Assembly: GCA_022792835.1 (NCBI GenBank)
Contig: JAAWBT010000014.1
Coordinates: 16,590 to 80,589 of the forward strand
Source: Lachnospiraceae bacterium
GTDB lineage: Bacteria; Bacillota; Clostridia; Lachnospirales; Lachnospiraceae
Direction of reading: 5' to 3'
DNA: 64,000 bases
Shown: in pieces, positions 1 to 64,000 of the stretch
How the letters are laid out: every line of letters begins with the position of its first letter
Numbering within the stretch: the first letter of the stretch is position 1
Notes under the pieces: model-generated
What the model saw: the letters and a program-made list of their open reading frames with translations, nothing else
Database searches by the model: none
Told to the model about the DNA's origin: nothing
Translations under genes and position numbers: made by a program

Positions 1-1081
1 TAGTCACATATTTGGAAATTTTCGGAAGCACATAGTCACAGAAAACCGGAAGATCCTTTCCGGCGATTTCTGCCGAAAGCCCCCGCTCCCCTTCCTCCAT
101 GGACCGGACAAACTCCTTAAGGATACTGCTGCAGGCCCGGTCACAGCAGTAGAGTACGTCTTTCCGGAACAGATAAAGTTTCCGTTTTCCGTAAAAGGCC
201 TGCACATGGTCCAACAAGGAGAGGCGAAAACCGTCCCGTCCCAGAGTCCGTATGGTCCCCATCAGGCAGGGATTCTCCTTCTTAATCTGAACCTGCTTCA
301 CCTCCTCGCCGGCTCCGGAAATCTCCACCGTCCAGCCGGCAAGGACCTTCATCATACTGTCACAGGCGCCAGGGGAGAGTTCAAATTCCCGGATCGTTGG
401 TCTTGGCGAACTCCGGTAAGTCATAAATCTCTGATACACAGACAGATAATCTCCCACCAATCGGGCCACTTCCTCCGCCAGTCTGGCAGAGGCCGGTTCG
501 AAAGCGCTCATACTGTGATAAAAGGCAAGCTGCTTCCCGTATTCCACATAAGACTCATCTTCCAGAGCCATGACAAAGGAAGTCAAATCCTTCACCTGGT
601 ACATCCTCCCTGTCCCTACCTTCAGAGACAAGAGCAGTTTCCCCTCAGAAAACCGGAAGGACGGCTCCAGCCGGATTTTCGCATCCATCCCTGAAACTAC
701 AGCCTCTCTCATATCCCGCCCGGTATAGCTTTGGAGCATCCGCCGCACCGCAAGAGGCGTGGACACACAGGGCGCATGTCCTTTCCGTTCTGCCTCCATC
801 ACGTAAAGGGCTGCCGCCGCCTCATGACGGCACAGCCCCTTGTATTCTCTGTGAACCTGGCACTGGCAGGAAGCCTGATAAAGATAACCGCTTTTGATCA
901 AAAGCGACACCCGCCAGCTCTTCTCCTCATCCTCCACCAACGCACGAATCTTTTCTTCGCCTTTCCAGAAGCTTTCGTTGGACACAAGCTGGACCTTTCC
1001 CCGCTCGAACAACGCCTCGCCCTTCTCATACTCTTGTGGGCTTCTGGATTTTAACCGTATGGTTTCACCGGAATATGCCAT
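1..1081 (-). CDS. SNF2-type helicase N-terminal part with SWIM zinc finger (truncated by window start)
   Basis: Open minus frame from ATG at 1081 to the window edge (absent from the ORF track because it has no stop). Translation MAYSGETIRLKSRSPQEYEKGEALFERGKVQ...; SWIM-like CQCQVHREYKGLCRHEAAAALY (CxC...CxH). Confidence 0.75.
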   Translation of the reverse strand, partial: MAYSGETIRLKSRSPQEYEKGEALFERGKVQLVSNESFWKGEEKIRALVEDEEKSWRVSLLIKSGYLYQASCQCQVHREYKGLCRHEAAAALYVMEAERKGHAPCVSTPLAVRRMLQSYTGRDMREAVVSGMDAKIRLEPSFRFSEGKLLLSLKVGTGRMYQVKDLTSFVMALEDESYVEYGKQLAFYHSMSAFEPASARLAEEVARLVGDYLSVYQRFMTYRSSPRPTIREFELSPGACDSMMKVLAGWTVEISGAGEEVKQVQIKKENPCLMGTIRTLGRDGFRLSLLDHVQAFYGKRKLYLFRKDVLYCCDRACSSILKEFVRSMEEGERGLSAEIAGKDLPVFCDYVLPKISKYVT

Positions 1082-1122
1082 TTTTCCCTCTTTCTGGCGC
1101 AGAACCTGTCCCGCCGGCCATC

Positions 1123-2892
1123 TTACATCCTGTCAGGCGCTTCAAAACCAAGCAGGCCGATACAGGTCTCCAGAACCCTTCTCACCAGCCCCAGCAGACA
1201 GATATAAGCAGCCTGACGTTCCTTATCCTCCTCGGCCATAATCTTTGTCTCATGATAAAACCGGTTAAAGGCATTGGACAGCTCATAAATATACTGGCAT
1301 ATTTTATGGGGCGCCTGTTCCACAAAGGCGGAAAGCAAGGCATCCTGTACCCGGCTTACCATGAGCTGCAGCGCCTTTTCACTCTCCGAGAGGGCCGGCA
1401 GAATCCTCCCTTTACCTGTGGGCTTATCCTCAAGCTCTTCATATTTTGCCTGAATGGATTTGATCCGCACAATGGTATAAAGGATGTAAGGGCCTGTGTC
1501 TCCCTCAAAAGAAATGAACCGGTCCACGTCAAAAATGTAATCCTTGGCCGCCTGGTTGGACAAATCCCCGTATTTTAAAGCTGCAAGGCCAATCATCTTC
1601 GCCGTCTCTTTGGCTTCATCCTCTCCCATGGACCGATTTTCCATGATCTTCTCATAGACGGCGTCGCTGATCTCCCGGATCAGATATTCCAGCCGCATGA
1701 TTCCGCCGTCCCTGGTCTTAAAAGGCTTTCCGTCCCTGCCGTTCATGGTTCCAAACCCCAGAAAGTCTAACTTCACTTCAGGCCTTACAATGCCAGTCTT
1801 CTTGGCACATCGGAACACCTGTGTAAAATGGAGCGACTGTCTTTTGTCTACCACATAGAGAATTCTGTCAGGAGCAAACAGCTTTTCCCGCTCCACCAAA
1901 GTCGCCAGATCTGTAGTGGAATATAAGGTCGCCCCGTCAGATTTCAAGAGAATGCAGGGAGGCACCTCCTTGGCATCCGTCTCTTCTGCCACGTCCACCA
2001 CCAAAGCCCCCTGGCTTTCGTGAGCGAAGCCCTCTGTCTTCATCTGTTCTACCATATCTGGAATATAGCCCTGGGCGTCGCTCTCCTTTTTCCAGATGTC
2101 AAAGGTCACACCCAGTTTTTCATAATTTTTCTTAAGATCAGCCACAGACACATTTAAAATATGGTTCCACAGGGCCAGATATCCCCTGTTCCCGTTCTGG
2201 AGTTTAAAAGTGGCGTCATGGGCCTTCTTCGCGAAAACCTCGTCCACCTTAGATTTGGCACTGGCCGCCGGATAGATCTCTTCCAGCTCCCCGATGGTAA
2301 AAGGCGCCTCTGCCGGATATTCCCCCTTATAATCCTCTTTAAAATAAGGAAGCTCTGGCTGCCGTTCTTTTAATTCCTCGATGATCAGCCCCATCTGGAG
2401 CCCCCAGTCTCCCAGGTGGACGTCCCCGATGACTTTATGCCCCAGGAACCGGGACAAACGTTTCATACTCTCCCCAATGATCGCCGAGCGCAGATGTCCC
2501 ACGTGAAGGGGCTTGGCCACGTTGGGTCCGCCGTAATCAATGATAATGGTCTCCTGCTTTTCCTCTGGGCAGATTCCCAGCTTTTCCTCATTGTCCATCT
2601 GCTCCAGATACTTTGACACAAACCCACCGGAAAGTTTTATATTGATAAATCCGGGATTCACCGCCGTGACTTCTTCGAACACCTCGTTCCCCGAAATCTG
2701 TCCCACCACGTCACCTGCGATCATAATGGGCGCTTTCTTATAAAGTTTTGCCCCGGCCATGGCGCCGTTGCACTGGTATTCACACAGGTCCGGCCTGTTG
2801 GAAAGAGTCACTTTCCCAAGGTTCCTCTCATATCCGCAGTCTGCAAATCCCTGCTCTGTGATTTCTGTAATCAGGTCGATCAGCTTTTTCAT
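1123..2892 (-). CDS. argS: arginyl-tRNA synthetase
   Basis: 589 aa; class I HIGH-like PNVAKPLHVGHLRSAIIGES; typical ArgS C-terminus. Confidence 0.95.
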   Translation of the reverse strand: MKKLIDLITEITEQGFADCGYERNLGKVTLSNRPDLCEYQCNGAMAGAKLYKKAPIMIAGDVVGQISGNEVFEEVTAVNPGFINIKLSGGFVSKYLEQMDNEEKLGICPEEKQETIIIDYGGPNVAKPLHVGHLRSAIIGESMKRLSRFLGHKVIGDVHLGDWGLQMGLIIEELKERQPELPYFKEDYKGEYPAEAPFTIGELEEIYPAASAKSKVDEVFAKKAHDATFKLQNGNRGYLALWNHILNVSVADLKKNYEKLGVTFDIWKKESDAQGYIPDMVEQMKTEGFAHESQGALVVDVAEETDAKEVPPCILLKSDGATLYSTTDLATLVEREKLFAPDRILYVVDKRQSLHFTQVFRCAKKTGIVRPEVKLDFLGFGTMNGRDGKPFKTRDGGIMRLEYLIREISDAVYEKIMENRSMGEDEAKETAKMIGLAALKYGDLSNQAAKDYIFDVDRFISFEGDTGPYILYTIVRIKSIQAKYEELEDKPTGKGRILPALSESEKALQLMVSRVQDALLSAFVEQAPHKICQYIYELSNAFNRFYHETKIMAEEDKERQAAYICLLGLVRRVLETCIGLLGFEAPDRM

Positions 2893-3066
2893 AAATTCCT
2901 CCGTCGAAAATTTTTACACTTTCACTATCCGCTTATTATATACCTTTTTCTCTGGAAAGTACATAGACTTTTTCTGCTTCCCTTTCCATAATTCCAGTGG
3001 TATACTGAAAGAAAACCCGGGCGGGCTTTCGCCCGCACTGCCGGAACTTTTATGGAGGGTAAAATT

Positions 3067-3519
3067 ATGAAGGTAAAGATTCAAGATTTAAAAGATGTGG
3101 CTGTCAAGGGAGTCCATGTGGCGTTCACGGAAACCTGCGAAGCTTACAAAGAAGATTTCTTTGAGTGGACCGCATTCCCCATTGTCACACAGTTCAAGAC
3201 AGATAAGATCATGTCCGGCGTGCTGCAGGGCTGGCATCACACCCCCAATTTCAGCCAAATCGAATACCATGAGGATGCAGAGCAGTTCTTCTTCACCGAA
3301 GGGACTGCCCTTATGCTGTTCATCGACATTGTGGACAAAACGCCTGACATGGATACTGCACAGATTGTCCGCATCCCTGCAGGCACTCAGCTCGACATCG
3401 CTGCAGGCAAGGGGCATTTCGTGGCTGTGGCGGAGGGATGTACCTTCAAGGCCATTGTCGTCTCTCCTGTTCAGGATGCTCCCAGGATGGACCTTCCCGA
3501 GATGGTATGTGGAGAATAA
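3067..3519 (+). CDS. cupin-like / ureidoglycolate lyase-like small protein
   Basis: ATG at 3067 preceded by TGGAGGG; cupin-like EYHEDAEQFFFTEG and later HF; ORF-track start at 3052 looks too early. Confidence 0.55.
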   Translation: MKVKIQDLKDVAVKGVHVAFTETCEAYKEDFFEWTAFPIVTQFKTDKIMSGVLQGWHHTPNFSQIEYHEDAEQFFFTEGTALMLFIDIVDKTPDMDTAQIVRIPAGTQLDIAAGKGHFVAVAEGCTFKAIVVSPVQDAPRMDLPEMVCGE

Positions 3520-3528
3520 CGGGTAATG

Positions 3529-3559
3529 AAAAGCCCCCGGCCATGGCTGGGGGGCTTTT
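3529..3559 (+). terminator. intrinsic terminator
   Basis: AAAAGCCCCCggccatggctGGGGGGCTTTT hairpin downstream of the 3067 CDS. Confidence 0.8.
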
Positions 3560-3582
3560 CAATTTATACCTTATGTTTTTGT

Positions 3583-3783
3583 TCAAACCTTGTGAAGCAA
3601 ATGCAGATTCAGCTTGCGCACCAGAAGGACAGGGTCCAATCCATGCTCCAGAGCCGCCTGCTCCAAGGTTTCTCCGGAAGCGGAGGCACAGCCGATGCAG
3701 GCCATCCCTGCCCCGGCAAGAAGTTCTCCTGCCTCCTCATAGGTTTCCAGAAGTTCACTGATAAGCATATCTTTCTCGATCAT
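3583..3783 (-). CDS. DUF1858 (redox-disulfide) domain protein
   Basis: 66 aa with GMACIGCASASGETLEQAALEHGLD. Confidence 0.8.
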   Translation of the reverse strand: MIEKDMLISELLETYEEAGELLAGAGMACIGCASASGETLEQAALEHGLDPVLLVRKLNLHLLHKV

Positions 3784-3806
3784 GGTCTCCCTCCTCTCCA
3801 GTCTTT

Positions 3807-5339
3807 TTACTGATGATAATAACTGAGAAAATCTGCCAGCTTTTCTGTAAATTCCTTAAGCACCCCGACCCTCGGCAGATATACCACCCGGAAATGATCC
3901 GGCTCCTTCCAATTGAATCCGCCTCCGTGGATCAGCAGAACCTTCTTATCCCGCAGAAGATCCAGCACAAACTTTTCATCATCCGTGATATTGAACTTTT
4001 TTGCATCGATCTTCGGGAACATGTAAAATGCTCCCTTTGGCTTCACGACACTGATCCCCGGAATATCCACCAGCGCGTTGTACACACATTCTCTCTGTTC
4101 ATAGATCCGGCCTCCCGGCACCACATAGCCTTCGACGCTCTGGTGGCCGCCCAGGGCCGTCTGCACGATGGACTGGGCCGGTACATTGGAGCAGAGGCGC
4201 ATATTGGAAAGCATTTTGATTCCCTCTATATAATCTTTGGCAATGGCCTTGTTTCCGCTCAAAATCATCCATCCGATCCGAAAGCCCGCGATCATATGGG
4301 ACTTGGAAAGGCCGCTGAAGGTGGTGCAGAACAGATCTGGCGCCAGAGACGCAATGGACACATGCTCTTCCCCGTCCATGACCAGCCGGTCATAGATCTC
4401 ATCGGAAAAAATCATCAGCTGATGTTCCCTGGCAATATCGACGATCTGCTGCAGAACCTCCCTGGGATAGAGCGCGCCGGTCGGGTTGTTGGGATTGATG
4501 ATCACAATCGCCTTTGTCCTGTCCGTGATCTTCTTTTTGATGTCTTCCATATCTGGATACCATTCTGCCTGCTCATCACAGATATAGTGGACAGGCGTGC
4601 CCCCGGCCAGGGTCGCGCTGGCCGTCCACAGAGGATAATCCGGCGACGGAATCAGAATCTCATCGTTGCTGTCCAGCAAAGCGGACATGCACAGGTTGAT
4701 CAGCTCGCTGACTCCGTTGCCCGTATAGATGTCATCCATAGATACATTGGGAATCTTTTTGATCTGGGCGTACTGCATGATCGCCTTCCTGGCGGAAAAC
4801 AGCCCGTTGGCCTGGGAATAGCCCTCACAGTCTGTCAGCTGCCGGCTCATGTCCTGAATCACCTCGTCCGGTGTCCGAAACCCGAAGGGAGCCGGGTTCC
4901 CGATATTCAATTTTAAGATCTGCATCCCCGCCTCTTCCATTCTAGAAGCCTCTTCTACCACCGGACCTCTCACATCATATAGTACATTGTCCAACTTTGA
5001 TGATTTTTTAAATTCCCGCATTTTTCTTCCTCCCAGGACTCTATTTTCTTTCTCTCCACTATCCAGACTTTCCTGCACAGGCAGAAGTTCTATGCCGTCC
5101 GGCTTTAAGGTTTCTGTCGTTTCTCCATCTCTCAGCCATTCTTCCTCCACCTGCAGCGCTTCTGCCAGAAAGCAAAGGATTCTGGCCCGTGGAACGGTCT
5201 TCCCGCTCACATACTGGCTCACATGGCTTTTGCCAAGCTTAACCGCCCGCTCCGAGGCCATTCGGATCAGGTCCGCCTGCTTTACATTCCGCTTCTCCAT
5301 TGCCAGTTTTAGCCTGTCCGCAAAGGTTTTCGTTGACAT
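3807..5339 (-). CDS. XRE-family HTH domain fused to class I/II pyridoxal-phosphate aminotransferase (AlaA-like)
   Basis: N-term MSTKTFADRLKLAMEKRNVKQADLIRMASER...HVSQYVSGKTVPRARILCFLAEAL (XRE HTH), then MREFKKSSKLDNVLYDVRGPVVEEASRMEEAGMQILKLNIGNPAPFGF...NPNNPTGA...SGLSKSHMIAGFRIGW. Confidence 0.9.
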   Translation of the reverse strand: MSTKTFADRLKLAMEKRNVKQADLIRMASERAVKLGKSHVSQYVSGKTVPRARILCFLAEALQVEEEWLRDGETTETLKPDGIELLPVQESLDSGEKENRVLGGRKMREFKKSSKLDNVLYDVRGPVVEEASRMEEAGMQILKLNIGNPAPFGFRTPDEVIQDMSRQLTDCEGYSQANGLFSARKAIMQYAQIKKIPNVSMDDIYTGNGVSELINLCMSALLDSNDEILIPSPDYPLWTASATLAGGTPVHYICDEQAEWYPDMEDIKKKITDRTKAIVIINPNNPTGALYPREVLQQIVDIAREHQLMIFSDEIYDRLVMDGEEHVSIASLAPDLFCTTFSGLSKSHMIAGFRIGWMILSGNKAIAKDYIEGIKMLSNMRLCSNVPAQSIVQTALGGHQSVEGYVVPGGRIYEQRECVYNALVDIPGISVVKPKGAFYMFPKIDAKKFNITDDEKFVLDLLRDKKVLLIHGGGFNWKEPDHFRVVYLPRVGVLKEFTEKLADFLSYYHQ

Positions 5340-5354
5340 CTTGTTCTCCTGTCA

Positions 5355-5439
5355 GTTCAATTTTTCTTCAAAAGTTCAATTTTGGAGTCTTTTAGTTCAA
5401 CTTCACGTGTAGTATAACACAGCACAAAAAAAAGTTCAA
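5355..5439 (-). promoter_or_regulatory. sigma-A-type promoter with four TTGAAC direct repeats upstream of the HTH-aminotransferase gene
   Basis: Minus strand TTGAAC (5439-5434), 17-nt spacer, TATACT (5416-5411). TTGAAC recurs at 5400-5395, 5379-5374 and 5360-5355. Confidence 0.75.
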
Positions 5440-5581
5440 CTTCTGGCTGTACAGAAAAACCATAGAGAGCGGAAAATTTTTCACGTTTCTTATTCGCCCT
5501 ATGATATAATAAAGCTGAAATATAAATCTGAAAATCTGGATATGATTATAACAAGAAGGACAGACGAGGAGGTGTTGGCAA

Positions 5582-7054
5582 ATGACATCTGATACATTTG
5601 AGTCCATGCTTACCATCGGTGAAACCGTGGCAGTGGAATTTAAGCGCTGCGGAAATGGAATCGAACATGATGTATATGAAAGCGTCTGTTCTTTCCTGAA
5701 CCGTTTTGGCGGAGACCTGTTTATGGGAGTAGAAGACGACGGCACTGTAGTCGGCATTCCGGAAAAAGCCGCGGCGGATATGATCAAAAACTTCATCAGC
5801 GTCATCAGCAATCCTGCTGTATTTACACCGACTCTCTATCTCTCACCAGAGCTCTTAAACTACCACGGACATACTGTAATCCATGTCCATGTGCCTCCCA
5901 GCGCCGAGGTGCACAGCTACAAAAAAACGATTTATGACCGGGCAAATGAGGCGGATATTAAAGTAACCGCCACTGCTCAGATCGCCTCTATGTATATCCG
6001 AAAGCAAAATATTTTTACGGAGAAAAAAATCTATCCCTATGCGTCCATGGAGGATCTGCGGCTTGATTTGTTCCCCAGAATCCGCCAGATGGCAGTCAAC
6101 CATGCAGGAGGCAGACATCCCTGGGAAACCATGAATGACCAGGAGTTGCTCATAAGTGCCGGATTGTACGGCACAGACATCGCCACAGGAGAAAAAGGAT
6201 ATAACCTGGCCGCCCTCCTTCTCCTCGGCAAGGATGAAGTCATTATGAATGTCTGTCCAGCCTATGAAACAGATGCCCTGGTACGCCGGATAAATGCAGA
6301 CCGGTATGATGACCGGGAAATCGTCCGCACAAACTTAATTGAAAGTTTCGATCAATTGATGGAATTTGCCAGAAAACATCTGCCGGATAAATTTTTTCTG
6401 GAAGATGAAAACCGGATAAGCCTGAGAAATATCCTTGCGCGGGAAATGATCAGCAATATTTTAATGCACCGGGAATTTACCAGCGCCTATGCGGCAAAAT
6501 TTATCATTAAAAAAGATCAGATGTACACAGAAAACGCAAACCGTGCCTCTTTAGAAGGCTTCATTACTCCTGACAACCTGGAACCCAGTCCTAAAAATCC
6601 AGTTATCGCTTCCTTTTTCCGGACCATCGGCAGGGCAGACCGCCTTGGTTCCGGCGTCAGGAACCTATTTAAATACAGCAGATTTTATTCCGGACAGGAC
6701 CCTAAATTTCAGGAAGGAGACGTATTCCGTATCATTGTTCCTTTAAACGAAGAGTACTCCTTTGATCACCAGCTTGGTACAGAAACGGACAATCATACTA
6801 CCGCTAAGACTACCGCTAAGACTACCGCTAAGACTACCGCTAAAGCGGGGAAAAAGCTCACTGGAACAGAACGTAAAATACTGGAGCTGATCAAAAAAAA
6901 TCCATTTATCACTCAGGCGGATCTGGCAGGCTGTGTCGGCCTGTCGGTAGACGGCATCCGCCATGCAATAAAGCAGTTAAAATCAAAAGGAATTTTGACC
7001 CGCAAAGGATCCAGCCGGTACGGAAGCTGGCAGATCCATATAAAAATCGAGTAG
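5582..7054 (+). CDS. AlbA_2/Schlafen-type putative DNA/ATP-binding regulator with C-terminal winged HTH
   Basis: ESMLTIGETVAVEFKRC...VCSFLNRFGGDLFMGVEDDGTVVGI; C-term GTERKILELIKKNPFITQADLAGCVGLSVDGIRHAIKQLKSKGIL. Confidence 0.85.
   Translation: MTSDTFESMLTIGETVAVEFKRCGNGIEHDVYESVCSFLNRFGGDLFMGVEDDGTVVGIPEKAAADMIKNFISVISNPAVFTPTLYLSPELLNYHGHTVIHVHVPPSAEVHSYKKTIYDRANEADIKVTATAQIASMYIRKQNIFTEKKIYPYASMEDLRLDLFPRIRQMAVNHAGGRHPWETMNDQELLISAGLYGTDIATGEKGYNLAALLLLGKDEVIMNVCPAYETDALVRRINADRYDDREIVRTNLIESFDQLMEFARKHLPDKFFLEDENRISLRNILAREMISNILMHREFTSAYAAKFIIKKDQMYTENANRASLEGFITPDNLEPSPKNPVIASFFRTIGRADRLGSGVRNLFKYSRFYSGQDPKFQEGDVFRIIVPLNEEYSFDHQLGTETDNHTTAKTTAKTTAKTTAKAGKKLTGTERKILELIKKNPFITQADLAGCVGLSVDGIRHAIKQLKSKGILTRKGSSRYGSWQIHIKIE
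6797..6844 (+). repeat. 4 x 12-bp tandem repeat (actaccgctaag), coding (TTAK)4
   Basis: actaccgctaag x3 followed by actaccgctaaa; in-frame within the AlbA_2 gene. Confidence 0.95.
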
Positions 7055-7082
7055 GGAAGTCTCCCTACTCGATTTTTATATG
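7037..7082. terminator. bidirectional terminator, 21-bp perfect stem
   Basis: catataaaaatcgagtaggga-agtc-tccctactcgatttttatatg; overlaps the stop codon of the 5582 CDS, between convergent genes. Confidence 0.85.
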
Positions 7083-7119
7083 CCATTTTTTCTTCTCTTG
7101 CTCCCCAAGACGGCCATTC

Positions 7120-9213
7120 TCACCGGAGCCACAACAGATAAAGAAGCACCACAATCAGACCGATACAAACTAAAAGCAAAGCAAAGGAAAGGCTCTCGTC
7201 AATGATTCGATTGGTCCGCACCGTCTTCTCCTCAAACTCCATCAGCCTGCGCACATAAGCCTTTTCCACCGGATGTTTCCTGCGGACTGTTTTGTTAAGA
7301 ACTTCTGACCCCCATTCCAGGAAACAGCCCATGGCGTAAGCCAGCCGGTTTCTCGCCACATGAATCTTATCTTCCTTAAGCTGTCTGTGGGTGGTCTTTC
7401 TGGCAAAGACAACCATCCCGTCCACTGTGCGGTCAAGCACCCGGCAAAGAACCGCCAACACCTCCAAAAGCCCTTTCCCGATGCCCCGAATCATCCGCTC
7501 CAGGTCAAGCCAGGCCGGCCACCGGTCCACATATTCCCGGATGCCCTTCTCCCCTTTTCTCATGAGAATTGTCCGGATCACTCCGAAATAGATCAGTGCG
7601 CCGATGGCGATGGAAATCAGGCCGCCGGACAGATTCTCCAGCGAAAAATACCGGACCGGGTGAGCCAGAGGGCCGCCGCCAAAAAATCCTTCTCCAAGCT
7701 TTGCCACAGGCTCCATGGTCAGCCCTGGAATCATTCCCATGACGGGAAGAAGCAGAGCCGGAACTACCACCGCAAACTTGCTCTCCAGATTCCAGTAGCT
7801 TTTATACTTCTGCTCGAATTCCTCCTGCCTTTCCTGGTTCCTTTCCACAAAAACCGCCACAAAAAGTTTCGTCATGTAGGCCACCGTCATACCGCCGGAA
7901 ATCAGGAAAATCCATTCCGCCCCTTTCCAGAAAGCCGCCGTCCCACAGACAGACAATCCTTTTGCCGCCAGGGCGCCGTATTCCACAATACTCTCATGGA
8001 GCAGAGTCTTACTGATATATCCGTTCCAGAGAGGAATGCCGCCGATGCCCAGGGCTCCCATGAGAAAACAGAAAGCAAGCAACGGTTTTTTCCGCCCAAA
8101 TCCCCGGATCTCATTGAGATTCAGCTTGTGCAGATTCATATAGATCACTCCGGCCACCAGGAAGAGCACCAGCTTGATCAAAGAATGATTTACCATATGA
8201 AGAAGGGTTCCCCGGACCGCCAGGGCGTTTTCCTCCCCAAGAAGCCCCTGCAGGCCGATCCCCACCAGAATAAATCCGATCTGAGACATGGACGAACAAG
8301 CTAAGGTCCGTTTCAAGTCGACAGAAAACACAGCGAGAAGGGCTCCGCCGAACATGGTCAGCACACCAAATACAAAAATCGCCATTCCCCAAAAAGGATC
8401 ATAACGAAAGATATTACAGCTTATGGCCAACAGTCCAAAAATCCCGGTTTTCGTCAGAATTCCCGAAAGCAGAGCGCTGGCCGGGGCCGGAGCCACCGGA
8501 TGGGCTTTGGGAAGCCAGATATGGAGAGGAAAGACACCGGCCTTGGCCGCAAAACCAAAGGCTGTAAGCCCCCCCGCCAGATAAAGAGCCCTCTTCTCCC
8601 CCGCCCCAACTGTCCGGCAGGCAGAAAGAAGCCCGGAAAACTCCAGAGTCCCCAAGGTATGAGAAAGCAGGAACAGACCCATAAGCGTCACCATACCGCC
8701 GATCACCGCCACGGCAAGATAAGTGCCTGCCGCTCTCATAGCTCCCTCCTTCTCATCGTGAGCCACCCACACATAAGAAGTAAAGGACATGACCTCAAAG
8801 AAAAGAAATGCTGTAAAAAGGTCTGCTGATAGAAATACTCCCATGACAGCACCAAGGGTCAGGAGCACAAACAGATAATACCGGTTCCTGTTCCGGTAAT
8901 GGGCCAGATATTCTCTGGAAAAGATCGTTGTCATGACCCACATAAAAGCCGCAATCAGACCATAAAGAGCCCGGAACCCGTCAAGTTCCAGATGAAGTCC
9001 CAGGCCACAGAAACCTTCCCACCAAAACTCCGAGGCTCCCGCAGAAAGCAACCCGGAGAGTAAAAGCGCCAGAACCAGGGCAAACTCCAGGACCACCGCG
9101 CCGTCGGCAAAGAGATCCCTGCCTTTTTTCGAAAATCTTCCTATTATATAGGCCAGCAGGGCCGCCTCCATCGGCCAGACTGTCAGGAAGAAAAGGAATC
9201 CATTTCCACTCAT
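7120..9213 (-). CDS. proton-conducting antiporter-like subunit (NuoL/MrpA/D family) with C-terminal extension
   Basis: Likely start MSGNGFLFFLTVWPMEAALLAY at 9213 (ORF-track start 9501 is upstream and out of character); many TM helices; PLHIWLPKAHPVAPAPASALLSGI; start overlaps upstream stop (ATGA). Confidence 0.85.
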   Translation of the reverse strand: MSGNGFLFFLTVWPMEAALLAYIIGRFSKKGRDLFADGAVVLEFALVLALLLSGLLSAGASEFWWEGFCGLGLHLELDGFRALYGLIAAFMWVMTTIFSREYLAHYRNRNRYYLFVLLTLGAVMGVFLSADLFTAFLFFEVMSFTSYVWVAHDEKEGAMRAAGTYLAVAVIGGMVTLMGLFLLSHTLGTLEFSGLLSACRTVGAGEKRALYLAGGLTAFGFAAKAGVFPLHIWLPKAHPVAPAPASALLSGILTKTGIFGLLAISCNIFRYDPFWGMAIFVFGVLTMFGGALLAVFSVDLKRTLACSSMSQIGFILVGIGLQGLLGEENALAVRGTLLHMVNHSLIKLVLFLVAGVIYMNLHKLNLNEIRGFGRKKPLLAFCFLMGALGIGGIPLWNGYISKTLLHESIVEYGALAAKGLSVCGTAAFWKGAEWIFLISGGMTVAYMTKLFVAVFVERNQERQEEFEQKYKSYWNLESKFAVVVPALLLPVMGMIPGLTMEPVAKLGEGFFGGGPLAHPVRYFSLENLSGGLISIAIGALIYFGVIRTILMRKGEKGIREYVDRWPAWLDLERMIRGIGKGLLEVLAVLCRVLDRTVDGMVVFARKTTHRQLKEDKIHVARNRLAYAMGCFLEWGSEVLNKTVRRKHPVEKAYVRRLMEFEEKTVRTNRIIDESLSFALLLVCIGLIVVLLYLLWLR

Positions 9214-10718
9214 ACCACCACTCCTTCCGCCACTTCCACAATAAAACGGACAAGGGGTCCGGAATACAAACCAAACACCACCAACAAGCCGGCAAACAGG
9301 ACCATGGGGGCCAGCATCCGCCACCCCGGCTCTGTTCTTTTCACTGGAAAGACTGCTTTCTCTCCATGGTTGGGAAACAGGGCCCGCACGGTCACCGTCA
9401 TCATGTAGACTCCTGTCATCAGCGCTGAATAAAGAAGTACACTGACGGCAGTCACACCGGCCGCGCCGCCGGCAGCCACCGCCGACTGGGCCAGATTCCA
9501 TTTACTGATAAAACCGGCAAACAGTGGGATCCCCATAAGGGAAAGCCCCGCCGCCGTAAAACAGGCAAAAGTTACCGGCATCTGCCGCCCTAAGCCCCCA
9601 AGCTCATAGACAAAATTTTTCTCCGTCTTATGCATAATGGCCCCAGCACAGAAAAAGGCACAGATCTTCATGAGCGCATGGAACACCATATGCACAAGCG
9701 CCGCCGCCATGCCAAGAGGATTCATCATGACCACGCCAAAAAGCACATAAGAAAGATTACTGATGGTCGAGTAGGCCAGACGCCGTTTCAGATGGGCCTC
9801 CCGCACGGCCATAGTAGAGCCATACGCAATTGTGACAAGCACCGCCCCGAGCACCACATAATGAGCCCAGGTTCCCCGGATAAAATCCGCACCATAGCTG
9901 TAATAGGTCAGGCGGAGAATGGCAAAAGCCCCGGACTTCACCACTGCCACTGCATGAAGAAGAGCAGTCACCGGCGTCGGCGCCACCGAAGCCTTCGGAA
10001 GCCAGCCATGGACCGGAAACAGCGCCGCCTTCACGCCAAATCCAAAAAAGGCCAGCACATACATAAACAAGATCATATTGGTACGGAACCCTGAAACTGC
10101 CTGGTTCAGCACCCCGCCCAGAATAAAGTCCGCTGTATTTCCATAAATCAGGACAAACACCAGGCCCATAAAGGCAAAGGCCGCCCCCCCGATGGAGTAA
10201 TACAGATATTTCCTGCTTGCTGCCCTGGATTCCCGGTTCCGGTAATGGAGCACCAGAGGGAAAGTCACAAGAGTCAAAATCTCATAAAACAGATACAGGG
10301 TAACAAGATTCCCAGCAAAAGCGATTCCCAGTGTCACACCATAAGCCATGGTATAAAAAGCAAAAAAACTATTCTGCCTCTCATCCCCCTCCATATATTC
10401 TGAGGCATAGAGAGTTGCAAAGGGCCATAAAAACGATACCAGGCCCGCAAAGACACACCCAGCCCCATCCAGCCGGAAAAACACTTTAAGATCCTCTCCC
10501 GCCAGATAAAACAGCACTGCATCTTCTTTCCCTTTTCCAGAAAGGATCAGCGCCCATACCAGGAAGCTTACCGCAAGGACCACTGCCTCCATAAACAACA
10601 GACGGTTTCTCTCCTGCTTCTTACCGGCCGCTTTTTTTCCAGCCCCCATAACCAGCATAAAAAAGCCGCCCGCCAGAGGAAGAAGCACCGGAGCCGTCAT
10701 CCACAATAATCGCACCAT
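9210..10718 (-). CDS. proton-conducting antiporter-like subunit (NuoM/N/MrpD family)
   Basis: FPVHGWLPKASVAPTPVTALLHAVAVVKSGAFA; multi-TM. Confidence 0.88.
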   Translation of the reverse strand: MVRLLWMTAPVLLPLAGGFFMLVMGAGKKAAGKKQERNRLLFMEAVVLAVSFLVWALILSGKGKEDAVLFYLAGEDLKVFFRLDGAGCVFAGLVSFLWPFATLYASEYMEGDERQNSFFAFYTMAYGVTLGIAFAGNLVTLYLFYEILTLVTFPLVLHYRNRESRAASRKYLYYSIGGAAFAFMGLVFVLIYGNTADFILGGVLNQAVSGFRTNMILFMYVLAFFGFGVKAALFPVHGWLPKASVAPTPVTALLHAVAVVKSGAFAILRLTYYSYGADFIRGTWAHYVVLGAVLVTIAYGSTMAVREAHLKRRLAYSTISNLSYVLFGVVMMNPLGMAAALVHMVFHALMKICAFFCAGAIMHKTEKNFVYELGGLGRQMPVTFACFTAAGLSLMGIPLFAGFISKWNLAQSAVAAGGAAGVTAVSVLLYSALMTGVYMMTVTVRALFPNHGEKAVFPVKRTEPGWRMLAPMVLFAGLLVVFGLYSGPLVRFIVEVAEGVVV

Positions 10719-12199
10719 CAGAAAATCCCTCCCGCCACTGCCGTCACAGCATTTAAGATCACATCCGGAAACATTCCAAAGATCAGGGCGCCCGCCGCCA
10801 TAAGCGCCATGGGGATCGTCATAAGAAGAGACGGCTCCTGTTTTTTAAGGGCGCTATAATTGTAATCTGCCCCAGGAAAAAATCCATGAATCACAACAGG
10901 GAGCAGATAACCTGCCGTCAGCAGGGCGCTGGCAAGAAGCACCACTGGCCCAAACCAGGTGAATGCCCCTGTCCCTGAAGCAAGCGCCCCCTGGGCCAGA
11001 TACCATTTACTCATAAAACCGCTGGCAGGTGGAATTCCGATCAAAGCAAGGGAGGCAAAAGCAAAGCACCAGATGGTCACAGGCATCTCCTTTCCGATGG
11101 CCGAAAGTTCAGAGACTCTGGTCTTTCCTGTCTGGTAAATCACAGCCCCCGCCGCCAGGAACAAGACATTTTTCACCAGCGAATGAAACACCACATGGAG
11201 CATAGCGCCCATAAAAGCGGTCTGGTTCATCAGGGCAAGGCCGAACAGGATATAAGAAACCTGACTCACCGTAGAATAAGCCAGCCGTTTCTTTAAAAGT
11301 TTTTCCCGATAAGCCAGCATAGAGCCCATAAAAACGGTGATCAAAGCCAAAATGATCCAGACCGTCTGGAACCAGCTTCCCCGAAGAAGGTCTGGCCCGA
11401 TGACATAATAGACTGCCCGGATGATCCCCAGGACCCCCATTTTGGTAATCACGCCGGAAAGAACCGCACTGGCCGGAGCCGGAGCCTCTGGATGAGCTGT
11501 GGGAAGCCAGCCATGCATGGGAAACATACCCGCCTTCGCGCCAAAACCGACGATCAAAAAGAAGGCCGAAGCGAAAAGGAGTCCCGGCTGGTCAGAAACT
11601 GCCCCGCCGTCCAAAATTCCCCCTGGCATAAAATTTCCAAGACCACCGAATCCGGACAGGAAAAAAATCCCGAAAAGCGCCATAAAGGCTCCCGCCACCG
11701 AATAAAACAGGTACTTAAGCCCCGCCAGAATCGCCGGCCTGGTTCCCTCATGGAACACCAGAAACAAGGACGTAAGGGTCATAACCTCAAAAAACAAGTA
11801 AAAACTGATCAGATTCCCCGCAAAAGAAAGCGCTGCCAGGGCCCCCTCCACAATCAGATAAAAGCCAAAAAACCGTTCCTCGTGATTCTCATGATCCATA
11901 TACCGGAAGGCAAAAATCCCCACCAGCAGCCACATGGACACGGACAGCAAGGCAAAAATCCGGGAAAGCAAATCCACCTGGAAACAGATCTGAAGCGAGT
12001 CCGCAAGCTGTCCCAAAACCAGGGTTCTCTCCCCGCCTGTCAGGCAGAGGATCGTAAACACAAGCTCCAATGCCAGGGACGACGCCACAAAAAGCCGCTT
12101 CCCCCCCCTTCCGGCTTTCTTCCAAAACGGCAGAAGCATAAGGAGCCCGGCTGCCATCGGAAAAAACACCGGAAGCAATAAAAGAAAATCCTGTTCCAT
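10718..12199 (-). CDS. proton-conducting antiporter-like subunit (NuoM/N/MrpD family)
   Basis: Start MEQDFLLLLPVFFP at 12199 with TAAAGGAG; FPMHGWLPTAHPEAPAPASAVLSGVITKMG. Confidence 0.88.
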   Translation of the reverse strand: MEQDFLLLLPVFFPMAAGLLMLLPFWKKAGRGGKRLFVASSLALELVFTILCLTGGERTLVLGQLADSLQICFQVDLLSRIFALLSVSMWLLVGIFAFRYMDHENHEERFFGFYLIVEGALAALSFAGNLISFYLFFEVMTLTSLFLVFHEGTRPAILAGLKYLFYSVAGAFMALFGIFFLSGFGGLGNFMPGGILDGGAVSDQPGLLFASAFFLIVGFGAKAGMFPMHGWLPTAHPEAPAPASAVLSGVITKMGVLGIIRAVYYVIGPDLLRGSWFQTVWIILALITVFMGSMLAYREKLLKKRLAYSTVSQVSYILFGLALMNQTAFMGAMLHVVFHSLVKNVLFLAAGAVIYQTGKTRVSELSAIGKEMPVTIWCFAFASLALIGIPPASGFMSKWYLAQGALASGTGAFTWFGPVVLLASALLTAGYLLPVVIHGFFPGADYNYSALKKQEPSLLMTIPMALMAAGALIFGMFPDVILNAVTAVAGGIF

Positions 12200-12221
12200 A
12201 CGTTTCTCCTTTATATCTATC

Positions 12222-12278
12222 TTTGCGTCTCCGCATTTCGTTGATTTCAATCACGGAGGAAAATTGCGGAGACACAAA
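12222..12278 (-). other. intergenic stem-loop inside the antiporter operon
   Basis: tttgcgtctccgca (12222-12235) pairs with tgcggagacacaaa (12265-12278), one mismatch. Confidence 0.6.
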
Positions 12279-12284
12279 CGCTAT

Positions 12285-13778
12285 TTATAGGAACATCCCA
12301 AGCCCCGCATTGATCCCGTCCACGATGGGCTTGGAAAAAAGCCCCAATACCAGATTCACCGTCACAAACAGGAAAGAAGCCACCTTAAGCATCCTCGAAG
12401 CCTGATGAGACTGGTCCTCCCCATACTCCCGTTCTGATGGAGAATAAATGCTGATGACCAGCCGCAGGAAATAAATGGCATTTAGGATTGTGCTGATCGC
12501 TAATCCTAAAATGGTAAACACCATCTTATGAGGGCTCTGGACCGCCGCTGTGGCAAAAAGAAGTTTGGAGATAAAACCTGACAGCATGGGAAAACCCACC
12601 ATAGAAAGGGCTCCCACGGCAAAAGCCAGACCCGCCGTCCGGTTCCGATAACCGGAACCTCTGAGGCTCACATAATCCGTCCTGCCCCCAGAAACCTCAT
12701 AAAGCCCCACCGCACTGATAAACAGCAGAGATTTCGTGGCCGCATGGGTGAGAATATGAAACACTGCCGCTACCATTCCTGCCTGAGTCCCAAGACCAAT
12801 CCCCATATAAATATAGCCGATCTGGGCCACAGAAGAATAGGCGATCATCCGTCTCGTGTCTGTCTCCCGGATAGCCCGGATGGAACCGATCAGCATCCCA
12901 AGGAGGCCAAACACAAATAACAGGTTCGTAACCCCGCTGCCAATCACCGTACCATAGCCAAGTACCCGGTAAAACACTTTAATCAACAGGAATATATAGC
13001 CTTTGGACACCAGGCTGGACAAAATCGCACTGGCCGCCGGAGTCGCATACCCATATGTCTCCGGAATCCAGGAATGAAAGGGATACAACCCGCTCTTGAT
13101 GGCAAGGCCCACGGACATCAGAGCGATAACCACCAGAAGGGGCACGTCATAGCTGCCCGTCCTCACAATGGCCGTCACCGCCTCCTTGGCCGGTTCCATC
13201 AAAAGGTGCCCGGTAATGTCATAGAGGAGCGTCAGGCTGATCAAAAACATACCAGAACCAAGAAGGCTCATGACCATATAGCGAATCGCTGCCACGATCC
13301 CGTGGCCGTTCTGTCTGATCATAATCAGGCCGCAGGCCGCAATGGTATTGATCTCCACGAACACATAAGCCGTAAACAGGTCATTGGTATAAATGAGTGC
13401 CAGCAGGGAGCTCATGAGGAGGTCCACCAGAATAAAAAACAGGTTGATCTTCGTCCCCTCCACATCCGTAAACACGTGGCTGATTCCGCCAAGGAGTGAG
13501 AGAAGCATAATGACAGAAAAACCCATAGCCATGAGCGCCTCTAAAACCCCTGCCCGGATTTCATTGCCCCAAGGCGCCGGAAAATGCCCCATCATGTAAA
13601 TAAAGCTTTCCCCTGTCTGTACCGTATAAAAGAGCACGGCTCCGGCAAAGAAGATCTGCGCCGTCACCATAAAAAGGCAGAGTCTCTTCGCCCACTGCCC
13701 CTTCAGCACAGAAGAGACAATTCCGCAGAACATGGCCAGAATAATGGAAAAAAACGGAAAATTGCGGATGAAATCCAT
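12285..13778 (-). CDS. MnhD/MrpD-like cation antiporter subunit
   Basis: Start MDFIRNFPFFSIILAMFCGI at 13778 overlapping mnhC stop; YPFHSWIPETYGYATPAASAILSSLVSKGYI. Confidence 0.88.
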   Translation of the reverse strand: MDFIRNFPFFSIILAMFCGIVSSVLKGQWAKRLCLFMVTAQIFFAGAVLFYTVQTGESFIYMMGHFPAPWGNEIRAGVLEALMAMGFSVIMLLSLLGGISHVFTDVEGTKINLFFILVDLLMSSLLALIYTNDLFTAYVFVEINTIAACGLIMIRQNGHGIVAAIRYMVMSLLGSGMFLISLTLLYDITGHLLMEPAKEAVTAIVRTGSYDVPLLVVIALMSVGLAIKSGLYPFHSWIPETYGYATPAASAILSSLVSKGYIFLLIKVFYRVLGYGTVIGSGVTNLLFVFGLLGMLIGSIRAIRETDTRRMIAYSSVAQIGYIYMGIGLGTQAGMVAAVFHILTHAATKSLLFISAVGLYEVSGGRTDYVSLRGSGYRNRTAGLAFAVGALSMVGFPMLSGFISKLLFATAAVQSPHKMVFTILGLAISTILNAIYFLRLVISIYSPSEREYGEDQSHQASRMLKVASFLFVTVNLVLGLFSKPIVDGINAGLGMFL

Positions 13779-14158
13779 TACTCTCCCTCCTTTCTCCACT
13801 GGAAGACAATCTCATCCAGATCCAGAGAACCGTACCTGCGGTAAAGGCGGATGGTAAGAGACAGCATAAGCGCCGTCACACTGACTGAAACCACAATCCC
13901 AGTGAGCACCAACCCGTCCGGAATTGGATTGGTATAGGCCGATGCATCCATAACCCCGTCGTTAAGGATGGGCACCTGCCTCCCGAAAATGTACCCCTTC
14001 GCCGCCAGGAACAAATACACCGCCGTATCCATAATATTCAGACCGATAATCTTTTTGATCAGATTCTTGTGGAGCAAAAGCGTCGTAAACCCAATCCCAA
14101 ACAGGATCATAGACACTGTTTCCTCCATATTAGCCGCCAGATGTGCAAGCATACTCAC
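13778..14158 (-). CDS. MnhC/MrpC (NuoK-like) subunit
   Basis: 126 aa, 3 TM: ILFGIGFTTLLLHKNLIKKIIGLNIMDTAVYLFL. Confidence 0.85.
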   Translation of the reverse strand: MSMLAHLAANMEETVSMILFGIGFTTLLLHKNLIKKIIGLNIMDTAVYLFLAAKGYIFGRQVPILNDGVMDASAYTNPIPDGLVLTGIVVSVSVTALMLSLTIRLYRRYGSLDLDEIVFQWRKEGE

Positions 14159-15123
14159 ATGCCCCCCTTCCGGAACAAGGTATAAAAAGCATACATGGTA
14201 CAGGCCACCACCAGCCCCACACAGATATTAAGAGGCAGGATTAAGCCGCTGGAAAGAATAGCTCCGGGCGTCCCCAGAGGAATCCCGCTCTCCAGATGAT
14301 TGGCCCCTGTAAAAAACGAATAACTCTTTGCCAGGCAGTAAAACGTAAGGGCTGCCAAAGTGATCCTGCGGAATGTCTTTTCCGTAAAAAACCGTTCCGT
14401 CTTTTTAAAACCAAAGGCATTCAGATACAGGATCAGCCCGGAACCGATGATGGCCCCTCCGGAAAAGCCGCCGCCTGGCGACAGATGGCCGTTCAAAATG
14501 ATATAGATTCCGAAAATAAACAACAGCGGCACCAGCACACAGGAAACCTTCTGTAAAATCAGGTCATTCTTTGGCTCATAGATCCGGTCATTTTCTTCTG
14601 CCTGTTTCTTTTTCATCTTCTTCCTGTCGTCAGAATTATCCAGCCGCATCAACACCTGGACACAAGTGGCCGCGATAAACAAAACACAGGATTCCCCGAA
14701 AGTATCAAACGCCCGGTAGTCTAAAATCATGCCGGTGACAAAATTAGTGGCTCCCGTTTCCTCCACGCCCTTTTCAATATAGCGGGCCGCCACCTCATTG
14801 TTGGTGGGATTGTCCGGATTGCCAAACTCCGGCAGATAAATCACTGTCCAGAGAAGCACGCCGATCAGGGTCACGCAGAGAGCCACCGAGGCAAATTTAT
14901 TCACCACCTGGAAAATCTTTAATTCCTTGTTGTGCCGCTCGTCATAAACTTCCGCATTGATCTTCTCCTCATTGAGCCTGGGACCGGAGAGTTCTTCCGG
15001 CGGAATCCGTTTTAAGGGCGCTTTTGTTTCCATACGAAACTCCGGAGGGGCCGCTTCCCCATCCACCCATTTTTCAAACCGGCGAAACCGGCTGGTCTCA
15101 TAATCCTTTCTCAGCCTGCTCAT
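14155..15123 (-). CDS. MbhE-MnhB-like fused subunit
   Basis: N-terminal charged extension; YRAFDTFGESCVLFIAATCVQVLMR (MbhE/MrpA C-terminal type); GHLSPGGGFSGGAIIGSGLIL (MnhB signature). Confidence 0.85.
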   Translation of the reverse strand: MSRLRKDYETSRFRRFEKWVDGEAAPPEFRMETKAPLKRIPPEELSGPRLNEEKINAEVYDERHNKELKIFQVVNKFASVALCVTLIGVLLWTVIYLPEFGNPDNPTNNEVAARYIEKGVEETGATNFVTGMILDYRAFDTFGESCVLFIAATCVQVLMRLDNSDDRKKMKKKQAEENDRIYEPKNDLILQKVSCVLVPLLFIFGIYIILNGHLSPGGGFSGGAIIGSGLILYLNAFGFKKTERFFTEKTFRRITLAALTFYCLAKSYSFFTGANHLESGIPLGTPGAILSSGLILPLNICVGLVVACTMYAFYTLFRKGGM

Positions 15124-15434
15124 TTTCCGCCCTCCTCATCATCCCTCTCCTTCTCCTGCCTCTCCTCCTGGATGGCCCGGATCTTTTTCAGGGTCACAAA
15201 AAACAGGATACTGGTCACCCCTGCCCCGACGGCCGCTTCCGTCACAGCCAGGTCAGGGGACTGCAGAATCACCCAAATGATGGCCATGATGGAGCTGTAA
15301 GACATATAGATAATAATAGATGTCAAAAGCTTTTTCGTAAAACTTACGGACAGCGCACAGACGATCAGCCCGATCAAAAGAAACAGTTCAAATATCCTCA
15401 CGGTGTTCCACCTCGATTTCTCCAAGATCCTCAT
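15120..15434 (-). CDS. DUF4040 / MbhD-like subunit
   Basis: SSIMAIIWVILQSPDLAVTEAAVGAGVTSILFFVTLKK. Confidence 0.85.
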   Translation of the reverse strand: MRILEKSRWNTVRIFELFLLIGLIVCALSVSFTKKLLTSIIIYMSYSSIMAIIWVILQSPDLAVTEAAVGAGVTSILFFVTLKKIRAIQEERQEKERDDEEGGK

Positions 15435-15717
15435 CTGTCATCACTTCCAGACGGCTGATCATATGTCCCGCCACAGGGCTCGCCAGCCAGAAAAAAAGTA
15501 CCACCAGAAGCAGCTTAAAAGAAGCAAAGCTTATGCCCTTCCACACCACCAGGCCCAGCGTCATAAACAGGATCCCAAGCGTATCCCCCAAAGCCGCCGC
15601 ATGAATCCGGTTTAATGCCTTTTTAAACTTGTTGACGCCCACGGCTGCCGCCAGAAAAATGAGAAGTCCCAAAAAAAGAAGGACCGCCGACGCTGAAAGC
15701 CTTACCCACTCCATCAT
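15388..15717 (-). CDS. MnhG/MrpG subunit
   Basis: FLAAAVGVNKFKKALNRIHAAALGDTLGILFMTLGLVV. Confidence 0.88.
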   Translation of the reverse strand: MMEWVRLSASAVLLFLGLLIFLAAAVGVNKFKKALNRIHAAALGDTLGILFMTLGLVVWKGISFASFKLLLVVLFFWLASPVAGHMISRLEVMTDEDLGEIEVEHREDI

Positions 15718-16028
15718 TCCTTTTTCTCCTCCTTCTCCCGTTCCTTCCGCTCTCTGTACACGCCCGTATACACCTTGGTGAGCACCACCACTGCCAGGAA
15801 ACTTACCATGGCATAGATCAGACAGACGTCCGTCAGGTAGTCCTCTTTCATGTACACCGACAAAATAGCAATGATGACAATAGTCATGGTGCCGATCATG
15901 TTGACCGCAATGATCCGGTCCGCCGTCTTTGGCCCCCGCACAGAACGGATAATAGAGACTAGGATCAAGACAGCAAGAACCACCATGCAGCCCATTAAAA
16001 TCCCTTGATAAATAAGCTCCGCGCTCAT
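15714..16028 (-). CDS. MnhF/MrpF subunit
   Basis: Start MSAELIYQGILMG at 16028; SIIRSVRGPKTADRIIAVNMIGT. Confidence 0.85.
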   Translation of the reverse strand: MSAELIYQGILMGCMVVLAVLILVSIIRSVRGPKTADRIIAVNMIGTMTIVIIAILSVYMKEDYLTDVCLIYAMVSFLAVVVLTKVYTGVYRERKEREKEEKKE

Positions 16029-16618
16029 TTTCTCCCCGCCTCCATTCTTCTTATAATGTGAACAAACACCGAATCCTCGATTCCTTCTGCCATCTCCTTG
16101 TCCAGACAGTGGACGCAAAGCTCATCTCCCTCCACAGATACCGTGATGGTCCCCGGCGTCAGGGTTATGGAATTAGCCAGAAGCACCTTGCCGATTCCTG
16201 TTTTTAAATCTGTTTTAAAATAGACCAGTGCCGGCTCCGGCTCGTACTTTGGCGATAAAATCAGCCGAAGTACCCCCAGGTTCGCCCTGGCAATCTCCCG
16301 GAGTAAAACTCCCATAAAAAGGAGAAACAGTCCCGCATTTTTAAACAACAAAAAATCCTTCCGCAGACTATAGTCCATAAAACGGCAGATAAACCAGTAA
16401 ACCGCCGCAGAAACCGCAAGTCCAAACAGAAAGATTTCCCATGTGAATTTTCCATTTAATAAGATCCAGAATCCCAAAAACAGCAGAAACATCTTACTTA
16501 AGCCCCCTGTCATGAAAGCCGGAACCGATTCCTGCCATCTGCAGACAAGCTGCACGATTCCGTGCTTTGGTGTGCCTTTTCTTCCCACACCCGCCATTGA
16601 GTATATACCCATTTTCAT
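16025..16618 (-). CDS. MnhE/MrpE subunit
   Basis: LANSITLTPGTITVSVEGDELCVHCLD is the MnhE signature. Confidence 0.85.
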   Translation of the reverse strand: MKMGIYSMAGVGRKGTPKHGIVQLVCRWQESVPAFMTGGLSKMFLLFLGFWILLNGKFTWEIFLFGLAVSAAVYWFICRFMDYSLRKDFLLFKNAGLFLLFMGVLLREIARANLGVLRLILSPKYEPEPALVYFKTDLKTGIGKVLLANSITLTPGTITVSVEGDELCVHCLDKEMAEGIEDSVFVHIIRRMEAGRK

Positions 16619-16731
16619 GAAAATACAAGAACATTTTTTCCAGTTTCACTGCCCTCTTTCTTTAAGAGCTCACACTCTTTCTTTTCCTTCCATATTATAC
16701 CATTAAGCAAACCCAAAGGAGAACTCACCCC

Positions 16732-17811
16732 TTGAACAAGAAAATTCTCACAAAACGTATACTCTGCCTCGCTTTGTCTGCCCTGATGCTTCTCGGCATG
16801 CTTGCCAGCTGCGGAAAAAAATCTTCTGACAAAACACCCTCCCCTGAAACAACCGGTACAGAAAAGACAGAAGAAACAGCCGGCAAAAAAGAGCTGATCC
16901 CCGTCACCTTGAGTGAAGTGGCCCATTCTATCTTTTATGCGCCTCAGTATGTGGCCATTGAACTGGGATATTTTGAAGAGGAGGGCATCGACCTGACCCT
17001 GATCAACAGTGCCGGGGCCGATAAGGTCATGACTGCCCTCATCTCTGGTGGCGCCGATATCGGCTTTATGGGCTCCGAGGCCAGTATTTACGTCTATGCA
17101 GAGGGGAATTCCGACTACGCCGTCAATTTTGCCCAACTTACCCAGCGGGCCGGGAATTTCCTGGTGGGCAGGGAAGCCGATGAGGATTTCAAATGGGAAG
17201 ACCTGAAAGGAAAAAATGTACTGGGCGGCCGCGCCGGCGGTATGCCTCAGATGGTATTCGAGTACATTTTAAAGCAGAACGGGATCGACCCGAAAGCGGA
17301 TCTTTCCATTGACCAAAGCATTGATTTCGGCCTGACAGCCGCAGCCTTTATGGAAGGCGATGCCGACTATACAGTGGAATTTGAGCCCTTTGCCACAAAG
17401 ATTGAGTTAGAAGGTTCCGGAACTGTGGTCGCCTCCCTGGGTGTGGACTCCGGTTATGTGCCCTATACGGCTTACTGTGCCAAAAAAAGCTATTATGAGG
17501 AGCATGCCGACGTGATTCAGGGATTCACAAATGCCATCCAGAAGGGTCTGGATTATGTAAACAGCCATACATCTGAGGAAATCGCCGCTGTTATTAAACC
17601 TCAGTTTGAGGAAACGGAGGAAAGCACCATCGCTGCCATTGTAGAACGCTATCTCTCCCAGGATACCTGGAAAGAAGACCTGGTCTTTGCCCAGGAAAGC
17701 TTTGATCTTTTACAGGATATTCTGACGGAAGCTGGAGAGCTGACCGAAAAAGTCCCCTACGCAGATCTGGTCAACACAGAATATGCTGAAAAAGCAAAAT
17801 CTGGCAGATAA
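16732..17811 (+). CDS. SsuA/THI5-like (NitT/TauT) ABC transporter substrate-binding lipoprotein
   Basis: TTG start with AAAGGAGAA upstream; signal + lipobox LLGMLASCGKK; VALEL-type SBP: PVTLSEVAHSIFYAPQYVAIELGYFEEEGIDLTLINSAGADKVMTAL. Confidence 0.88.
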   Translation: MNKKILTKRILCLALSALMLLGMLASCGKKSSDKTPSPETTGTEKTEETAGKKELIPVTLSEVAHSIFYAPQYVAIELGYFEEEGIDLTLINSAGADKVMTALISGGADIGFMGSEASIYVYAEGNSDYAVNFAQLTQRAGNFLVGREADEDFKWEDLKGKNVLGGRAGGMPQMVFEYILKQNGIDPKADLSIDQSIDFGLTAAAFMEGDADYTVEFEPFATKIELEGSGTVVASLGVDSGYVPYTAYCAKKSYYEEHADVIQGFTNAIQKGLDYVNSHTSEEIAAVIKPQFEETEESTIAAIVERYLSQDTWKEDLVFAQESFDLLQDILTEAGELTEKVPYADLVNTEYAEKAKSGR

Positions 17812-17873
17812 TCTGACAAAATCGGTTGCCACCCAAACCCGGTACAGCACATTGTACCGGATCTCCCTACGAT

Positions 17874-17904
17874 TACAGCCGCCGGAAACTGCCGGCGGCT
17901 GTCT
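17874..17904 (+). terminator. hairpin downstream of the SBP gene
   Basis: acagccgccggaaactgccggcggctgt. Confidence 0.6.
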
Positions 17905-17923
17905 TACTGTATATTCCTCTGTC

Positions 17924-18022
17924 GTACCATCGGTTAACAAGAGCATACACGGTCGGAGAAGGGGGAAAAACCAGCAAATCATGCAGACTGGAGCGTGTGT
18001 GTCCTTGTCAACCGATGGTATC
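17924..18022. mobile_element. MITE-like element, short form (99 bp)
   Basis: Ends gtaccatcggttaacaag ... cttgtcaaccgatggtatc; about 97% identical (reverse complement) to the two ends of 41733-42014. Confidence 0.75.
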
Positions 18023-18026
18023 TTTC

Positions 18027-19085
18027 TCAAAGCATAAACTGGAGCCCACAAAAAGCTCCGTACACCAAAAGCAGCAAAATCCCCTGCAGCCTGGTCAGCT
18101 TCTCCTTCAAAAGCGCCGGCACCGTCAAAAAGAACATGACAAACAGCATGACCGGAATATCCAACACCAGAGAGGCATTGTGTCCGGCAATCACAGCGCT
18201 CTGCGGGATCTCAAAGGGCGCCAGAGTAACGGAAAGGCCGCTCACAAGTACCAGGTTAAAAAGGTTGGCCCCAATGACATTTCCCAGAGAGAGGGCGCCA
18301 TGACCTTTGATCAGAGACGTGATGGCTGTCACCAGCTCCGGCAGGGACGTTCCAAGCGCCACAAAAGTTAAAGCGATCACCGATTCCGGCACACCGAGCG
18401 CCTGGGCAATCAGCGTTCCGTTGTCCACCAGAAGCTTCGCTCCCACCGCTATCAGGACCGCCCCCACCGCCAAAAGCAGAATATCCTTGCCCATGGAGCC
18501 CTGTTCCTGCTCCACCTCTCCTGTGTCCACTCCATCCCTGTCTCCCATCTGATTCGTCATTTTCAGCTCCGAATCTTTCCCGGAAAGACTGGCTGCCTGC
18601 AAAACAAGCTCCTCCTCTTTTGGCTGTCCGCTCTCTTTCCTGGCCTGTATAACCGTAGAACCCATATAGACCAGAAAGATCAATAACAAAAGCACACCGG
18701 CCGGCCGGCTGAAATATCCGGTAAAATAAGCAGTCAATGCATAGAAGAGTGCCGCTGTAAAGAAAAAGACGACCGGCGTCCGCAGAGTTTTCCGCTTCAC
18801 TTCAGACGGCCTTATCGCAATCGTAAGACCCGCGATCAGAGCCGTGTTGCAGATGATAGAACCGATGGCATTGCCATAGGCAATTTCCCCATGGCCGCCC
18901 ACAGCAGAAGTGGCAGATACCATCACCTCCGGAAGCGTCGTTCCGATGGATACCACCGTTGCACCGATCAAAAGCTCCGGAACCCGAAATCGGTGGGCAA
19001 TCCCCGTGGCTCCGTCCACAAACCAATCGCCGCCTTTTATCAGCAAAAGCAGCCCAACAACAAACAATAATACAGGCATCCACAT
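18027..19085 (-). CDS. CaCA-family Na+/Ca2+ exchanger (YrbG-like)
   Basis: Two alpha-repeats: ATVVSIGTTLPEVMVSATSA...GNAIGSIICNTALI and FVALGTSLPELVTAITSL...GNVIGANLFNLVLVSG. Confidence 0.92.
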   Translation of the reverse strand: MWMPVLLFVVGLLLLIKGGDWFVDGATGIAHRFRVPELLIGATVVSIGTTLPEVMVSATSAVGGHGEIAYGNAIGSIICNTALIAGLTIAIRPSEVKRKTLRTPVVFFFTAALFYALTAYFTGYFSRPAGVLLLLIFLVYMGSTVIQARKESGQPKEEELVLQAASLSGKDSELKMTNQMGDRDGVDTGEVEQEQGSMGKDILLLAVGAVLIAVGAKLLVDNGTLIAQALGVPESVIALTFVALGTSLPELVTAITSLIKGHGALSLGNVIGANLFNLVLVSGLSVTLAPFEIPQSAVIAGHNASLVLDIPVMLFVMFFLTVPALLKEKLTRLQGILLLLVYGAFCGLQFML

Positions 19086-19295
19086 ATTAGATTCTCCCTT
19101 TTGTCTGAAATCAGTGTCTCAAGAAGCAGTAACGATTGTACCATATTCCAGTACTTTTTCCAAGGCTTTCTTTTGCCGCCTCTAAAGTGACAAAACTTTC
19201 ACCTAAATGTCACGAAGCTGTAAGGTAAGTATGTTATCCTTAGATAAGAATTTGAAAATCCACTGACACATAAATCAAAACAAAGGAGGCTGATT

Positions 19296-19475
19296 ATGAC
19301 AGAAAGAAAAAAAGCACGAATCCAAACAGCCATTCACGGCATCCTGTCATGTATTTTCCTACTTCCGGTTTTCCTGCTGCTTGTCGCCATCACGATCGTC
19401 CGTTCACTGTTAGATTATCTCATCAGCAGTTGGGAGCGGGGGTTCCTATGCGACAAAAAAGCCTGCAAGCAGTAA
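19296..19475 (+). CDS. 59-aa small single-pass membrane protein
   Basis: ATG with AAAGGAGG 7-8 nt upstream; MTERKKARIQTAIHGILSCIFLLPVFLLLVAITIVRSLLDYLISSWERGFLCDKKACKQ; below the ORF-track cutoff. Confidence 0.6.
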   Translation: MTERKKARIQTAIHGILSCIFLLPVFLLLVAITIVRSLLDYLISSWERGFLCDKKACKQ

Positions 19476-19490
19476 ACCCGCTTGCAGGCT
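19460..19490 (+). terminator. intrinsic terminator overlapping the end of the 59-aa ORF
   Basis: AGCCTGCAAGC-agtaaaccc-GCTTGCAGGCT then gaatttt. Confidence 0.75.
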
Positions 19491-19501
19491 GAATTTTCTG
19501 G

Positions 19502-19588
19502 CGGAGAGTGTGGGATTCGAACCCACGTGCCCAGAAAGGACAACCGCATTTCGAGTGCGGCTCGTTATGACCACTTCGATAACTCTCC
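19502..19588 (-). tRNA. tRNA-Ser(CGA)
   Basis: Minus: GGAGAGTTATCGAAGTGGTCATAACGAGCCGCACTCGAAATGCGGTTGTCC...GGGTTCGAATCCCACACTCTCCG; long variable arm, anticodon CGA. Confidence 0.95.
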
Positions 19589-19643
19589 AATCATACGAAA
19601 ACTATTTTACCCGCTGCCACACAGAATGTCAACTATTATCTTC

Positions 19644-20327
19644 CTATAGTTTCTGTATTTTAGCATATTTCAGCCGAAGAGCAATTTCTCCGAGAGAATC
19701 CGCCAGATACTCCGTAAAGGGTTTTTGGGGCAGCAGCCGCTTTATGGCATCCGCCAGGACAATTTCGCAGAGATTCCCTATCATCTCCTGGTACTCAATA
19801 TCATATTCCTCCAGCGCCCGCCTGATATATTCTGCCGAAAATTGCCTTAAAAATTCCTGTTCCAGACGGATGCACTCCAAAAAATCATAGATCCGGTCAA
19901 TCCCCAGGCTCCCGGAAAGATCCTTAAGCACCGGGTAATCCAGTGTCAATATGGTATTGTGCGGCTCGAACTCTGCGTCATACCATTTGAAAAATTCCGG
20001 CATTCCCTTCAAAAAAGTATCCTCCAGGCAGCGATTTCCATAAGCAGAAAATACCGGAAGGATCTCATGGTAGAGAGCCAGCGCCGCCTTTACCTTTTCC
20101 CTTACGCACGCTGCCCCAATCTCATAAGCCTGTTCTGCAGACAGTCCCTCTGCCATGACTGTTGTGTCGCCTCCGGCTGCGCCCGCCTCTCTTATACAGT
20201 ACAGGACTGCCCCCATAAACTGCTCTGCCTTTTCATAAGTCACAGAAGTACTTTCCAGCCCATTGTATTTCTTCGCCAGCCTTCCCACAAGGGGAACCAA
20301 CTCTTCCATCTCATAATCCATACCCAC
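19644..20327 (-). CDS. uncharacterised protein (DUF6179-like)
   Basis: 227 aa, intact, adjacent to the 20328 CDS; family assignment from memory. Confidence 0.5.
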   Translation of the reverse strand: MGMDYEMEELVPLVGRLAKKYNGLESTSVTYEKAEQFMGAVLYCIREAGAAGGDTTVMAEGLSAEQAYEIGAACVREKVKAALALYHEILPVFSAYGNRCLEDTFLKGMPEFFKWYDAEFEPHNTILTLDYPVLKDLSGSLGIDRIYDFLECIRLEQEFLRQFSAEYIRRALEEYDIEYQEMIGNLCEIVLADAIKRLLPQKPFTEYLADSLGEIALRLKYAKIQKL

Positions 20328-20867
20328 TCACCTCCAGCAAAGCTCTCTCAATGCCTCCAGATACAGCTCATAGTCCCACCGCTTTACTTCATCAAATTTT
20401 TCGTATTCTCCGCGGCCTTCCGAAGCCTGATACCCCCGATAACCGGCCCGGACTGCCTGAGAAAAAAGATTCAGGCAGGTGCCCTCCAGGTAATCCAGAT
20501 CACCAAAACAGATTTCTTCAAACTGTTCCCGCATAAAATGTAAAAGCTCCTCGTCACTGATCTCGTCCTGCATTTCATTTTTATAGAGATAAAAAATTTC
20601 CTGCAGCCGGATAATCGTCTCCCTATAACAGCTCTGATCAATGAAATCCGAATCACAGAATTCATAGACAATCTTTGGCACAATTCCCTCCCCAAATTCC
20701 ACCCGCTTCTGCTCCCGGAGCGTTTTGGCCCGCTCCTCAAGAATCAACTTTGCATCCTCCTTTGTCAAGGTCAGCCCAAACCTCTCCGCAGCCTGATTTG
20801 TCTCCAAAACCGGTTCCAGAGCAGTCTGCTGCTCCAATAAAACCATCCAATCTCGTTCCAAACCCAT
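20328..20867 (-). CDS. uncharacterised protein (DUF6323-like)
   Basis: Likely start MGLERDWMVLLEQQ at 20867 with GGGGAGAAGGA; family assignment from memory. Confidence 0.5.
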   Translation of the reverse strand: MGLERDWMVLLEQQTALEPVLETNQAAERFGLTLTKEDAKLILEERAKTLREQKRVEFGEGIVPKIVYEFCDSDFIDQSCYRETIIRLQEIFYLYKNEMQDEISDEELLHFMREQFEEICFGDLDYLEGTCLNLFSQAVRAGYRGYQASEGRGEYEKFDEVKRWDYELYLEALRELCWR

Positions 20868-21021
20868 TCCTTCTCCCCTTTCTATGATGTGCCTTAGCTC
20901 CATGCCCGGACAAGCAGGCTTTCTCTGCCAAAATCTCCGGGAAAATGATTATAGCACCGGACCAAATATCTTACCAGTCTTGAAAAAAAGCCATTTTTAT
21001 GATATAATACAGATACCAAAA

Positions 21022-21050
21022 GGGAGCAGACAAATTCAACATCTGCTCCC
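21022..21050 (-). terminator. intrinsic terminator
   Basis: GGGAGCAGA caaattcaaca TCTGCTCCC, minus-strand T-run cttttgg. Confidence 0.75.
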
Positions 21051-21076
21051 TCTTTCTATACAAAAAATCAGATTCT

Positions 21077-22486
21077 TTATGCTGCCACAAATCCTACGAT
21101 CAGATACCCCACCGTCGCCAGCCCGCCGCAGATCAGTGCATAAGGAAGCTGGGTCTTCACATGATCCAGATGATCCGAGGCAGAACCCATGGAGGAAAGG
21201 ATCGTCGTATCGGACAGGGGTGAACAATGGTCGCCGAACACGCCGCCGCCGGCCACAGCCGCAAACACCGCCACAACGATGGTACTCAGCTCTCCGCCTG
21301 TGATGCTGAAAGCCAAAGGCAGGGCAATCGGCATACAGATGGCAAAGGTACCCCAGGAAGAACCCGTGGCAAAAGCCATGACCGCCGAAACGATGAAGAT
21401 CAGCGCCGGAAGCACATGGGGCGTCAAAAAGCCTTCACAGAGAGAAATAATATAGTTTGCTGTTCCCATCTGTTTGCTCAATGCGTTGACGGAGTAAGCC
21501 AGAGCCAGAAGGACAATAGCCGGAAGAGCTCCCTTGATTCCGTCCATCATGGTATTCATGACCTCTTTAAAAGGAATTCCCTGGATCATCATGCTGATCA
21601 TCATGAAAATGCCCACAAACAGGAACGCCTCCATGGTCTTGGCCGATTTAAAGGCAATATAAGTGCCAAGAGCCGTGGTAATGATCATCAGGACCGGCAG
21701 GACAAAGTTCAAAAATACCCTGGGCTTAAATCCGGGATAGGGCTCCATATCTGTGAGCTCTTTGCCGGTCAGGGGCGTAGCCCCGTCGGCCAGAACCTTT
21801 CCCTCCTCCATGGCCCGCTTTTCCGCTTTCTTCATAGGGCCGAAATCCTTGATGATTCCAGAGCCGATCAGGCCCACAAAGACCACTGCAATCAGCGCAT
21901 AGAAATTGAAAGGGATTGCTTTCATAAACAACGCCGCACCGTCGGCCTCTGTCACAATACAGCCCACTCCCACTGCCAGACCGCTCAGGTAGGCCGCCCA
22001 GCCGGTAATGGGAACCAGGACACTCACGGGAGCTGAAGTGGAATCAGCGATATAGGCCAGTTTTTCTCTGGAGATTCTGGCCTTGTCCGTGATGCTGCGC
22101 ATGGTACAGCCCACAAACAGAGGGCTGAAGGAATCACTGAAATACACAAACATACCCAGTACCCATGCCATGAGCTGGGCCCCCCGCCGGCTTAAATGCT
22201 TGTCGTGGACCCATTGGGAAAAGCCCTGAATGGCTCCCGTCTTCTGGAAATAAGCCACCAGAATACCGATAAAGGTATTAAGCAGCATAACCCAGGAGAA
22301 GCTGGTGGTGCCAAGACTCTCCTTGAGAAGCGTCGGGAATCCAAGGAGCCCCTGCCCCGCCAAAAGCGTTCCTGTGATGCAGGCAATGGCCAGCGACACA
22401 ATGGTGTTTTTCGTCACAAAGGACAACACGATCGCAAGAATCGGCGGAATGATTGAGATAAAGCCCATGTTGATTAGTTCTTCCAT
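21077..22486 (-). CDS. NhaC-family Na+/H+ antiporter
   Basis: FGDHCSPLSDTTILSSMGSASDHLDHVKTQLPYAL; ATGSSWGTFAICMPIA. Confidence 0.92.
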   Translation of the reverse strand: MEELINMGFISIIPPILAIVLSFVTKNTIVSLAIACITGTLLAGQGLLGFPTLLKESLGTTSFSWVMLLNTFIGILVAYFQKTGAIQGFSQWVHDKHLSRRGAQLMAWVLGMFVYFSDSFSPLFVGCTMRSITDKARISREKLAYIADSTSAPVSVLVPITGWAAYLSGLAVGVGCIVTEADGAALFMKAIPFNFYALIAVVFVGLIGSGIIKDFGPMKKAEKRAMEEGKVLADGATPLTGKELTDMEPYPGFKPRVFLNFVLPVLMIITTALGTYIAFKSAKTMEAFLFVGIFMMISMMIQGIPFKEVMNTMMDGIKGALPAIVLLALAYSVNALSKQMGTANYIISLCEGFLTPHVLPALIFIVSAVMAFATGSSWGTFAICMPIALPLAFSITGGELSTIVVAVFAAVAGGGVFGDHCSPLSDTTILSSMGSASDHLDHVKTQLPYALICGGLATVGYLIVGFVAA

Positions 22487-22520
22487 ACTCGTTCCTCCTT
22501 AATGTGATTTTGATCTATCC

Positions 22521-23699
22521 TTAAACCGTGACCTCCTCCATGGAGATATAATTCTCAGAGCGGGACACAGTTGCAGGCGGAGCCATGTCAAGATTTCTAC
22601 CGGAAAGCCCCAGGATATCCTCCGGCCGGATCCAGGGCCGGCCCTGAAGGGCGCTGGTCTCTTCGTGGGTCAGATAGCCTTTATAGGCCGTCAGACTTCT
22701 TCTCAGGAAGCCGTCCTTCGCGCATGCCTCAGCCACCCCCTGGTTCAGAATGCTGCGAAAATGGGGCAGCACGGAAGCCGCGTATGCGACTGACGTGGAG
22801 TTGGCAATGGCCCCCGGAATATTGCTCACACAGTAATGGACCACATCCTCCTCAATGTAACAGGGATCCTCATGGGTTGTCTCATGGAAGGTCTCAATGA
22901 CTCCCACGTCATTGCTGATATCCACGATCACAGAGCCCTTGCCCATGGTCCGCACCATCGCCCGGTCAATGAGGTGGTCCGTACGGTCCTTGGGCCATTT
23001 CACACAGTTTAAAACCATATCCGTCTCCGGCAGGATGGCCGCAATGTTCTCCCTGGTGGAAATCATGGTATTGACCTGCTCATGGTACTGGCGGCTTAAG
23101 GAACGGAGCGTTCCGATATTGATATCCATGACCGTCACCCAGGCTCCCAGGGCATGGAGCACTGAAAGGGCCGCCTGTCCCACAACCCCGCCGCCAAGGA
23201 TCAGCACCTTCATGCCGGGAGCGCCGCCAAGGCCGTTTACAAATTTGCCCTTTCCGCCGTTGATGGAAAGCATGGCATAAAGGCCCATGAGAGCTCCCTG
23301 CTTTCCGGCCGCCTCGCAGTTGGGGGAGCCGTAGCGGTGAGAATCTTCCGCCGTAAAAGCAATCACCTTTTTATCAAGAAGGGCCTGCACCTCCTCCGGA
23401 TGAGCCGCTGGGTGGATGCAGGTAAACACAATCTGCCCTTGTCTTAAAAGCCCGAACTCAGAGGGTTCAAACTCTTTGACCTTGGTCAAAAAATCAGACC
23501 GTTTATACATTTCCTCCGCTGTCTCCACAAGCTCTGCCCCGGCCTTCTCATACTCTGCGTCCTCAAAACCGGCTTTTTCCCCGGCGCCTTTCTGAACCAG
23601 CGCCTGATGGCCGTCAGCCACAATGGACGCAATCTCCGAGGGCGTGGCGATCACCCGGTATTCCCCGTTCTTAATGTCTTTCAATAAGCCAAAAATCAT
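22521..23699 (-). CDS. ald: alanine dehydrogenase-like
   Basis: KVKEFEPSEFGLLRQGQIVFTCIHPAAHPE; VLILGGGVVGQAALSVLHALGAWVTVMDIN; Ald signature region. Confidence 0.85.
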   Translation of the reverse strand: MIFGLLKDIKNGEYRVIATPSEIASIVADGHQALVQKGAGEKAGFEDAEYEKAGAELVETAEEMYKRSDFLTKVKEFEPSEFGLLRQGQIVFTCIHPAAHPEEVQALLDKKVIAFTAEDSHRYGSPNCEAAGKQGALMGLYAMLSINGGKGKFVNGLGGAPGMKVLILGGGVVGQAALSVLHALGAWVTVMDINIGTLRSLSRQYHEQVNTMISTRENIAAILPETDMVLNCVKWPKDRTDHLIDRAMVRTMGKGSVIVDISNDVGVIETFHETTHEDPCYIEEDVVHYCVSNIPGAIANSTSVAYAASVLPHFRSILNQGVAEACAKDGFLRRSLTAYKGYLTHEETSALQGRPWIRPEDILGLSGRNLDMAPPATVSRSENYISMEEVTV

Positions 23700-23732
23700 C
23701 CTTATTTCCTCCAGAATATTTTTTTATAATTT

Positions 23733-25058
23733 TTATCCGATTCCGTTATATAAAAAACCCAGAATCAGAACAATGATCGTGAGAGGCACATACACATATT
23801 TTGCCAGAGTGCCGAAAACCACAGGAAGGGGCTTTTTCCTTCCAAGCTCCAGTTCCTCCCGGATCCTTTTGTAGCCGAGAATATAATAGATGGAAACCGC
23901 ACCCAGCACGGCTCCGATGGGCACAATGACAATGGTAATAAAATCCATCCACTGCCCTACCACGTCCCCGTGCTCCAAAAACAGCCCTACGGCCAGAGCC
24001 GTGCCGCCGCAAAGGAGCACCGACAACCTTCTGCCAAGGCCAAACCGGTTCTGCCAGCTCTCAATGACTGCCTCGAACATGTTCATCAAAGAAGTGATCC
24101 CCGCAAAGGCCACTGACAAAAAGAAGATCGCCGCAAACAGCCGCCCCATGGGCATCTGCCGGAACACATTAGGCAGAGTGACAAACATCAGCGAAGGCCC
24201 TCTGTCCGGCGCAATCCCAAAGGCGAACACTGCCGGCATAATGGCAAGAGCCGCAATAATCGCCGCCACAGTGTCAAACACTGCTGTCCGCACGGAAGCC
24301 TGCGGGATGTTTTCCTTTTTATCCAGGTAAGAACCATAGACAATCATGCCTGACCCGGTGATGGACAGGGAGAAAAACGCCTGTCCCATGGCCATGACCC
24401 AGGTATCCGCCCGAAGCAGGTATTCCCATTTGGGAATAAAAAGAAATTCGTAGCCAGAGAACGCGCCAGGCAGAAAAGCCACCCGCACTGCCAGGATAAT
24501 AAAAAGCAGGAAAAAGACCGGCATCAGAATCTTATTTGCTTTCTCAATCCCAGAGGCAGCATTGCACAAAAGAATCACCACCGCTATGCCAACCACCATA
24601 ACATGCCAGGGCACGCTTCCAAAATGGCCTGTAGCCTGGGCAAAATAGGCGGCAGAATCTGCCGTTAAAATAACGCCCGTCAAAGACCCGGCGAAGGAGC
24701 GGAGCACCCAGCCGATGATGATAGAGTAGCCGATGGCGATCCCCAGGGAACCGAGCAGCGGAATCCATCCTAGAGCCTGTCCGAACCTTCCTTTGCCCAC
24801 CCGCTCAAAGCAATACTTATAGGCGCCCAGTGTTCCCGTCCCGGCCCGCCTTCCCAGGGCAAACTCCGCCGAAAGCCCCACGTATCCGAATAAGGCGATA
24901 AATAAAAAATACGGAATCAGAAAGGCGGCGCCGCCATACTGCCCCAGCCGGTACGGAAACATCCAGATATTCCCCAGGCCCACCGCCGAACCCACACAGG
25001 CAAGGACAAATCCAAAAGAACTGGAAAATCCCCCATTGACATGTCTCTTTTCATTCAT
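23733..25058 (-). CDS. SNF-family sodium-dependent amino-acid transporter
   Basis: SSFGFVLACVGSAVGLGNIWMFPYRLGQYGGAAFLIPYFLF. Confidence 0.93.
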   Translation of the reverse strand: MNEKRHVNGGFSSSFGFVLACVGSAVGLGNIWMFPYRLGQYGGAAFLIPYFLFIALFGYVGLSAEFALGRRAGTGTLGAYKYCFERVGKGRFGQALGWIPLLGSLGIAIGYSIIIGWVLRSFAGSLTGVILTADSAAYFAQATGHFGSVPWHVMVVGIAVVILLCNAASGIEKANKILMPVFFLLFIILAVRVAFLPGAFSGYEFLFIPKWEYLLRADTWVMAMGQAFFSLSITGSGMIVYGSYLDKKENIPQASVRTAVFDTVAAIIAALAIMPAVFAFGIAPDRGPSLMFVTLPNVFRQMPMGRLFAAIFFLSVAFAGITSLMNMFEAVIESWQNRFGLGRRLSVLLCGGTALAVGLFLEHGDVVGQWMDFITIVIVPIGAVLGAVSIYYILGYKRIREELELGRKKPLPVVFGTLAKYVYVPLTIIVLILGFLYNGIG

Positions 25059-25971
25059 AAAAATAATCCCCCTTATTGTTTTTCCCTCCGAGCACCCGCC
25101 TCATGTCCTCTGGCAGCGGTGCCTCAAACTCCATCTGTTCCCCGGTAACCGGATGGCGAAACGCCAGCCGAAAGGAATGAAGGGCCTGCCTGCCGATCCA
25201 TTCCATGTCCGGGTTATAGAGATAATCCCCAACCAGTGGAGACCCCAGGTATTTCATGTGGATCCGAATCTGGTGAGTCCTCCCTGTCTCCAGCTTAAGG
25301 GCCACCAGGCTGTGTCCGTTCCCCTCCCCAACCACCTGATAGTGGGTCACCGCCTCCTCCCCGCCGTCAAAATCCACCTGCCGTTCAATAATCGAGCCGG
25401 GCTTTCTTCCAAGAGGCGCAGTGATGGTCCCTGCGGCGGGCTCCACCTGTCCCCGCACAATGGCCCTGTATTCCCGCTCCACCTCTTTTCGCACTGTCAT
25501 TCCTGCCAGCACACAAGAACTGAGCATATGCTTTGCCACCACCGTAAGACCTGACGTATCCCGGTCCAGCCGGTTGCTACACCGGAAAACAAAAGGCTTC
25601 CCCTGTTCCTTAAAATACCAGGCCAGAGCGTTGGCCAGGGAATTGTCGTAATTGTTCACAGACGGATGGGTGGGCATTCCGGCCGCTTTGTTGACCACCA
25701 CAATATCCTCATCCTCATAGACAATGGCAAGCGGCAGTCTGACCGGAACCACCTGATTGGAGTTCTCCGTCTCACAGATATGGACCGTAAGCACATCCCC
25801 CTGTGAAAGCCGTTCATTCAAATATCTTGCCCGGCCATTCACCAGTGCCCCGTCGGCCTGTCGCTTCAAATGGGCAAGACACCCTCTGGAATACCCTCTC
25901 CGCCTTAAAAACTGCTCAATCCGAAGACCTTCGTCCCCTTCTTCTGCCCCATAGCTGATCCTTCGCTCCAT
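25051..25971 (-). CDS. RluA-family pseudouridine synthase
   Basis: S4 domain; NRLDRDTSGLTVVAKH; LETGRTHQIRIHMKYLGSPLVGD. Confidence 0.93.
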   Translation of the reverse strand: MERRISYGAEEGDEGLRIEQFLRRRGYSRGCLAHLKRQADGALVNGRARYLNERLSQGDVLTVHICETENSNQVVPVRLPLAIVYEDEDIVVVNKAAGMPTHPSVNNYDNSLANALAWYFKEQGKPFVFRCSNRLDRDTSGLTVVAKHMLSSCVLAGMTVRKEVEREYRAIVRGQVEPAAGTITAPLGRKPGSIIERQVDFDGGEEAVTHYQVVGEGNGHSLVALKLETGRTHQIRIHMKYLGSPLVGDYLYNPDMEWIGRQALHSFRLAFRHPVTGEQMEFEAPLPEDMRRVLGGKNNKGDYFYE

Positions 25972-25980
25972 GAACCTCCC

Positions 25981-28752
25981 TCAGAAATCCTGTCCGTCCT
26001 TCTTTCCCAGACGCACCTCTTCCATATAGTCCGCAAGCTCCCCCGGAAGCTGATCAAACAGATAATTCTTTTCACCCCGCGGTTTCTCCATGCAGATTTC
26101 CCGAATCTGGACATTGGCGGCCTCAATCTCTTTTTTCAGTCCCTGGGCTGACATCCTAGCCGCCCCCTGCCCCATGATGATCACTTGCTCCAACGCGTCG
26201 GAGGTGGCCACTGTCACCTGATATTTCCTGCCGATCTCATGAACCGTCTTTTCAATATACTGATCTGCCGTCTCCGCTTCCTTCGTAAATACCACATGGA
26301 TATTATGGTATTTGAAAATTTCTCCTGTATTTCCCTCCACCTTATAAGCGTCAAAGACCAGGATCACGGTACAGCCCTTATAGCCCTGGTAATTGGACAG
26401 AATATCCATCAGTTTATCCCTGGCCGCCCCCACATGCCGCTCAGCCAGCTCCGCAAGCTCCTCCCAGGCAAAGATAATATTATAGCCGTCCACCAGCAGG
26501 TATTCCTTTTCTGCCAGGATGCTACCCTTCCTCCGGACCGAGGAGACGCTCCTCTGTCTGTCCTGTCCTGCTCCGTACTCCGAACGGGTCACATGGGTCG
26601 TTCTTCCAAAGCCGCTCCGCTTCCGCTCTGTCTGTTTTCCATAGGTGCGGGCAAATATCGCTTCCAGCTCCTTCTCATTTGCCTCTATGGAACGGAAATC
26701 CCCCGAAGATCCCACCCCGCCAGATATCCTCATCTCTCCCGACCGGCAGCTTCCTTCTGTTTCCGGGTCAGCCTCCGTCTGTCCCTGTTTTGGCCTTTTC
26801 AGAACTGATTCCAGGTGCATATATTCCTGTACTTCATTCCAGGGGACCACAAAACCTGCCCCATGGGCGCAGAAGACGGAGCCGGACGGGTTCGCCGTAT
26901 CCCCTTCCGCTTCATACCCGGCAGCAGAAAGGACTTCCTCCGCATTGTGGCAGGGCTCATAGCCTTTCAGACTGCAGGAAAGCCGCCCCCGGCCCTTGGT
27001 ATAAGAGAGAACCTCCGACTGATACCCTCTCATGGTGGCCACGGGAGCTGTCCCCGTAAGGACCGCCGTCTCTCCCGTCTGCTCCGGCAGCGAAAAATTC
27101 CCGTGCATCCGCTGCAGATCGTTCAAGGCCCGGCCCACCGACTCTGCAGGCACCTCCAGCCGGTACTCATAGACCGGTTCCAAAAGCACCGATTCCGCCC
27201 CCATCAATCCCTGGCGTACCGCCCGGTAGGTGGCCTGCCTGAAATCGCCCCCCTCTGTGTGTTTTACGTGGGCCCGCCCTGTGGCCAGTGTGATCTTCAC
27301 ATCTGTAAGCTCTGCCCCCAAAAGCACGCCACGGTGCCGCTTCTCCTCCAGATGAGTCAGGATCAGCCTCTGCCAGTTTTTGTCCAGCACATCCTCACTG
27401 CAGCAGCTGCCAAACTGGAGGCCGCTCCCAGCCTCTCCCGGTTCCAGAATCAGATGGACCTCCGCATAGTGGCGCAGCGGCTCAAAATGTCCGACTCCTT
27501 CCACCGCACTTCGGATCGTCTCTTTATAGACAATGCTTCCCGTCCCAAATTCCGCCTCCATGTCAAAACGCTCTTTGATCAGGCTCCTCAAAATTTCTGT
27601 CTGGACCTCCCCCATGATCTTGGCATGGATTTCACTTGCCTCCTCTTCCCACACCAGATGGAGAAGCGGCTCCTCCTCCTCAAGCTCCTTAAGTTTCAAA
27701 AATGCCTGATGGACATCCGGCTCTTTTGGAAGCAGGATGCGGTAATTCAGTACCGGCTCCAGGACGGGGGCAAACACCCCTTTAGAAATCCCGATCCCCT
27801 GACCGCTGATGGTCTTTTCCAGGCCCGTGACCGCACAGACTGTTCCGGCAGGTGCCTCATTTACCACACGGAAAGAAGCCCCGGAATAAATACGGATCTG
27901 GTCAGCCTTTTCTTCTCCCACCAGTCCCTTCACCTTGAGGCTTCCTCCAGTGATCTTTATGTGAGTGAGCCGCGCACCCTGAGAATCTCTGGAAATCTTA
28001 TAAATCTTTGCGCCAAACTCCTTTGGATATCCAGGCGCCTCCCCGTAAGCCGCAATCCCCGCAAGAAGCTCCTTCACTCCCTGCTGCTTTAAGGCAGAAC
28101 CGAAATAGCAGGGAAACACTTTCCGTTCCCTGACCAAAGAGGCAATATCCTCCCGTTCGATCTTACCGGCCGCCAAATACTGCTCCAGAACTGCCTCATC
28201 GCACATGGCCAGGCTCTCCAAAAACTCTTCATCCTTAAGGCTCCTCCCAAAATCCAGGCACCGCTCCGAAAGCCGTCCGGAAAGTTCTGCGAGAAGTCTC
28301 TCCCTGTCGCAGCCGGCCAGGTCCATTTTGTTGATAAACAGAAACACCGGGATCCCATATCGTTTCAAAAGGCTCCAAAGGGTTTCCGTGTGCCCCTGTA
28401 CTCCGTCAGTCCCGCTTATGACCAGTACCGCATAGTCTAACACCTCCAGAGTCCGCTCCATCTCCGCCGAAAAATCCACATGCCCCGGCGTGTCAAGAAG
28501 CGTCACCGGCCTCCCTCCAAGGACTACCTCCGCCTGTTTGGAGAAAATCGTAATTCCTCTGGCCTTTTCCATGGCATAGGTATCTAAAAAAGCATCCCCG
28601 TGATCCACACGCCCCGGTTTCCGGATGCTCCCGCCAAGGTAAAGGATGCTCTCTGCCAGGGTGGTTTTTCCTGCATCTACATGGGCAAGTAGGCCAATAC
28701 AGAGATTTCCTGCTGCCGCACCTGCCATTTTCTGTTCTGATCTGTCTGCCAT
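25981..28752 (-). CDS. EF-G/TetM-like translational GTPase fused to C-terminal YacP/Rae1-type NYN nuclease domain
   Basis: G1 AHVDAGKTT, G3 DTPGH, G4 NKMD; EF-G-like domains; C-term 180 aa SILAEKEYLLVDGYNIIFAWEELAEL...VILVFDAYKVEG...FTKEAETADQYIEK...VTVATSDALEQVIIMGQGAARMSAQGLKKEIE. Confidence 0.9.
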   Translation of the reverse strand: MADRSEQKMAGAAAGNLCIGLLAHVDAGKTTLAESILYLGGSIRKPGRVDHGDAFLDTYAMEKARGITIFSKQAEVVLGGRPVTLLDTPGHVDFSAEMERTLEVLDYAVLVISGTDGVQGHTETLWSLLKRYGIPVFLFINKMDLAGCDRERLLAELSGRLSERCLDFGRSLKDEEFLESLAMCDEAVLEQYLAAGKIEREDIASLVRERKVFPCYFGSALKQQGVKELLAGIAAYGEAPGYPKEFGAKIYKISRDSQGARLTHIKITGGSLKVKGLVGEEKADQIRIYSGASFRVVNEAPAGTVCAVTGLEKTISGQGIGISKGVFAPVLEPVLNYRILLPKEPDVHQAFLKLKELEEEEPLLHLVWEEEASEIHAKIMGEVQTEILRSLIKERFDMEAEFGTGSIVYKETIRSAVEGVGHFEPLRHYAEVHLILEPGEAGSGLQFGSCCSEDVLDKNWQRLILTHLEEKRHRGVLLGAELTDVKITLATGRAHVKHTEGGDFRQATYRAVRQGLMGAESVLLEPVYEYRLEVPAESVGRALNDLQRMHGNFSLPEQTGETAVLTGTAPVATMRGYQSEVLSYTKGRGRLSCSLKGYEPCHNAEEVLSAAGYEAEGDTANPSGSVFCAHGAGFVVPWNEVQEYMHLESVLKRPKQGQTEADPETEGSCRSGEMRISGGVGSSGDFRSIEANEKELEAIFARTYGKQTERKRSGFGRTTHVTRSEYGAGQDRQRSVSSVRRKGSILAEKEYLLVDGYNIIFAWEELAELAERHVGAARDKLMDILSNYQGYKGCTVILVFDAYKVEGNTGEIFKYHNIHVVFTKEAETADQYIEKTVHEIGRKYQVTVATSDALEQVIIMGQGAARMSAQGLKKEIEAANVQIREICMEKPRGEKNYLFDQLPGELADYMEEVRLGKKDGQDF

Positions 28753-28867
28753 AGGAAATCCCCCTCCTGTGTCTGCCGCAATTCCTCCCTATCATATCAT
28801 AGGACGAGTAAGAAGTCGATAGATGTTTCCCCAGCCTGTTTCTTTCCGCTTCCTCTGCGCCTGTCTG

Positions 28868-30469
28868 TTACATTTTAATTCCCAGAATTTCAAGCTGTTC
28901 TTTAATCTCTTTCTCGAGAAGGGCAATTTCTGCATGGTCTTTCTCTAATTGTTTACAGACTTCAGCAATATCAATGGGCGCCTCTTCTGGAAAGGTATCT
29001 ACGTACCGGGGAATATTCAAATTAAACTCATTCTTTTTTATTTCATCATACGAAGCAAGATGTGCATATTTTTCTGCGTCCACGCGGTCCTTATAAGTCT
29101 GGACGATCTTTTCTACATGTTCATCTGTGAGTCGGTTCTGGTTCTTTCCCTTTTCAAACTCCTTGCTGGCATCTATAAATAGGATGTCTCTCATCCTGCG
29201 GTTTTTCTTAAATACCAGTATAACCGTCGGAATGCTGGTCCCGTAAAACAAATTTGCCGGAAGGCCGATCACTGCATCCAGATAATTTTTCTCAATCAAT
29301 GCCTGTCTGATCAGCCCTTCTGCCGCGCCCCTAAACAGGACCCCGTGGGGAAGGACAATCGCCATGGTCCCTGAGTTATTCAGGTGATACAGACTATGCA
29401 GAATAAAGGCATAATCTGCTTTGGAGGCCGGAGCCAGCCTTCCGTATGACCCGAATCGTTCGTCTTTCATTTTAGATTCCCTGTTATCCCACTTTGCGGA
29501 ATAGGGCGGGTTTGCCACCACCCCGTCAAAGCTGCGGGGATGGTCGATTCCCTTGTCATCCGGCCCGTCCGGCCAGTCACTCTCCAGGGTATCTGCATTG
29601 TTTAGATGCATATTGTTGAATGAAACATTGTTCATCATTAAATTCATACGCGCAAGATTGTAAGTTGTGGTGTTTAATTCCTGCCCGTAAAATTTAATCG
29701 CGTCTGCCTTGTTTTCTTTCAGCAGTTCCTCCCGCACAGTCAAAAGCAGGGAACCGGAACCCATGGCCGGATCATATACCATGAATACACTTTTTGATTT
29801 TTTGACACCTGTAGTCACGATTTTCGCCAGAACTTTACTGACTTGATGGGGAGTATAAAATTCTCCTCCCTTCTTCCCCGCGCTGGCCGCAAACTGCCCG
29901 ATCAGGTATTCATAAATCTCTCCCAAAATATCTTTCCCATCGTCGCCTTTATATTCAATCTCATCTACCAGCTTTACAATGTTATTTAAGGATTTCGCCC
30001 GCGCTGTTGTGGAGCTGCCAAGCCTGGAGTCCCCCAGATTGATGTCATAAAAGACTCCCCTGAAATCCTTAGCTGCCTCATGATTACGCTCTGCATTTTT
30101 GTTAAAATGCTCAAAAATCGTCTGATAATCACTGGGAACAATCTGGGCTTCTTCTATTTTTTCATTCAAAGAAACCCATGTGTCCTCAGGCTCAATGGCA
30201 TATCCCAGGCTCTCCGAAATGTCCTGCAGGTAATCCGTCAGTTCCTCCCCGGTTGCCTGTTCCCTGTAAGCTTCATTAACCGTCTGCCCGTCCTGCACAT
30301 CAATAACATTGTTTTCCACCAGATACCGTTCCTGGCGTTCCGACAAATACCGGTAGAACATAAACGCCAGAATATAGTTTTTAAACTCTCCTGCATCCAT
30401 GTTTCCTCTCAGCTCATTTGCCATTTCCCATAACCGGCCCGCGATTTTGTTTACACGATTCTCTGACAT
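28868..30469 (-). CDS. hsdM: type I restriction-modification methyltransferase subunit
   Basis: DPAMGSGSLLLTVREEL; DGVVANPPYSAKWD (NPPY). Confidence 0.95.
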   Translation of the reverse strand: MSENRVNKIAGRLWEMANELRGNMDAGEFKNYILAFMFYRYLSERQERYLVENNVIDVQDGQTVNEAYREQATGEELTDYLQDISESLGYAIEPEDTWVSLNEKIEEAQIVPSDYQTIFEHFNKNAERNHEAAKDFRGVFYDINLGDSRLGSSTTARAKSLNNIVKLVDEIEYKGDDGKDILGEIYEYLIGQFAASAGKKGGEFYTPHQVSKVLAKIVTTGVKKSKSVFMVYDPAMGSGSLLLTVREELLKENKADAIKFYGQELNTTTYNLARMNLMMNNVSFNNMHLNNADTLESDWPDGPDDKGIDHPRSFDGVVANPPYSAKWDNRESKMKDERFGSYGRLAPASKADYAFILHSLYHLNNSGTMAIVLPHGVLFRGAAEGLIRQALIEKNYLDAVIGLPANLFYGTSIPTVILVFKKNRRMRDILFIDASKEFEKGKNQNRLTDEHVEKIVQTYKDRVDAEKYAHLASYDEIKKNEFNLNIPRYVDTFPEEAPIDIAEVCKQLEKDHAEIALLEKEIKEQLEILGIKM

Positions 30470-30519
30470 AACTTTTTCTCCGTTTTATCAATTTTCTCTA
30501 ATTCACAACCCTCTTAAAA

Positions 30520-31428
30520 TCAATTTTTCCTCTTCATTTTTCTTTTTGAATTGGAAAGAAACGTTTCGCCACTGAACGGCCCTTTCCAGGCTTCTTCGTC
30601 CAAAAAACTCAATATTGCTTTTGTTTCCTCTGGCTCTGTCGGAAATACGATTCTTTTATCTTTCACCTTAATCGTTATTCCCGCCTGCCGTTCCGCAATC
30701 TTTTTAAGCTCTGACGCTTTATACTTTGTTAATATCCCAGAATCATTGATCGCCGAAATTTTCCTTCGATGCCATACATTCGCACCGTCCTTAAAATTTT
30801 CTAAATGATCGCCAAAATCAAAGACTTTCTCTTTGACAAAAGTATCTATATCTGTATTTGTCGCAATCCTATAATAACCACTCAAATCAAATATCTGTCT
30901 CGTAAAATGATACGAAGAAAACAGTAAATCATTTCCAACAAAAACGCTGTCTACAAATTCAGATATCGTGAAACCAACACGATTATCCTGTCTAAAGGTG
31001 TTTTCGTCGAACAACAGACATAACCGAGAAACAGAAATATACTGGTCTTTGCGGAAGCGTTGAAATGCTGCTTTAAAGCATTTTCCTTGTTCGGTATCTT
31101 CACAGTATCCTACACAGACAGCCCTGATAACCGGATTTTCTTCTCTGTTCATAACAAAAGATGGTACAGAAACCGGATTGCGAAATGCATTTTTCAATTG
31201 ATCCGATAGTCCAAAGTTTTTAATCACAAAAGTTTCATCCTCCAGCGGTGTGTAACCAGCTGTAAACTCAACTCTTTGTTTACCCAATATCTCCTCCGAA
31301 GGAACATCAAATATTTCATTGATTATTTTCTGTGTTTTTGCATCAACTTCGAGCTTGTAAATCGAATCATCGTCTCTGACATTTTTAACAATTATAAATA
31401 CCGTCTTATTGTCAAACAAAGCATTCAC
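30520..31428 (-). CDS. kwaB: KwaB-like (DUF4868) anti-phage Kiwa protein
   Basis: C-term KAILSFLDEEAWKGPFSGETFLSNSKRKMKRKN resembles the DUF4868 FL(D/N)DD...NSKR end; paired with an upstream membrane gene, 4-bp overlap. Confidence 0.75.
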   Translation of the reverse strand: MNALFDNKTVFIIVKNVRDDDSIYKLEVDAKTQKIINEIFDVPSEEILGKQRVEFTAGYTPLEDETFVIKNFGLSDQLKNAFRNPVSVPSFVMNREENPVIRAVCVGYCEDTEQGKCFKAAFQRFRKDQYISVSRLCLLFDENTFRQDNRVGFTISEFVDSVFVGNDLLFSSYHFTRQIFDLSGYYRIATNTDIDTFVKEKVFDFGDHLENFKDGANVWHRRKISAINDSGILTKYKASELKKIAERQAGITIKVKDKRIVFPTEPEETKAILSFLDEEAWKGPFSGETFLSNSKRKMKRKN

Positions 31429-31967
31429 CCCGCATCTATCAGTAAATTCTCAAATAAACGTATTATTCTTTTTATTTGTTTCTCGCTCCGATAATGTTTC
31501 TTCTTAGACATTAACACAAAAGTCTTTCCAGATTCTGATTTCACATAGTGGAAATGGTATCCGCGAATGAAATATATCGGGCTTCCATATGTTTTATTTG
31601 ATGTTAACGCCACCCAAAAAGCAATAATAGCTATCAAAAGTGAATACGGAATTTCCGGCAATTTGGCCGGAACAAAATCTAAAAGCCATTCAATTATAGG
31701 CGCAAAATAAGTTCCTAGAAATCCCCATGCAAAAGAGTCGTTTTCTTCAGGAGTTTCACTCGCTCGAAAATCCATTAGTGGTAACTTTTTTGTAACTATC
31801 TTGATAAAATGCCAATGATAAATAAAGAATCCTCCGGAGATAATCAACACAATAATCTGCCAGTTTAAAATCACTTTTGATTTATACCAATAAAAGGAAA
31901 TCGCTATTACAATAAGTGGAGATACAATACCATAGGTATATAGAAACTTTTGAAACTTACTGTTCAA
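31425..31967 (-). CDS. kwaA: KwaA-like membrane protein
   Basis: 180 aa, about 4 hydrophobic segments; overlaps kwaB start by ATGA; assignment depends on context with kwaB. Confidence 0.65.
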   Translation of the reverse strand: MNSKFQKFLYTYGIVSPLIVIAISFYWYKSKVILNWQIIVLIISGGFFIYHWHFIKIVTKKLPLMDFRASETPEENDSFAWGFLGTYFAPIIEWLLDFVPAKLPEIPYSLLIAIIAFWVALTSNKTYGSPIYFIRGYHFHYVKSESGKTFVLMSKKKHYRSEKQIKRIIRLFENLLIDAG

Positions 31968-32038
31968 TTATCTTTCGCTCCCTGGTTATTTTTAAATTTA
32001 TCTTTTTTGTATCTTTATTTTTTGTCGCCTGGCTTCTC

Positions 32039-33220
32039 CTATACGAACATCTGCTGAAGCAACCCCTTTTTTAACTCCTTGAGATGGTCCAGGTTACGTT
32101 GGTAAAGAGTCTTAAGATGATCTAACTTCTCAAAGTGTAATCCTACTGCATATTGTTCATTTATGGACGGAAGCATAACTGGTGTATCTTTAACCTGTTC
32201 AATCGTATAATGAGCAATCGTCCCTACATGTGAAATACTATTAATATATTTTCTGAATTCCTGGCATTCAAAATAAACAAAAAGATATCTACTGCTAAAC
32301 TTTGAAGAATGTTTTATCCAAATCAAGTCGGCATCTTTTGAATACAAGGGCATACCATCTGGCACTATATAGGGAATCCCAATACTGCCACCTCCAGTTA
32401 TTAAAATATCATTTTTTTCTAATTTCCCAGATAATTTGGCAAGTCTTTCATACAATGAATGCGGAATGAAGACCTTTTTATTTTCAATTCCTTTAAACGC
32501 AGCTATGACATCACTGGAACGGAAAAAGGGGACACCATCTACATCCCATTCGCCCCTGTGAACTCGAACTGCAGAAAGTACATCGGTAAGATTTCCAACT
32601 TTACACTGTTCCCACTCCCCGGTAAATTCCGGAAAACGAATTTCCGGAACTTTTGAGCCAGCTTTCGGAAACATTTTTTGGAGCAGTCCTCTTTTCAGCT
32701 TTTGTAAATGTTCTGCCTTTTGCTGATAAAGAGCAATAAGCGTATCGAGTTCACTTAATTTTTCACCGATCTTTACCTGTTCTGCATAGCCCGGCACAAA
32801 AACATCGACTGAGTTAATGGTTTGTTTTGAAAGGCTTGGCACTCCCGTTGACTCATCTTTCTGCTTCCAGTCAACTTTCAGAAACACACCAAGAATGAAA
32901 TTAATATCCACCGAAGCTTCCGGAATCGCAAAGAACAAAGTATCCACTGTCCAAAAGGGAGCTTTTAACAGATAAGGCTTATCAATGGTGCCCTTTCGCC
33001 CAATACCGACTGCATCCTGTTCATAGGACAATGCTTTGTTTACACTGGTCATATATCCCCCGGTTCCATAAACCGGAATGCTGCCTTTGGAAAGGTGCTT
33101 GTAATCACAGCCGCTGCAGACCTTGACAAGTTCTCCCAGTTTCCGCTTCTCCCACTCCCCGGTAAATCCCGGAAACCTCAGCCTCGGCACATTTCTCTCT
33201 TCTTTCTCTTTCCCATCCAT
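32039..33220 (-). CDS. hsdS: type I restriction specificity subunit (two TRDs)
   Basis: Repeats FPGFTGEWEKRKLGELV / FPEFTGEWEQCKVGNLT and LYQQKAEHLQKLKRGLLQKMF / LYQRNLDHLKELKKGLLQQMF. Confidence 0.95.
   Translation of the reverse strand: MDGKEKEERNVPRLRFPGFTGEWEKRKLGELVKVCSGCDYKHLSKGSIPVYGTGGYMTSVNKALSYEQDAVGIGRKGTIDKPYLLKAPFWTVDTLFFAIPEASVDINFILGVFLKVDWKQKDESTGVPSLSKQTINSVDVFVPGYAEQVKIGEKLSELDTLIALYQQKAEHLQKLKRGLLQKMFPKAGSKVPEIRFPEFTGEWEQCKVGNLTDVLSAVRVHRGEWDVDGVPFFRSSDVIAAFKGIENKKVFIPHSLYERLAKLSGKLEKNDILITGGGSIGIPYIVPDGMPLYSKDADLIWIKHSSKFSSRYLFVYFECQEFRKYINSISHVGTIAHYTIEQVKDTPVMLPSINEQYAVGLHFEKLDHLKTLYQRNLDHLKELKKGLLQQMFV
32611..33175 (-). repeat. pair of 25-bp direct repeats inside hsdS (32611-32635 and 33151-33175)
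   Basis: cccactccccggtaaat[t/c]ccggaaa, 24/25 identical, at the start of each TRD half. Confidence 0.85.
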
Positions 33221-33242
33221 GTTCTGTCTGTATCCTTTTCTT

Positions 33243-36200
33243 TCAGTGTTTCACAAGCTCATCCGCCAGCTGATAGATGGCGTCCCGCAGTCCGTTGCGG
33301 TATTTGATCCGGGACAGTGCCTGTACCTGCCGGTCATGGGATAATACGGTATAGCTCTGGCTTCCCTTCGCTATAATATCCTGGATCCGCCCGGTGTCGT
33401 CCAGGTCCCGCTGTCCATATCGATGCCGCTCAAACAGCGCCCGCATTTCTGCGCTGGAAATAATGTCAATGATGCCCCATTTGATCCGGAATTCCTGAAA
33501 GCAACGGTCCAGGCTGACATTGTTTGCCTCCTCGATCACCTTTCCGCTCCCACGTTCCAGTCTGGCCGGGTATTTAAAATTCGGGTCTGCCGGATAAAGC
33601 CCGTTTATGATCGCCTCCGCCGCATTCATGATTCGAAAAGCATATTGCCTGTCTTCCAGCCCACCGGCAAACTGTCTGATTTTCTCTTTTGTCTTACAGA
33701 TGCCTTCTTCGTCTTCCTCATGTACCTGATTCAGAAGCTCTTCCACCAGCTCTGTGAGATAATCATAGTCCACCTGAATGTCTTTTACATGGGTCATTTT
33801 TAATTCGATCTGAAAAACCGGTACATTCCTCTCTTTTGCCAACTCTTGTTTCAATTCATTGCTGAGAACCGAGGTGAGCATAATCTCCTCGTCGGGCTCC
33901 ATTCCCAGGGCTTTGATCAGGTCATCTGGTTCCTCATAGTCAAACCCGATTTTTTCTCCATTGACACACTCCGGATCATATTGTTTCAGTTTTGCCATTC
34001 CCACACTGTACTGTCTGAGCAATTCCAGCATCTGTTCTTTCTGCTTTTCACTTTCCGGTATCTTCTGAAATCCATTTGTCATATTTTTTAACTCGTCGAC
34101 GATTTTACGTACTTCTTCAAAGATAGGAAGAAATGGTTTTGCGATGATTCCGGCCTCTTCATTTAGCTGCTTTTTTGTCTCCTCCGATAGATTCGCCGAA
34201 TCCCGGTTGGCATATATAGCAAGCGCGGCATTCATCAGCTTTTCATTCTGCGCCGGCCAGCGATAGTTGACAATCCTCCCCCAAGGCTTTTCCTGCCGGT
34301 CTGAAATCCGGTTGGTCCTGGAATAAGCCTGGATCAGATTGGCTCCTTTCAGGGTTCTATCCACATAAAGAGTATTGAGTTCCGGAGCGTCAAATCCGGT
34401 CAAAAGCTGTTCCACAACAATTACCAGATCCAGATACTTTCCGTCTTTTGCAGTCCGGTCCAGACGGCTTCTCACATCCTCCGTATAACCCGCCACATCC
34501 TTCACTTCAAATGTTGTGTCAAACTCCCTGTTATATTGAACGATCGCTTCCGACAGACTTCTGTTCGTTTCCAGCTGCGTGTCATGATTGGAAGTGTCCG
34601 GACTGAAGGTGACCGCCACCTTTAATACCGTTTTTCCTTTCTCTCTGTTTTCTGCATTCACCCGCTGAAACTCTCTGTAATACATCATAGCCATGGGGAT
34701 GCTGGCCCTGCCTCCACCCACATGGGTCGTAAACAGGGCGTTATATTTTCCGTCGTTGGAACGGTTTTTCCAGTTTTTAAACACATCCTCCACCACCAGC
34801 CGAATGTGCTCTTCATTCTCATCATAAAAGCTCGGCTCAATGGTGTCATCCATATCTTCCGCTGTCAGATGGCGGATCTTTGTTTCAATCTGCGCCTCGC
34901 TCCACTTGGGGTGACGCATTTTATAGAATCCTGGAAGATACTGGAGACGCATCTTTTCCTCATCAATTGTCGTCTCAAAATCCACCTTAAAACCCAGGAC
35001 ATTTTTATCAGCAATGGCTTCGCGGATCGTATAGGCATGGAGCAGCCTGCCGAAAACCTCTTCTGTCGCAAGTCCTGTGGCTGTCTCATCAAACATCGGG
35101 GTACCCGTATATCCCACCCACAGGGATCGTTTAAATGCCTTCTGGATTGCGGCAAAATACTCTCCCCTGGTACTTCTGTGGGCCTCATCCACAATAAAAA
35201 CAATATTTTTTTCCGGGGATTTAAAATTTTTCCGCTTCACCAGCATTCCTAGCTTTTGTACGGACGTCACAATAATTTTGTTATCCCGGCTCCTTAACTT
35301 CCTGCTTAAGTCCGCCGTACTTTTTGTCTCCCAGACTCCTCCGGCGCTCAAGTGTTCTCCCGTATCGCCGTCCGGATCGTAAGCCTGATACCGTTCGTTC
35401 GTCTGCCTTGTAAGGGCAATGCGGTCAACCACAAAAACCACCTTATCCACATTCGGAAGACGGCTTGCCAGCCATGCCGTTTTAAAACTGGTGATGGTTT
35501 TTCCCGACCCGGTCGTGTGCCAAATATAGCCGATCTTTTTCTTCCCGGATTCAAAATCTGCGTGTTTGACTGCCTCGATCACTTTCTGTGTGGCATGCAC
35601 CTGATAGGGCCGCATCACCTTCAGCGTCTCTCTGTTTTTTGTGCCGTCCAGGATCATATAATTGACTGCCATCTGATGGGCCATGGGAATGCTCAGCATG
35701 GCATCAGCAAACTCCTTCCAACTTCTCACAATAGAATTGTCTTCTTTTCTCTGCCAGTGAAAGGCAAACTCTTTGTTAAATTGTTCCGCTGTGGTATTCG
35801 CCATATACTTCACATTGTTCGGCGTCATTGCAACCAAAATTTGCACGGTGGAAAAAATGTCCCTGTACTGATTTTCATCTATATACTGGTGCATCTGGTT
35901 CAGTGCTTCATTCACATCATGGGTGCCCGTTTTCTCTTCAATCTGAATCACCGGAAGGCCATTGATCAGAAGTGTCGTATCAAAACGCCGTTCCGGTTTT
36001 CCTGCAATTACGGCAGACCGTTTGATCTGATTGACAACCTGATAAACCGTATCCCCCGCCCCGATCTCCCTCTGGTCAAATACAGTGAGAAAAACATGTC
36101 TTCCGTCGTCCAGATCAACCTCGATCTGAGATACCCCATTCAGCCCATATAAAAACTGTCCGGCCTCGTAGGGAGTATGAAGATCCGAGATGATTTTTTT

Positions 36201-36440
36201 TACCTGATTGAATTCAACCACACTGAGCGGGTGTTGCAGAGTGCTCTGATTATGCTGTTCCAAGATTTGTTTAAAATTTTCCCACAAGGCTTCCGTTGTC
36301 TTGATTTTCGGTTCATATTTCCACAACTTTGTTTTTACAAGATAGCTGCCTGTTTCCCTGACTCTGCCACTTTTCCCTCCAGTCATTCTTTTACCGGAAA
36401 GATATTGGATCAGCTCATTCTCAAATTCATTTTCTTTCAT
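33243..36440 (-). CDS. hsdR: type I restriction endonuclease R subunit
   Basis: PVIQIEEKTGTHDVNEALNQMHQYI; HTTGSGKTITSFKTAWLAS; DEAHRS; GYTGTPMF. Confidence 0.95.
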   Translation of the reverse strand: MKENEFENELIQYLSGKRMTGGKSGRVRETGSYLVKTKLWKYEPKIKTTEALWENFKQILEQHNQSTLQHPLSVVEFNQVKKIISDLHTPYEAGQFLYGLNGVSQIEVDLDDGRHVFLTVFDQREIGAGDTVYQVVNQIKRSAVIAGKPERRFDTTLLINGLPVIQIEEKTGTHDVNEALNQMHQYIDENQYRDIFSTVQILVAMTPNNVKYMANTTAEQFNKEFAFHWQRKEDNSIVRSWKEFADAMLSIPMAHQMAVNYMILDGTKNRETLKVMRPYQVHATQKVIEAVKHADFESGKKKIGYIWHTTGSGKTITSFKTAWLASRLPNVDKVVFVVDRIALTRQTNERYQAYDPDGDTGEHLSAGGVWETKSTADLSRKLRSRDNKIIVTSVQKLGMLVKRKNFKSPEKNIVFIVDEAHRSTRGEYFAAIQKAFKRSLWVGYTGTPMFDETATGLATEEVFGRLLHAYTIREAIADKNVLGFKVDFETTIDEEKMRLQYLPGFYKMRHPKWSEAQIETKIRHLTAEDMDDTIEPSFYDENEEHIRLVVEDVFKNWKNRSNDGKYNALFTTHVGGGRASIPMAMMYYREFQRVNAENREKGKTVLKVAVTFSPDTSNHDTQLETNRSLSEAIVQYNREFDTTFEVKDVAGYTEDVRSRLDRTAKDGKYLDLVIVVEQLLTGFDAPELNTLYVDRTLKGANLIQAYSRTNRISDRQEKPWGRIVNYRWPAQNEKLMNAALAIYANRDSANLSEETKKQLNEEAGIIAKPFLPIFEEVRKIVDELKNMTNGFQKIPESEKQKEQMLELLRQYSVGMAKLKQYDPECVNGEKIGFDYEEPDDLIKALGMEPDEEIMLTSVLSNELKQELAKERNVPVFQIELKMTHVKDIQVDYDYLTELVEELLNQVHEEDEEGICKTKEKIRQFAGGLEDRQYAFRIMNAAEAIINGLYPADPNFKYPARLERGSGKVIEEANNVSLDRCFQEFRIKWGIIDIISSAEMRALFERHRYGQRDLDDTGRIQDIIAKGSQSYTVLSHDRQVQALSRIKYRNGLRDAIYQLADELVKH

Positions 36441-37009
36441 ATGCTCACCTCTCCCAAGTAGCCAAGCAAAAGAAGCTTTTCTTCTTCTGCCACTCGTTTC
36501 TTTAAGGCTTCCACCCGCAGCTGCTTCAAATAAATTTCTCCTATGATTCTCTGTCTCTCCAAAGGGGGCAGAGGAGGGAGCTCCAATTCCCTCAACTGTT
36601 TCAAGGTGTATTTCAAAATAGAGGACCCCTGCAGTCCTGCCTGAAACTGTTTTTGAATTCTCCTGTCCTCATTTAAAAGATAAATCAAAAATGCCGGAAC
36701 TACAGAACCGTCTGTAAACATTTTGATGTAATTCTGTGTGTACAGATATCCTTCATGTCTCTTGCTCACCATACAGGCATTTCCCGATATCAGGCTGAAA
36801 ATCAGATCTCCTGCGAAAAGCGTGGACACCTCATCTCTGGTACAGATCTTTTTCCTCTCTCCACAAGTTGCTTCTATTCCAGCCAGATCCCCCAGCAAAT
36901 CATTCTGGCTGTAAATCCAATACACCGGTGCCTGGCTATCGGCGGATTCCCTGATTCGGAATTGAGGGGCACCCCCCACAAGCTTTACATGATTCTTCAA
37001 TCTGCCCAT
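36437..37009 (-). CDS. half-size HsdS-like protein (single TRD)
   Basis: QFRIRESADSQAPVYWIYSQNDLLGDLAGIE...ELELPPLPPLERQRIIGEIYLKQLRVEALKKRVAEEEKL; overlaps hsdR start by 4 bp; ATG at 37009 likelier than TTG at 37027. Confidence 0.7.
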   Translation of the reverse strand: MGRLKNHVKLVGGAPQFRIRESADSQAPVYWIYSQNDLLGDLAGIEATCGERKKICTRDEVSTLFAGDLIFSLISGNACMVSKRHEGYLYTQNYIKMFTDGSVVPAFLIYLLNEDRRIQKQFQAGLQGSSILKYTLKQLRELELPPLPPLERQRIIGEIYLKQLRVEALKKRVAEEEKLLLLGYLGEVSI

Positions 37010-37052
37010 TATTTTTGTGCCTTTCAAAAACTACATTTTCTTTGTCTTTTTT

Positions 37053-37081
37053 AGTATAACACCAACTTCTCCGTCTGTCAA
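37053..37081 (-). promoter_or_regulatory. consensus sigma-A promoter for the hsd/Kiwa operon
   Basis: Minus: TTGACA-gacggagaagttggtgt(17)-TATACT. Confidence 0.85.
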
Positions 37082-37189
37082 TTATAGTTTGTAATTTTAA
37101 TAAATCACATTTTTGTATCTTCATCTGGCATTATACCGTGAAACATGCTATACTATCCCTTAGTTTTGAGCAAAAGGAGGAAAAGCCTT

Positions 37190-38182
37190 ATGACCTGCAG
37201 CCACTGCGGCCTTGAACTGATTGAAAACGCAAAATTCTGTCCCCGGTGCGGCGCTCCTGCCACGCCTCCCCCCAAAACGCCGACACCGCCGCCCGCTCAA
37301 GACGCTTCTACGCCGCCCGCCTGCCAGGTTCCGGTCCGGAAGAAAAAGGGCAGCGCCACCGTCTGTTTTGCTCTCCTCTCCCTCATTCTGGCAGTGGTGC
37401 TGGTTCTTCAAAACCTTGGGATCATCGGCCTGATTGGGGAAACAGACAGGAGCAGCGCCAGAATGCGGATGGAAGGAGCCGGCTATGCTTCTGCCGAAGA
37501 GGCGGTGGAGGCTTACATAAATGCCTTGAAACAAGGGGATGTCCCAGCCGCTCTTTCTACCTTTGCCATTGAGACTTATGTGGACAGCTATGACACGCAG
37601 GCCGGTCTTTTCTATACAGGGGCATGGCTACCGGCCGTCAGTTCTGACGGCACCTATGAGCTCCTAGGCAGTGATTATGAGCGGCAACTCCGGTGTTTTT
37701 CCAGACAGGCCTCCATTACCCAGAAGCTTTACGGACAGCTCATCAATTACTCCGCTTATTTCCAGGAAGAAAAAATTTTTCTCAATAACGAAAACGGAAC
37801 ACCCGTCGCTTTTAGGGAGGAAGAGGACGTCAAAGAATTTCTCCGTGTTTATCGGGAAAGCTCTTTTGGAAAAGCTCTGGCTGAAATGGAACTGAAAGAC
37901 TTCGTGGACCCGAAAGACTTGTGTGAAGCCTATGGGTCTGAAGCCCATCTGAAAAACATGAGTGAGAGGGGGCAGCTCTTTGGCTGTGACGAATATAAAA
38001 GTGTCGCCGCCCGCATAAGCTTAAACGGAGAAACCTGGCTGCTCACCATGGACTGTATATGTTATGGAGGCCGCTGGTATAATCTGAGCCAGTCCAGCGT
38101 CTTGTCTAACATGCTGGGAGCCTCTGTCTACCTGTACGGACTGATCCCTTATTCCATAACAGGAAACAGCCTCTTTCCCTGA
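37190..38182 (+). CDS. zinc-ribbon, single-TM protein with extracytoplasmic domain
   Basis: MTCSHCGLELIENAKFCPRCGAPATPPPK; TM VCFALLSLILAVVLVLQNLGIIGLIG; SD AAAGGAGGAAAA. Confidence 0.75.
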   Translation: MTCSHCGLELIENAKFCPRCGAPATPPPKTPTPPPAQDASTPPACQVPVRKKKGSATVCFALLSLILAVVLVLQNLGIIGLIGETDRSSARMRMEGAGYASAEEAVEAYINALKQGDVPAALSTFAIETYVDSYDTQAGLFYTGAWLPAVSSDGTYELLGSDYERQLRCFSRQASITQKLYGQLINYSAYFQEEKIFLNNENGTPVAFREEEDVKEFLRVYRESSFGKALAEMELKDFVDPKDLCEAYGSEAHLKNMSERGQLFGCDEYKSVAARISLNGETWLLTMDCICYGGRWYNLSQSSVLSNMLGASVYLYGLIPYSITGNSLFP

Positions 38183-38228
38183 CTGTCCCTACTGGAAGCA
38201 TGGTTCAGCAGGCCGGCCCTGCGTATAC

Positions 38229-38287
38229 AAAAAGTCCCGGAAAGTCCTTCTTCCTGTACATAAAGGAAAGGAACTCCCGGGACTTTT
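38229..38287. terminator. intrinsic terminator
   Basis: AAAAAGTCCCGG ... CCCGGGACTTTTT. Confidence 0.75.
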
Positions 38288-38336
38288 TCCGGTCTTTTTG
38301 ATTGTTGTCTTTCTGTTTTATGGGGACTGAGGAAGT

Positions 38337-38888
38337 TTACGGATGCTGAATGGCAGACCGTACCTCAGCCGACACCTCGTCACTTACCAGCACCTTAAGA
38401 AGCTCCAGCCCTTGGTCAATGGCAAAACCAAGGCCCCGGCCCGTGACCACATTGCCGTCTCGCACCACACCTTCACTGGAATGCTCTGCCCCGAGGAGTT
38501 TGTCCTCCCATCCAGGATAACAGGTGGCCCGCTTTCCCTCCAGGCAGTGGTACTTTCCGAGAACACTGGGCGCCGCGCAGATGGCCGCCAATACTTTTCC
38601 TTCTCCTTTAAACTTCTGGAGCATCTCTCCCAGTTCCTCGTGCTCCGAAAGATGAGTGGTTCCGGGCATGCCTCCCGGCAGAAAGATTCCATCGCAGGCA
38701 TCACAGCCTTCTTTTGACCACATACAGTCCGCCCGGACCGCAATCTTATGGGATCCGGTCACCAAAAGCTCCTCCCCCATGGAAGCCAGTACCACTTCAA
38801 CTCCACCTCTTCTTAAAATATCCACAACCGCCAGACACTCCACCTCTTCCAGGCCTTCTGCCATGCAGACATATATCTTGCTGCCCAT
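38337..38888 (-). CDS. DJ-1/PfpI family protein
   Basis: KIYVCMAEGLEEVECLAVVDILRRGGVEVVLAS; VLAAICAAPSVLG. Confidence 0.92.
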   Translation of the reverse strand: MGSKIYVCMAEGLEEVECLAVVDILRRGGVEVVLASMGEELLVTGSHKIAVRADCMWSKEGCDACDGIFLPGGMPGTTHLSEHEELGEMLQKFKGEGKVLAAICAAPSVLGKYHCLEGKRATCYPGWEDKLLGAEHSSEGVVRDGNVVTGRGLGFAIDQGLELLKVLVSDEVSAEVRSAIQHP

Positions 38889-39044
38889 AATTATAACCTC
38901 CTCCTGTTAATCTTCTTCACTATAACACAACAGGTTTATTATACCATTTCATCTGGTCTTTCACAATGGAGGATTTCTTTTCTCATCCAAATATGTTAGG
39001 ATAGGGACAATAACTACTTTTTCTAATGCTGAAAGGAGCCTCTT

Positions 39045-39476
39045 ATGGAAATTGAACGGAAATTTCTGGTAAAGAAACTGCCGGAAAACCTGGAAACTTA
39101 TCCTTGTCTGCTCATTGAGCAGGCTTATCTGTGCACAGACCCAGTAGTCCGCATCCGCCGTCAGAATGACGATTATTATATGACCTACAAAGGGCGGGGC
39201 CTTATGGAACGGGAAGAATACAATCTCCCCTTAAATGCCAAAGCCTATGTCCATCTCAAGACCAAGGCAGACGGACGCGCCATCACCAAAAAACGTTACT
39301 GTATTCCCCTTGGGACGCTTACCATTGAGCTGGATATTTTTTCCTCTCCAGAGGGCCTTATCTTGGCTGAAGTGGAATTTCCAACAAGAGAAGCGGCCCT
39401 CTCCTTCACGCCCCCTGAATGGTTTGGAAAGGACGTGACAAAAGACAGCCGCTATCACAACAGCAACATGATTTAA
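39045..39476 (+). CDS. CYTH-domain protein
   Basis: MEIERKFLVKKLPENLETYP (ExExK); IELDIF, EVEFPTREAA. Confidence 0.92.
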   Translation: MEIERKFLVKKLPENLETYPCLLIEQAYLCTDPVVRIRRQNDDYYMTYKGRGLMEREEYNLPLNAKAYVHLKTKADGRAITKKRYCIPLGTLTIELDIFSSPEGLILAEVEFPTREAALSFTPPEWFGKDVTKDSRYHNSNMI

Positions 39477-40546
39477 TTTTTTTCTTCCGCTTTTTCCGGA
39501 AAATGGATATCCACAAACCGCTTTTTTACCAGAAGAAAATCCTGGATGCTTTTCATAATATGATACAGGATTGCCCGGCCTTCCAGCTCCTCCCTGTCGA
39601 TTGGCAGAGGCTCCTTCCCCATATCCTCAAACATTTCCTCCAGCCGCTCAAGCTGCGGCCCGGGCACATTGAGCTCTGTCACATGATCTGCCAGGTAAAG
39701 CATATAGTCCGCCACCAGCCTCGCCTGGTCCGGCACGATGCGCAGCCACCACATTCCAGAGTGAAGGTTATAGAGGGTCTTGCACTGATCCATTCTCATC
39801 TCGAAATAATCAATGTAATACTCCGGATCGGCGCGAAACGAATTTTCCTGGTATTCGTAAGCCTCCCTGATGTATTCCCGGATCGCCTCCTCCAGCCTGC
39901 CCACATGCCCCCACACATCCACTTCCATAATTTTGTTGGAAAGATAGGCTGCTACCTCCCCAAAAATAAACTGCAGCTGTTCCTCCGTATAAGCCATTTT
40001 GTCCCTGAGGTGCTCCTCCTGGCTGCGGTTGTGGTGAAACAGATTCAGCACAAAGGCAATGGCGCTCCCGATAAACACCAGCAGAAATTCATTGAGGAAA
40101 AAAGACGGACTGAAATCCAACGTTGTCAGAAAATGGGTTCCGATCACTGCATTGACCGACAGGGTTGCCATCCAACCCGACACCTGGCACATAACAACTG
40201 TCAGGAAAATAAAGACTCCAAATGCAAGCCATTCACTCCGAAAAGGAATAAAGGTAATCCATGAGAACAAGACAACCACCGCAAAAGTCACAAACCGGGC
40301 AAGGGCCAGCTTGATGGTCCCCCGCTTTGTGGTCACCAGTGTAAGCAGCGTCACAATCCCCGCCGAAGCAGAAAACTGCAGTTCGAGAAGCTCCGCCACA
40401 TAAATGGCAATACTGCTTCCCACTGCAATTTTCGCGGCAAGCATCAATATTTTAATAATCTGCCTTTTCCCTGGCAACAGCATTTTCTTTAAACGTTCTC
40501 TCAATCCTCTTCCTCCCTTTGTATCCTGTCTACAGTCTCTCCTCAT
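39473..40546 (-). CDS. aromatic acid exporter (ArAE_1/FUSC-like) family membrane protein
   Basis: Four N-terminal TM helices plus a long cytosolic helical C-terminal domain. Confidence 0.75.
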   Translation of the reverse strand: MRRDCRQDTKGGRGLRERLKKMLLPGKRQIIKILMLAAKIAVGSSIAIYVAELLELQFSASAGIVTLLTLVTTKRGTIKLALARFVTFAVVVLFSWITFIPFRSEWLAFGVFIFLTVVMCQVSGWMATLSVNAVIGTHFLTTLDFSPSFFLNEFLLVFIGSAIAFVLNLFHHNRSQEEHLRDKMAYTEEQLQFIFGEVAAYLSNKIMEVDVWGHVGRLEEAIREYIREAYEYQENSFRADPEYYIDYFEMRMDQCKTLYNLHSGMWWLRIVPDQARLVADYMLYLADHVTELNVPGPQLERLEEMFEDMGKEPLPIDREELEGRAILYHIMKSIQDFLLVKKRFVDIHFPEKAEEKN

Positions 40547-40605
40547 CCCCGTGCTGTTTTTACGAGATCAAACACTCTGTTTCGGTCATTATAGCATTTC
40601 TTCCT

Positions 40606-40887
40606 CTATAAAGTAAATAGGTGATCATCCTTCAGTGGGATCTGATGCAGATATTTTTCCTTCGTGGCCATTCCTCCCCGGATATGCCTCTCCGACTTAT
40701 TCACATCCAGCACAAGGCGGGCTCTGGAGGCTAGAGTCGGATTGATCCGCACAAGACGATCTGTTACGTCTTTATGTACCGTACTCTTGCTGATTCCAAA
40801 TTTTTTCGCAGTCTGACGCACGGTCGCATTGGTTTCAATAATATAATTGGCAATTTCCACTGCCCGCTCTTCGATATAATCTTTCAA
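40606..40887 (-). CDS. spoIIID: sporulation transcriptional regulator SpoIIID
   Basis: MKDYIEERAVEIANYIIETNATVRQTAKKFGISKSTVHKDVTDRL...HIRGGMATKEKY. Confidence 0.96.
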   Translation of the reverse strand: MKDYIEERAVEIANYIIETNATVRQTAKKFGISKSTVHKDVTDRLVRINPTLASRARLVLDVNKSERHIRGGMATKEKYLHQIPLKDDHLFTL

Positions 40888-40974
40888 GACCTAATCCCTG
40901 CAACTGTTTTTTACATATTATGCAGAAAGGTTTCTGATTATTAGTCTTTCCCTGCAGGCTGATCCCGACATCCG

Positions 40975-41005
40975 AGAAAACACCCCGGGCTGCAGATTCC
41001 CGGGG
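40975..41005 (-). terminator. intrinsic terminator
   Basis: CCCCGGGctgcagattCCCGGGG, minus-strand TGTTTTC. Confidence 0.7.
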
Positions 41006-41011
41006 CGCCGT

Positions 41012-41662
41012 CTATCCTTCCTTATACATATTTCGGATTTCCTTCAGATATCTTTTGTACTCCTTAATCAGCTCAGGCGGTCCGGAGAGCCGTACCTGAC
41101 AGCCGAATCTGGCCAGCCAGCCATAAAATTCCCCTCCTGGCTTTATTTTAAACTTAAGAGTTCTGCTTCCAGCCTTCTTTCCGCTCTTCATACGGACAAA
41201 TCTCTCCCCCCCAAGCTCCTTCCAGATAAGCGCACTTGTCTCTTCTTCACAGACAAGCGCTGTCTTTAACTCCCCCAAAACCAGCCACTCTGGCAATGTA
41301 TCCGGATTGATTTCCCCCTCGGAAGGGGATGACGGAAGACCAATTTTTTCCGCATTTTCCTCATCTCCCGGACAAGGCCCTGTCCTTGGAAGCCCTTCCC
41401 GGCCTTCTTTTTCCAGATAGTATCCCGCCATGCGCCCTTTCCTCGCCGCGACAGGGTAACCGAATCTGCGAAGAGCGTCCAGGTCGTCATAAATCCGCTT
41501 CCGCTCCGCCTGGATCCCATGGGCGGCAAGCTCCCCCAGAATCTCCCGCATTGTCACCACATGTGTCTCGTCACTCTGCTCTAAAAGCTTCAATATGTAC
41601 AAAACTTTCAATTTCTGATTGGCCGCTCTCGCCATATCCGTCCCTCCTCTCCGCAAATACAT
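41012..41662 (-). CDS. HTH/WYL-type transcriptional regulator
   Basis: KLKVLYILKLLEQSDETHVVTMREILGELAAHGIQAERKRIYDDLDALRRFGYPV. Confidence 0.8.
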   Translation of the reverse strand: MYLRRGGTDMARAANQKLKVLYILKLLEQSDETHVVTMREILGELAAHGIQAERKRIYDDLDALRRFGYPVAARKGRMAGYYLEKEGREGLPRTGPCPGDEENAEKIGLPSSPSEGEINPDTLPEWLVLGELKTALVCEEETSALIWKELGGERFVRMKSGKKAGSRTLKFKIKPGGEFYGWLARFGCQVRLSGPPELIKEYKRYLKEIRNMYKEG

Positions 41663-41732
41663 TTCAGCGCCGTCAAGGGCCGCCCGGGCATCAAACCCCC
41701 TATAATTGTCCTGAAAATTTTATATATTCAAG

Positions 41733-42014
41733 GATACCATCGGTTGACAAGGACACACTCGCTCCAGTCTGCATGATTTGCCGGTTTTTCCGCGTTGTCC
41801 TCTCTCCGCGTACATCCGGTACGCCTCTGTCGTCCGCCTTGAAAAACAGCCAAATCACTGCAGGTGGAGTCAGGGAGTCGGAAAGAGGGGAATTTTCCCA
41901 TGGGCAAGGCACTGGAACGACGCGTACAGAGAGGTACACGGAGAGAAAGTAACGCAGCTCATGTAGAAATCCCCCCTTCTCCGACCGTGTATGCTCTTGT
42001 GAACCGATGGTATC
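41733..42014. mobile_element. MITE-like element, long form (282 bp) with 19-bp terminal inverted repeats and internal inverted repeat
   Basis: GATACCATCGGTTgACAAG ... CTTGTgAACCGATGGTATC (18/19); about 180 bp (41791-41970) absent from the 17924-18022 copy. Confidence 0.78.
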
Positions 42015-43524
42015 AATACCGGTTATATACATGCACCAGAAATCTTAAAAATCCAGCTTCCTGGGAGCCAAGCTGTCCCTCTCTCAGCCTCCATTTCCAG
42101 TTCCCCCCCAGAGTCGAAGGAAAATTCATCCTGGCAGAATTATCCAGACCAAGTACATCCTGAGCCTGGAAGATCACCACATCTGCAATGCTGCCGTAAG
42201 CCTGCCGGAACAGCCCCTCTACAATATCATCTCGCTTTCTCGTGCCCAGCAGTTCAAACAGATAAGTCAGCACCTCATCCGACTTGTCGCAGAACAGCCC
42301 TGTCAGCGTCTCGTTGTCATGAGTTCCCCCATAGGCAACACAGTTGGAGGTTCTGTAATTGTGCGGCAGATGCTCGTTGGCCGGATCGCCGTCAAAGCCA
42401 AAAGCCAGAACTTTCATGCCCGGATAGCCATTCGCCTTGAGAAGCTCTCTCACTTCCGGCGTCACCGTTCCCAGATCCTCAGCGATGATCTTCATATTTC
42501 CGGCTTCTTCATTGATCACATCCGTAAGCTTTGTTCCAGGCCCAGGCTGATAAGAACCAGTTCTGCTGTCCTTTGCGCCTCCCGGCACTGCATAATATCT
42601 GGTAATCCCAATAAAATGGTCAATCCGGAGCGCATCATACAGTTCTCTTGAAGAGATGATCCTCCTGCGCCACCAGGTAAAATCGTCTTTTTCCATTGCC
42701 TCCCAGTCATAAAGAGGGTTTCCCCAAAGCTGCCCCGTCTCGCTGAAAGCATCCGGCGGCACCCCGGCAATGAATTTCGGCAGAAGATTCTCCTCATCCA
42801 ACTGGAACAGACCTGGATGGCTCCACACGTCGGCACTGTCAAGAGCCGCGTAAATGGGAATATCGCCAATGATCTGGATCCCCTTTTCCTTCGCATAAGC
42901 CTTAAGCTTCCTCCACTGCCGGAAGAAGTAGTACTGGCAGAACTCCCAAAAATCAATCTCCTCCTTCAGAAGCTCCCTGTATCTGATAAGGGTTTCTTCC
43001 TTGCGGAATCGAAGATCCGGCTCCCACAGAAGCCAGCTCTCGTTCTCGAACTGCCCCTTACAGGCCATATAAAGGGCATAATCCTCCAGCCAGTAGACAT
43101 TTTCCTCCTGGAATGCCTTAAATTCCGCTGTCTCTTTGTGATGGCTGCTCCCAAAGGCTTTCCTGAGGACCCGGAATCGGTTCCGGTAAATGTCTTCATA
43201 GGAAACATAAGACTCCTGGTCGCCCCAGAAGAACTTCTCTGCATCCCACTTCTCCAGAAGTCCTTCTTCCATCAAAAACTCCAGATCAATAAAATAGGGA
43301 TTTCCGGCAAAGGCAGAAAAAGACTGATAGGGGCTGTCTCCGTAGCTTGTCGGCCCCATGGGGAGCACCTGCCAGTATTTCTGTCCTGCACATTTCAGGA
43401 AATCAATAAACTCGTAAGCCGCCTTTCCAAAAGTTCCGATTCCATAAGGGGACGGAAGGCTGGTAATCGGAAGCAAAACTCCTGCTCCCCTCTCCAAAGT
43501 CTGATTTTTCATCATTACCTCCAT
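42013..43524 (-). CDS. malQ: 4-alpha-glucanotransferase
   Basis: RGAGVLLPITSLPSPYGIGTFGKAAYEFIDFL; IIAEDLGTVTPEVRELL; DNSARMNFPSTLGGNWKWRL. Confidence 0.95.
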   Translation of the reverse strand: MEVMMKNQTLERGAGVLLPITSLPSPYGIGTFGKAAYEFIDFLKCAGQKYWQVLPMGPTSYGDSPYQSFSAFAGNPYFIDLEFLMEEGLLEKWDAEKFFWGDQESYVSYEDIYRNRFRVLRKAFGSSHHKETAEFKAFQEENVYWLEDYALYMACKGQFENESWLLWEPDLRFRKEETLIRYRELLKEEIDFWEFCQYYFFRQWRKLKAYAKEKGIQIIGDIPIYAALDSADVWSHPGLFQLDEENLLPKFIAGVPPDAFSETGQLWGNPLYDWEAMEKDDFTWWRRRIISSRELYDALRIDHFIGITRYYAVPGGAKDSRTGSYQPGPGTKLTDVINEEAGNMKIIAEDLGTVTPEVRELLKANGYPGMKVLAFGFDGDPANEHLPHNYRTSNCVAYGGTHDNETLTGLFCDKSDEVLTYLFELLGTRKRDDIVEGLFRQAYGSIADVVIFQAQDVLGLDNSARMNFPSTLGGNWKWRLREGQLGSQEAGFLRFLVHVYNRY

Positions 43525-43579
43525 TCTGTACGTGCTTTACAGCATTGCATACCCCGTTTTATTGGGTACAAACAGGTAT

Positions 43580-43602
43580 GGGTGAACTACCTTTGTTCAC
43601 CC
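43580..43602. promoter_or_regulatory. dyad-symmetric candidate operator upstream of malQ
   Basis: GGGTGAAC-tacctttt/g-GTTCACCC, perfect 8-bp arms. Confidence 0.5.
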
Positions 43603-43682
43603 TTTCCTCCTCCCTGACACACTTTTTGTTTTTCTTCTATTATTTATTATACTGAAAAAACAGAGAACATACAAGAAAAACC

Positions 43683-45209
43683 TTATTCTTCTGTCAAAAA
43701 AGGCCCTGTCTTTCCGCTCACAATAAACCCAATATCTGAAATCTCTCCGCCGGCCGGAATCTGGCGGTTGTAATCCACAGCAGAGATCGAAAGCATATCT
43801 CCTTCCGTCTTGTAAGCTCCATTCCAGCCATCAGACAGATCAATGTCTTCCGGAAACACCAGAGACACCTTCCAGCCATCCACATCCTGTTCCGAAGAAT
43901 TGATCACCGTAAGCCCATACTGGCAGAACACTCTGCCGTCTGCTTCCCAAGAATTTTTAAGCTCCGTCCGGTAGAGGATACCCGTTGTATCCGCCGTTCT
44001 TTCTCCTTCTTTTTTTTGAGTATCTTCTTCTGTTTCTTCAACTCCCCCATCTGCAGTTTCCCCCTCCTTGTGCGCTCCTGTAAGCGTTTTGTACAGCCAC
44101 GTTCCGGACTCACTTAAATCCTCCGGCTCAAAACCGGAGACCTTCCTGCAGCTCTCCTTGAATATCGCTGAAGTTTCTGCTTTATTGGACAGATTCCAAG
44201 CCACATAGCTGACGCCGCACGCTTCCATCGTCTCTACCCATGCATCCGCCTGCCCCTCGTCAATATCCCCATTGCCGCTGGCATCGCAGATGCCATACTC
44301 CGACACAAAAACAGGGAGTCCGTCCTCAATCGCTTTCTTCATGGTATCCCGCAGCCAGTCCGTATGGGTGGCTGCGTAGAAGTGGAGAGTATACATAATA
44401 TTTTCATATCCGGTTATAGGATCGGCTGCCGCCTGATCGACCATCTGCGACCAGTTTGGCGTCCCCACCAAAATCACCCCGTCTGGATCCTTTTCCCGGA
44501 TCACGCCTATGATCTTCTCTGCATAGCCTTTGATATCCTCCCACCCTGTATTTCCGTTAGGCTCATTACAGATCTCATAAAGTACATGATCACAGTCTTT
44601 GTAGGCCTCTGACATCTCCCGGAAAAAATCTGCCGCCTCGCTCAAATACTGATTTGGATCCCCATCTGACAAAATATGCCAGTCAATAATCACATACATG
44701 TCTTGGTTTACGGCATAGTCCACTCCCCGGTGAATCAATGCCTTCAGCTCTTCTTTGTTTCCGTCGCTGCAATACCCTCCGGATTCTGCCGTGTACATGG
44801 CAAGCCGCACAACATTGACCTTCCACTCTGTACGAAGCTGCCGGAAGCAGTCCTCATTGACATATTCCGGAAACCAGGAAAGCCCGTGGGTGCTGATTCC
44901 CCGGAGTCTTACCGGATTTCCATTCTGATCCACCAGCGCCGTCCCTTCCACCCGGAGAGCGCCGCACACTGCCGGCGTATCCAGCGCCTCTGTCTGGCTT
45001 TCCGTCTCCGTTTCTGCAGTCTCCGTCTCCGGCAAAGGCGTTTCTGATTCCGGCCTGGTTTCTTCTTTTTGAGACAGCGTCTCTTCCTCCGTCTGCACGT
45101 TTCCCTCTGTCTGCTGTCTGCCCTCTTCTGCCTTTTCCAGCTCTCTGCCGCCGCACCCTACAGTTCCCAAAAAGCCAAGCAGCAAAAAGACACTGATTAT
45201 TTTTCTCAT
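43683..45209 (-). CDS. lipoprotein GH5-family cellulase with C-terminal CBM2-like module
   Basis: Lipobox LGTVGCGG; Ser/Thr/Glu linker; LRGISTHGLSWFPEYVNEDCF; YEICNEPNG; PVFVSEYGICDASGNG; C-term SWEADGRVFCQYGLTVINSSEQDVDGWKVSLVFP. Confidence 0.85.
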   Translation of the reverse strand: MRKIISVFLLLGFLGTVGCGGRELEKAEEGRQQTEGNVQTEEETLSQKEETRPESETPLPETETAETETESQTEALDTPAVCGALRVEGTALVDQNGNPVRLRGISTHGLSWFPEYVNEDCFRQLRTEWKVNVVRLAMYTAESGGYCSDGNKEELKALIHRGVDYAVNQDMYVIIDWHILSDGDPNQYLSEAADFFREMSEAYKDCDHVLYEICNEPNGNTGWEDIKGYAEKIIGVIREKDPDGVILVGTPNWSQMVDQAAADPITGYENIMYTLHFYAATHTDWLRDTMKKAIEDGLPVFVSEYGICDASGNGDIDEGQADAWVETMEACGVSYVAWNLSNKAETSAIFKESCRKVSGFEPEDLSESGTWLYKTLTGAHKEGETADGGVEETEEDTQKKEGERTADTTGILYRTELKNSWEADGRVFCQYGLTVINSSEQDVDGWKVSLVFPEDIDLSDGWNGAYKTEGDMLSISAVDYNRQIPAGGEISDIGFIVSGKTGPFLTEE

Positions 45210-45222
45210 ATACCCCTCTCTG

Positions 45223-46593
45223 TCATCTCAAAAATAATCGGAGCAGCCGTTCCTTCCCCTTTGTATAAGGCTGATAACGGATCGGCAGATCAATCCAATT
45301 GTATTTTTTCACAATACTCTTTTCGTGGCTGAAGGTCTCAAAACTTTTCTTTCCGTGATAACTTCCCATTCCGCTGTTTCCCACACCGCCAAAGCCCATA
45401 CGGGAAGTAGCCAGGTGAATGATCGTATCGTTGACGCAGCCGCCGCCAAAGCTTAAAGAAGAAAGAAGCTGTCTCTCCCTTCTTTTATCTCTGGTAAAAA
45501 TATAACAGGCCAGCGGCTTTTCCCGTTCCTTCACAAACGCTTCCGCCTCACTGATCTGACGGAAGGTAAGCACCGGAAGCACAGGGCCAAAAATCTCCTC
45601 CTGCATAACAGGGGCCTCTGCGGTCGCAAAATCCAGCACCGTGGGGGCAATCTGAAGTGTCTCCTGATTCTTCTCACCCCCCATTCTGAGCGTCATCCCC
45701 TCCATAAGTCCGCTTATCCGCTCAAAATGCTTTTCGTTGATAATCTTTGGATAGTCCGGATTTTCCAGAGGTTTCTCCCCGTACATCTGCCTCACCGCTT
45801 TCTCAAACAGCTCCAGAAAAGGTTCTTTCACCGACTCCTGGATCAGCAGATAATCCGGCGCCACACAAGTCTGCCCGGCATTTAAATATTTCCCGAAGGC
45901 CAGGCGCTTTGCCGCTGTCTTAAGGTCAGCCGTCTCGTCAATGATACACGGGCTTTTCCCCCCCAGCTCTAGAGTCACCGGAGTCAGATAACGGGAAGCC
46001 TTCTCTAAAACCAGCTTTCCCACTTTCACCCCGCCGGTAAAAAAGATGTAGTCAAACCGTTGTTCCAGAAGAGCTGCATTCTCTTCCCGGCCGCCCTCCA
46101 CCACAGCCACATACTCCGGAGGAAACACGGCCTCCACCAATTCTCTGATGACCGCCGAGACCTTCGGAGAATAGGCGGAAGGCTTTAAAATGCAGCAGTT
46201 TCCCGCTGCCACTGCCCCTATTAACGGTTCCATGCACAGCATAAAGGGGTAATTCCAGGGAGACATAATAAGCACAACGCCATAAGGCTCTGCCATCGTA
46301 AAGCTCTTTCCGTGAAAATGGGCCAGCGGCGTCAGGCGGCGTTTCGGCCGGGCGTAACTCTTCACATGCTTTTCCAGATAACCCAGCTCTGAAATGGTCA
46401 GACCGGTCTCTGTCATATAAGACTCAAAATCCGATTTATTCAGATCTGCCTTTAAGGCCTCATGGATCCTTCCTTCCCGCAGTTTCAGTTCCCCTTTCAG
46501 CGCCCGCAGTTTTTTCAGGCGAAACTCTACGGATTTCGTAACTCCCGAGTCAAAATACTCCCGCTGCTTTTTTACAAGTTCTTCAATATTCAC
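45223..46593 (-). CDS. aldehyde dehydrogenase family protein
   Basis: MSPWNYPFMLCMEPLIGAVAAGNC; VTLELGGKSPCII; GQTCVAPDYLL. Confidence 0.94.
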   Translation of the reverse strand: MNIEELVKKQREYFDSGVTKSVEFRLKKLRALKGELKLREGRIHEALKADLNKSDFESYMTETGLTISELGYLEKHVKSYARPKRRLTPLAHFHGKSFTMAEPYGVVLIMSPWNYPFMLCMEPLIGAVAAGNCCILKPSAYSPKVSAVIRELVEAVFPPEYVAVVEGGREENAALLEQRFDYIFFTGGVKVGKLVLEKASRYLTPVTLELGGKSPCIIDETADLKTAAKRLAFGKYLNAGQTCVAPDYLLIQESVKEPFLELFEKAVRQMYGEKPLENPDYPKIINEKHFERISGLMEGMTLRMGGEKNQETLQIAPTVLDFATAEAPVMQEEIFGPVLPVLTFRQISEAEAFVKEREKPLACYIFTRDKRRERQLLSSLSFGGGCVNDTIIHLATSRMGFGGVGNSGMGSYHGKKSFETFSHEKSIVKKYNWIDLPIRYQPYTKGKERLLRLFLR

Positions 46594-46670
46594 CCTGTCA
46601 GTCCTCCTGTCCTTCTAATTAACCTGATATGTGAGAAAAGACTCCCTTGACGGAAGCCTTTCTCTTTCTC

Positions 46671-48158
46671 CTAATCTGCAATATTCGCTTTTTTCCCGAC
46701 CACCACAAGCACTGCCGCCAGAGCAATCAGACCGGCCAAGGTCCCAATCCATCCATTTCCGGCAATGCCTCCCGCCAGGAATCCGACCATGCAGCACCCC
46801 GCCACAGTCAGCGCATAAGGGATCTGTGTCGAAACATGGTTGATATGATTACACTGGGCTCCCGCGGAAGCCAAGATCGTGGTATCGGAAATCGGCGAAA
46901 TGTGATCGCCGCACACAGCTCCCGCCAAAATGGCCGCTGTGGTAATGGTCAGCATATTGATATCCGCCGTTCCCACCACCTGAACTGCAATGGGAATCAG
47001 AATCCCAAAGGTTCCCCAGGAGGTACCGGTGGCAAAAGAGAGGCCGGTGGCAACTGCAAAAAGGATCGCCGGCAGCAACATTCCAACCAAGGCGTTGCCG
47101 CCTACCACGCTGCTGACAAAACCTCCAATGTCCAGATAATCTTCCCGGCACACACCAGACAGAGTCCAGGCCAGGCAGAGGATCATGATCGCGGGGGTCA
47201 TGGCCTTGAATCCCTCCACAAAACTGTCGCAGAATTCCCGGAAAGTGATGACCTTTCTGGAAAGATACATGACAAATACCACCACCAGGGTAAAGAAGGA
47301 GCCCAGTACCAGGCTTCTTGCAGAATCACAGTTTGCAAAGGCATCCACAATTCCCGCGCCGTCTAAAATCCCGCCTGTATAGAGCATGGCGGCAATACAG
47401 AACATGATCAGTACCGCGATGGGAAGCACAAGATCAATAACCTTACCTTTTCCTGTCACTTCCAGATCCTTGTCGTCACTGGTCTCCTCGCCCTCTCTGG
47501 CAATCTTCGCCTCGTAAGCCCTCATGGCGCCGTAATCCACATTGCGGATGATGAGATAGAGCATAAAGAGAATTGTAAGGATCGCATAAAGATTGAAAGG
47601 GATGGTCCGCAGAAACAAATTGAAGCCATCCACGCCGCTGTCTTTTGGCAGAGAGGAACCCACCGCCGCCGCCCAGCTTGAGATGGGCGCAATGATGCAA
47701 ATCGGCGCCGCTGTGGCGTCAATGATATATGCCAGTTTTGCCCGGCTCACCTTATATTTATCCGTCACCGGCCTCATAACCGTGCCCACAGTCAGACAGT
47801 TAAAGTAATCATCCACAAAAATCAGGGAACCCAAAAGCACGGTGGAAAGCTGCGCCCCTTTTTTCGATTTGATCGCCCTGGAAGCCCAGTTTCCGTAAGC
47901 TCTGGACGCTCCTGATTTGGTGATCAGTGCGACCAGGATTCCCAGAAGCACCAAAAAGATCAAAATATCTACATTTCCACCGATTTTTTCTCCCATGATG
48001 GTAAAGGTAGTCTCCACCGATGTCACCGGATGAAATCCTGTAATCAAAAGAGCTCCAGACAAAATACCGATCAATAAAGACAGATAGACTTCCTTTGTGA
48101 TAAGAGCCAGCGCAATTGCCACAACCGGCGGCAAAAGCGCCCATGCTGTTCCTGCCAT
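46671..48158 (-). CDS. NhaC-family Na+/H+ antiporter
   Basis: Likely start MAGTAWALLPPVVAIALALIT at 48158; GDHISPISDTTILASAGAQCNHINHVSTQIPYAL. Confidence 0.9.
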   Translation of the reverse strand: MAGTAWALLPPVVAIALALITKEVYLSLLIGILSGALLITGFHPVTSVETTFTIMGEKIGGNVDILIFLVLLGILVALITKSGASRAYGNWASRAIKSKKGAQLSTVLLGSLIFVDDYFNCLTVGTVMRPVTDKYKVSRAKLAYIIDATAAPICIIAPISSWAAAVGSSLPKDSGVDGFNLFLRTIPFNLYAILTILFMLYLIIRNVDYGAMRAYEAKIAREGEETSDDKDLEVTGKGKVIDLVLPIAVLIMFCIAAMLYTGGILDGAGIVDAFANCDSARSLVLGSFFTLVVVFVMYLSRKVITFREFCDSFVEGFKAMTPAIMILCLAWTLSGVCREDYLDIGGFVSSVVGGNALVGMLLPAILFAVATGLSFATGTSWGTFGILIPIAVQVVGTADINMLTITTAAILAGAVCGDHISPISDTTILASAGAQCNHINHVSTQIPYALTVAGCCMVGFLAGGIAGNGWIGTLAGLIALAAVLVVVGKKANIAD

Positions 48159-48186
48159 ACTTCCCCCTCCTTCATCTTGTACATTT

Positions 48187-48378
48187 CTACTTATCTTTTT
48201 CCCGGTGCAGAAAACGCTTCGATATCTCTTCCCGCTCATCTGCTCCAAACTCCACCCATTTGGAATAGGGAACATCGCAAAGGCTCATGACAGCCCCGCA
48301 GCGATGGCAGGCCGCTTTTAGGACCTTTGATACCATTCTTGTCTCTCCGCACTTCGGACATATGAATACCCGAATCAC
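48187..48378 (-). CDS. small zinc-ribbon protein
   Basis: FICPKCGETRMVSKVLKAACHRCGAVM (two CxxC). Confidence 0.7.
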   Translation of the reverse strand: MIRVFICPKCGETRMVSKVLKAACHRCGAVMSLCDVPYSKWVEFGADEREEISKRFLHREKDK

Positions 48379-48399
48379 TTTTCTTCCTCGTTTTTCCCC

Positions 48400-49473
48400 T
48401 TAATTTTCTCCCAGCTTCACAAGCTTTGCCGCCTGATCTGCCGCAATACAGGCATCAATGATCTCCTGAATATCCCCGTTCATGATCTTATCCAGTTTGT
48501 AAAGGGTCAGGCCAATGCGGTGGTCCGTGACCCGGCCCTGGGGGAAATTGTAGGTACGGATCTTTTCTGAACGGTCCCCGGTCCCAATCTGGCTCCTTCT
48601 GGCTTCTGCCTCGGCGTCATGGGCTTTCTGGCACTCAATGTCATAAAGCTTTGCCCGAAGCAGGGCAAATGCCTTGGCTTTATTCTGAAGCTGGGATTTC
48701 TCTGTCTGGCTGTAAACCACAATCCCGGTGGGATAATGGGTCAGACGCACCGCTGAATCCGTCGTGTTGACACACTGGCCGCCGTTTCCCGAGGCCCGCA
48801 TGACATCAATGCGGATGTCTTTCTCGTCGATCTGGACGTCCACATCCTCCGCTTCCGGCATAACCGCCACAGTGATGGTGGAGGTATGAATCCTGCCTCC
48901 GGATTCTGTCTCCGGCACCCGCTGGACTCTGTGGACCCCGGACTCATATTTCATCACAGAATAAGCGCCCTGGCCTTTGATCATAAAGGTGACGCTTTTC
49001 ATTCCGCCAATCCCGATCTCATCAGCCTCCATAAGCTCTAACTTCCATCGCTTCGTCTCTACATAGTGGGCATACATCCGGTAGATCTCCGCCGCAAAAA
49101 GCGCCGCCTCATCCCCTCCGGCACCCGCGCGGATCTCCACAATCACATTTTTATCGTCATTGGGGTCCTTGGGAAGCAGCAATACTTTCAGCCGTTTTTC
49201 CAGCTCTGCAATCTTTCCCCGGGAGGAAGACAGCTCTTCCTTCAGCATTTCCCGCATTTCCTCGTCGCTTTCTTCCTCCAGCATAGAAAGGCTGTCCTCT
49301 GCGTCCTGCCTGGCCCCTTTATATTCTTTATAAGCCTCCACCACCAAAGAAAGCTCTGTCTGCTCTTTCATAAGCTTCCGGAACCTGGTCTGATCCTCCA
49401 CCACAGAAGGATTATTTAACTCTTCCAGAATCTCTTCAAACCGAATCAGAATATCATCCAGCCTGTCAAACAT
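48400..49473 (-). CDS. prfA: peptide chain release factor 1
   Basis: [47 protein letters not shown] (GGQ). Confidence 0.96.
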
Positions 49474-49509
49474 AGCTGCCCCTCCTTTTTAAATTTCTTT
49501 CGCCTGACA

Positions 49510-50436
49510 TCACACTCCCGGCCACTCTGCCTTCACCACCCGGTCGCATCCTGCCAGATCCTTTCTCACTTCTATCTGGAAAAACCCCGCCTCACCGAGA
49601 AGCTTTGGCACGGTTTCTCCCTGATCCCAGCCGATCTCCAGATAGAGATGCCCTCCCGGGAAGAGATGCTCTGCCGCCTCCCGGCTGATTCTCCGGTAAA
49701 AAGCCAGTCCATCCCCACTGCCGTCCAGGGCAATTTTCGGTTCATGGTCTTTTACTTCCGGCAAAAGTGTCCCGATCACACCACTTGGAATGTAGGGCGG
49801 ATTAGAAACGATACAATCAAACTGCTCCCCGGAAAATTCTGTAAAGAGATCTGACTGTACGGTCCTGCAGCTATCTTTCAGATCGAATCGGCGGATGTTT
49901 TCCTCTGCCACCTGAAGGGCTTCCCGGGAAATGTCACTCAAAAGAATCTCTGGACCTCCCCCCTCTTTCCGGCCCCCCATTCTGAGGCCTGATGCCGCTT
50001 TGTTCTTCCTAAGATAAACGGCCAGGCTCAGTCCGATGCAGCCGGACCCGGTGCAAAGATCCAAAAGCCTGTAAGGCCTTACCGCTGCCAAAACTGCACG
50101 TTTCTCTCCTGCCAGTACGGTCTCCACCAGTGTTTCCGTATCCTGCCTGGGAATGAGCACCTGTTCATTGACGAAAAAAGAAAGTCCCATAAACTCCTGG
50201 CTTCCCAATATCTGCTGAAGAGGGATTCGTTCTGCCCTCTGTCTGGCCAACCGCCTAAATTCTTCCGCCGCTTCCAGCCTTTCCCCGGGAATCTCTGTTT
50301 CCATATACAGAAAATAGGCCCCCCTGTCCATGGAGAAGCAGTGGGAAAACAGATACCAGGCATCCAGTTCATATTCCGGCACTTTTGCCGCCTGAAGGGC
50401 CTTTTCCCCCTCCAGGAGCAGTTCCCGGTATCTCAT
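49510..50436 (-). CDS. prmC: release factor glutamine methyltransferase
   Basis: LLDLCTGSGCIGLSLA; IVSNPPYIPS (NPPY). Confidence 0.94.
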   Translation of the reverse strand: MRYRELLLEGEKALQAAKVPEYELDAWYLFSHCFSMDRGAYFLYMETEIPGERLEAAEEFRRLARQRAERIPLQQILGSQEFMGLSFFVNEQVLIPRQDTETLVETVLAGEKRAVLAAVRPYRLLDLCTGSGCIGLSLAVYLRKNKAASGLRMGGRKEGGGPEILLSDISREALQVAEENIRRFDLKDSCRTVQSDLFTEFSGEQFDCIVSNPPYIPSGVIGTLLPEVKDHEPKIALDGSGDGLAFYRRISREAAEHLFPGGHLYLEIGWDQGETVPKLLGEAGFFQIEVRKDLAGCDRVVKAEWPGV

Positions 50437-51476
50437 TCCTTTTCCCCGGCTCCAGAAAGCCGTTCACCACAGGAAGCCTCTGTTTCCTCTATCGCTTCGC
50501 CCTCTTCCTCCGTCCCCGGAAAGGTCTTCCCGAAATTTTCCGACTGGTAAGCCCTCCAGTCAAAGACCTCCTCCACGGAACGGATGGCCACCTCAATCAT
50601 GTCGTCCTCCGGCTCTCTGGTAGTAAGCCCCTGGAGCATAAGCCCCGGTTTACTGATCAGGTTGATGAGCCAGTTATCGCTGCGCCCCGCAAGCTTTAAG
50701 ATCTCATAAGAGATTCCTGCAATGACCGGGATCAGCAAGATCCGGAGAAGCGCTTTCAGCCACACCACATCCACCTGAATGACCATGGAAAACAAAATAC
50801 TCACAAACACCACAAAGAGGAGGAAGCTGGTGCCGCAGCGTTTGTGCTGCTTAGAGCTTTTCCGCACGTTTTCCACTGTCAGATCCAGGCCATGCTCCAC
50901 GCAATTGATGCATTTATGCTCTGCCCCATGATACATGAATACCCGGCGGATATCCTTCATAAGTGAAATCAGAAGCACATATCCCATAAAAATCGCCAGA
51001 CGGATCACGCCCTCAATCAGTCCCATAAGCGCCCTGGATTCCACAAAACGCCGAAACAGATTTGACAAAAACATGGGAAGTACAAAAAAGATCCCCAGCC
51101 CCAGCACCACTGCCAGCGCCATGGCTAACCCCATAACCAGGCTTTCTTTTTTCTCATCTTTCCCGCTTTTTTCTTTCTCATCCCTGCTTCTGTCGTCAAC
51201 CCTTGTTTCTTCCGTCCCTTTCTCTTCCTCTTCTTCATAAAAACTGGCGGAAAAGGTCAAGATTTTCATACCCAGCCGCATGGAATCAATAAAATTAAAA
51301 ATCCCTCTCACAAATGGAATATTAAATGCTTTATGCTTTTTCGTAAAGGTCTGCCAGGTGTCCTTCGCCACCTCGATCTCCCCGTCCGGCTTCCTCACCG
51401 CCACGGCGTATACGTCCTGATTCTGCATCATCACGCCCTCGATAACCGCCTGGCCGCCGATCCCTGATGATTTCAT
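50433..51476 (-). CDS. DUF1385 (YqhQ-like) membrane protein
   Basis: GGQAVIEGVMMQNQDVYAVAVRKPDGEI; YHGAEHKCINCVEHGLDLTVENVRKSSKQHKRCGTSFLL. Confidence 0.95.
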   Translation of the reverse strand: MKSSGIGGQAVIEGVMMQNQDVYAVAVRKPDGEIEVAKDTWQTFTKKHKAFNIPFVRGIFNFIDSMRLGMKILTFSASFYEEEEEKGTEETRVDDRSRDEKEKSGKDEKKESLVMGLAMALAVVLGLGIFFVLPMFLSNLFRRFVESRALMGLIEGVIRLAIFMGYVLLISLMKDIRRVFMYHGAEHKCINCVEHGLDLTVENVRKSSKQHKRCGTSFLLFVVFVSILFSMVIQVDVVWLKALLRILLIPVIAGISYEILKLAGRSDNWLINLISKPGLMLQGLTTREPEDDMIEVAIRSVEEVFDWRAYQSENFGKTFPGTEEEGEAIEETEASCGERLSGAGEKE

Positions 51477-51525
51477 CCGGTACTCCTCTCATCTTTCTTT
51501 GTCTGCTTTTTGTAAAGCAGCCGCT

Positions 51526-51657
51526 GTGCGAGGTGCATGCTGCCACGCAGCTAACTTCCTTATGCACCTCTGGCTTTTTATCGGACAGGAAGCCCTTCTT
51601 CCTGGCCGCCGTGCGAGGTGCATGCTGCCACGCAGCTAACTTCCTTGTGCACCTCTG
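51526..51657. repeat. two copies of a 47-bp hairpin-forming repeat (51526-51572; 51611-51657)
   Basis: gtgcgaggtgcatgctgccacgcagctaacttcctt[a/g]tgcacctctg, 46/47 identical; contains GAGGTGCAT/ATGCACCTC and GCTGC-cac-GCAGC stems. Confidence 0.9.
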
Positions 51658-51660
51658 TAC

Positions 51661-51702
51661 AACAAAAAGGTTGAGATTCCACAATATCCGAAATCTCAAC
51701 CT
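51661..51702 (-). terminator. rpmE terminator
   Basis: Minus: AGGTTGAGATTtcggatattgtggAATCTCAACCTTTTTGTT. Confidence 0.85.
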
Positions 51703-51719
51703 CATTTCCTGTGCAATAC

Positions 51720-51929
51720 CTATTTCCCTGCGTTTACCCCATATTTCCGGTTAAACTTCTCAATACGTCCTCTTGCAGATGCAGCCTTCTGCTGGCCTGT
51801 GTAGAACGGATGGCATTTGGAACAGATTTCTACGTGAATGTCTCCTTTGGTGGAACCGGTCACGAATTCATTTCCACAGTTGCACACAACCTTTGCCTGA
51901 TGATACTCAGGATGGATACCCTCTCTCAT
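51720..51929 (-). CDS. rpmE: 50S ribosomal protein L31
   Basis: [48 protein letters not shown]; zinc-binding C+ form. Confidence 0.96.
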
Positions 51930-51990
51930 ATCTTTCACCTCTCTCACTGCAATTTCTATCCTTTGACGGGTGAAATCCGCCCGCCTGTCT

Positions 51991-52755
51991 TCACGATAAA
52001 ACAGCGATCATTATTATACCACAGGGAAAGTTCGAATGCAAGCATTTTCCGTTCATTTTCCTGTTTCTTTTAAACAATTTCACTTGTTCTGTTTCTATAT
52101 GCAGCTCTCCATTTTTCAGTTTGAGAACCTCATCAGCTTCAGAAGCCACCCTTTTTGAGTGGGTAACGACGATTACACATTTATTTTCTTTGTGGGCAAG
52201 TTTCTTAAATATATCCATGATGGCCCGCTCATTATCAGCGTCCAAATTGCCGGTCGGTTCATCTGCAAGCAAAATCGGAGAACCGTTTGCGACTGCCCTT
52301 GCAATTGCAACTCGCTGCTGCTCGCCGCCGGACAGTTTCAGAATCTTTCTATCCGCTTTTTCTTGTTCGATACCTACTTTTTTAAGAATTGCATAAGCAG
52401 TTTTCGTCGTCTCTTTTCCCTGCCTCCCAGCAATATTCATAGAGAGTACAAGGTTCTCGACTGCCGTCGCGTTTTGAAGCAGATGATAGTTTTGAAAAAC
52501 CACGCCGACCTTTTTAGAACGATATTCGTCACGATTTATCATCGCAATATCTTGATCCTCCCAGTAAATTCTTCCCGATGAACACAAATCAAGCCCTGCT
52601 ATCAGTGAAAGAAGCGTAGTTTTGCCTTCGCCAGACGCACCAGTAATACAATATAACCTGCCGATTTCAAAGGCGTAAAAAATATGATTAATGACTGCTT
52701 TTTCCGCACCAACATAACAGTAGGAGATATTATTTAACGTTAACGCGCTCATCAC
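51991..52755 (-). CDS. ABC transporter ATP-binding protein (LolD/MacB type)
   Basis: [50 protein letters not shown]. Confidence 0.93.
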
Positions 52756-52761
52756 TTTTAC

Positions 52762-54183
52762 CTAATTCCTTTCCGCAAGCATACGCATCGGCTCATGGCG
52801 CATAACTGCAAATACACAATAAAGTCCCGCAAGTACACTAAAGAGAAACGCCATAGCAGCACCCAACAGGATTGCAGCAGGCGGCAGCAGCAAGTTCACT
52901 CCAGTTAAATCTCCCAGTAAAGCTACAGCGATTGGTTTTGTAAGGAATAGTCCCAAAAGTACACTGAAAATAAAACTGAGGAACATAATTATCAGCGTTT
53001 CATAGACCATTCCTCTCGCAACACCCGTTTTTTTCATGCCCATTGCTTTAAGCACGCCGACTTCATATCTTCTTTCTCTAATATTGAAGAAAGAAACGAA
53101 AAGAAGCATTCCGGCGCCGATGAGGCCTGCCGCCAAAGTAAACATCTCTGCAATATGAGAGATATTTTTGAGTGGTTCCGTATTTTTTATATACTCATCG
53201 CTGGAATTTGAAACGGAAAGGACATAGTATTTATTCAAGCCTTTTTCATGAAGTTCCTTTTCAAACAGTTCGGCGTCTTCTGGATTACCTAACTGATAAA
53301 CGACAGTTCCCACCCAAATATAATGAAACCCACTGTTTTTTAGCGTATTAAATGTGGTATAAACATGACCGTACACATCGCCAAGTGTCTCTGCGTTTGC
53401 TTCCGCACGATGAGCGGCATAAATGCCTGTTATGGTAAGGGACATCGTTTTTGTATCTGACTTACTCGGTCCTGATATGGAAATCGTGTCGCCGATGTTC
53501 AGTTTGTTGTGTTCAGCATATTTACTGCTGACAATGCACTCATTGTCTTTCTCTGGAAAATGTCCAGATTCCAGCTTGTTCCCATTGTCCGTAAAATCAT
53601 CTACAATAGAAAGGTCTGTATAACCAATCAGTGATCCTACTAAATCTCCCTTTGAATCCAAGATTCTCTGAAGCTCATCTTCGTTCCCTATAATACCAGA
53701 ATCAAGCAGTTCCTCTTTTGTTGATATGCCAAAATATATCATTATTTCGTCTAATGTCATGCCTTCCAGACTGACCCATTCCTCACCCTCACGGGTATTG
53801 TCCGGAACACGAGTCAGGGTGTCACAGGCAAAGTTGCAGGCGGCATAATATTGTGCCCCTTTTACATATTTGGAATCAGCATATTTTAGGTAATCTTCAA
53901 GACTGATTTCTGGCAGCTCAAAACTGGATTCCTGAGTGATACTTCCATCCTTGTTCTCCGTTATTTTGGGAGGAAAATCTTTTTCCAGTTTTTCCCAATC
54001 ATAATCAATGGTTGCCTCCACAAAAAATCGCTCTTGGCAGCGTGCGACAGCAAGGTCTGATATGGTTTTTATAGAAAACGAGAGTATCACCGATGTGAGT
54101 GTAAGTGCGGCAATGATCATAACCATAAAACTTCTGCCCTTATTGCGCCCAAGATTTTTTATTGCATTTTTCAAAATGTACAT
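52762..54183 (-). CDS. FtsX-like ABC transporter permease
   Basis: LKNAIKNLGRNKGRSFMVMIIAALTLTSVILSFSIKTI; NIRERRYEVGVLKAMGM. Confidence 0.92.
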   Translation of the reverse strand: MYILKNAIKNLGRNKGRSFMVMIIAALTLTSVILSFSIKTISDLAVARCQERFFVEATIDYDWEKLEKDFPPKITENKDGSITQESSFELPEISLEDYLKYADSKYVKGAQYYAACNFACDTLTRVPDNTREGEEWVSLEGMTLDEIMIYFGISTKEELLDSGIIGNEDELQRILDSKGDLVGSLIGYTDLSIVDDFTDNGNKLESGHFPEKDNECIVSSKYAEHNKLNIGDTISISGPSKSDTKTMSLTITGIYAAHRAEANAETLGDVYGHVYTTFNTLKNSGFHYIWVGTVVYQLGNPEDAELFEKELHEKGLNKYYVLSVSNSSDEYIKNTEPLKNISHIAEMFTLAAGLIGAGMLLFVSFFNIRERRYEVGVLKAMGMKKTGVARGMVYETLIIMFLSFIFSVLLGLFLTKPIAVALLGDLTGVNLLLPPAAILLGAAMAFLFSVLAGLYCVFAVMRHEPMRMLAERN

Positions 54184-54261
54184 ATTTTGTACCTCCTTTG
54201 CTTCTATAAGAATACAGGAGCAAAATGGAGTTTATATGGAGATACAGAATTTTTTCAAAAA

Positions 54262-55647
54262 TTATTCTTCCTTGAAATCTAAAACGAAACGCATCCCGTT
54301 TTCATAGGGCAGAAAGGAGTAAGACAATCGGCAGGCATTGAGAATTCGCTCAGTGAGATATAGCCCCAACCCTGTGCTATCGTCATTTTCATTTAACTTT
54401 TCGGCAGGATGATAAAAAGGCGCTCCGATACGTACAAGCGCTTCCCTGGATAATGGCTGACATTCATTCTCCACAATCACCGTCTGACTTTTCATATATA
54501 TTCTGATAGACTTGTCGGTATCTGTGTACTTGACTGCATTGGAAAGTACATTTGAGAGTGCGTTCTTAATAAGTTTTGCTGAAACCACAGCCGAAAAATT
54601 ATCTTTTAGAGAAAGCGTCATGTTAAGATTACGGCTCTTGGCGATCATGAAATAGGGGGAAGCTGTTTCTTGCAACAGATTTCCGATATCCGTCTGTTCT
54701 TTTTCCTTTGCCGTAGTGTTCACATCCAATTTTGATGTCTCTAAGATACGGCAGACCAGTTCCGTCAGATTCTCCAGGCTTTTCTGACACTCTGCCAAAT
54801 AGGTATCCCTGTCTTTATACACCCCAACATTATAGAGCATCCCATCTACCATACCGCGTACAGCAGTAACTGGCGTTTTCAGTTCATGGGAAGCAAGCAG
54901 AAGAAAGTCCAGTTTTTCCCGCTCTGATTCACCAACTGTCTGAATTTGTTGTTCCAAATCAGAAATAGTGGAGAGCAGCTTTTGATACATCTTGTTGATA
55001 TTTTGAGATAACACACCAATTTCGTCACCCCTGTTTACAGAGCATGAGGAGTCCTGCGAAAGAGACTGCATTCGGGTAGTGGCTGCGGTAATGTCCTGTA
55101 TGGGTTTTACAATAGATTTCGCATAAAAATAGGCAACCACTACAGAGAGCATAATGCACACAATGAGTACCACAGGTAAAATTAACAGTAACACCGATAC
55201 TGCGTCTCCGACAGGTTGTAACGACACGATGAGTGTTAAACAAACCGTTTTGCCATCAACTGTTTTGAACTTTGTTTCGCTCGCAGCAAAATCCACATCA
55301 AAGCTGATCGTACCCTCCTCGTTTTCTACTGGTGAGTCTCCCCCAACCATCTCAAAGCTGATGCCAAATCCGGCAGAACAGATGACTTCTCCGTTTTCAT
55401 ATTGAGCGGTGTATCCATACCCTTTGGAAACAGCATAGGAAACCACAGCAGCGGATATGTCCTTTGCATTCTGTACTTGCAGCTCCTCAGCAAGCTGTGT
55501 GGTATCCGCATTGAGTTCCCGTCGTTTATACGATTCATAGAATACCGGCAGAAAACTGTAGATCAGTAAAAAAGTGACGAGTATTATACCAACCATCAAA
55601 CTGAGACAATGCAAAAAAGTTTTAGGAAACAGTTTCATATTTTTCAT
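54262..55647 (-). CDS. sensor histidine kinase (HAMP, HisKA, HATPase)
   Basis: LLLASHELKTPVTAVRGMVDGML; STGLGLYLTERI. Confidence 0.94.
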   Translation of the reverse strand: MKNMKLFPKTFLHCLSLMVGIILVTFLLIYSFLPVFYESYKRRELNADTTQLAEELQVQNAKDISAAVVSYAVSKGYGYTAQYENGEVICSAGFGISFEMVGGDSPVENEEGTISFDVDFAASETKFKTVDGKTVCLTLIVSLQPVGDAVSVLLLILPVVLIVCIMLSVVVAYFYAKSIVKPIQDITAATTRMQSLSQDSSCSVNRGDEIGVLSQNINKMYQKLLSTISDLEQQIQTVGESEREKLDFLLLASHELKTPVTAVRGMVDGMLYNVGVYKDRDTYLAECQKSLENLTELVCRILETSKLDVNTTAKEKEQTDIGNLLQETASPYFMIAKSRNLNMTLSLKDNFSAVVSAKLIKNALSNVLSNAVKYTDTDKSIRIYMKSQTVIVENECQPLSREALVRIGAPFYHPAEKLNENDDSTGLGLYLTERILNACRLSYSFLPYENGMRFVLDFKEE

Positions 55648-56306
55648 TCTGCCGCCTCAAACCGATAGCCGATCCCTTTAACTGTATGGATGGCTGTGCA
55701 GCCCAATTTCTTACGCAGATTTTTAATATGCGTATCTACAATGCGGTCGGCAATGTTGCTGTCAAACCCCCATACTGCATCTAAAATCTGCATACGGGAA
55801 AGTACATTGCCTTGGTTTTCAATCAGCACTTTTAAAATCTCAATTTCTTTTGTTGTCAGTGAGAGGGGTTTGCCATTTTTTGTAACGGAATAGGCAGAAA
55901 AATCGACTGCAATATCCTCAAAGCATACCGTTGTTTTGTTAATCGGGCGACTTCTGCGCAGGAGGGCAGATACTCGTTTCACAAGGACAATGGGCGAAAA
56001 CGGTTTGGTGACGTATTCGTCTGCCTGTAAATCAAAACTTTTTATCTGTGTATATTCATCACTCAATGCCGTCAGCATAATAACTGGCGTATCAGATAGA
56101 GAGCGGATTTCCCGCAAAACCTCAATACCATTTTTCTTTGGCGTCATAATATCTAACACAACCAAATCAAAACGTCCTTCATAAAATCGAATGATTGCTT
56201 CCTCTCCGTCATATGCGTCAGTTACATCATATCCTGCTTCTTTCAAAAATTCACGGATGACCTGATGTGTATTCCTGTCATCCTCAACTACTAAGATACG
56301 ATACAT
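55644..56306 (-). CDS. OmpR-family response regulator
   Basis: MYRILVVEDDRNTHQVIREFL; VVLDIMTPKKNG; C-terminal winged helix. Confidence 0.95.
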   Translation of the reverse strand: MYRILVVEDDRNTHQVIREFLKEAGYDVTDAYDGEEAIIRFYEGRFDLVVLDIMTPKKNGIEVLREIRSLSDTPVIMLTALSDEYTQIKSFDLQADEYVTKPFSPIVLVKRVSALLRRSRPINKTTVCFEDIAVDFSAYSVTKNGKPLSLTTKEIEILKVLIENQGNVLSRMQILDAVWGFDSNIADRIVDTHIKNLRKKLGCTAIHTVKGIGYRFEAAE

Positions 56307-56308
56307 AA

Positions 56309-56824
56309 TCACCCCCACTCCACCAGCATGCGAAGTTCATCGACCACCTGTCCGCCAGATTTTCCGGCCTCCTCGATGGTGACATCCGCATATTTCTCAT
56401 ACAGAGGGACCCTCTCTCGGTACAAATCCAAAAGGCTCATCCCGTCTTTTAAGGCCACCCCCCGGTCAACCAGATTCCCGAGCCGCTTTTCCAATTCCTC
56501 ATAACTGATCTTCAGATAGACAACTGTGCCGATCTCTTTGAAATGCTCCATGGCCGACGCCCCGTAGATCACGCTGCCTCCCGGTGCGATCACCGTCCGA
56601 TTTGCATCAATCTCCCTGTTAATCCGCTCTTCTATGGCTAAAAATCCCTCCAGTCCCTCGGCGGCAATGATCTCTTTCAAAAGCCGCTCCTCCTTCTCCT
56701 GGATCAGAAGATCCGAATCCAGAAATTTATAGCCCAGACGCTTCGCAAGAAGTACCCCGACCGTACTCTTTCCGGCGGCAGGCATACCAATCAGCGTAAT
56801 GTTATTCCAATTATAACGCATCAT
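56309..56824 (-). CDS. shikimate kinase family protein
   Basis: ITLIGMPAAGKSTVGVLLAKRLGYKFLDSDLLIQ; APGGSVIYG. Confidence 0.85.
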   Translation of the reverse strand: MMRYNWNNITLIGMPAAGKSTVGVLLAKRLGYKFLDSDLLIQEKEERLLKEIIAAEGLEGFLAIEERINREIDANRTVIAPGGSVIYGASAMEHFKEIGTVVYLKISYEELEKRLGNLVDRGVALKDGMSLLDLYRERVPLYEKYADVTIEEAGKSGGQVVDELRMLVEWG

Positions 56825-56931
56825 TTTTCCTTTCTTTTCCACTTTACACGGGACCATTGACTTTTATCCTGCTTTTCTGTTGCATATATTTCTGCTATTT
56901 ATTTCTTTGTATCCGGAAAACCCTAGAAACA

Positions 56932-58602
56932 CTACCCCTGCATCACCATCACTAACCCTGGCACAAACTGCTTCTTCCTGGACACCACGCCCGGCAGAGT
57001 CACAGAAAGCTCTGAGACAGCACAGCCTGGAAACGCCTGTTCCAAAAGCTGTACTCCGTTTGTCCCGTCACAGAGCACCTCTGTGGACTCGTCCAGAATG
57101 CCCGTCAGCATAAAAAACAGCAGATCCACTTTGTTTTTACTCTTCATCTTCTCAATATAAGGCGTCATCCGCTCCTTGAGTTCCACAAGCTCCGTCACAT
57201 CCATGGAGCTGATCTGCGAAATTCCCACTGTGGTACCGTCGATATCAAACACCTTATAATCCTGGTAAAAAATATCCTTTTCCGATTTCTTCTTCAGATT
57301 ACTTCCCGCGGCAAACATTTCCCTTGCCAGCTGCTTTGTGTCGATGCCAGCGATCTTTGCCAGAGCTTCTGCCACTTCCTTGTCCACTCCAGTACAAGTG
57401 GGCGAACGGTAGAGCAGAGTATCTGACACAATCGCACTACAGAGAAGCCCGGCCACCTCCGGCCCGATTTCCACCCCTGCTTCCCGGTATATCTGGTAAA
57501 TAATGGTCCCCGTGCATCCCAGAGGCTGGTTGCGGAAAAAGACAGGACCAATGGTCTCCAGACTCCCCAGCCGATGATGATCAATAATCTCCAGAATCTC
57601 GGCGCTCTCGATTCCAGGCACTGCCTGGGATCTCTCATTATGGTCCACCAGGATCACTTCCTTGCGCTTCATCCCCAGCAGGTTCCTCCGGGAAATCATT
57701 CCCTGATACCGGCCGTCCCGATCCAGGATCGGAAAATCCCGGTGCCGCTTGCTGGCCATAATATCCTTGATATCGTCCGTATAATCTTCCAGGTCAAAGC
57801 TTACGATCTGCTTGGTTTTCATAAAATACCCGATGGGCATACTCTGATTGATCAGCCTGGAGGCCGTAAACGTATCAAAAGGCGTGGAGATCACGGTACA
57901 CTGATGGTCCTCGGCCAGCTTCTTAATGGTCATCGACACCGGCGCGCCGTCACAGACCACAATGCAGCCTGCATTCATCTCAATAGCGCACAGCTGAGAT
58001 TCATAACGGTTTCCCAGAATCACCAGATCATGCTCCTCTATGTAGGACTCCATCAAATCCGGATTGGCTGCTGCCACCAGCACTTTCCCCTGATCAAAAT
58101 AATTCTTCTCGTCGCCCACCACCACGACCCCTTCCAGTGTCTCCTTGATGTTGACAAACTGGGTACAGGCAGCCGACAAAATGGCACTGTCGTACACATT
58201 CATATAAGAATTGGCAATGTCTCCAATGGTAATCAGTCCCTCCAGCCGGCTGTCTCTGGTGATGGGAAGTGTCACCACCCCCAGTTCTTTCATGAGCGTC
58301 CATGCCTTTTTCAGAGAAATATTAGAACGGACTCCCTTTGTTTTCCGGATCTCAATATCCTTGACCTGAGTCCTGACATCCTTAATAAGCTCCGGTACCG
58401 GAATATGAAATTTCTCCAGCACATATTGGGTTTCCGGATTGACCGCCCCAGCCCGACAAGGCATATGTTCCTTCCCGGTCAATGCCTGTTTCAGCCTCGC
58501 ATATGCGATAGCCGAACAGATGGAATCCGTATCCGGATTTCTGTGCCCCACCACAATCACTGCTCTTTTTGCTTCCTCCATACAAGCCTCCTCCTGTCTC
58601 AC
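56932..58602 (-). CDS. manganese-dependent inorganic pyrophosphatase with CBS/DRTGG insert
   Basis: IVVGHRNPDTDSICSAIAYARLK; EIIDHHRLGSLETIGPVFFRNQPLGCTGTIIYQIY. Confidence 0.93.
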   Translation of the reverse strand: MRQEEACMEEAKRAVIVVGHRNPDTDSICSAIAYARLKQALTGKEHMPCRAGAVNPETQYVLEKFHIPVPELIKDVRTQVKDIEIRKTKGVRSNISLKKAWTLMKELGVVTLPITRDSRLEGLITIGDIANSYMNVYDSAILSAACTQFVNIKETLEGVVVVGDEKNYFDQGKVLVAAANPDLMESYIEEHDLVILGNRYESQLCAIEMNAGCIVVCDGAPVSMTIKKLAEDHQCTVISTPFDTFTASRLINQSMPIGYFMKTKQIVSFDLEDYTDDIKDIMASKRHRDFPILDRDGRYQGMISRRNLLGMKRKEVILVDHNERSQAVPGIESAEILEIIDHHRLGSLETIGPVFFRNQPLGCTGTIIYQIYREAGVEIGPEVAGLLCSAIVSDTLLYRSPTCTGVDKEVAEALAKIAGIDTKQLAREMFAAGSNLKKKSEKDIFYQDYKVFDIDGTTVGISQISSMDVTELVELKERMTPYIEKMKSKNKVDLLFFMLTGILDESTEVLCDGTNGVQLLEQAFPGCAVSELSVTLPGVVSRKKQFVPGLVMVMQG

Positions 58603-58846
58603 AATATTTACATTTTATTCATTATATGTTCATATTTTATTCACAATTGGTTGTTATGCTATTTATACAAAAAAGTTGTATTTCAATTCGGTTTTTCGTC
58701 AAAATGCATATAGATTTTTCATAATTATCCCGGGGCATATGCTCCGGGAACTCCTCGTTTTAGAGGGTTTCTCTTTTTTTTCGTCAACCTGTACAGCTTC
58801 CCCTATTTCTACCCTCTACACCGATGAAGCTGCACCGCCCAATCGC

Positions 58847-58876
58847 GAAAAAGACGCTCAAACTTCATTTCGAGCG
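58847..58876 (-). terminator. intrinsic terminator of HPr-like gene
   Basis: Minus: GCGCTCgaaatgaagttTGAGCGTCTTTTT. Confidence 0.65.
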
Positions 58877-58990
58877 CCTTTCTGTGAAGCATATTTTATA
58901 GTTTTCTATATAATCATCGCCTGTTCTTGCGTGAACGGCGTCTGGTGCTTTAAAAAGATGCGGGATATGGTCCAGCTCCCGCTGCTGCTC

Positions 58991-59230
58991 TTACGCTTCT
59001 CCGTCGTACATAAACATCACAAGCTTCTGTACGTCATCCGGTTCGTGAGCGATCAGTTCCATCTCGCCGATGGTCTTGTCGGCAAATACACTGGCCAGAG
59101 CAACATACTGTGTCAGCTTGGATTTCAGGTTAAGCCTGTCACCCTCATTGGTTACTAACTCGACCTTGCCCTTGCACTCGTCGATCACCTTGAAAAGCTT
59201 CTCAACATCTTTGACATTCTTGACCTTCAT
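58991..59230 (-). CDS. HPr-like fold protein lacking active-site His
   Basis: MKVKNVKDVEKLFKVIDECKGKVELVTNEGDRLNLKSKLTQYVALASVFADKTIGEMEL. Confidence 0.65.
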   Translation of the reverse strand: MKVKNVKDVEKLFKVIDECKGKVELVTNEGDRLNLKSKLTQYVALASVFADKTIGEMELIAHEPDDVQKLVMFMYDGEA

Positions 59231-59254
59231 AACTGATATCTCCTTTCTTATTTT

Positions 59255-59273
59255 AACATAATTTCCTTATGTT
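59255..59273. promoter_or_regulatory. dyad upstream of the HPr-like gene
   Basis: AACATAA-tttcc-TTATGTT, perfect 7-bp arms, just upstream of RBS AAAGGAGA. Confidence 0.45.
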
Positions 59274-59317
59274 GGCTACATCATAGCATGCCTTTTTCCA
59301 TTTGTAAATAGGTCTTT

Positions 59318-61747
59318 CTATTTTCTACCATTCGACCAGAAGTCCCCGAGAAGAGACGGCAGTTTTTCGTAATTTATCACATGGCAGTCCGCCCACTCTC
59401 TGGGAAATAATCGTCGATATTCACCAGAAAGAAACCTATCATCCAGCAAAAGAATGATTCCCTCGTCCGAGTCTGTACGAATCACGCGGCCCGCCGCCTG
59501 CAGGACTTTGTTCATTCCTGGATAGCGATACGCGTAGGAAAAGCCGTCCTTACCTTGCTTTTCATACCAGTTTTTCAGGATTTCCCGCTCCGTACAGATT
59601 CCCGGAAGTCCTGTTCCAACCACCAAAACGCCGATGAGCTGTTCTCCCTGCAGATCAATGCCCTCAGAAAAGATCCCCCCCATGACACAGAAGGCTGCCA
59701 GGGACTTTTCCCGCTCCCGCGCAAATTGTGCCAGAAATTCTTCCCTGTCTGCCTCTGTCATCCGCGGGGACTGCACAAGAAATTCCGTACTGTCAGGCCT
59801 CTTTCTTGCCAAGGCAGTCTCATAAACTGCTTCCATATAAGAATAGGAGGGAAAATAGACCAGATAATTACCTTTTTTCCCAGAGACTGCCGCCAGGATA
59901 TAGTCCAGAACTTTCTCATATTCGCGGCGGTTTCTTCGCCTGTAACGGCTGCTCACATCCATGGCAGCGGCCAGAAGCCTTTTTGACGGATCAAAAGGCG
60001 AGGGGGCATATACTGCATATTCTTCTTCATTGCCGCAGAGCAGTTCTTTATAATAGCGGATAGGAAGAAAAGTCGCCGAAAAAAATACGGCGCTGTTCCC
60101 CTTGCTTAAGCAGGCCGAAAGATTATCTGCCGGGCTCACACAATAGAGACGCAACATAAAGGACTGCTCATTTACCGGCTCCGTATAAATACAGTAGGAT
60201 TCGTTCAGCCTCTCGTACATGTTCAGAAAATGGCGGACTGCCAGATAAAAATCCCCAAAATCTTCATTGCCGTCCAACACCCGAAATTCCTCCAGGAACG
60301 CTTCCATTTCCCCATATGCTCCTGTGAGCGCCAGGGCAAAAGCGTCCACCGAATCCCTCACAAGAGTCCCGTCACTTTCCCGTTTCATCTCCAGCAGCAT
60401 TTTGTTGCAGGAGGAAAGCCGTCTAGCCAGCTTTTGGCTATAAGGCTTCACAAAGGCCCTGGCTTTCAGGAAATCCTCTTTATATATTTCGGCGCTATAC
60501 ATTTCTCTGGCCCGCTCCACCAGATTGTGGGCCTCATCCACCAGAAATAAATATTCTCCCTCCGCCCCGTCCGCAAAATACCGTTTCAGCTGTACATTGG
60601 GGTCAAACACATAATTGTAATCACAGATAACCACATCCAGCCAGTCGCTTAAATCCAGAGAAAACTCATGGGGACAGACCTGATACCTCTCACACCAGCT
60701 AAGAATGCTCTCCCGCCCGGCCTTCTCCTCCAGATGGATATAGTCAAACACCGCCTCGTTCACCCGATCAAAATGTCCCTTCGCATAGGAACATGCCTCC
60801 GGATTACATTCTGGCCGTCTTCCCTCCCCTGTCATGGGACAGAGCTTTTCCTTTGCCGTCAGAGTGATGGACGACGCACGAAGCCCCTTCCCCCGTAAAA
60901 TCTCCATGGCCTCCTCTGCCACTGTCCTAGTGATCGTCTTTGCTGTCAGATAAAAAATCTTATCCCCCAGCCCTTCTCCCACAGCCATCACTGCAGGAAA
61001 CAGGACAGACATGGTCTTTCCGATGCCGGTAGGCGCCTGAATAAACAGTTTCCTTTTCTGCTCCATAGCCCGATAAGCCGATACTGCCAGTTCCCGCTGC
61101 CCCGGCCGGTAAGGAAAGGGAAAGGAAAGCTCCCGGATGGACGCATTTCTCTGTTCCCTGTGATGATAGAGAAACATCCCCCAGGCCGCATATTCTTCCA
61201 GAAGATGGGCCACGTAACGGCGGATTTCTTCTGGGGTGAGCTGCTCCTCAAAGCGACGGATTTCTTCGCTCTCTAAATGGCAGTAAGTGAGCTGGATGCC
61301 CACAAAGGCCGGTTCTTTTCTCTGATCAAAACGTCCGCCGTCCAGAGCCATACAGGCATAGCACATGGCCTGGGCCCGATGGACCGGGAGCGGTCCTTCC
61401 AAAGCCCAGATATCCCAGTAGACCCCTTTGATCTCATCCACAACAGGAACACCGTCCCGGACAAAAATCCCGTCCGCCCGCCCTTCCAGCGAGATCACCA
61501 GTTCCTCGACCTCATAATCTGCCTTTAAAGAAACTTCCGCCTCGTAGCCGCCGCCCATGCGGCCTTGAATCTTCCGGTGAATCCTGGCCCCGGCTGCCAT
61601 GGCCTCCGCTTCTTTCTTCCCCCTTCTGCGGTTGTCAATATCTCCGCTCCGAAGAAGAAATTCCACCAGATTCCGCACAGAAATCCGAATCCTGTTTTCG
61701 GTAAACTTTGCCACAATTTTTCCCCTTTTATCACGCATTCCCACCAC
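59318..61747 (-). CDS. PD-(D/E)XK nuclease-Rad3/DinG-type helicase
   Basis: N-term LEGRADGIFVRDGVPVVDEIKG (RecB/Cas4-like); QAPTGIGKTMSVLFPAV; Fe-S-type cysteines CPMTGEGRRPECNPEACSYAKG...CERYQVCPHE; FLVDEAHNLV (DEAH). Confidence 0.88.
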   Translation of the reverse strand: MVGMRDKRGKIVAKFTENRIRISVRNLVEFLLRSGDIDNRRRGKKEAEAMAAGARIHRKIQGRMGGGYEAEVSLKADYEVEELVISLEGRADGIFVRDGVPVVDEIKGVYWDIWALEGPLPVHRAQAMCYACMALDGGRFDQRKEPAFVGIQLTYCHLESEEIRRFEEQLTPEEIRRYVAHLLEEYAAWGMFLYHHREQRNASIRELSFPFPYRPGQRELAVSAYRAMEQKRKLFIQAPTGIGKTMSVLFPAVMAVGEGLGDKIFYLTAKTITRTVAEEAMEILRGKGLRASSITLTAKEKLCPMTGEGRRPECNPEACSYAKGHFDRVNEAVFDYIHLEEKAGRESILSWCERYQVCPHEFSLDLSDWLDVVICDYNYVFDPNVQLKRYFADGAEGEYLFLVDEAHNLVERAREMYSAEIYKEDFLKARAFVKPYSQKLARRLSSCNKMLLEMKRESDGTLVRDSVDAFALALTGAYGEMEAFLEEFRVLDGNEDFGDFYLAVRHFLNMYERLNESYCIYTEPVNEQSFMLRLYCVSPADNLSACLSKGNSAVFFSATFLPIRYYKELLCGNEEEYAVYAPSPFDPSKRLLAAAMDVSSRYRRRNRREYEKVLDYILAAVSGKKGNYLVYFPSYSYMEAVYETALARKRPDSTEFLVQSPRMTEADREEFLAQFAREREKSLAAFCVMGGIFSEGIDLQGEQLIGVLVVGTGLPGICTEREILKNWYEKQGKDGFSYAYRYPGMNKVLQAAGRVIRTDSDEGIILLLDDRFLSGEYRRLFPREWADCHVINYEKLPSLLGDFWSNGRK

Positions 61748-61750
61748 GGA

Positions 61751-61788
61751 AAAACAGGCCGCCGCCCATCTTGGCAGCAGCCTGTTTT
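61751..61788 (-). terminator. intrinsic terminator
   Basis: AAAACAGGCTGCTGCCaagatgGGCGGCGGCCTGTTTT. Confidence 0.8.
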
Positions 61789-61811
61789 CTTCGTCCTGAG
61801 ATCACCTTGGA

Positions 61812-62039
61812 TCAGCAGAATGCAAAGCGGTCCAGCACATCCTCCAGCGTCGTATCCATCCCACTGTACTGCACAGTCCAGGGCTGGCTTAGGTCTAAGC
61901 TCATGACGCCCAGGATGGATTTTGCATCCACTACCATCCTGTTATAATACACATCAACGTCAAAGCTACACCTACTCGCTGTTGAAACCAGTGTCTTTGC
62001 ATCTTCAACTCTTGATACCTTAATCTGTCTCTTTTTCAT
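61812..62039 (-). CDS. HPr family protein lacking His15, Ser46-like site retained (Crh-like)
   Basis: MKKRQIKVSRVEDAKTLVSTASRCSFDVDVYYNRMVVDAKSILGVMSLDLSQPW; start at ATG 62039. Confidence 0.8.
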   Translation of the reverse strand: MKKRQIKVSRVEDAKTLVSTASRCSFDVDVYYNRMVVDAKSILGVMSLDLSQPWTVQYSGMDTTLEDVLDRFAFC

Positions 62040-62224
62040 TTTCAACACCCCTTCAGAATAAAATTAAACTGTCACCTGATGTTGGAAAATGTTATATCAT
62101 TCCTCGTTTGGATTGTCAAGGCCGTTTATGCATTTTCGTGCATATTACCAAAAAACCAGCCCTCTCTCCCGGAAGGAAAAAGGAATTTCCTGTCAAAATG
62201 CCGATATGGATAAAGTGAACCAAT

Positions 62225-63556
62225 TTACTCTGCAGACTCTGCTGCAAATTCCAAAAGATATTCCTTCGTATTTTTTTCCGGGCAGTCAAGCACCACCTCC
62301 AGGCATCGCTCCAAGACAGCCCCAAGTTCCCGGCCCGGTTTCATTCCGGCCTCAATCAGATCCCGGCCATTTACAGCCAAATCCTTTAAAGACGTGCAGT
62401 CTCCTGCTTCTCTGATCTTCCGGTAATACTCACGGATCGTAACTAACTTCGGCAGATAAGTCTCCTGGGCATAAGAATTTTTTCCTCTGCTGTCCGCCTC
62501 ACAGACCTCTAAAAGCAGAGGAAACAGCTCGTCCCCCAACCGGTTCATGGCTTTTCTCACTCCTGCCTTTGAGACAGGAAAGGGAAAATCATGGTAATAT
62601 ACCAGTTTCGTCACTCCATCCAGAGTGGCATTGTCAAATTTCAATCCTCGGATGACCCCCTTTGCAAGCTCTGCACTGATCTTTGCATGGCCGTAAAAAT
62701 GGATAGTCCCGTCCGGGTCCATAATACTGGCCTGCGGCTTTCCAAAATCGTGAAGCAGCATGGTCCACCGGAGCAGATGATCTGCCCTCACGCTCTGCAA
62801 AGCTTTCAGCGTATGCTCTCCCACGGACAAATCATGGTAACGGTTCCTCTGGGGCGTTTCCATGATCCGGTCAAAGCCCGGCATGATAACCGCCGTGATC
62901 CCAAGCTCCCAGGCCCGTTTCAAATACTCCGGGTGACTGGAGAGAAGCAGTTTGTCAAGCTCTGCCTGAATTCGTTCCTTGCTGATCAGGGAAAGCCTTT
63001 GTGCCATTTCCCGAATAGCCGCCCCTGTCTTCTCCTCAATCACAAATCCAAGCTGGGCCGAAAAACGGACGGCCCGAAGAATCCGCAAGGCGTCTTCCGT
63101 AAACCGTTCTTTCGCCTCTCCCACAGCGCGGATAATTCCCTTCTGTAGATCTTCCATGCCTCTGAATTCATCAATGATCCCTGTTTTCGGACTGTAGGCC
63201 ATGGCATTGATGGTAAAATCTCTCCGTTTCAGATCTTCCGTCAGACTAGCTGTAAAGACCACCTCTTTTGGATGTCTCCCATCCTCATATTCTCCGTCCA
63301 CCCGGTAAGTGGTCACCTCATAGCCGCACTGCTTCAGGAGCACAGTAACCGTACCGTGTTTAATTCCCGTATCCACAGTCCTCTGAAACAACTGTTTTAC
63401 CTGTTTTGGTGTGGCCGAAGTGGTAATGTCCCAATCCCCCGGCTTCCGTCCCAATATGGTATCACGCACGCACCCGCCCACGGCATACGCCTCAAAGCCT
63501 GCTTTCTCCAACGTATCAATAATAAAAGCCACGTGGGCCGGAATTTTCATTCTCAT
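62225..63556 (-). CDS. cca: CCA tRNA nucleotidyltransferase with HD domain
   Basis: Likely start MRMKIPAHVAFIIDTLEKAGFEAYAVGGCVRD at 63556; GDWDITTSATP; RRDFTINAMAY. Confidence 0.93.
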   Translation of the reverse strand: MRMKIPAHVAFIIDTLEKAGFEAYAVGGCVRDTILGRKPGDWDITTSATPKQVKQLFQRTVDTGIKHGTVTVLLKQCGYEVTTYRVDGEYEDGRHPKEVVFTASLTEDLKRRDFTINAMAYSPKTGIIDEFRGMEDLQKGIIRAVGEAKERFTEDALRILRAVRFSAQLGFVIEEKTGAAIREMAQRLSLISKERIQAELDKLLLSSHPEYLKRAWELGITAVIMPGFDRIMETPQRNRYHDLSVGEHTLKALQSVRADHLLRWTMLLHDFGKPQASIMDPDGTIHFYGHAKISAELAKGVIRGLKFDNATLDGVTKLVYYHDFPFPVSKAGVRKAMNRLGDELFPLLLEVCEADSRGKNSYAQETYLPKLVTIREYYRKIREAGDCTSLKDLAVNGRDLIEAGMKPGRELGAVLERCLEVVLDCPEKNTKEYLLEFAAESAE

Positions 63557-63634
63557 AAGAGGGCCTCCTTTTCTTTCCCTTACATCATACCACAGCCTGG
63601 CATTCCCAGACAAGCAAACCTTTGGTAGAACAAA

Positions 63635-63749
63635 GATTGCGCAAAGCGCAATCGCCGCGCGTGAGCGGGCCTGAAAGGCTAATTTCCTTTCCGCGAACTG
63701 CGCATCCTCGCGGAGCGTTTTCATTTTATAGGATGCAATTTCCTATAAA
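63635..63749. repeat. cluster of consecutive hairpins (candidate interspersed repeat)
   Basis: GATTGCGC-aaa-GCGCAATC (63635-63653); GAAAGG...CCTTTC; TCCGCGA...TCGCGGA (63690-63714); TTTATAGGA-tgcaatt-TCCTATAAA (63725-63749). Confidence 0.8.
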
Positions 63750-63754
63750 GTAAG

Positions 63755-63774
63755 AAAAGGAGCCTCTCGGCTCC
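63755..63774 (-). terminator. terminator of fhs
   Basis: Minus: GGAGCC-gaga-GGCTCCTTTTCTT. Confidence 0.8.
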
Positions 63775-63798
63775 CTCTCCTGAAAATTCCAGTCTTAT

Positions 63799-64000
63799 TT
63801 AGAACAATCCAGTGATCTTTCCACTCTCGTCCACGTCGATCTTCTCGGCTGCCGGCACCTTGGGCAATCCGGGCATGGTCATGATCTCCCCGGTCAGGGC
63901 CACGATAAAGCCTGCGCCTGCAGAAATCTTCAGATTCCGCACAGTCACCTCAAAATCGGTCGGAGCGCCCAGCTTATTCTGATCGTCTGTTAAGCTGTAC
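63799..64000 (-). CDS. fhs: formate--tetrahydrofolate ligase, C-terminal fragment (truncated by window end)
   Basis: ...[59 protein letters not shown]. Confidence 0.92.

Follow-up and report, generated by a model that had tools for sequence, protein, structure and literature searches.

We identified, on the minus strand of the window (the whole stretch of DNA analysed, 64 kb in length), a gene that encodes a DNA-binding domain in frame with an aminotransferase (Table 1). The encoded protein comprises a helix-turn-helix (HTH) domain of the phage CI (XRE) type at residues ~4–72, an unconserved linker, and an AlaA-type aminotransferase at residues 107–510. Pfam recognized HTH_3 at residues 11–69 and the class I/II aminotransferase family Aminotran_1_2; a GntR model found no match in the protein. 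The aminotransferase half matched AlaA (PDB 4cvq) over its full length (404 residues, E = 5e-171) and the SGLSK/GLSK motif of the PLP lysine is retained in 102 of 105 fusions; by homology, the enzyme half is AlaA. Recognition-helix residues K37, S41, Q42, and Y43 are invariant across 42 fusions. A full-length structure model was good for the HTH and poor for the AlaA half (mean pLDDT 55.5, shallow alignment), and we did not use it for the enzyme. AlaA orthologues without the HTH (56–81% identity) occur in the same bacterial family, so that fusion and non-fusion genes could be compared directly.

Table 1 Features of the HTH-AlaA locus, in the direction of transcription (window positions)
Feature	Position	Strand	Basis
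Half-site 1, TTGAAC(T), candidate operator; doubles as −35 hexamer of the fusion-gene promoter	5434..5439	-	Sequence; orthologue promoters
Extended −10, TGT-TATACT	5411..5419	-	TATACT 5416-5411, TGT 5419-5417
Half-site 2, candidate operator; shortly past the estimated start of transcription and 39 bp away from half-site 1	5395..5400	-	
Half-site 3, candidate operator; in 5' leader, +21 bp from half-site 2	5374..5379	-	
Half-site 4, candidate operator; in 5' leader, +19 bp from half-site 3, directly ahead of Shine-Dalgarno	5355..5360	-	
HTH-AlaA fusion gene, 510 aa	3807..5339	-	Pfam HTH_3 + Aminotran_1_2; TP901-1 CI; 4cvq
Recognition helix of HTH, residues 37–45 (KSHVSQYVS)	5205..5231	-	Predicted helix, pLDDT >90
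Internal Shine-Dalgarno GGGAGGA in linker	5028..5034	-	Anti-SD pairing over 105 loci
Internal in-frame ATG (Met107), aligned with HTH-less AlaA start; predicted 404-aa free enzyme	5019..5021	-	

Ahead of this gene, four copies of TTGAAC on its own strand were found exactly where the original prediction had placed them, with the first serving, as it had also proposed, as the −35 hexamer (TTGAAC-N17-TATACT); transcription of the fusion gene is estimated to start near position 5404. Dinucleotide-preserving shuffles of the 240 bp 5' of the gene gave an expectation of 0.21 copies of TTGAAC against the four present (P ~5e-5), and for any 6-mer at all to occur four times in these 240 bp the probability was 0.008. 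Over the whole window TTGAAC is without enrichment (23 copies, 39 expected), and it is thus the clustering of the motif, not its abundance, that is unusual and constitutes the signal. Comparison of orthologues refined the conserved unit to TTGAACT(T) with A/T-rich bases on its 5' side. The intergenic stretch contains no inverted repeat, the four copies in the window all being direct; inverted half-site copies are present in 12 of 42 orthologues. The leader was considered as an RNA element and dropped, since an Rfam search gave no match at E up to 1. The prediction had extended control by the repeats to the divergent AlbA_2 gene, and this part found no support: none of 111 other fusion loci has an AlbA_2 relative beside the fusion, and the likely −10 of the gene (TATAAT, 5503–5508) lies ~65 bp from the nearest repeat. 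AlbA_2 was dropped as a co-regulated partner on the grounds of its absence from those loci. On another side, argS and a DUF4867-like gene (window positions 1123–3519) adjoin the fusion here and in one genome of the same genus (L002/L097), and in no other fusion locus examined.

We searched 396 genomes of the family, many of them metagenome assemblies, and found an AlaA orthologue in 98 at E up to 1e-150. Scanning species genomes for the peptide GKS[HQ][VIM]SQY[VL], which under-samples fusions with other recognition helices, returned 394 stretches encoding a relative of the HTH. The best 80 of these 394 were fetched; their sources include Blautia, Roseburia, Mediterraneibacter, Eisenbergiella, Fusicatenibacter, Anaerobutyricum hallii, and others, and in 78 an AlaA part shares the reading frame of the HTH. 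The original prediction had named missing repeats upstream of orthologous fusions as evidence against it. At least two half-sites were found upstream of 93 of 100 Lachnospiraceae fusion genes and upstream of none of 36 AlaA genes that lack it (one of the 36, L069, carries an unrelated HTH), and the autoregulatory operator array proposed for the encoded HTH thereby gains the backing of the orthologue comparison. Counted as TTGAAC, 122 copies lie upstream of 42 fusions (5.6 expected) and two upstream of 35 HTH-less orthologues. A clear array is missing in seven of the 100 fusions (L049, L054, L062, L063, L145, L156, L160), and one fusion has a short upstream stretch only.

Two further observations concern the distribution of such fusions. 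Two genomes of Candidatus Eisenbergiella have two HTH-AlaA fusion genes each (L110/L150 and L137/L154), all with Gln at HTH residue 39. L069 (G279:C6, ~35910–37412) is a second, independent AlaA fusion with a different XRE-type HTH, seen in a single genome. An 18-bp direct repeat of its own, TATCARTATAAAGAAYGG, lies at −112 and −26 and flanks a TTGACA-type promoter; the fusion is possibly a case of the same design by convergent origin.

Promoter geometry is shared by the fusion loci. TTGAAC forms the −35 box in 93 of 105 of them, with a spacer of 17 in 88 of 105; the promoter scan demanded TTGAAC, and the −35 counts therefore describe spacing. Of these 93 promoters, 82 have an extended −10 (TGn). 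The other copies lie mainly 39–43 bp 3' of the −35 copy, the commonest position and shortly past the transcript start, with further copies ~20, 41, and 51 bp upstream. Adjacent half-site spacings in the orthologues cluster near 11, 20, 31, and 41 bp, and helical phasing near 10.5 bp is pronounced (R = 0.53, null maximum 0.22), so that the spacing near whole helical turns first noted in the window holds across orthologues. Judged by this phasing, the half-sites share one face of the helix and span the promoter and early transcript, which is the layout of a repressor. Sites of this kind are concentrated at the fusion gene. All three tandem TTGAACT pairs in the genome of the window (84.5% complete) lie at the fusion promoter, as do 33 of 36 matches to tandem TTGAACTT in 25 genomes; judged on tandem sites, the predicted regulon is essentially the fusion gene alone. 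Away from any fusion gene, an orphan cluster of TTGAACT and AGTTCAA was observed beside an rsmG-like gene (L199; G264:C1, ~3365069).

In a tree of the AlaA part (a quick build with an inferred root), the fusions form one strongly supported group. The HTH label requires five changes on this tree, three of them forced by well-supported branches alone, and its history is most simply read as one gain and about four losses (L007, L008, L066, L067). The array is missing at all four of these HTH-less genes nested in the fusion clade. Independent contrasts run in the expected direction but are few (three on supported branches; sign test, p = 0.25). A lone AAAATAAACTTTT lies ~70 bp upstream of the HTH-less alaA of L007, near the promoter; the fusions among which this gene is nested use ATAAACTT or ATGAACTT, and the lone copy may be the remnant of an operator or a chance occurrence.

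A profile of 42 fusion HTHs searched against PDB matched only the N-terminal domain of the TP901-1 repressor CI (E = 1e-18), and the predicted HTH model had its best fold matches to 5a7l, 3zhi, 8qao, and 3zhm, the last being CI complexed with an operator half-site. The OL operator of TP901-1 is AGTTCATGAAACGTGAACT (PMC4941734). CI half-sites have the consensus AGTTCAYR (complement, YRTGAACT), which phi13 CI binds with high affinity, and AGTTGAYR mutants are bound with low affinity (PMC8516035). The TGAACT core lies within all four repeats of the window; the base ahead of it is T, against R in the TP901-1 consensus, and T is common in related phages. By this match, the TTGAACT(T) unit represents a single half-site of the operators that phage CI uses. 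Upstream regions of 17 cI genes from phages or phage-like contigs, a set that includes the unverified gut phage contig L212, contain 57 half-sites (4.3 expected), with at least two in 16 of the 17, and in many, TP901-1 among these, TTGAAC serves as the −35 ahead of cI. These parallels make it probable that promoter, operators, and DNA-binding domain of a phage cI gene were captured by alaA as one unit; alternatively, the sites may have arisen by later convergence.

L212 (MT838382.1) encodes a stand-alone CI-like repressor at 3161–3562. The promoter of this gene shows TTGAACTTTT in tandem, at a spacing of 22 bp, together with an extended −10, a design shared with the alaA fusion promoters, and the repressor may be related to the donor module. 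The best HTH matches among nominal phage records were in two other unverified gut contigs, both dropped as phage evidence: L210 carries an HTH-AlaA fusion itself and resembles bacterial sequence, and the open frame in L211 stops ahead of any AlaA part.

Half-sites may co-vary with residue 39 in the recognition helix of the HTH. Shifted half-sites (ATGAACT or ATAAACT, the −35 copy excepted) occur in none of 80 loci with His at this position and in 10 of 17 with Gln. Gln39 has some four origins, roughly three of which coincide with a half-site shift (p = 0.25), and TTGAACT is used as well by phage CI proteins that have Ala or Asp at the corresponding position. We take the co-variation as a hint; a one-residue specificity code (His or Gln at 39) was dropped, given four independent contrasts of which about three are concordant.

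The linker, 11–86 residues long, usually ends in Gly-Gly-x-x-Met, with this Met aligned to the start of HTH-less AlaA. Over 105 loci, mean anti-Shine-Dalgarno pairing is −9.4 kcal/mol at the linker end and −3.5 kcal/mol at control sites within these genes. The terminal Gly-Gly is coded GGA-GGN in 61 of 66 cases, whereas in the enzyme body the figure is 131 of 461 (P = 3e-24). Nearly all fusion genomes have a single AlaA at E up to 1e-150 (G062 has two), so that an internal start would be their source of HTH-free enzyme. The gene probably gives two products, HTH-AlaA and free AlaA. That the internal Shine-Dalgarno is an unused relic of the ancestral alaA start strikes us as unlikely: a relic would be expected when a domain is added ahead of an existing gene, but the motif is kept at nearly all of the 105 loci in a linker that is otherwise unconserved, and the GGA-GGN bias also speaks for its maintenance.

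Repeats, promoter, domain homology, half-site match, co-occurrence, and helical spacing together make it very likely that the TTGAAC repeats are operator half-sites and that HTH-AlaA binds the array and represses its own promoter. Against this reading stand the seven fusions in which a clear array is missing, the small number of independent contrasts, and the description of phage CI operators as inverted pairs, whereas the array in the window consists of direct repeats. The arrangement probably goes back to one ancestral event in the Lachnospiraceae, in which alaA came to stand behind a cI promoter and operators of phage origin and was fused to the CI N-terminal domain. The ribosome-binding site that alaA had before would have stayed within the linker, so that free AlaA is probably made as well. 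HTH-AlaA would dimerise via its aminotransferase part, the dimer would contact at least two half-sites along a single face of the DNA, and the bound protein would cover the −35 box and the transcript start and so repress alaA.

Repression rather than activation is what we infer from the positions of the sites. HTH-AlaA could instead bind the array and activate, or activate and repress, in a ligand-dependent manner like GabR. MocR regulators, which have a domain of the aminotransferase fold, recognize direct repeats separated by two or three helical turns and are responsive to PLP or substrates (PMC5320631), and copies do lie upstream of the −35 at some fusion loci. We nevertheless regard this alternative as improbable, as one copy overlaps the −35 and the commonest others lie in the transcribed leader, in the manner of a repressor, and as an activator seems unneeded at a promoter with a near-consensus extended −10. 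A different protein might bind the array, such as the CI of a resident prophage or another XRE protein, with the AlaA-fused HTH incidental or acting elsewhere. Arrays track the fused HTH and not the genome, being absent at AlaA genes without the HTH (including the four nested losses) and almost missing elsewhere in the genomes, and the recognition helix is preserved in the fused HTH; these facts make the involvement of another regulator very unlikely, even though this half-site also serves phage CI proteins of the same type, so that a prophage repressor could recognize the array. It is hardly credible, finally, that the repeats are by-products of the leader or duplicated promoter elements to which no protein binds. 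The leader is AT-rich and one copy is the −35 box, but the excess over expectation at the locus and across the 42 orthologues, and the lack of both an RNA family match and an intergenic inverted repeat, are at odds with such an origin.

Within the preferred reading of autorepression, control by a ligand, PLP or substrates, as the original prediction had suggested, is plausible by analogy with MocR regulators. We also put forward, as a tentative and rather doubtful proposal, that the captured phage immunity module acts as a two-product homeostat: one transcript would yield both the HTH-AlaA repressor and free AlaA, and mixed dimers would let the free enzyme, perhaps with substrates, tune repression of its own promoter and of almost nothing else. 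If autorepression is true, it would represent a widespread control of alanine synthesis in gut Lachnospiraceae that is absent from the open-access literature searched; the same open-access search found no earlier description of the HTH-AlaA fusion. An enzyme would then have acquired a DNA-binding domain from a phage, along with the operators of that domain, and so come to repress its own gene, in parallel to MocR/GabR and separately from them. The conserved internal start would offer a clear example of a single gene from which a regulator and an enzyme without the regulatory part possibly both derive, and the binding prediction is directly testable, as CI-DNA structures already exist.

Compared with known systems, the fusion contains the entire aminotransferase part of the glutamate-pyruvate aminotransferase AlaA (4cvq), including the PLP lysine motif, to which it adds an N-terminal HTH, a linker, and a promoter operator array. 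With TP901-1-type CI proteins (TP901-1, O1205, bIL285, phi13) it shares a homologous HTH, the TGAACT half-site core, and TTGAAC as the −35 of the promoter of its own gene, with apparent autoregulation. It differs from them in that AlaA replaces the helical C-terminal dimerisation/oligomerisation part, in half-sites that are mostly helically phased direct repeats and not the one inverted pair of CI, and in a locus without a Mor/Cro partner gene, the host gene being metabolic. PutA and BirA are trigger enzymes that repress their own genes. Like these, HTH-AlaA is a metabolic enzyme with a DNA-binding domain that would control its own gene, although its DNA-binding domain, enzyme, and origin differ and its internal start may add enzyme free of the DNA-binding part. 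MocR/GabR regulators (GabR, PdxR, TauR) likewise have an N-terminal DNA-binding domain, a flexible linker, and a fold type I aminotransferase domain, and direct-repeat operators at whole helical turns, as in the fusion array (39, 21, and 19 bp). Their HTH is a GntR-type winged HTH, whereas that of the fusion is of the phage CI (XRE) type, which sets HTH-AlaA outside the MocR family. The fusion is further set apart by an enzyme half that is a complete AlaA, usually the sole one of the genome, by a predicted target that is its own gene only, by a separate origin, and by its conserved internal start. On these comparisons, HTH-AlaA is best read as a putative self-repressing trigger enzyme that is analogous to MocR/GabR regulators and not a member of their family.
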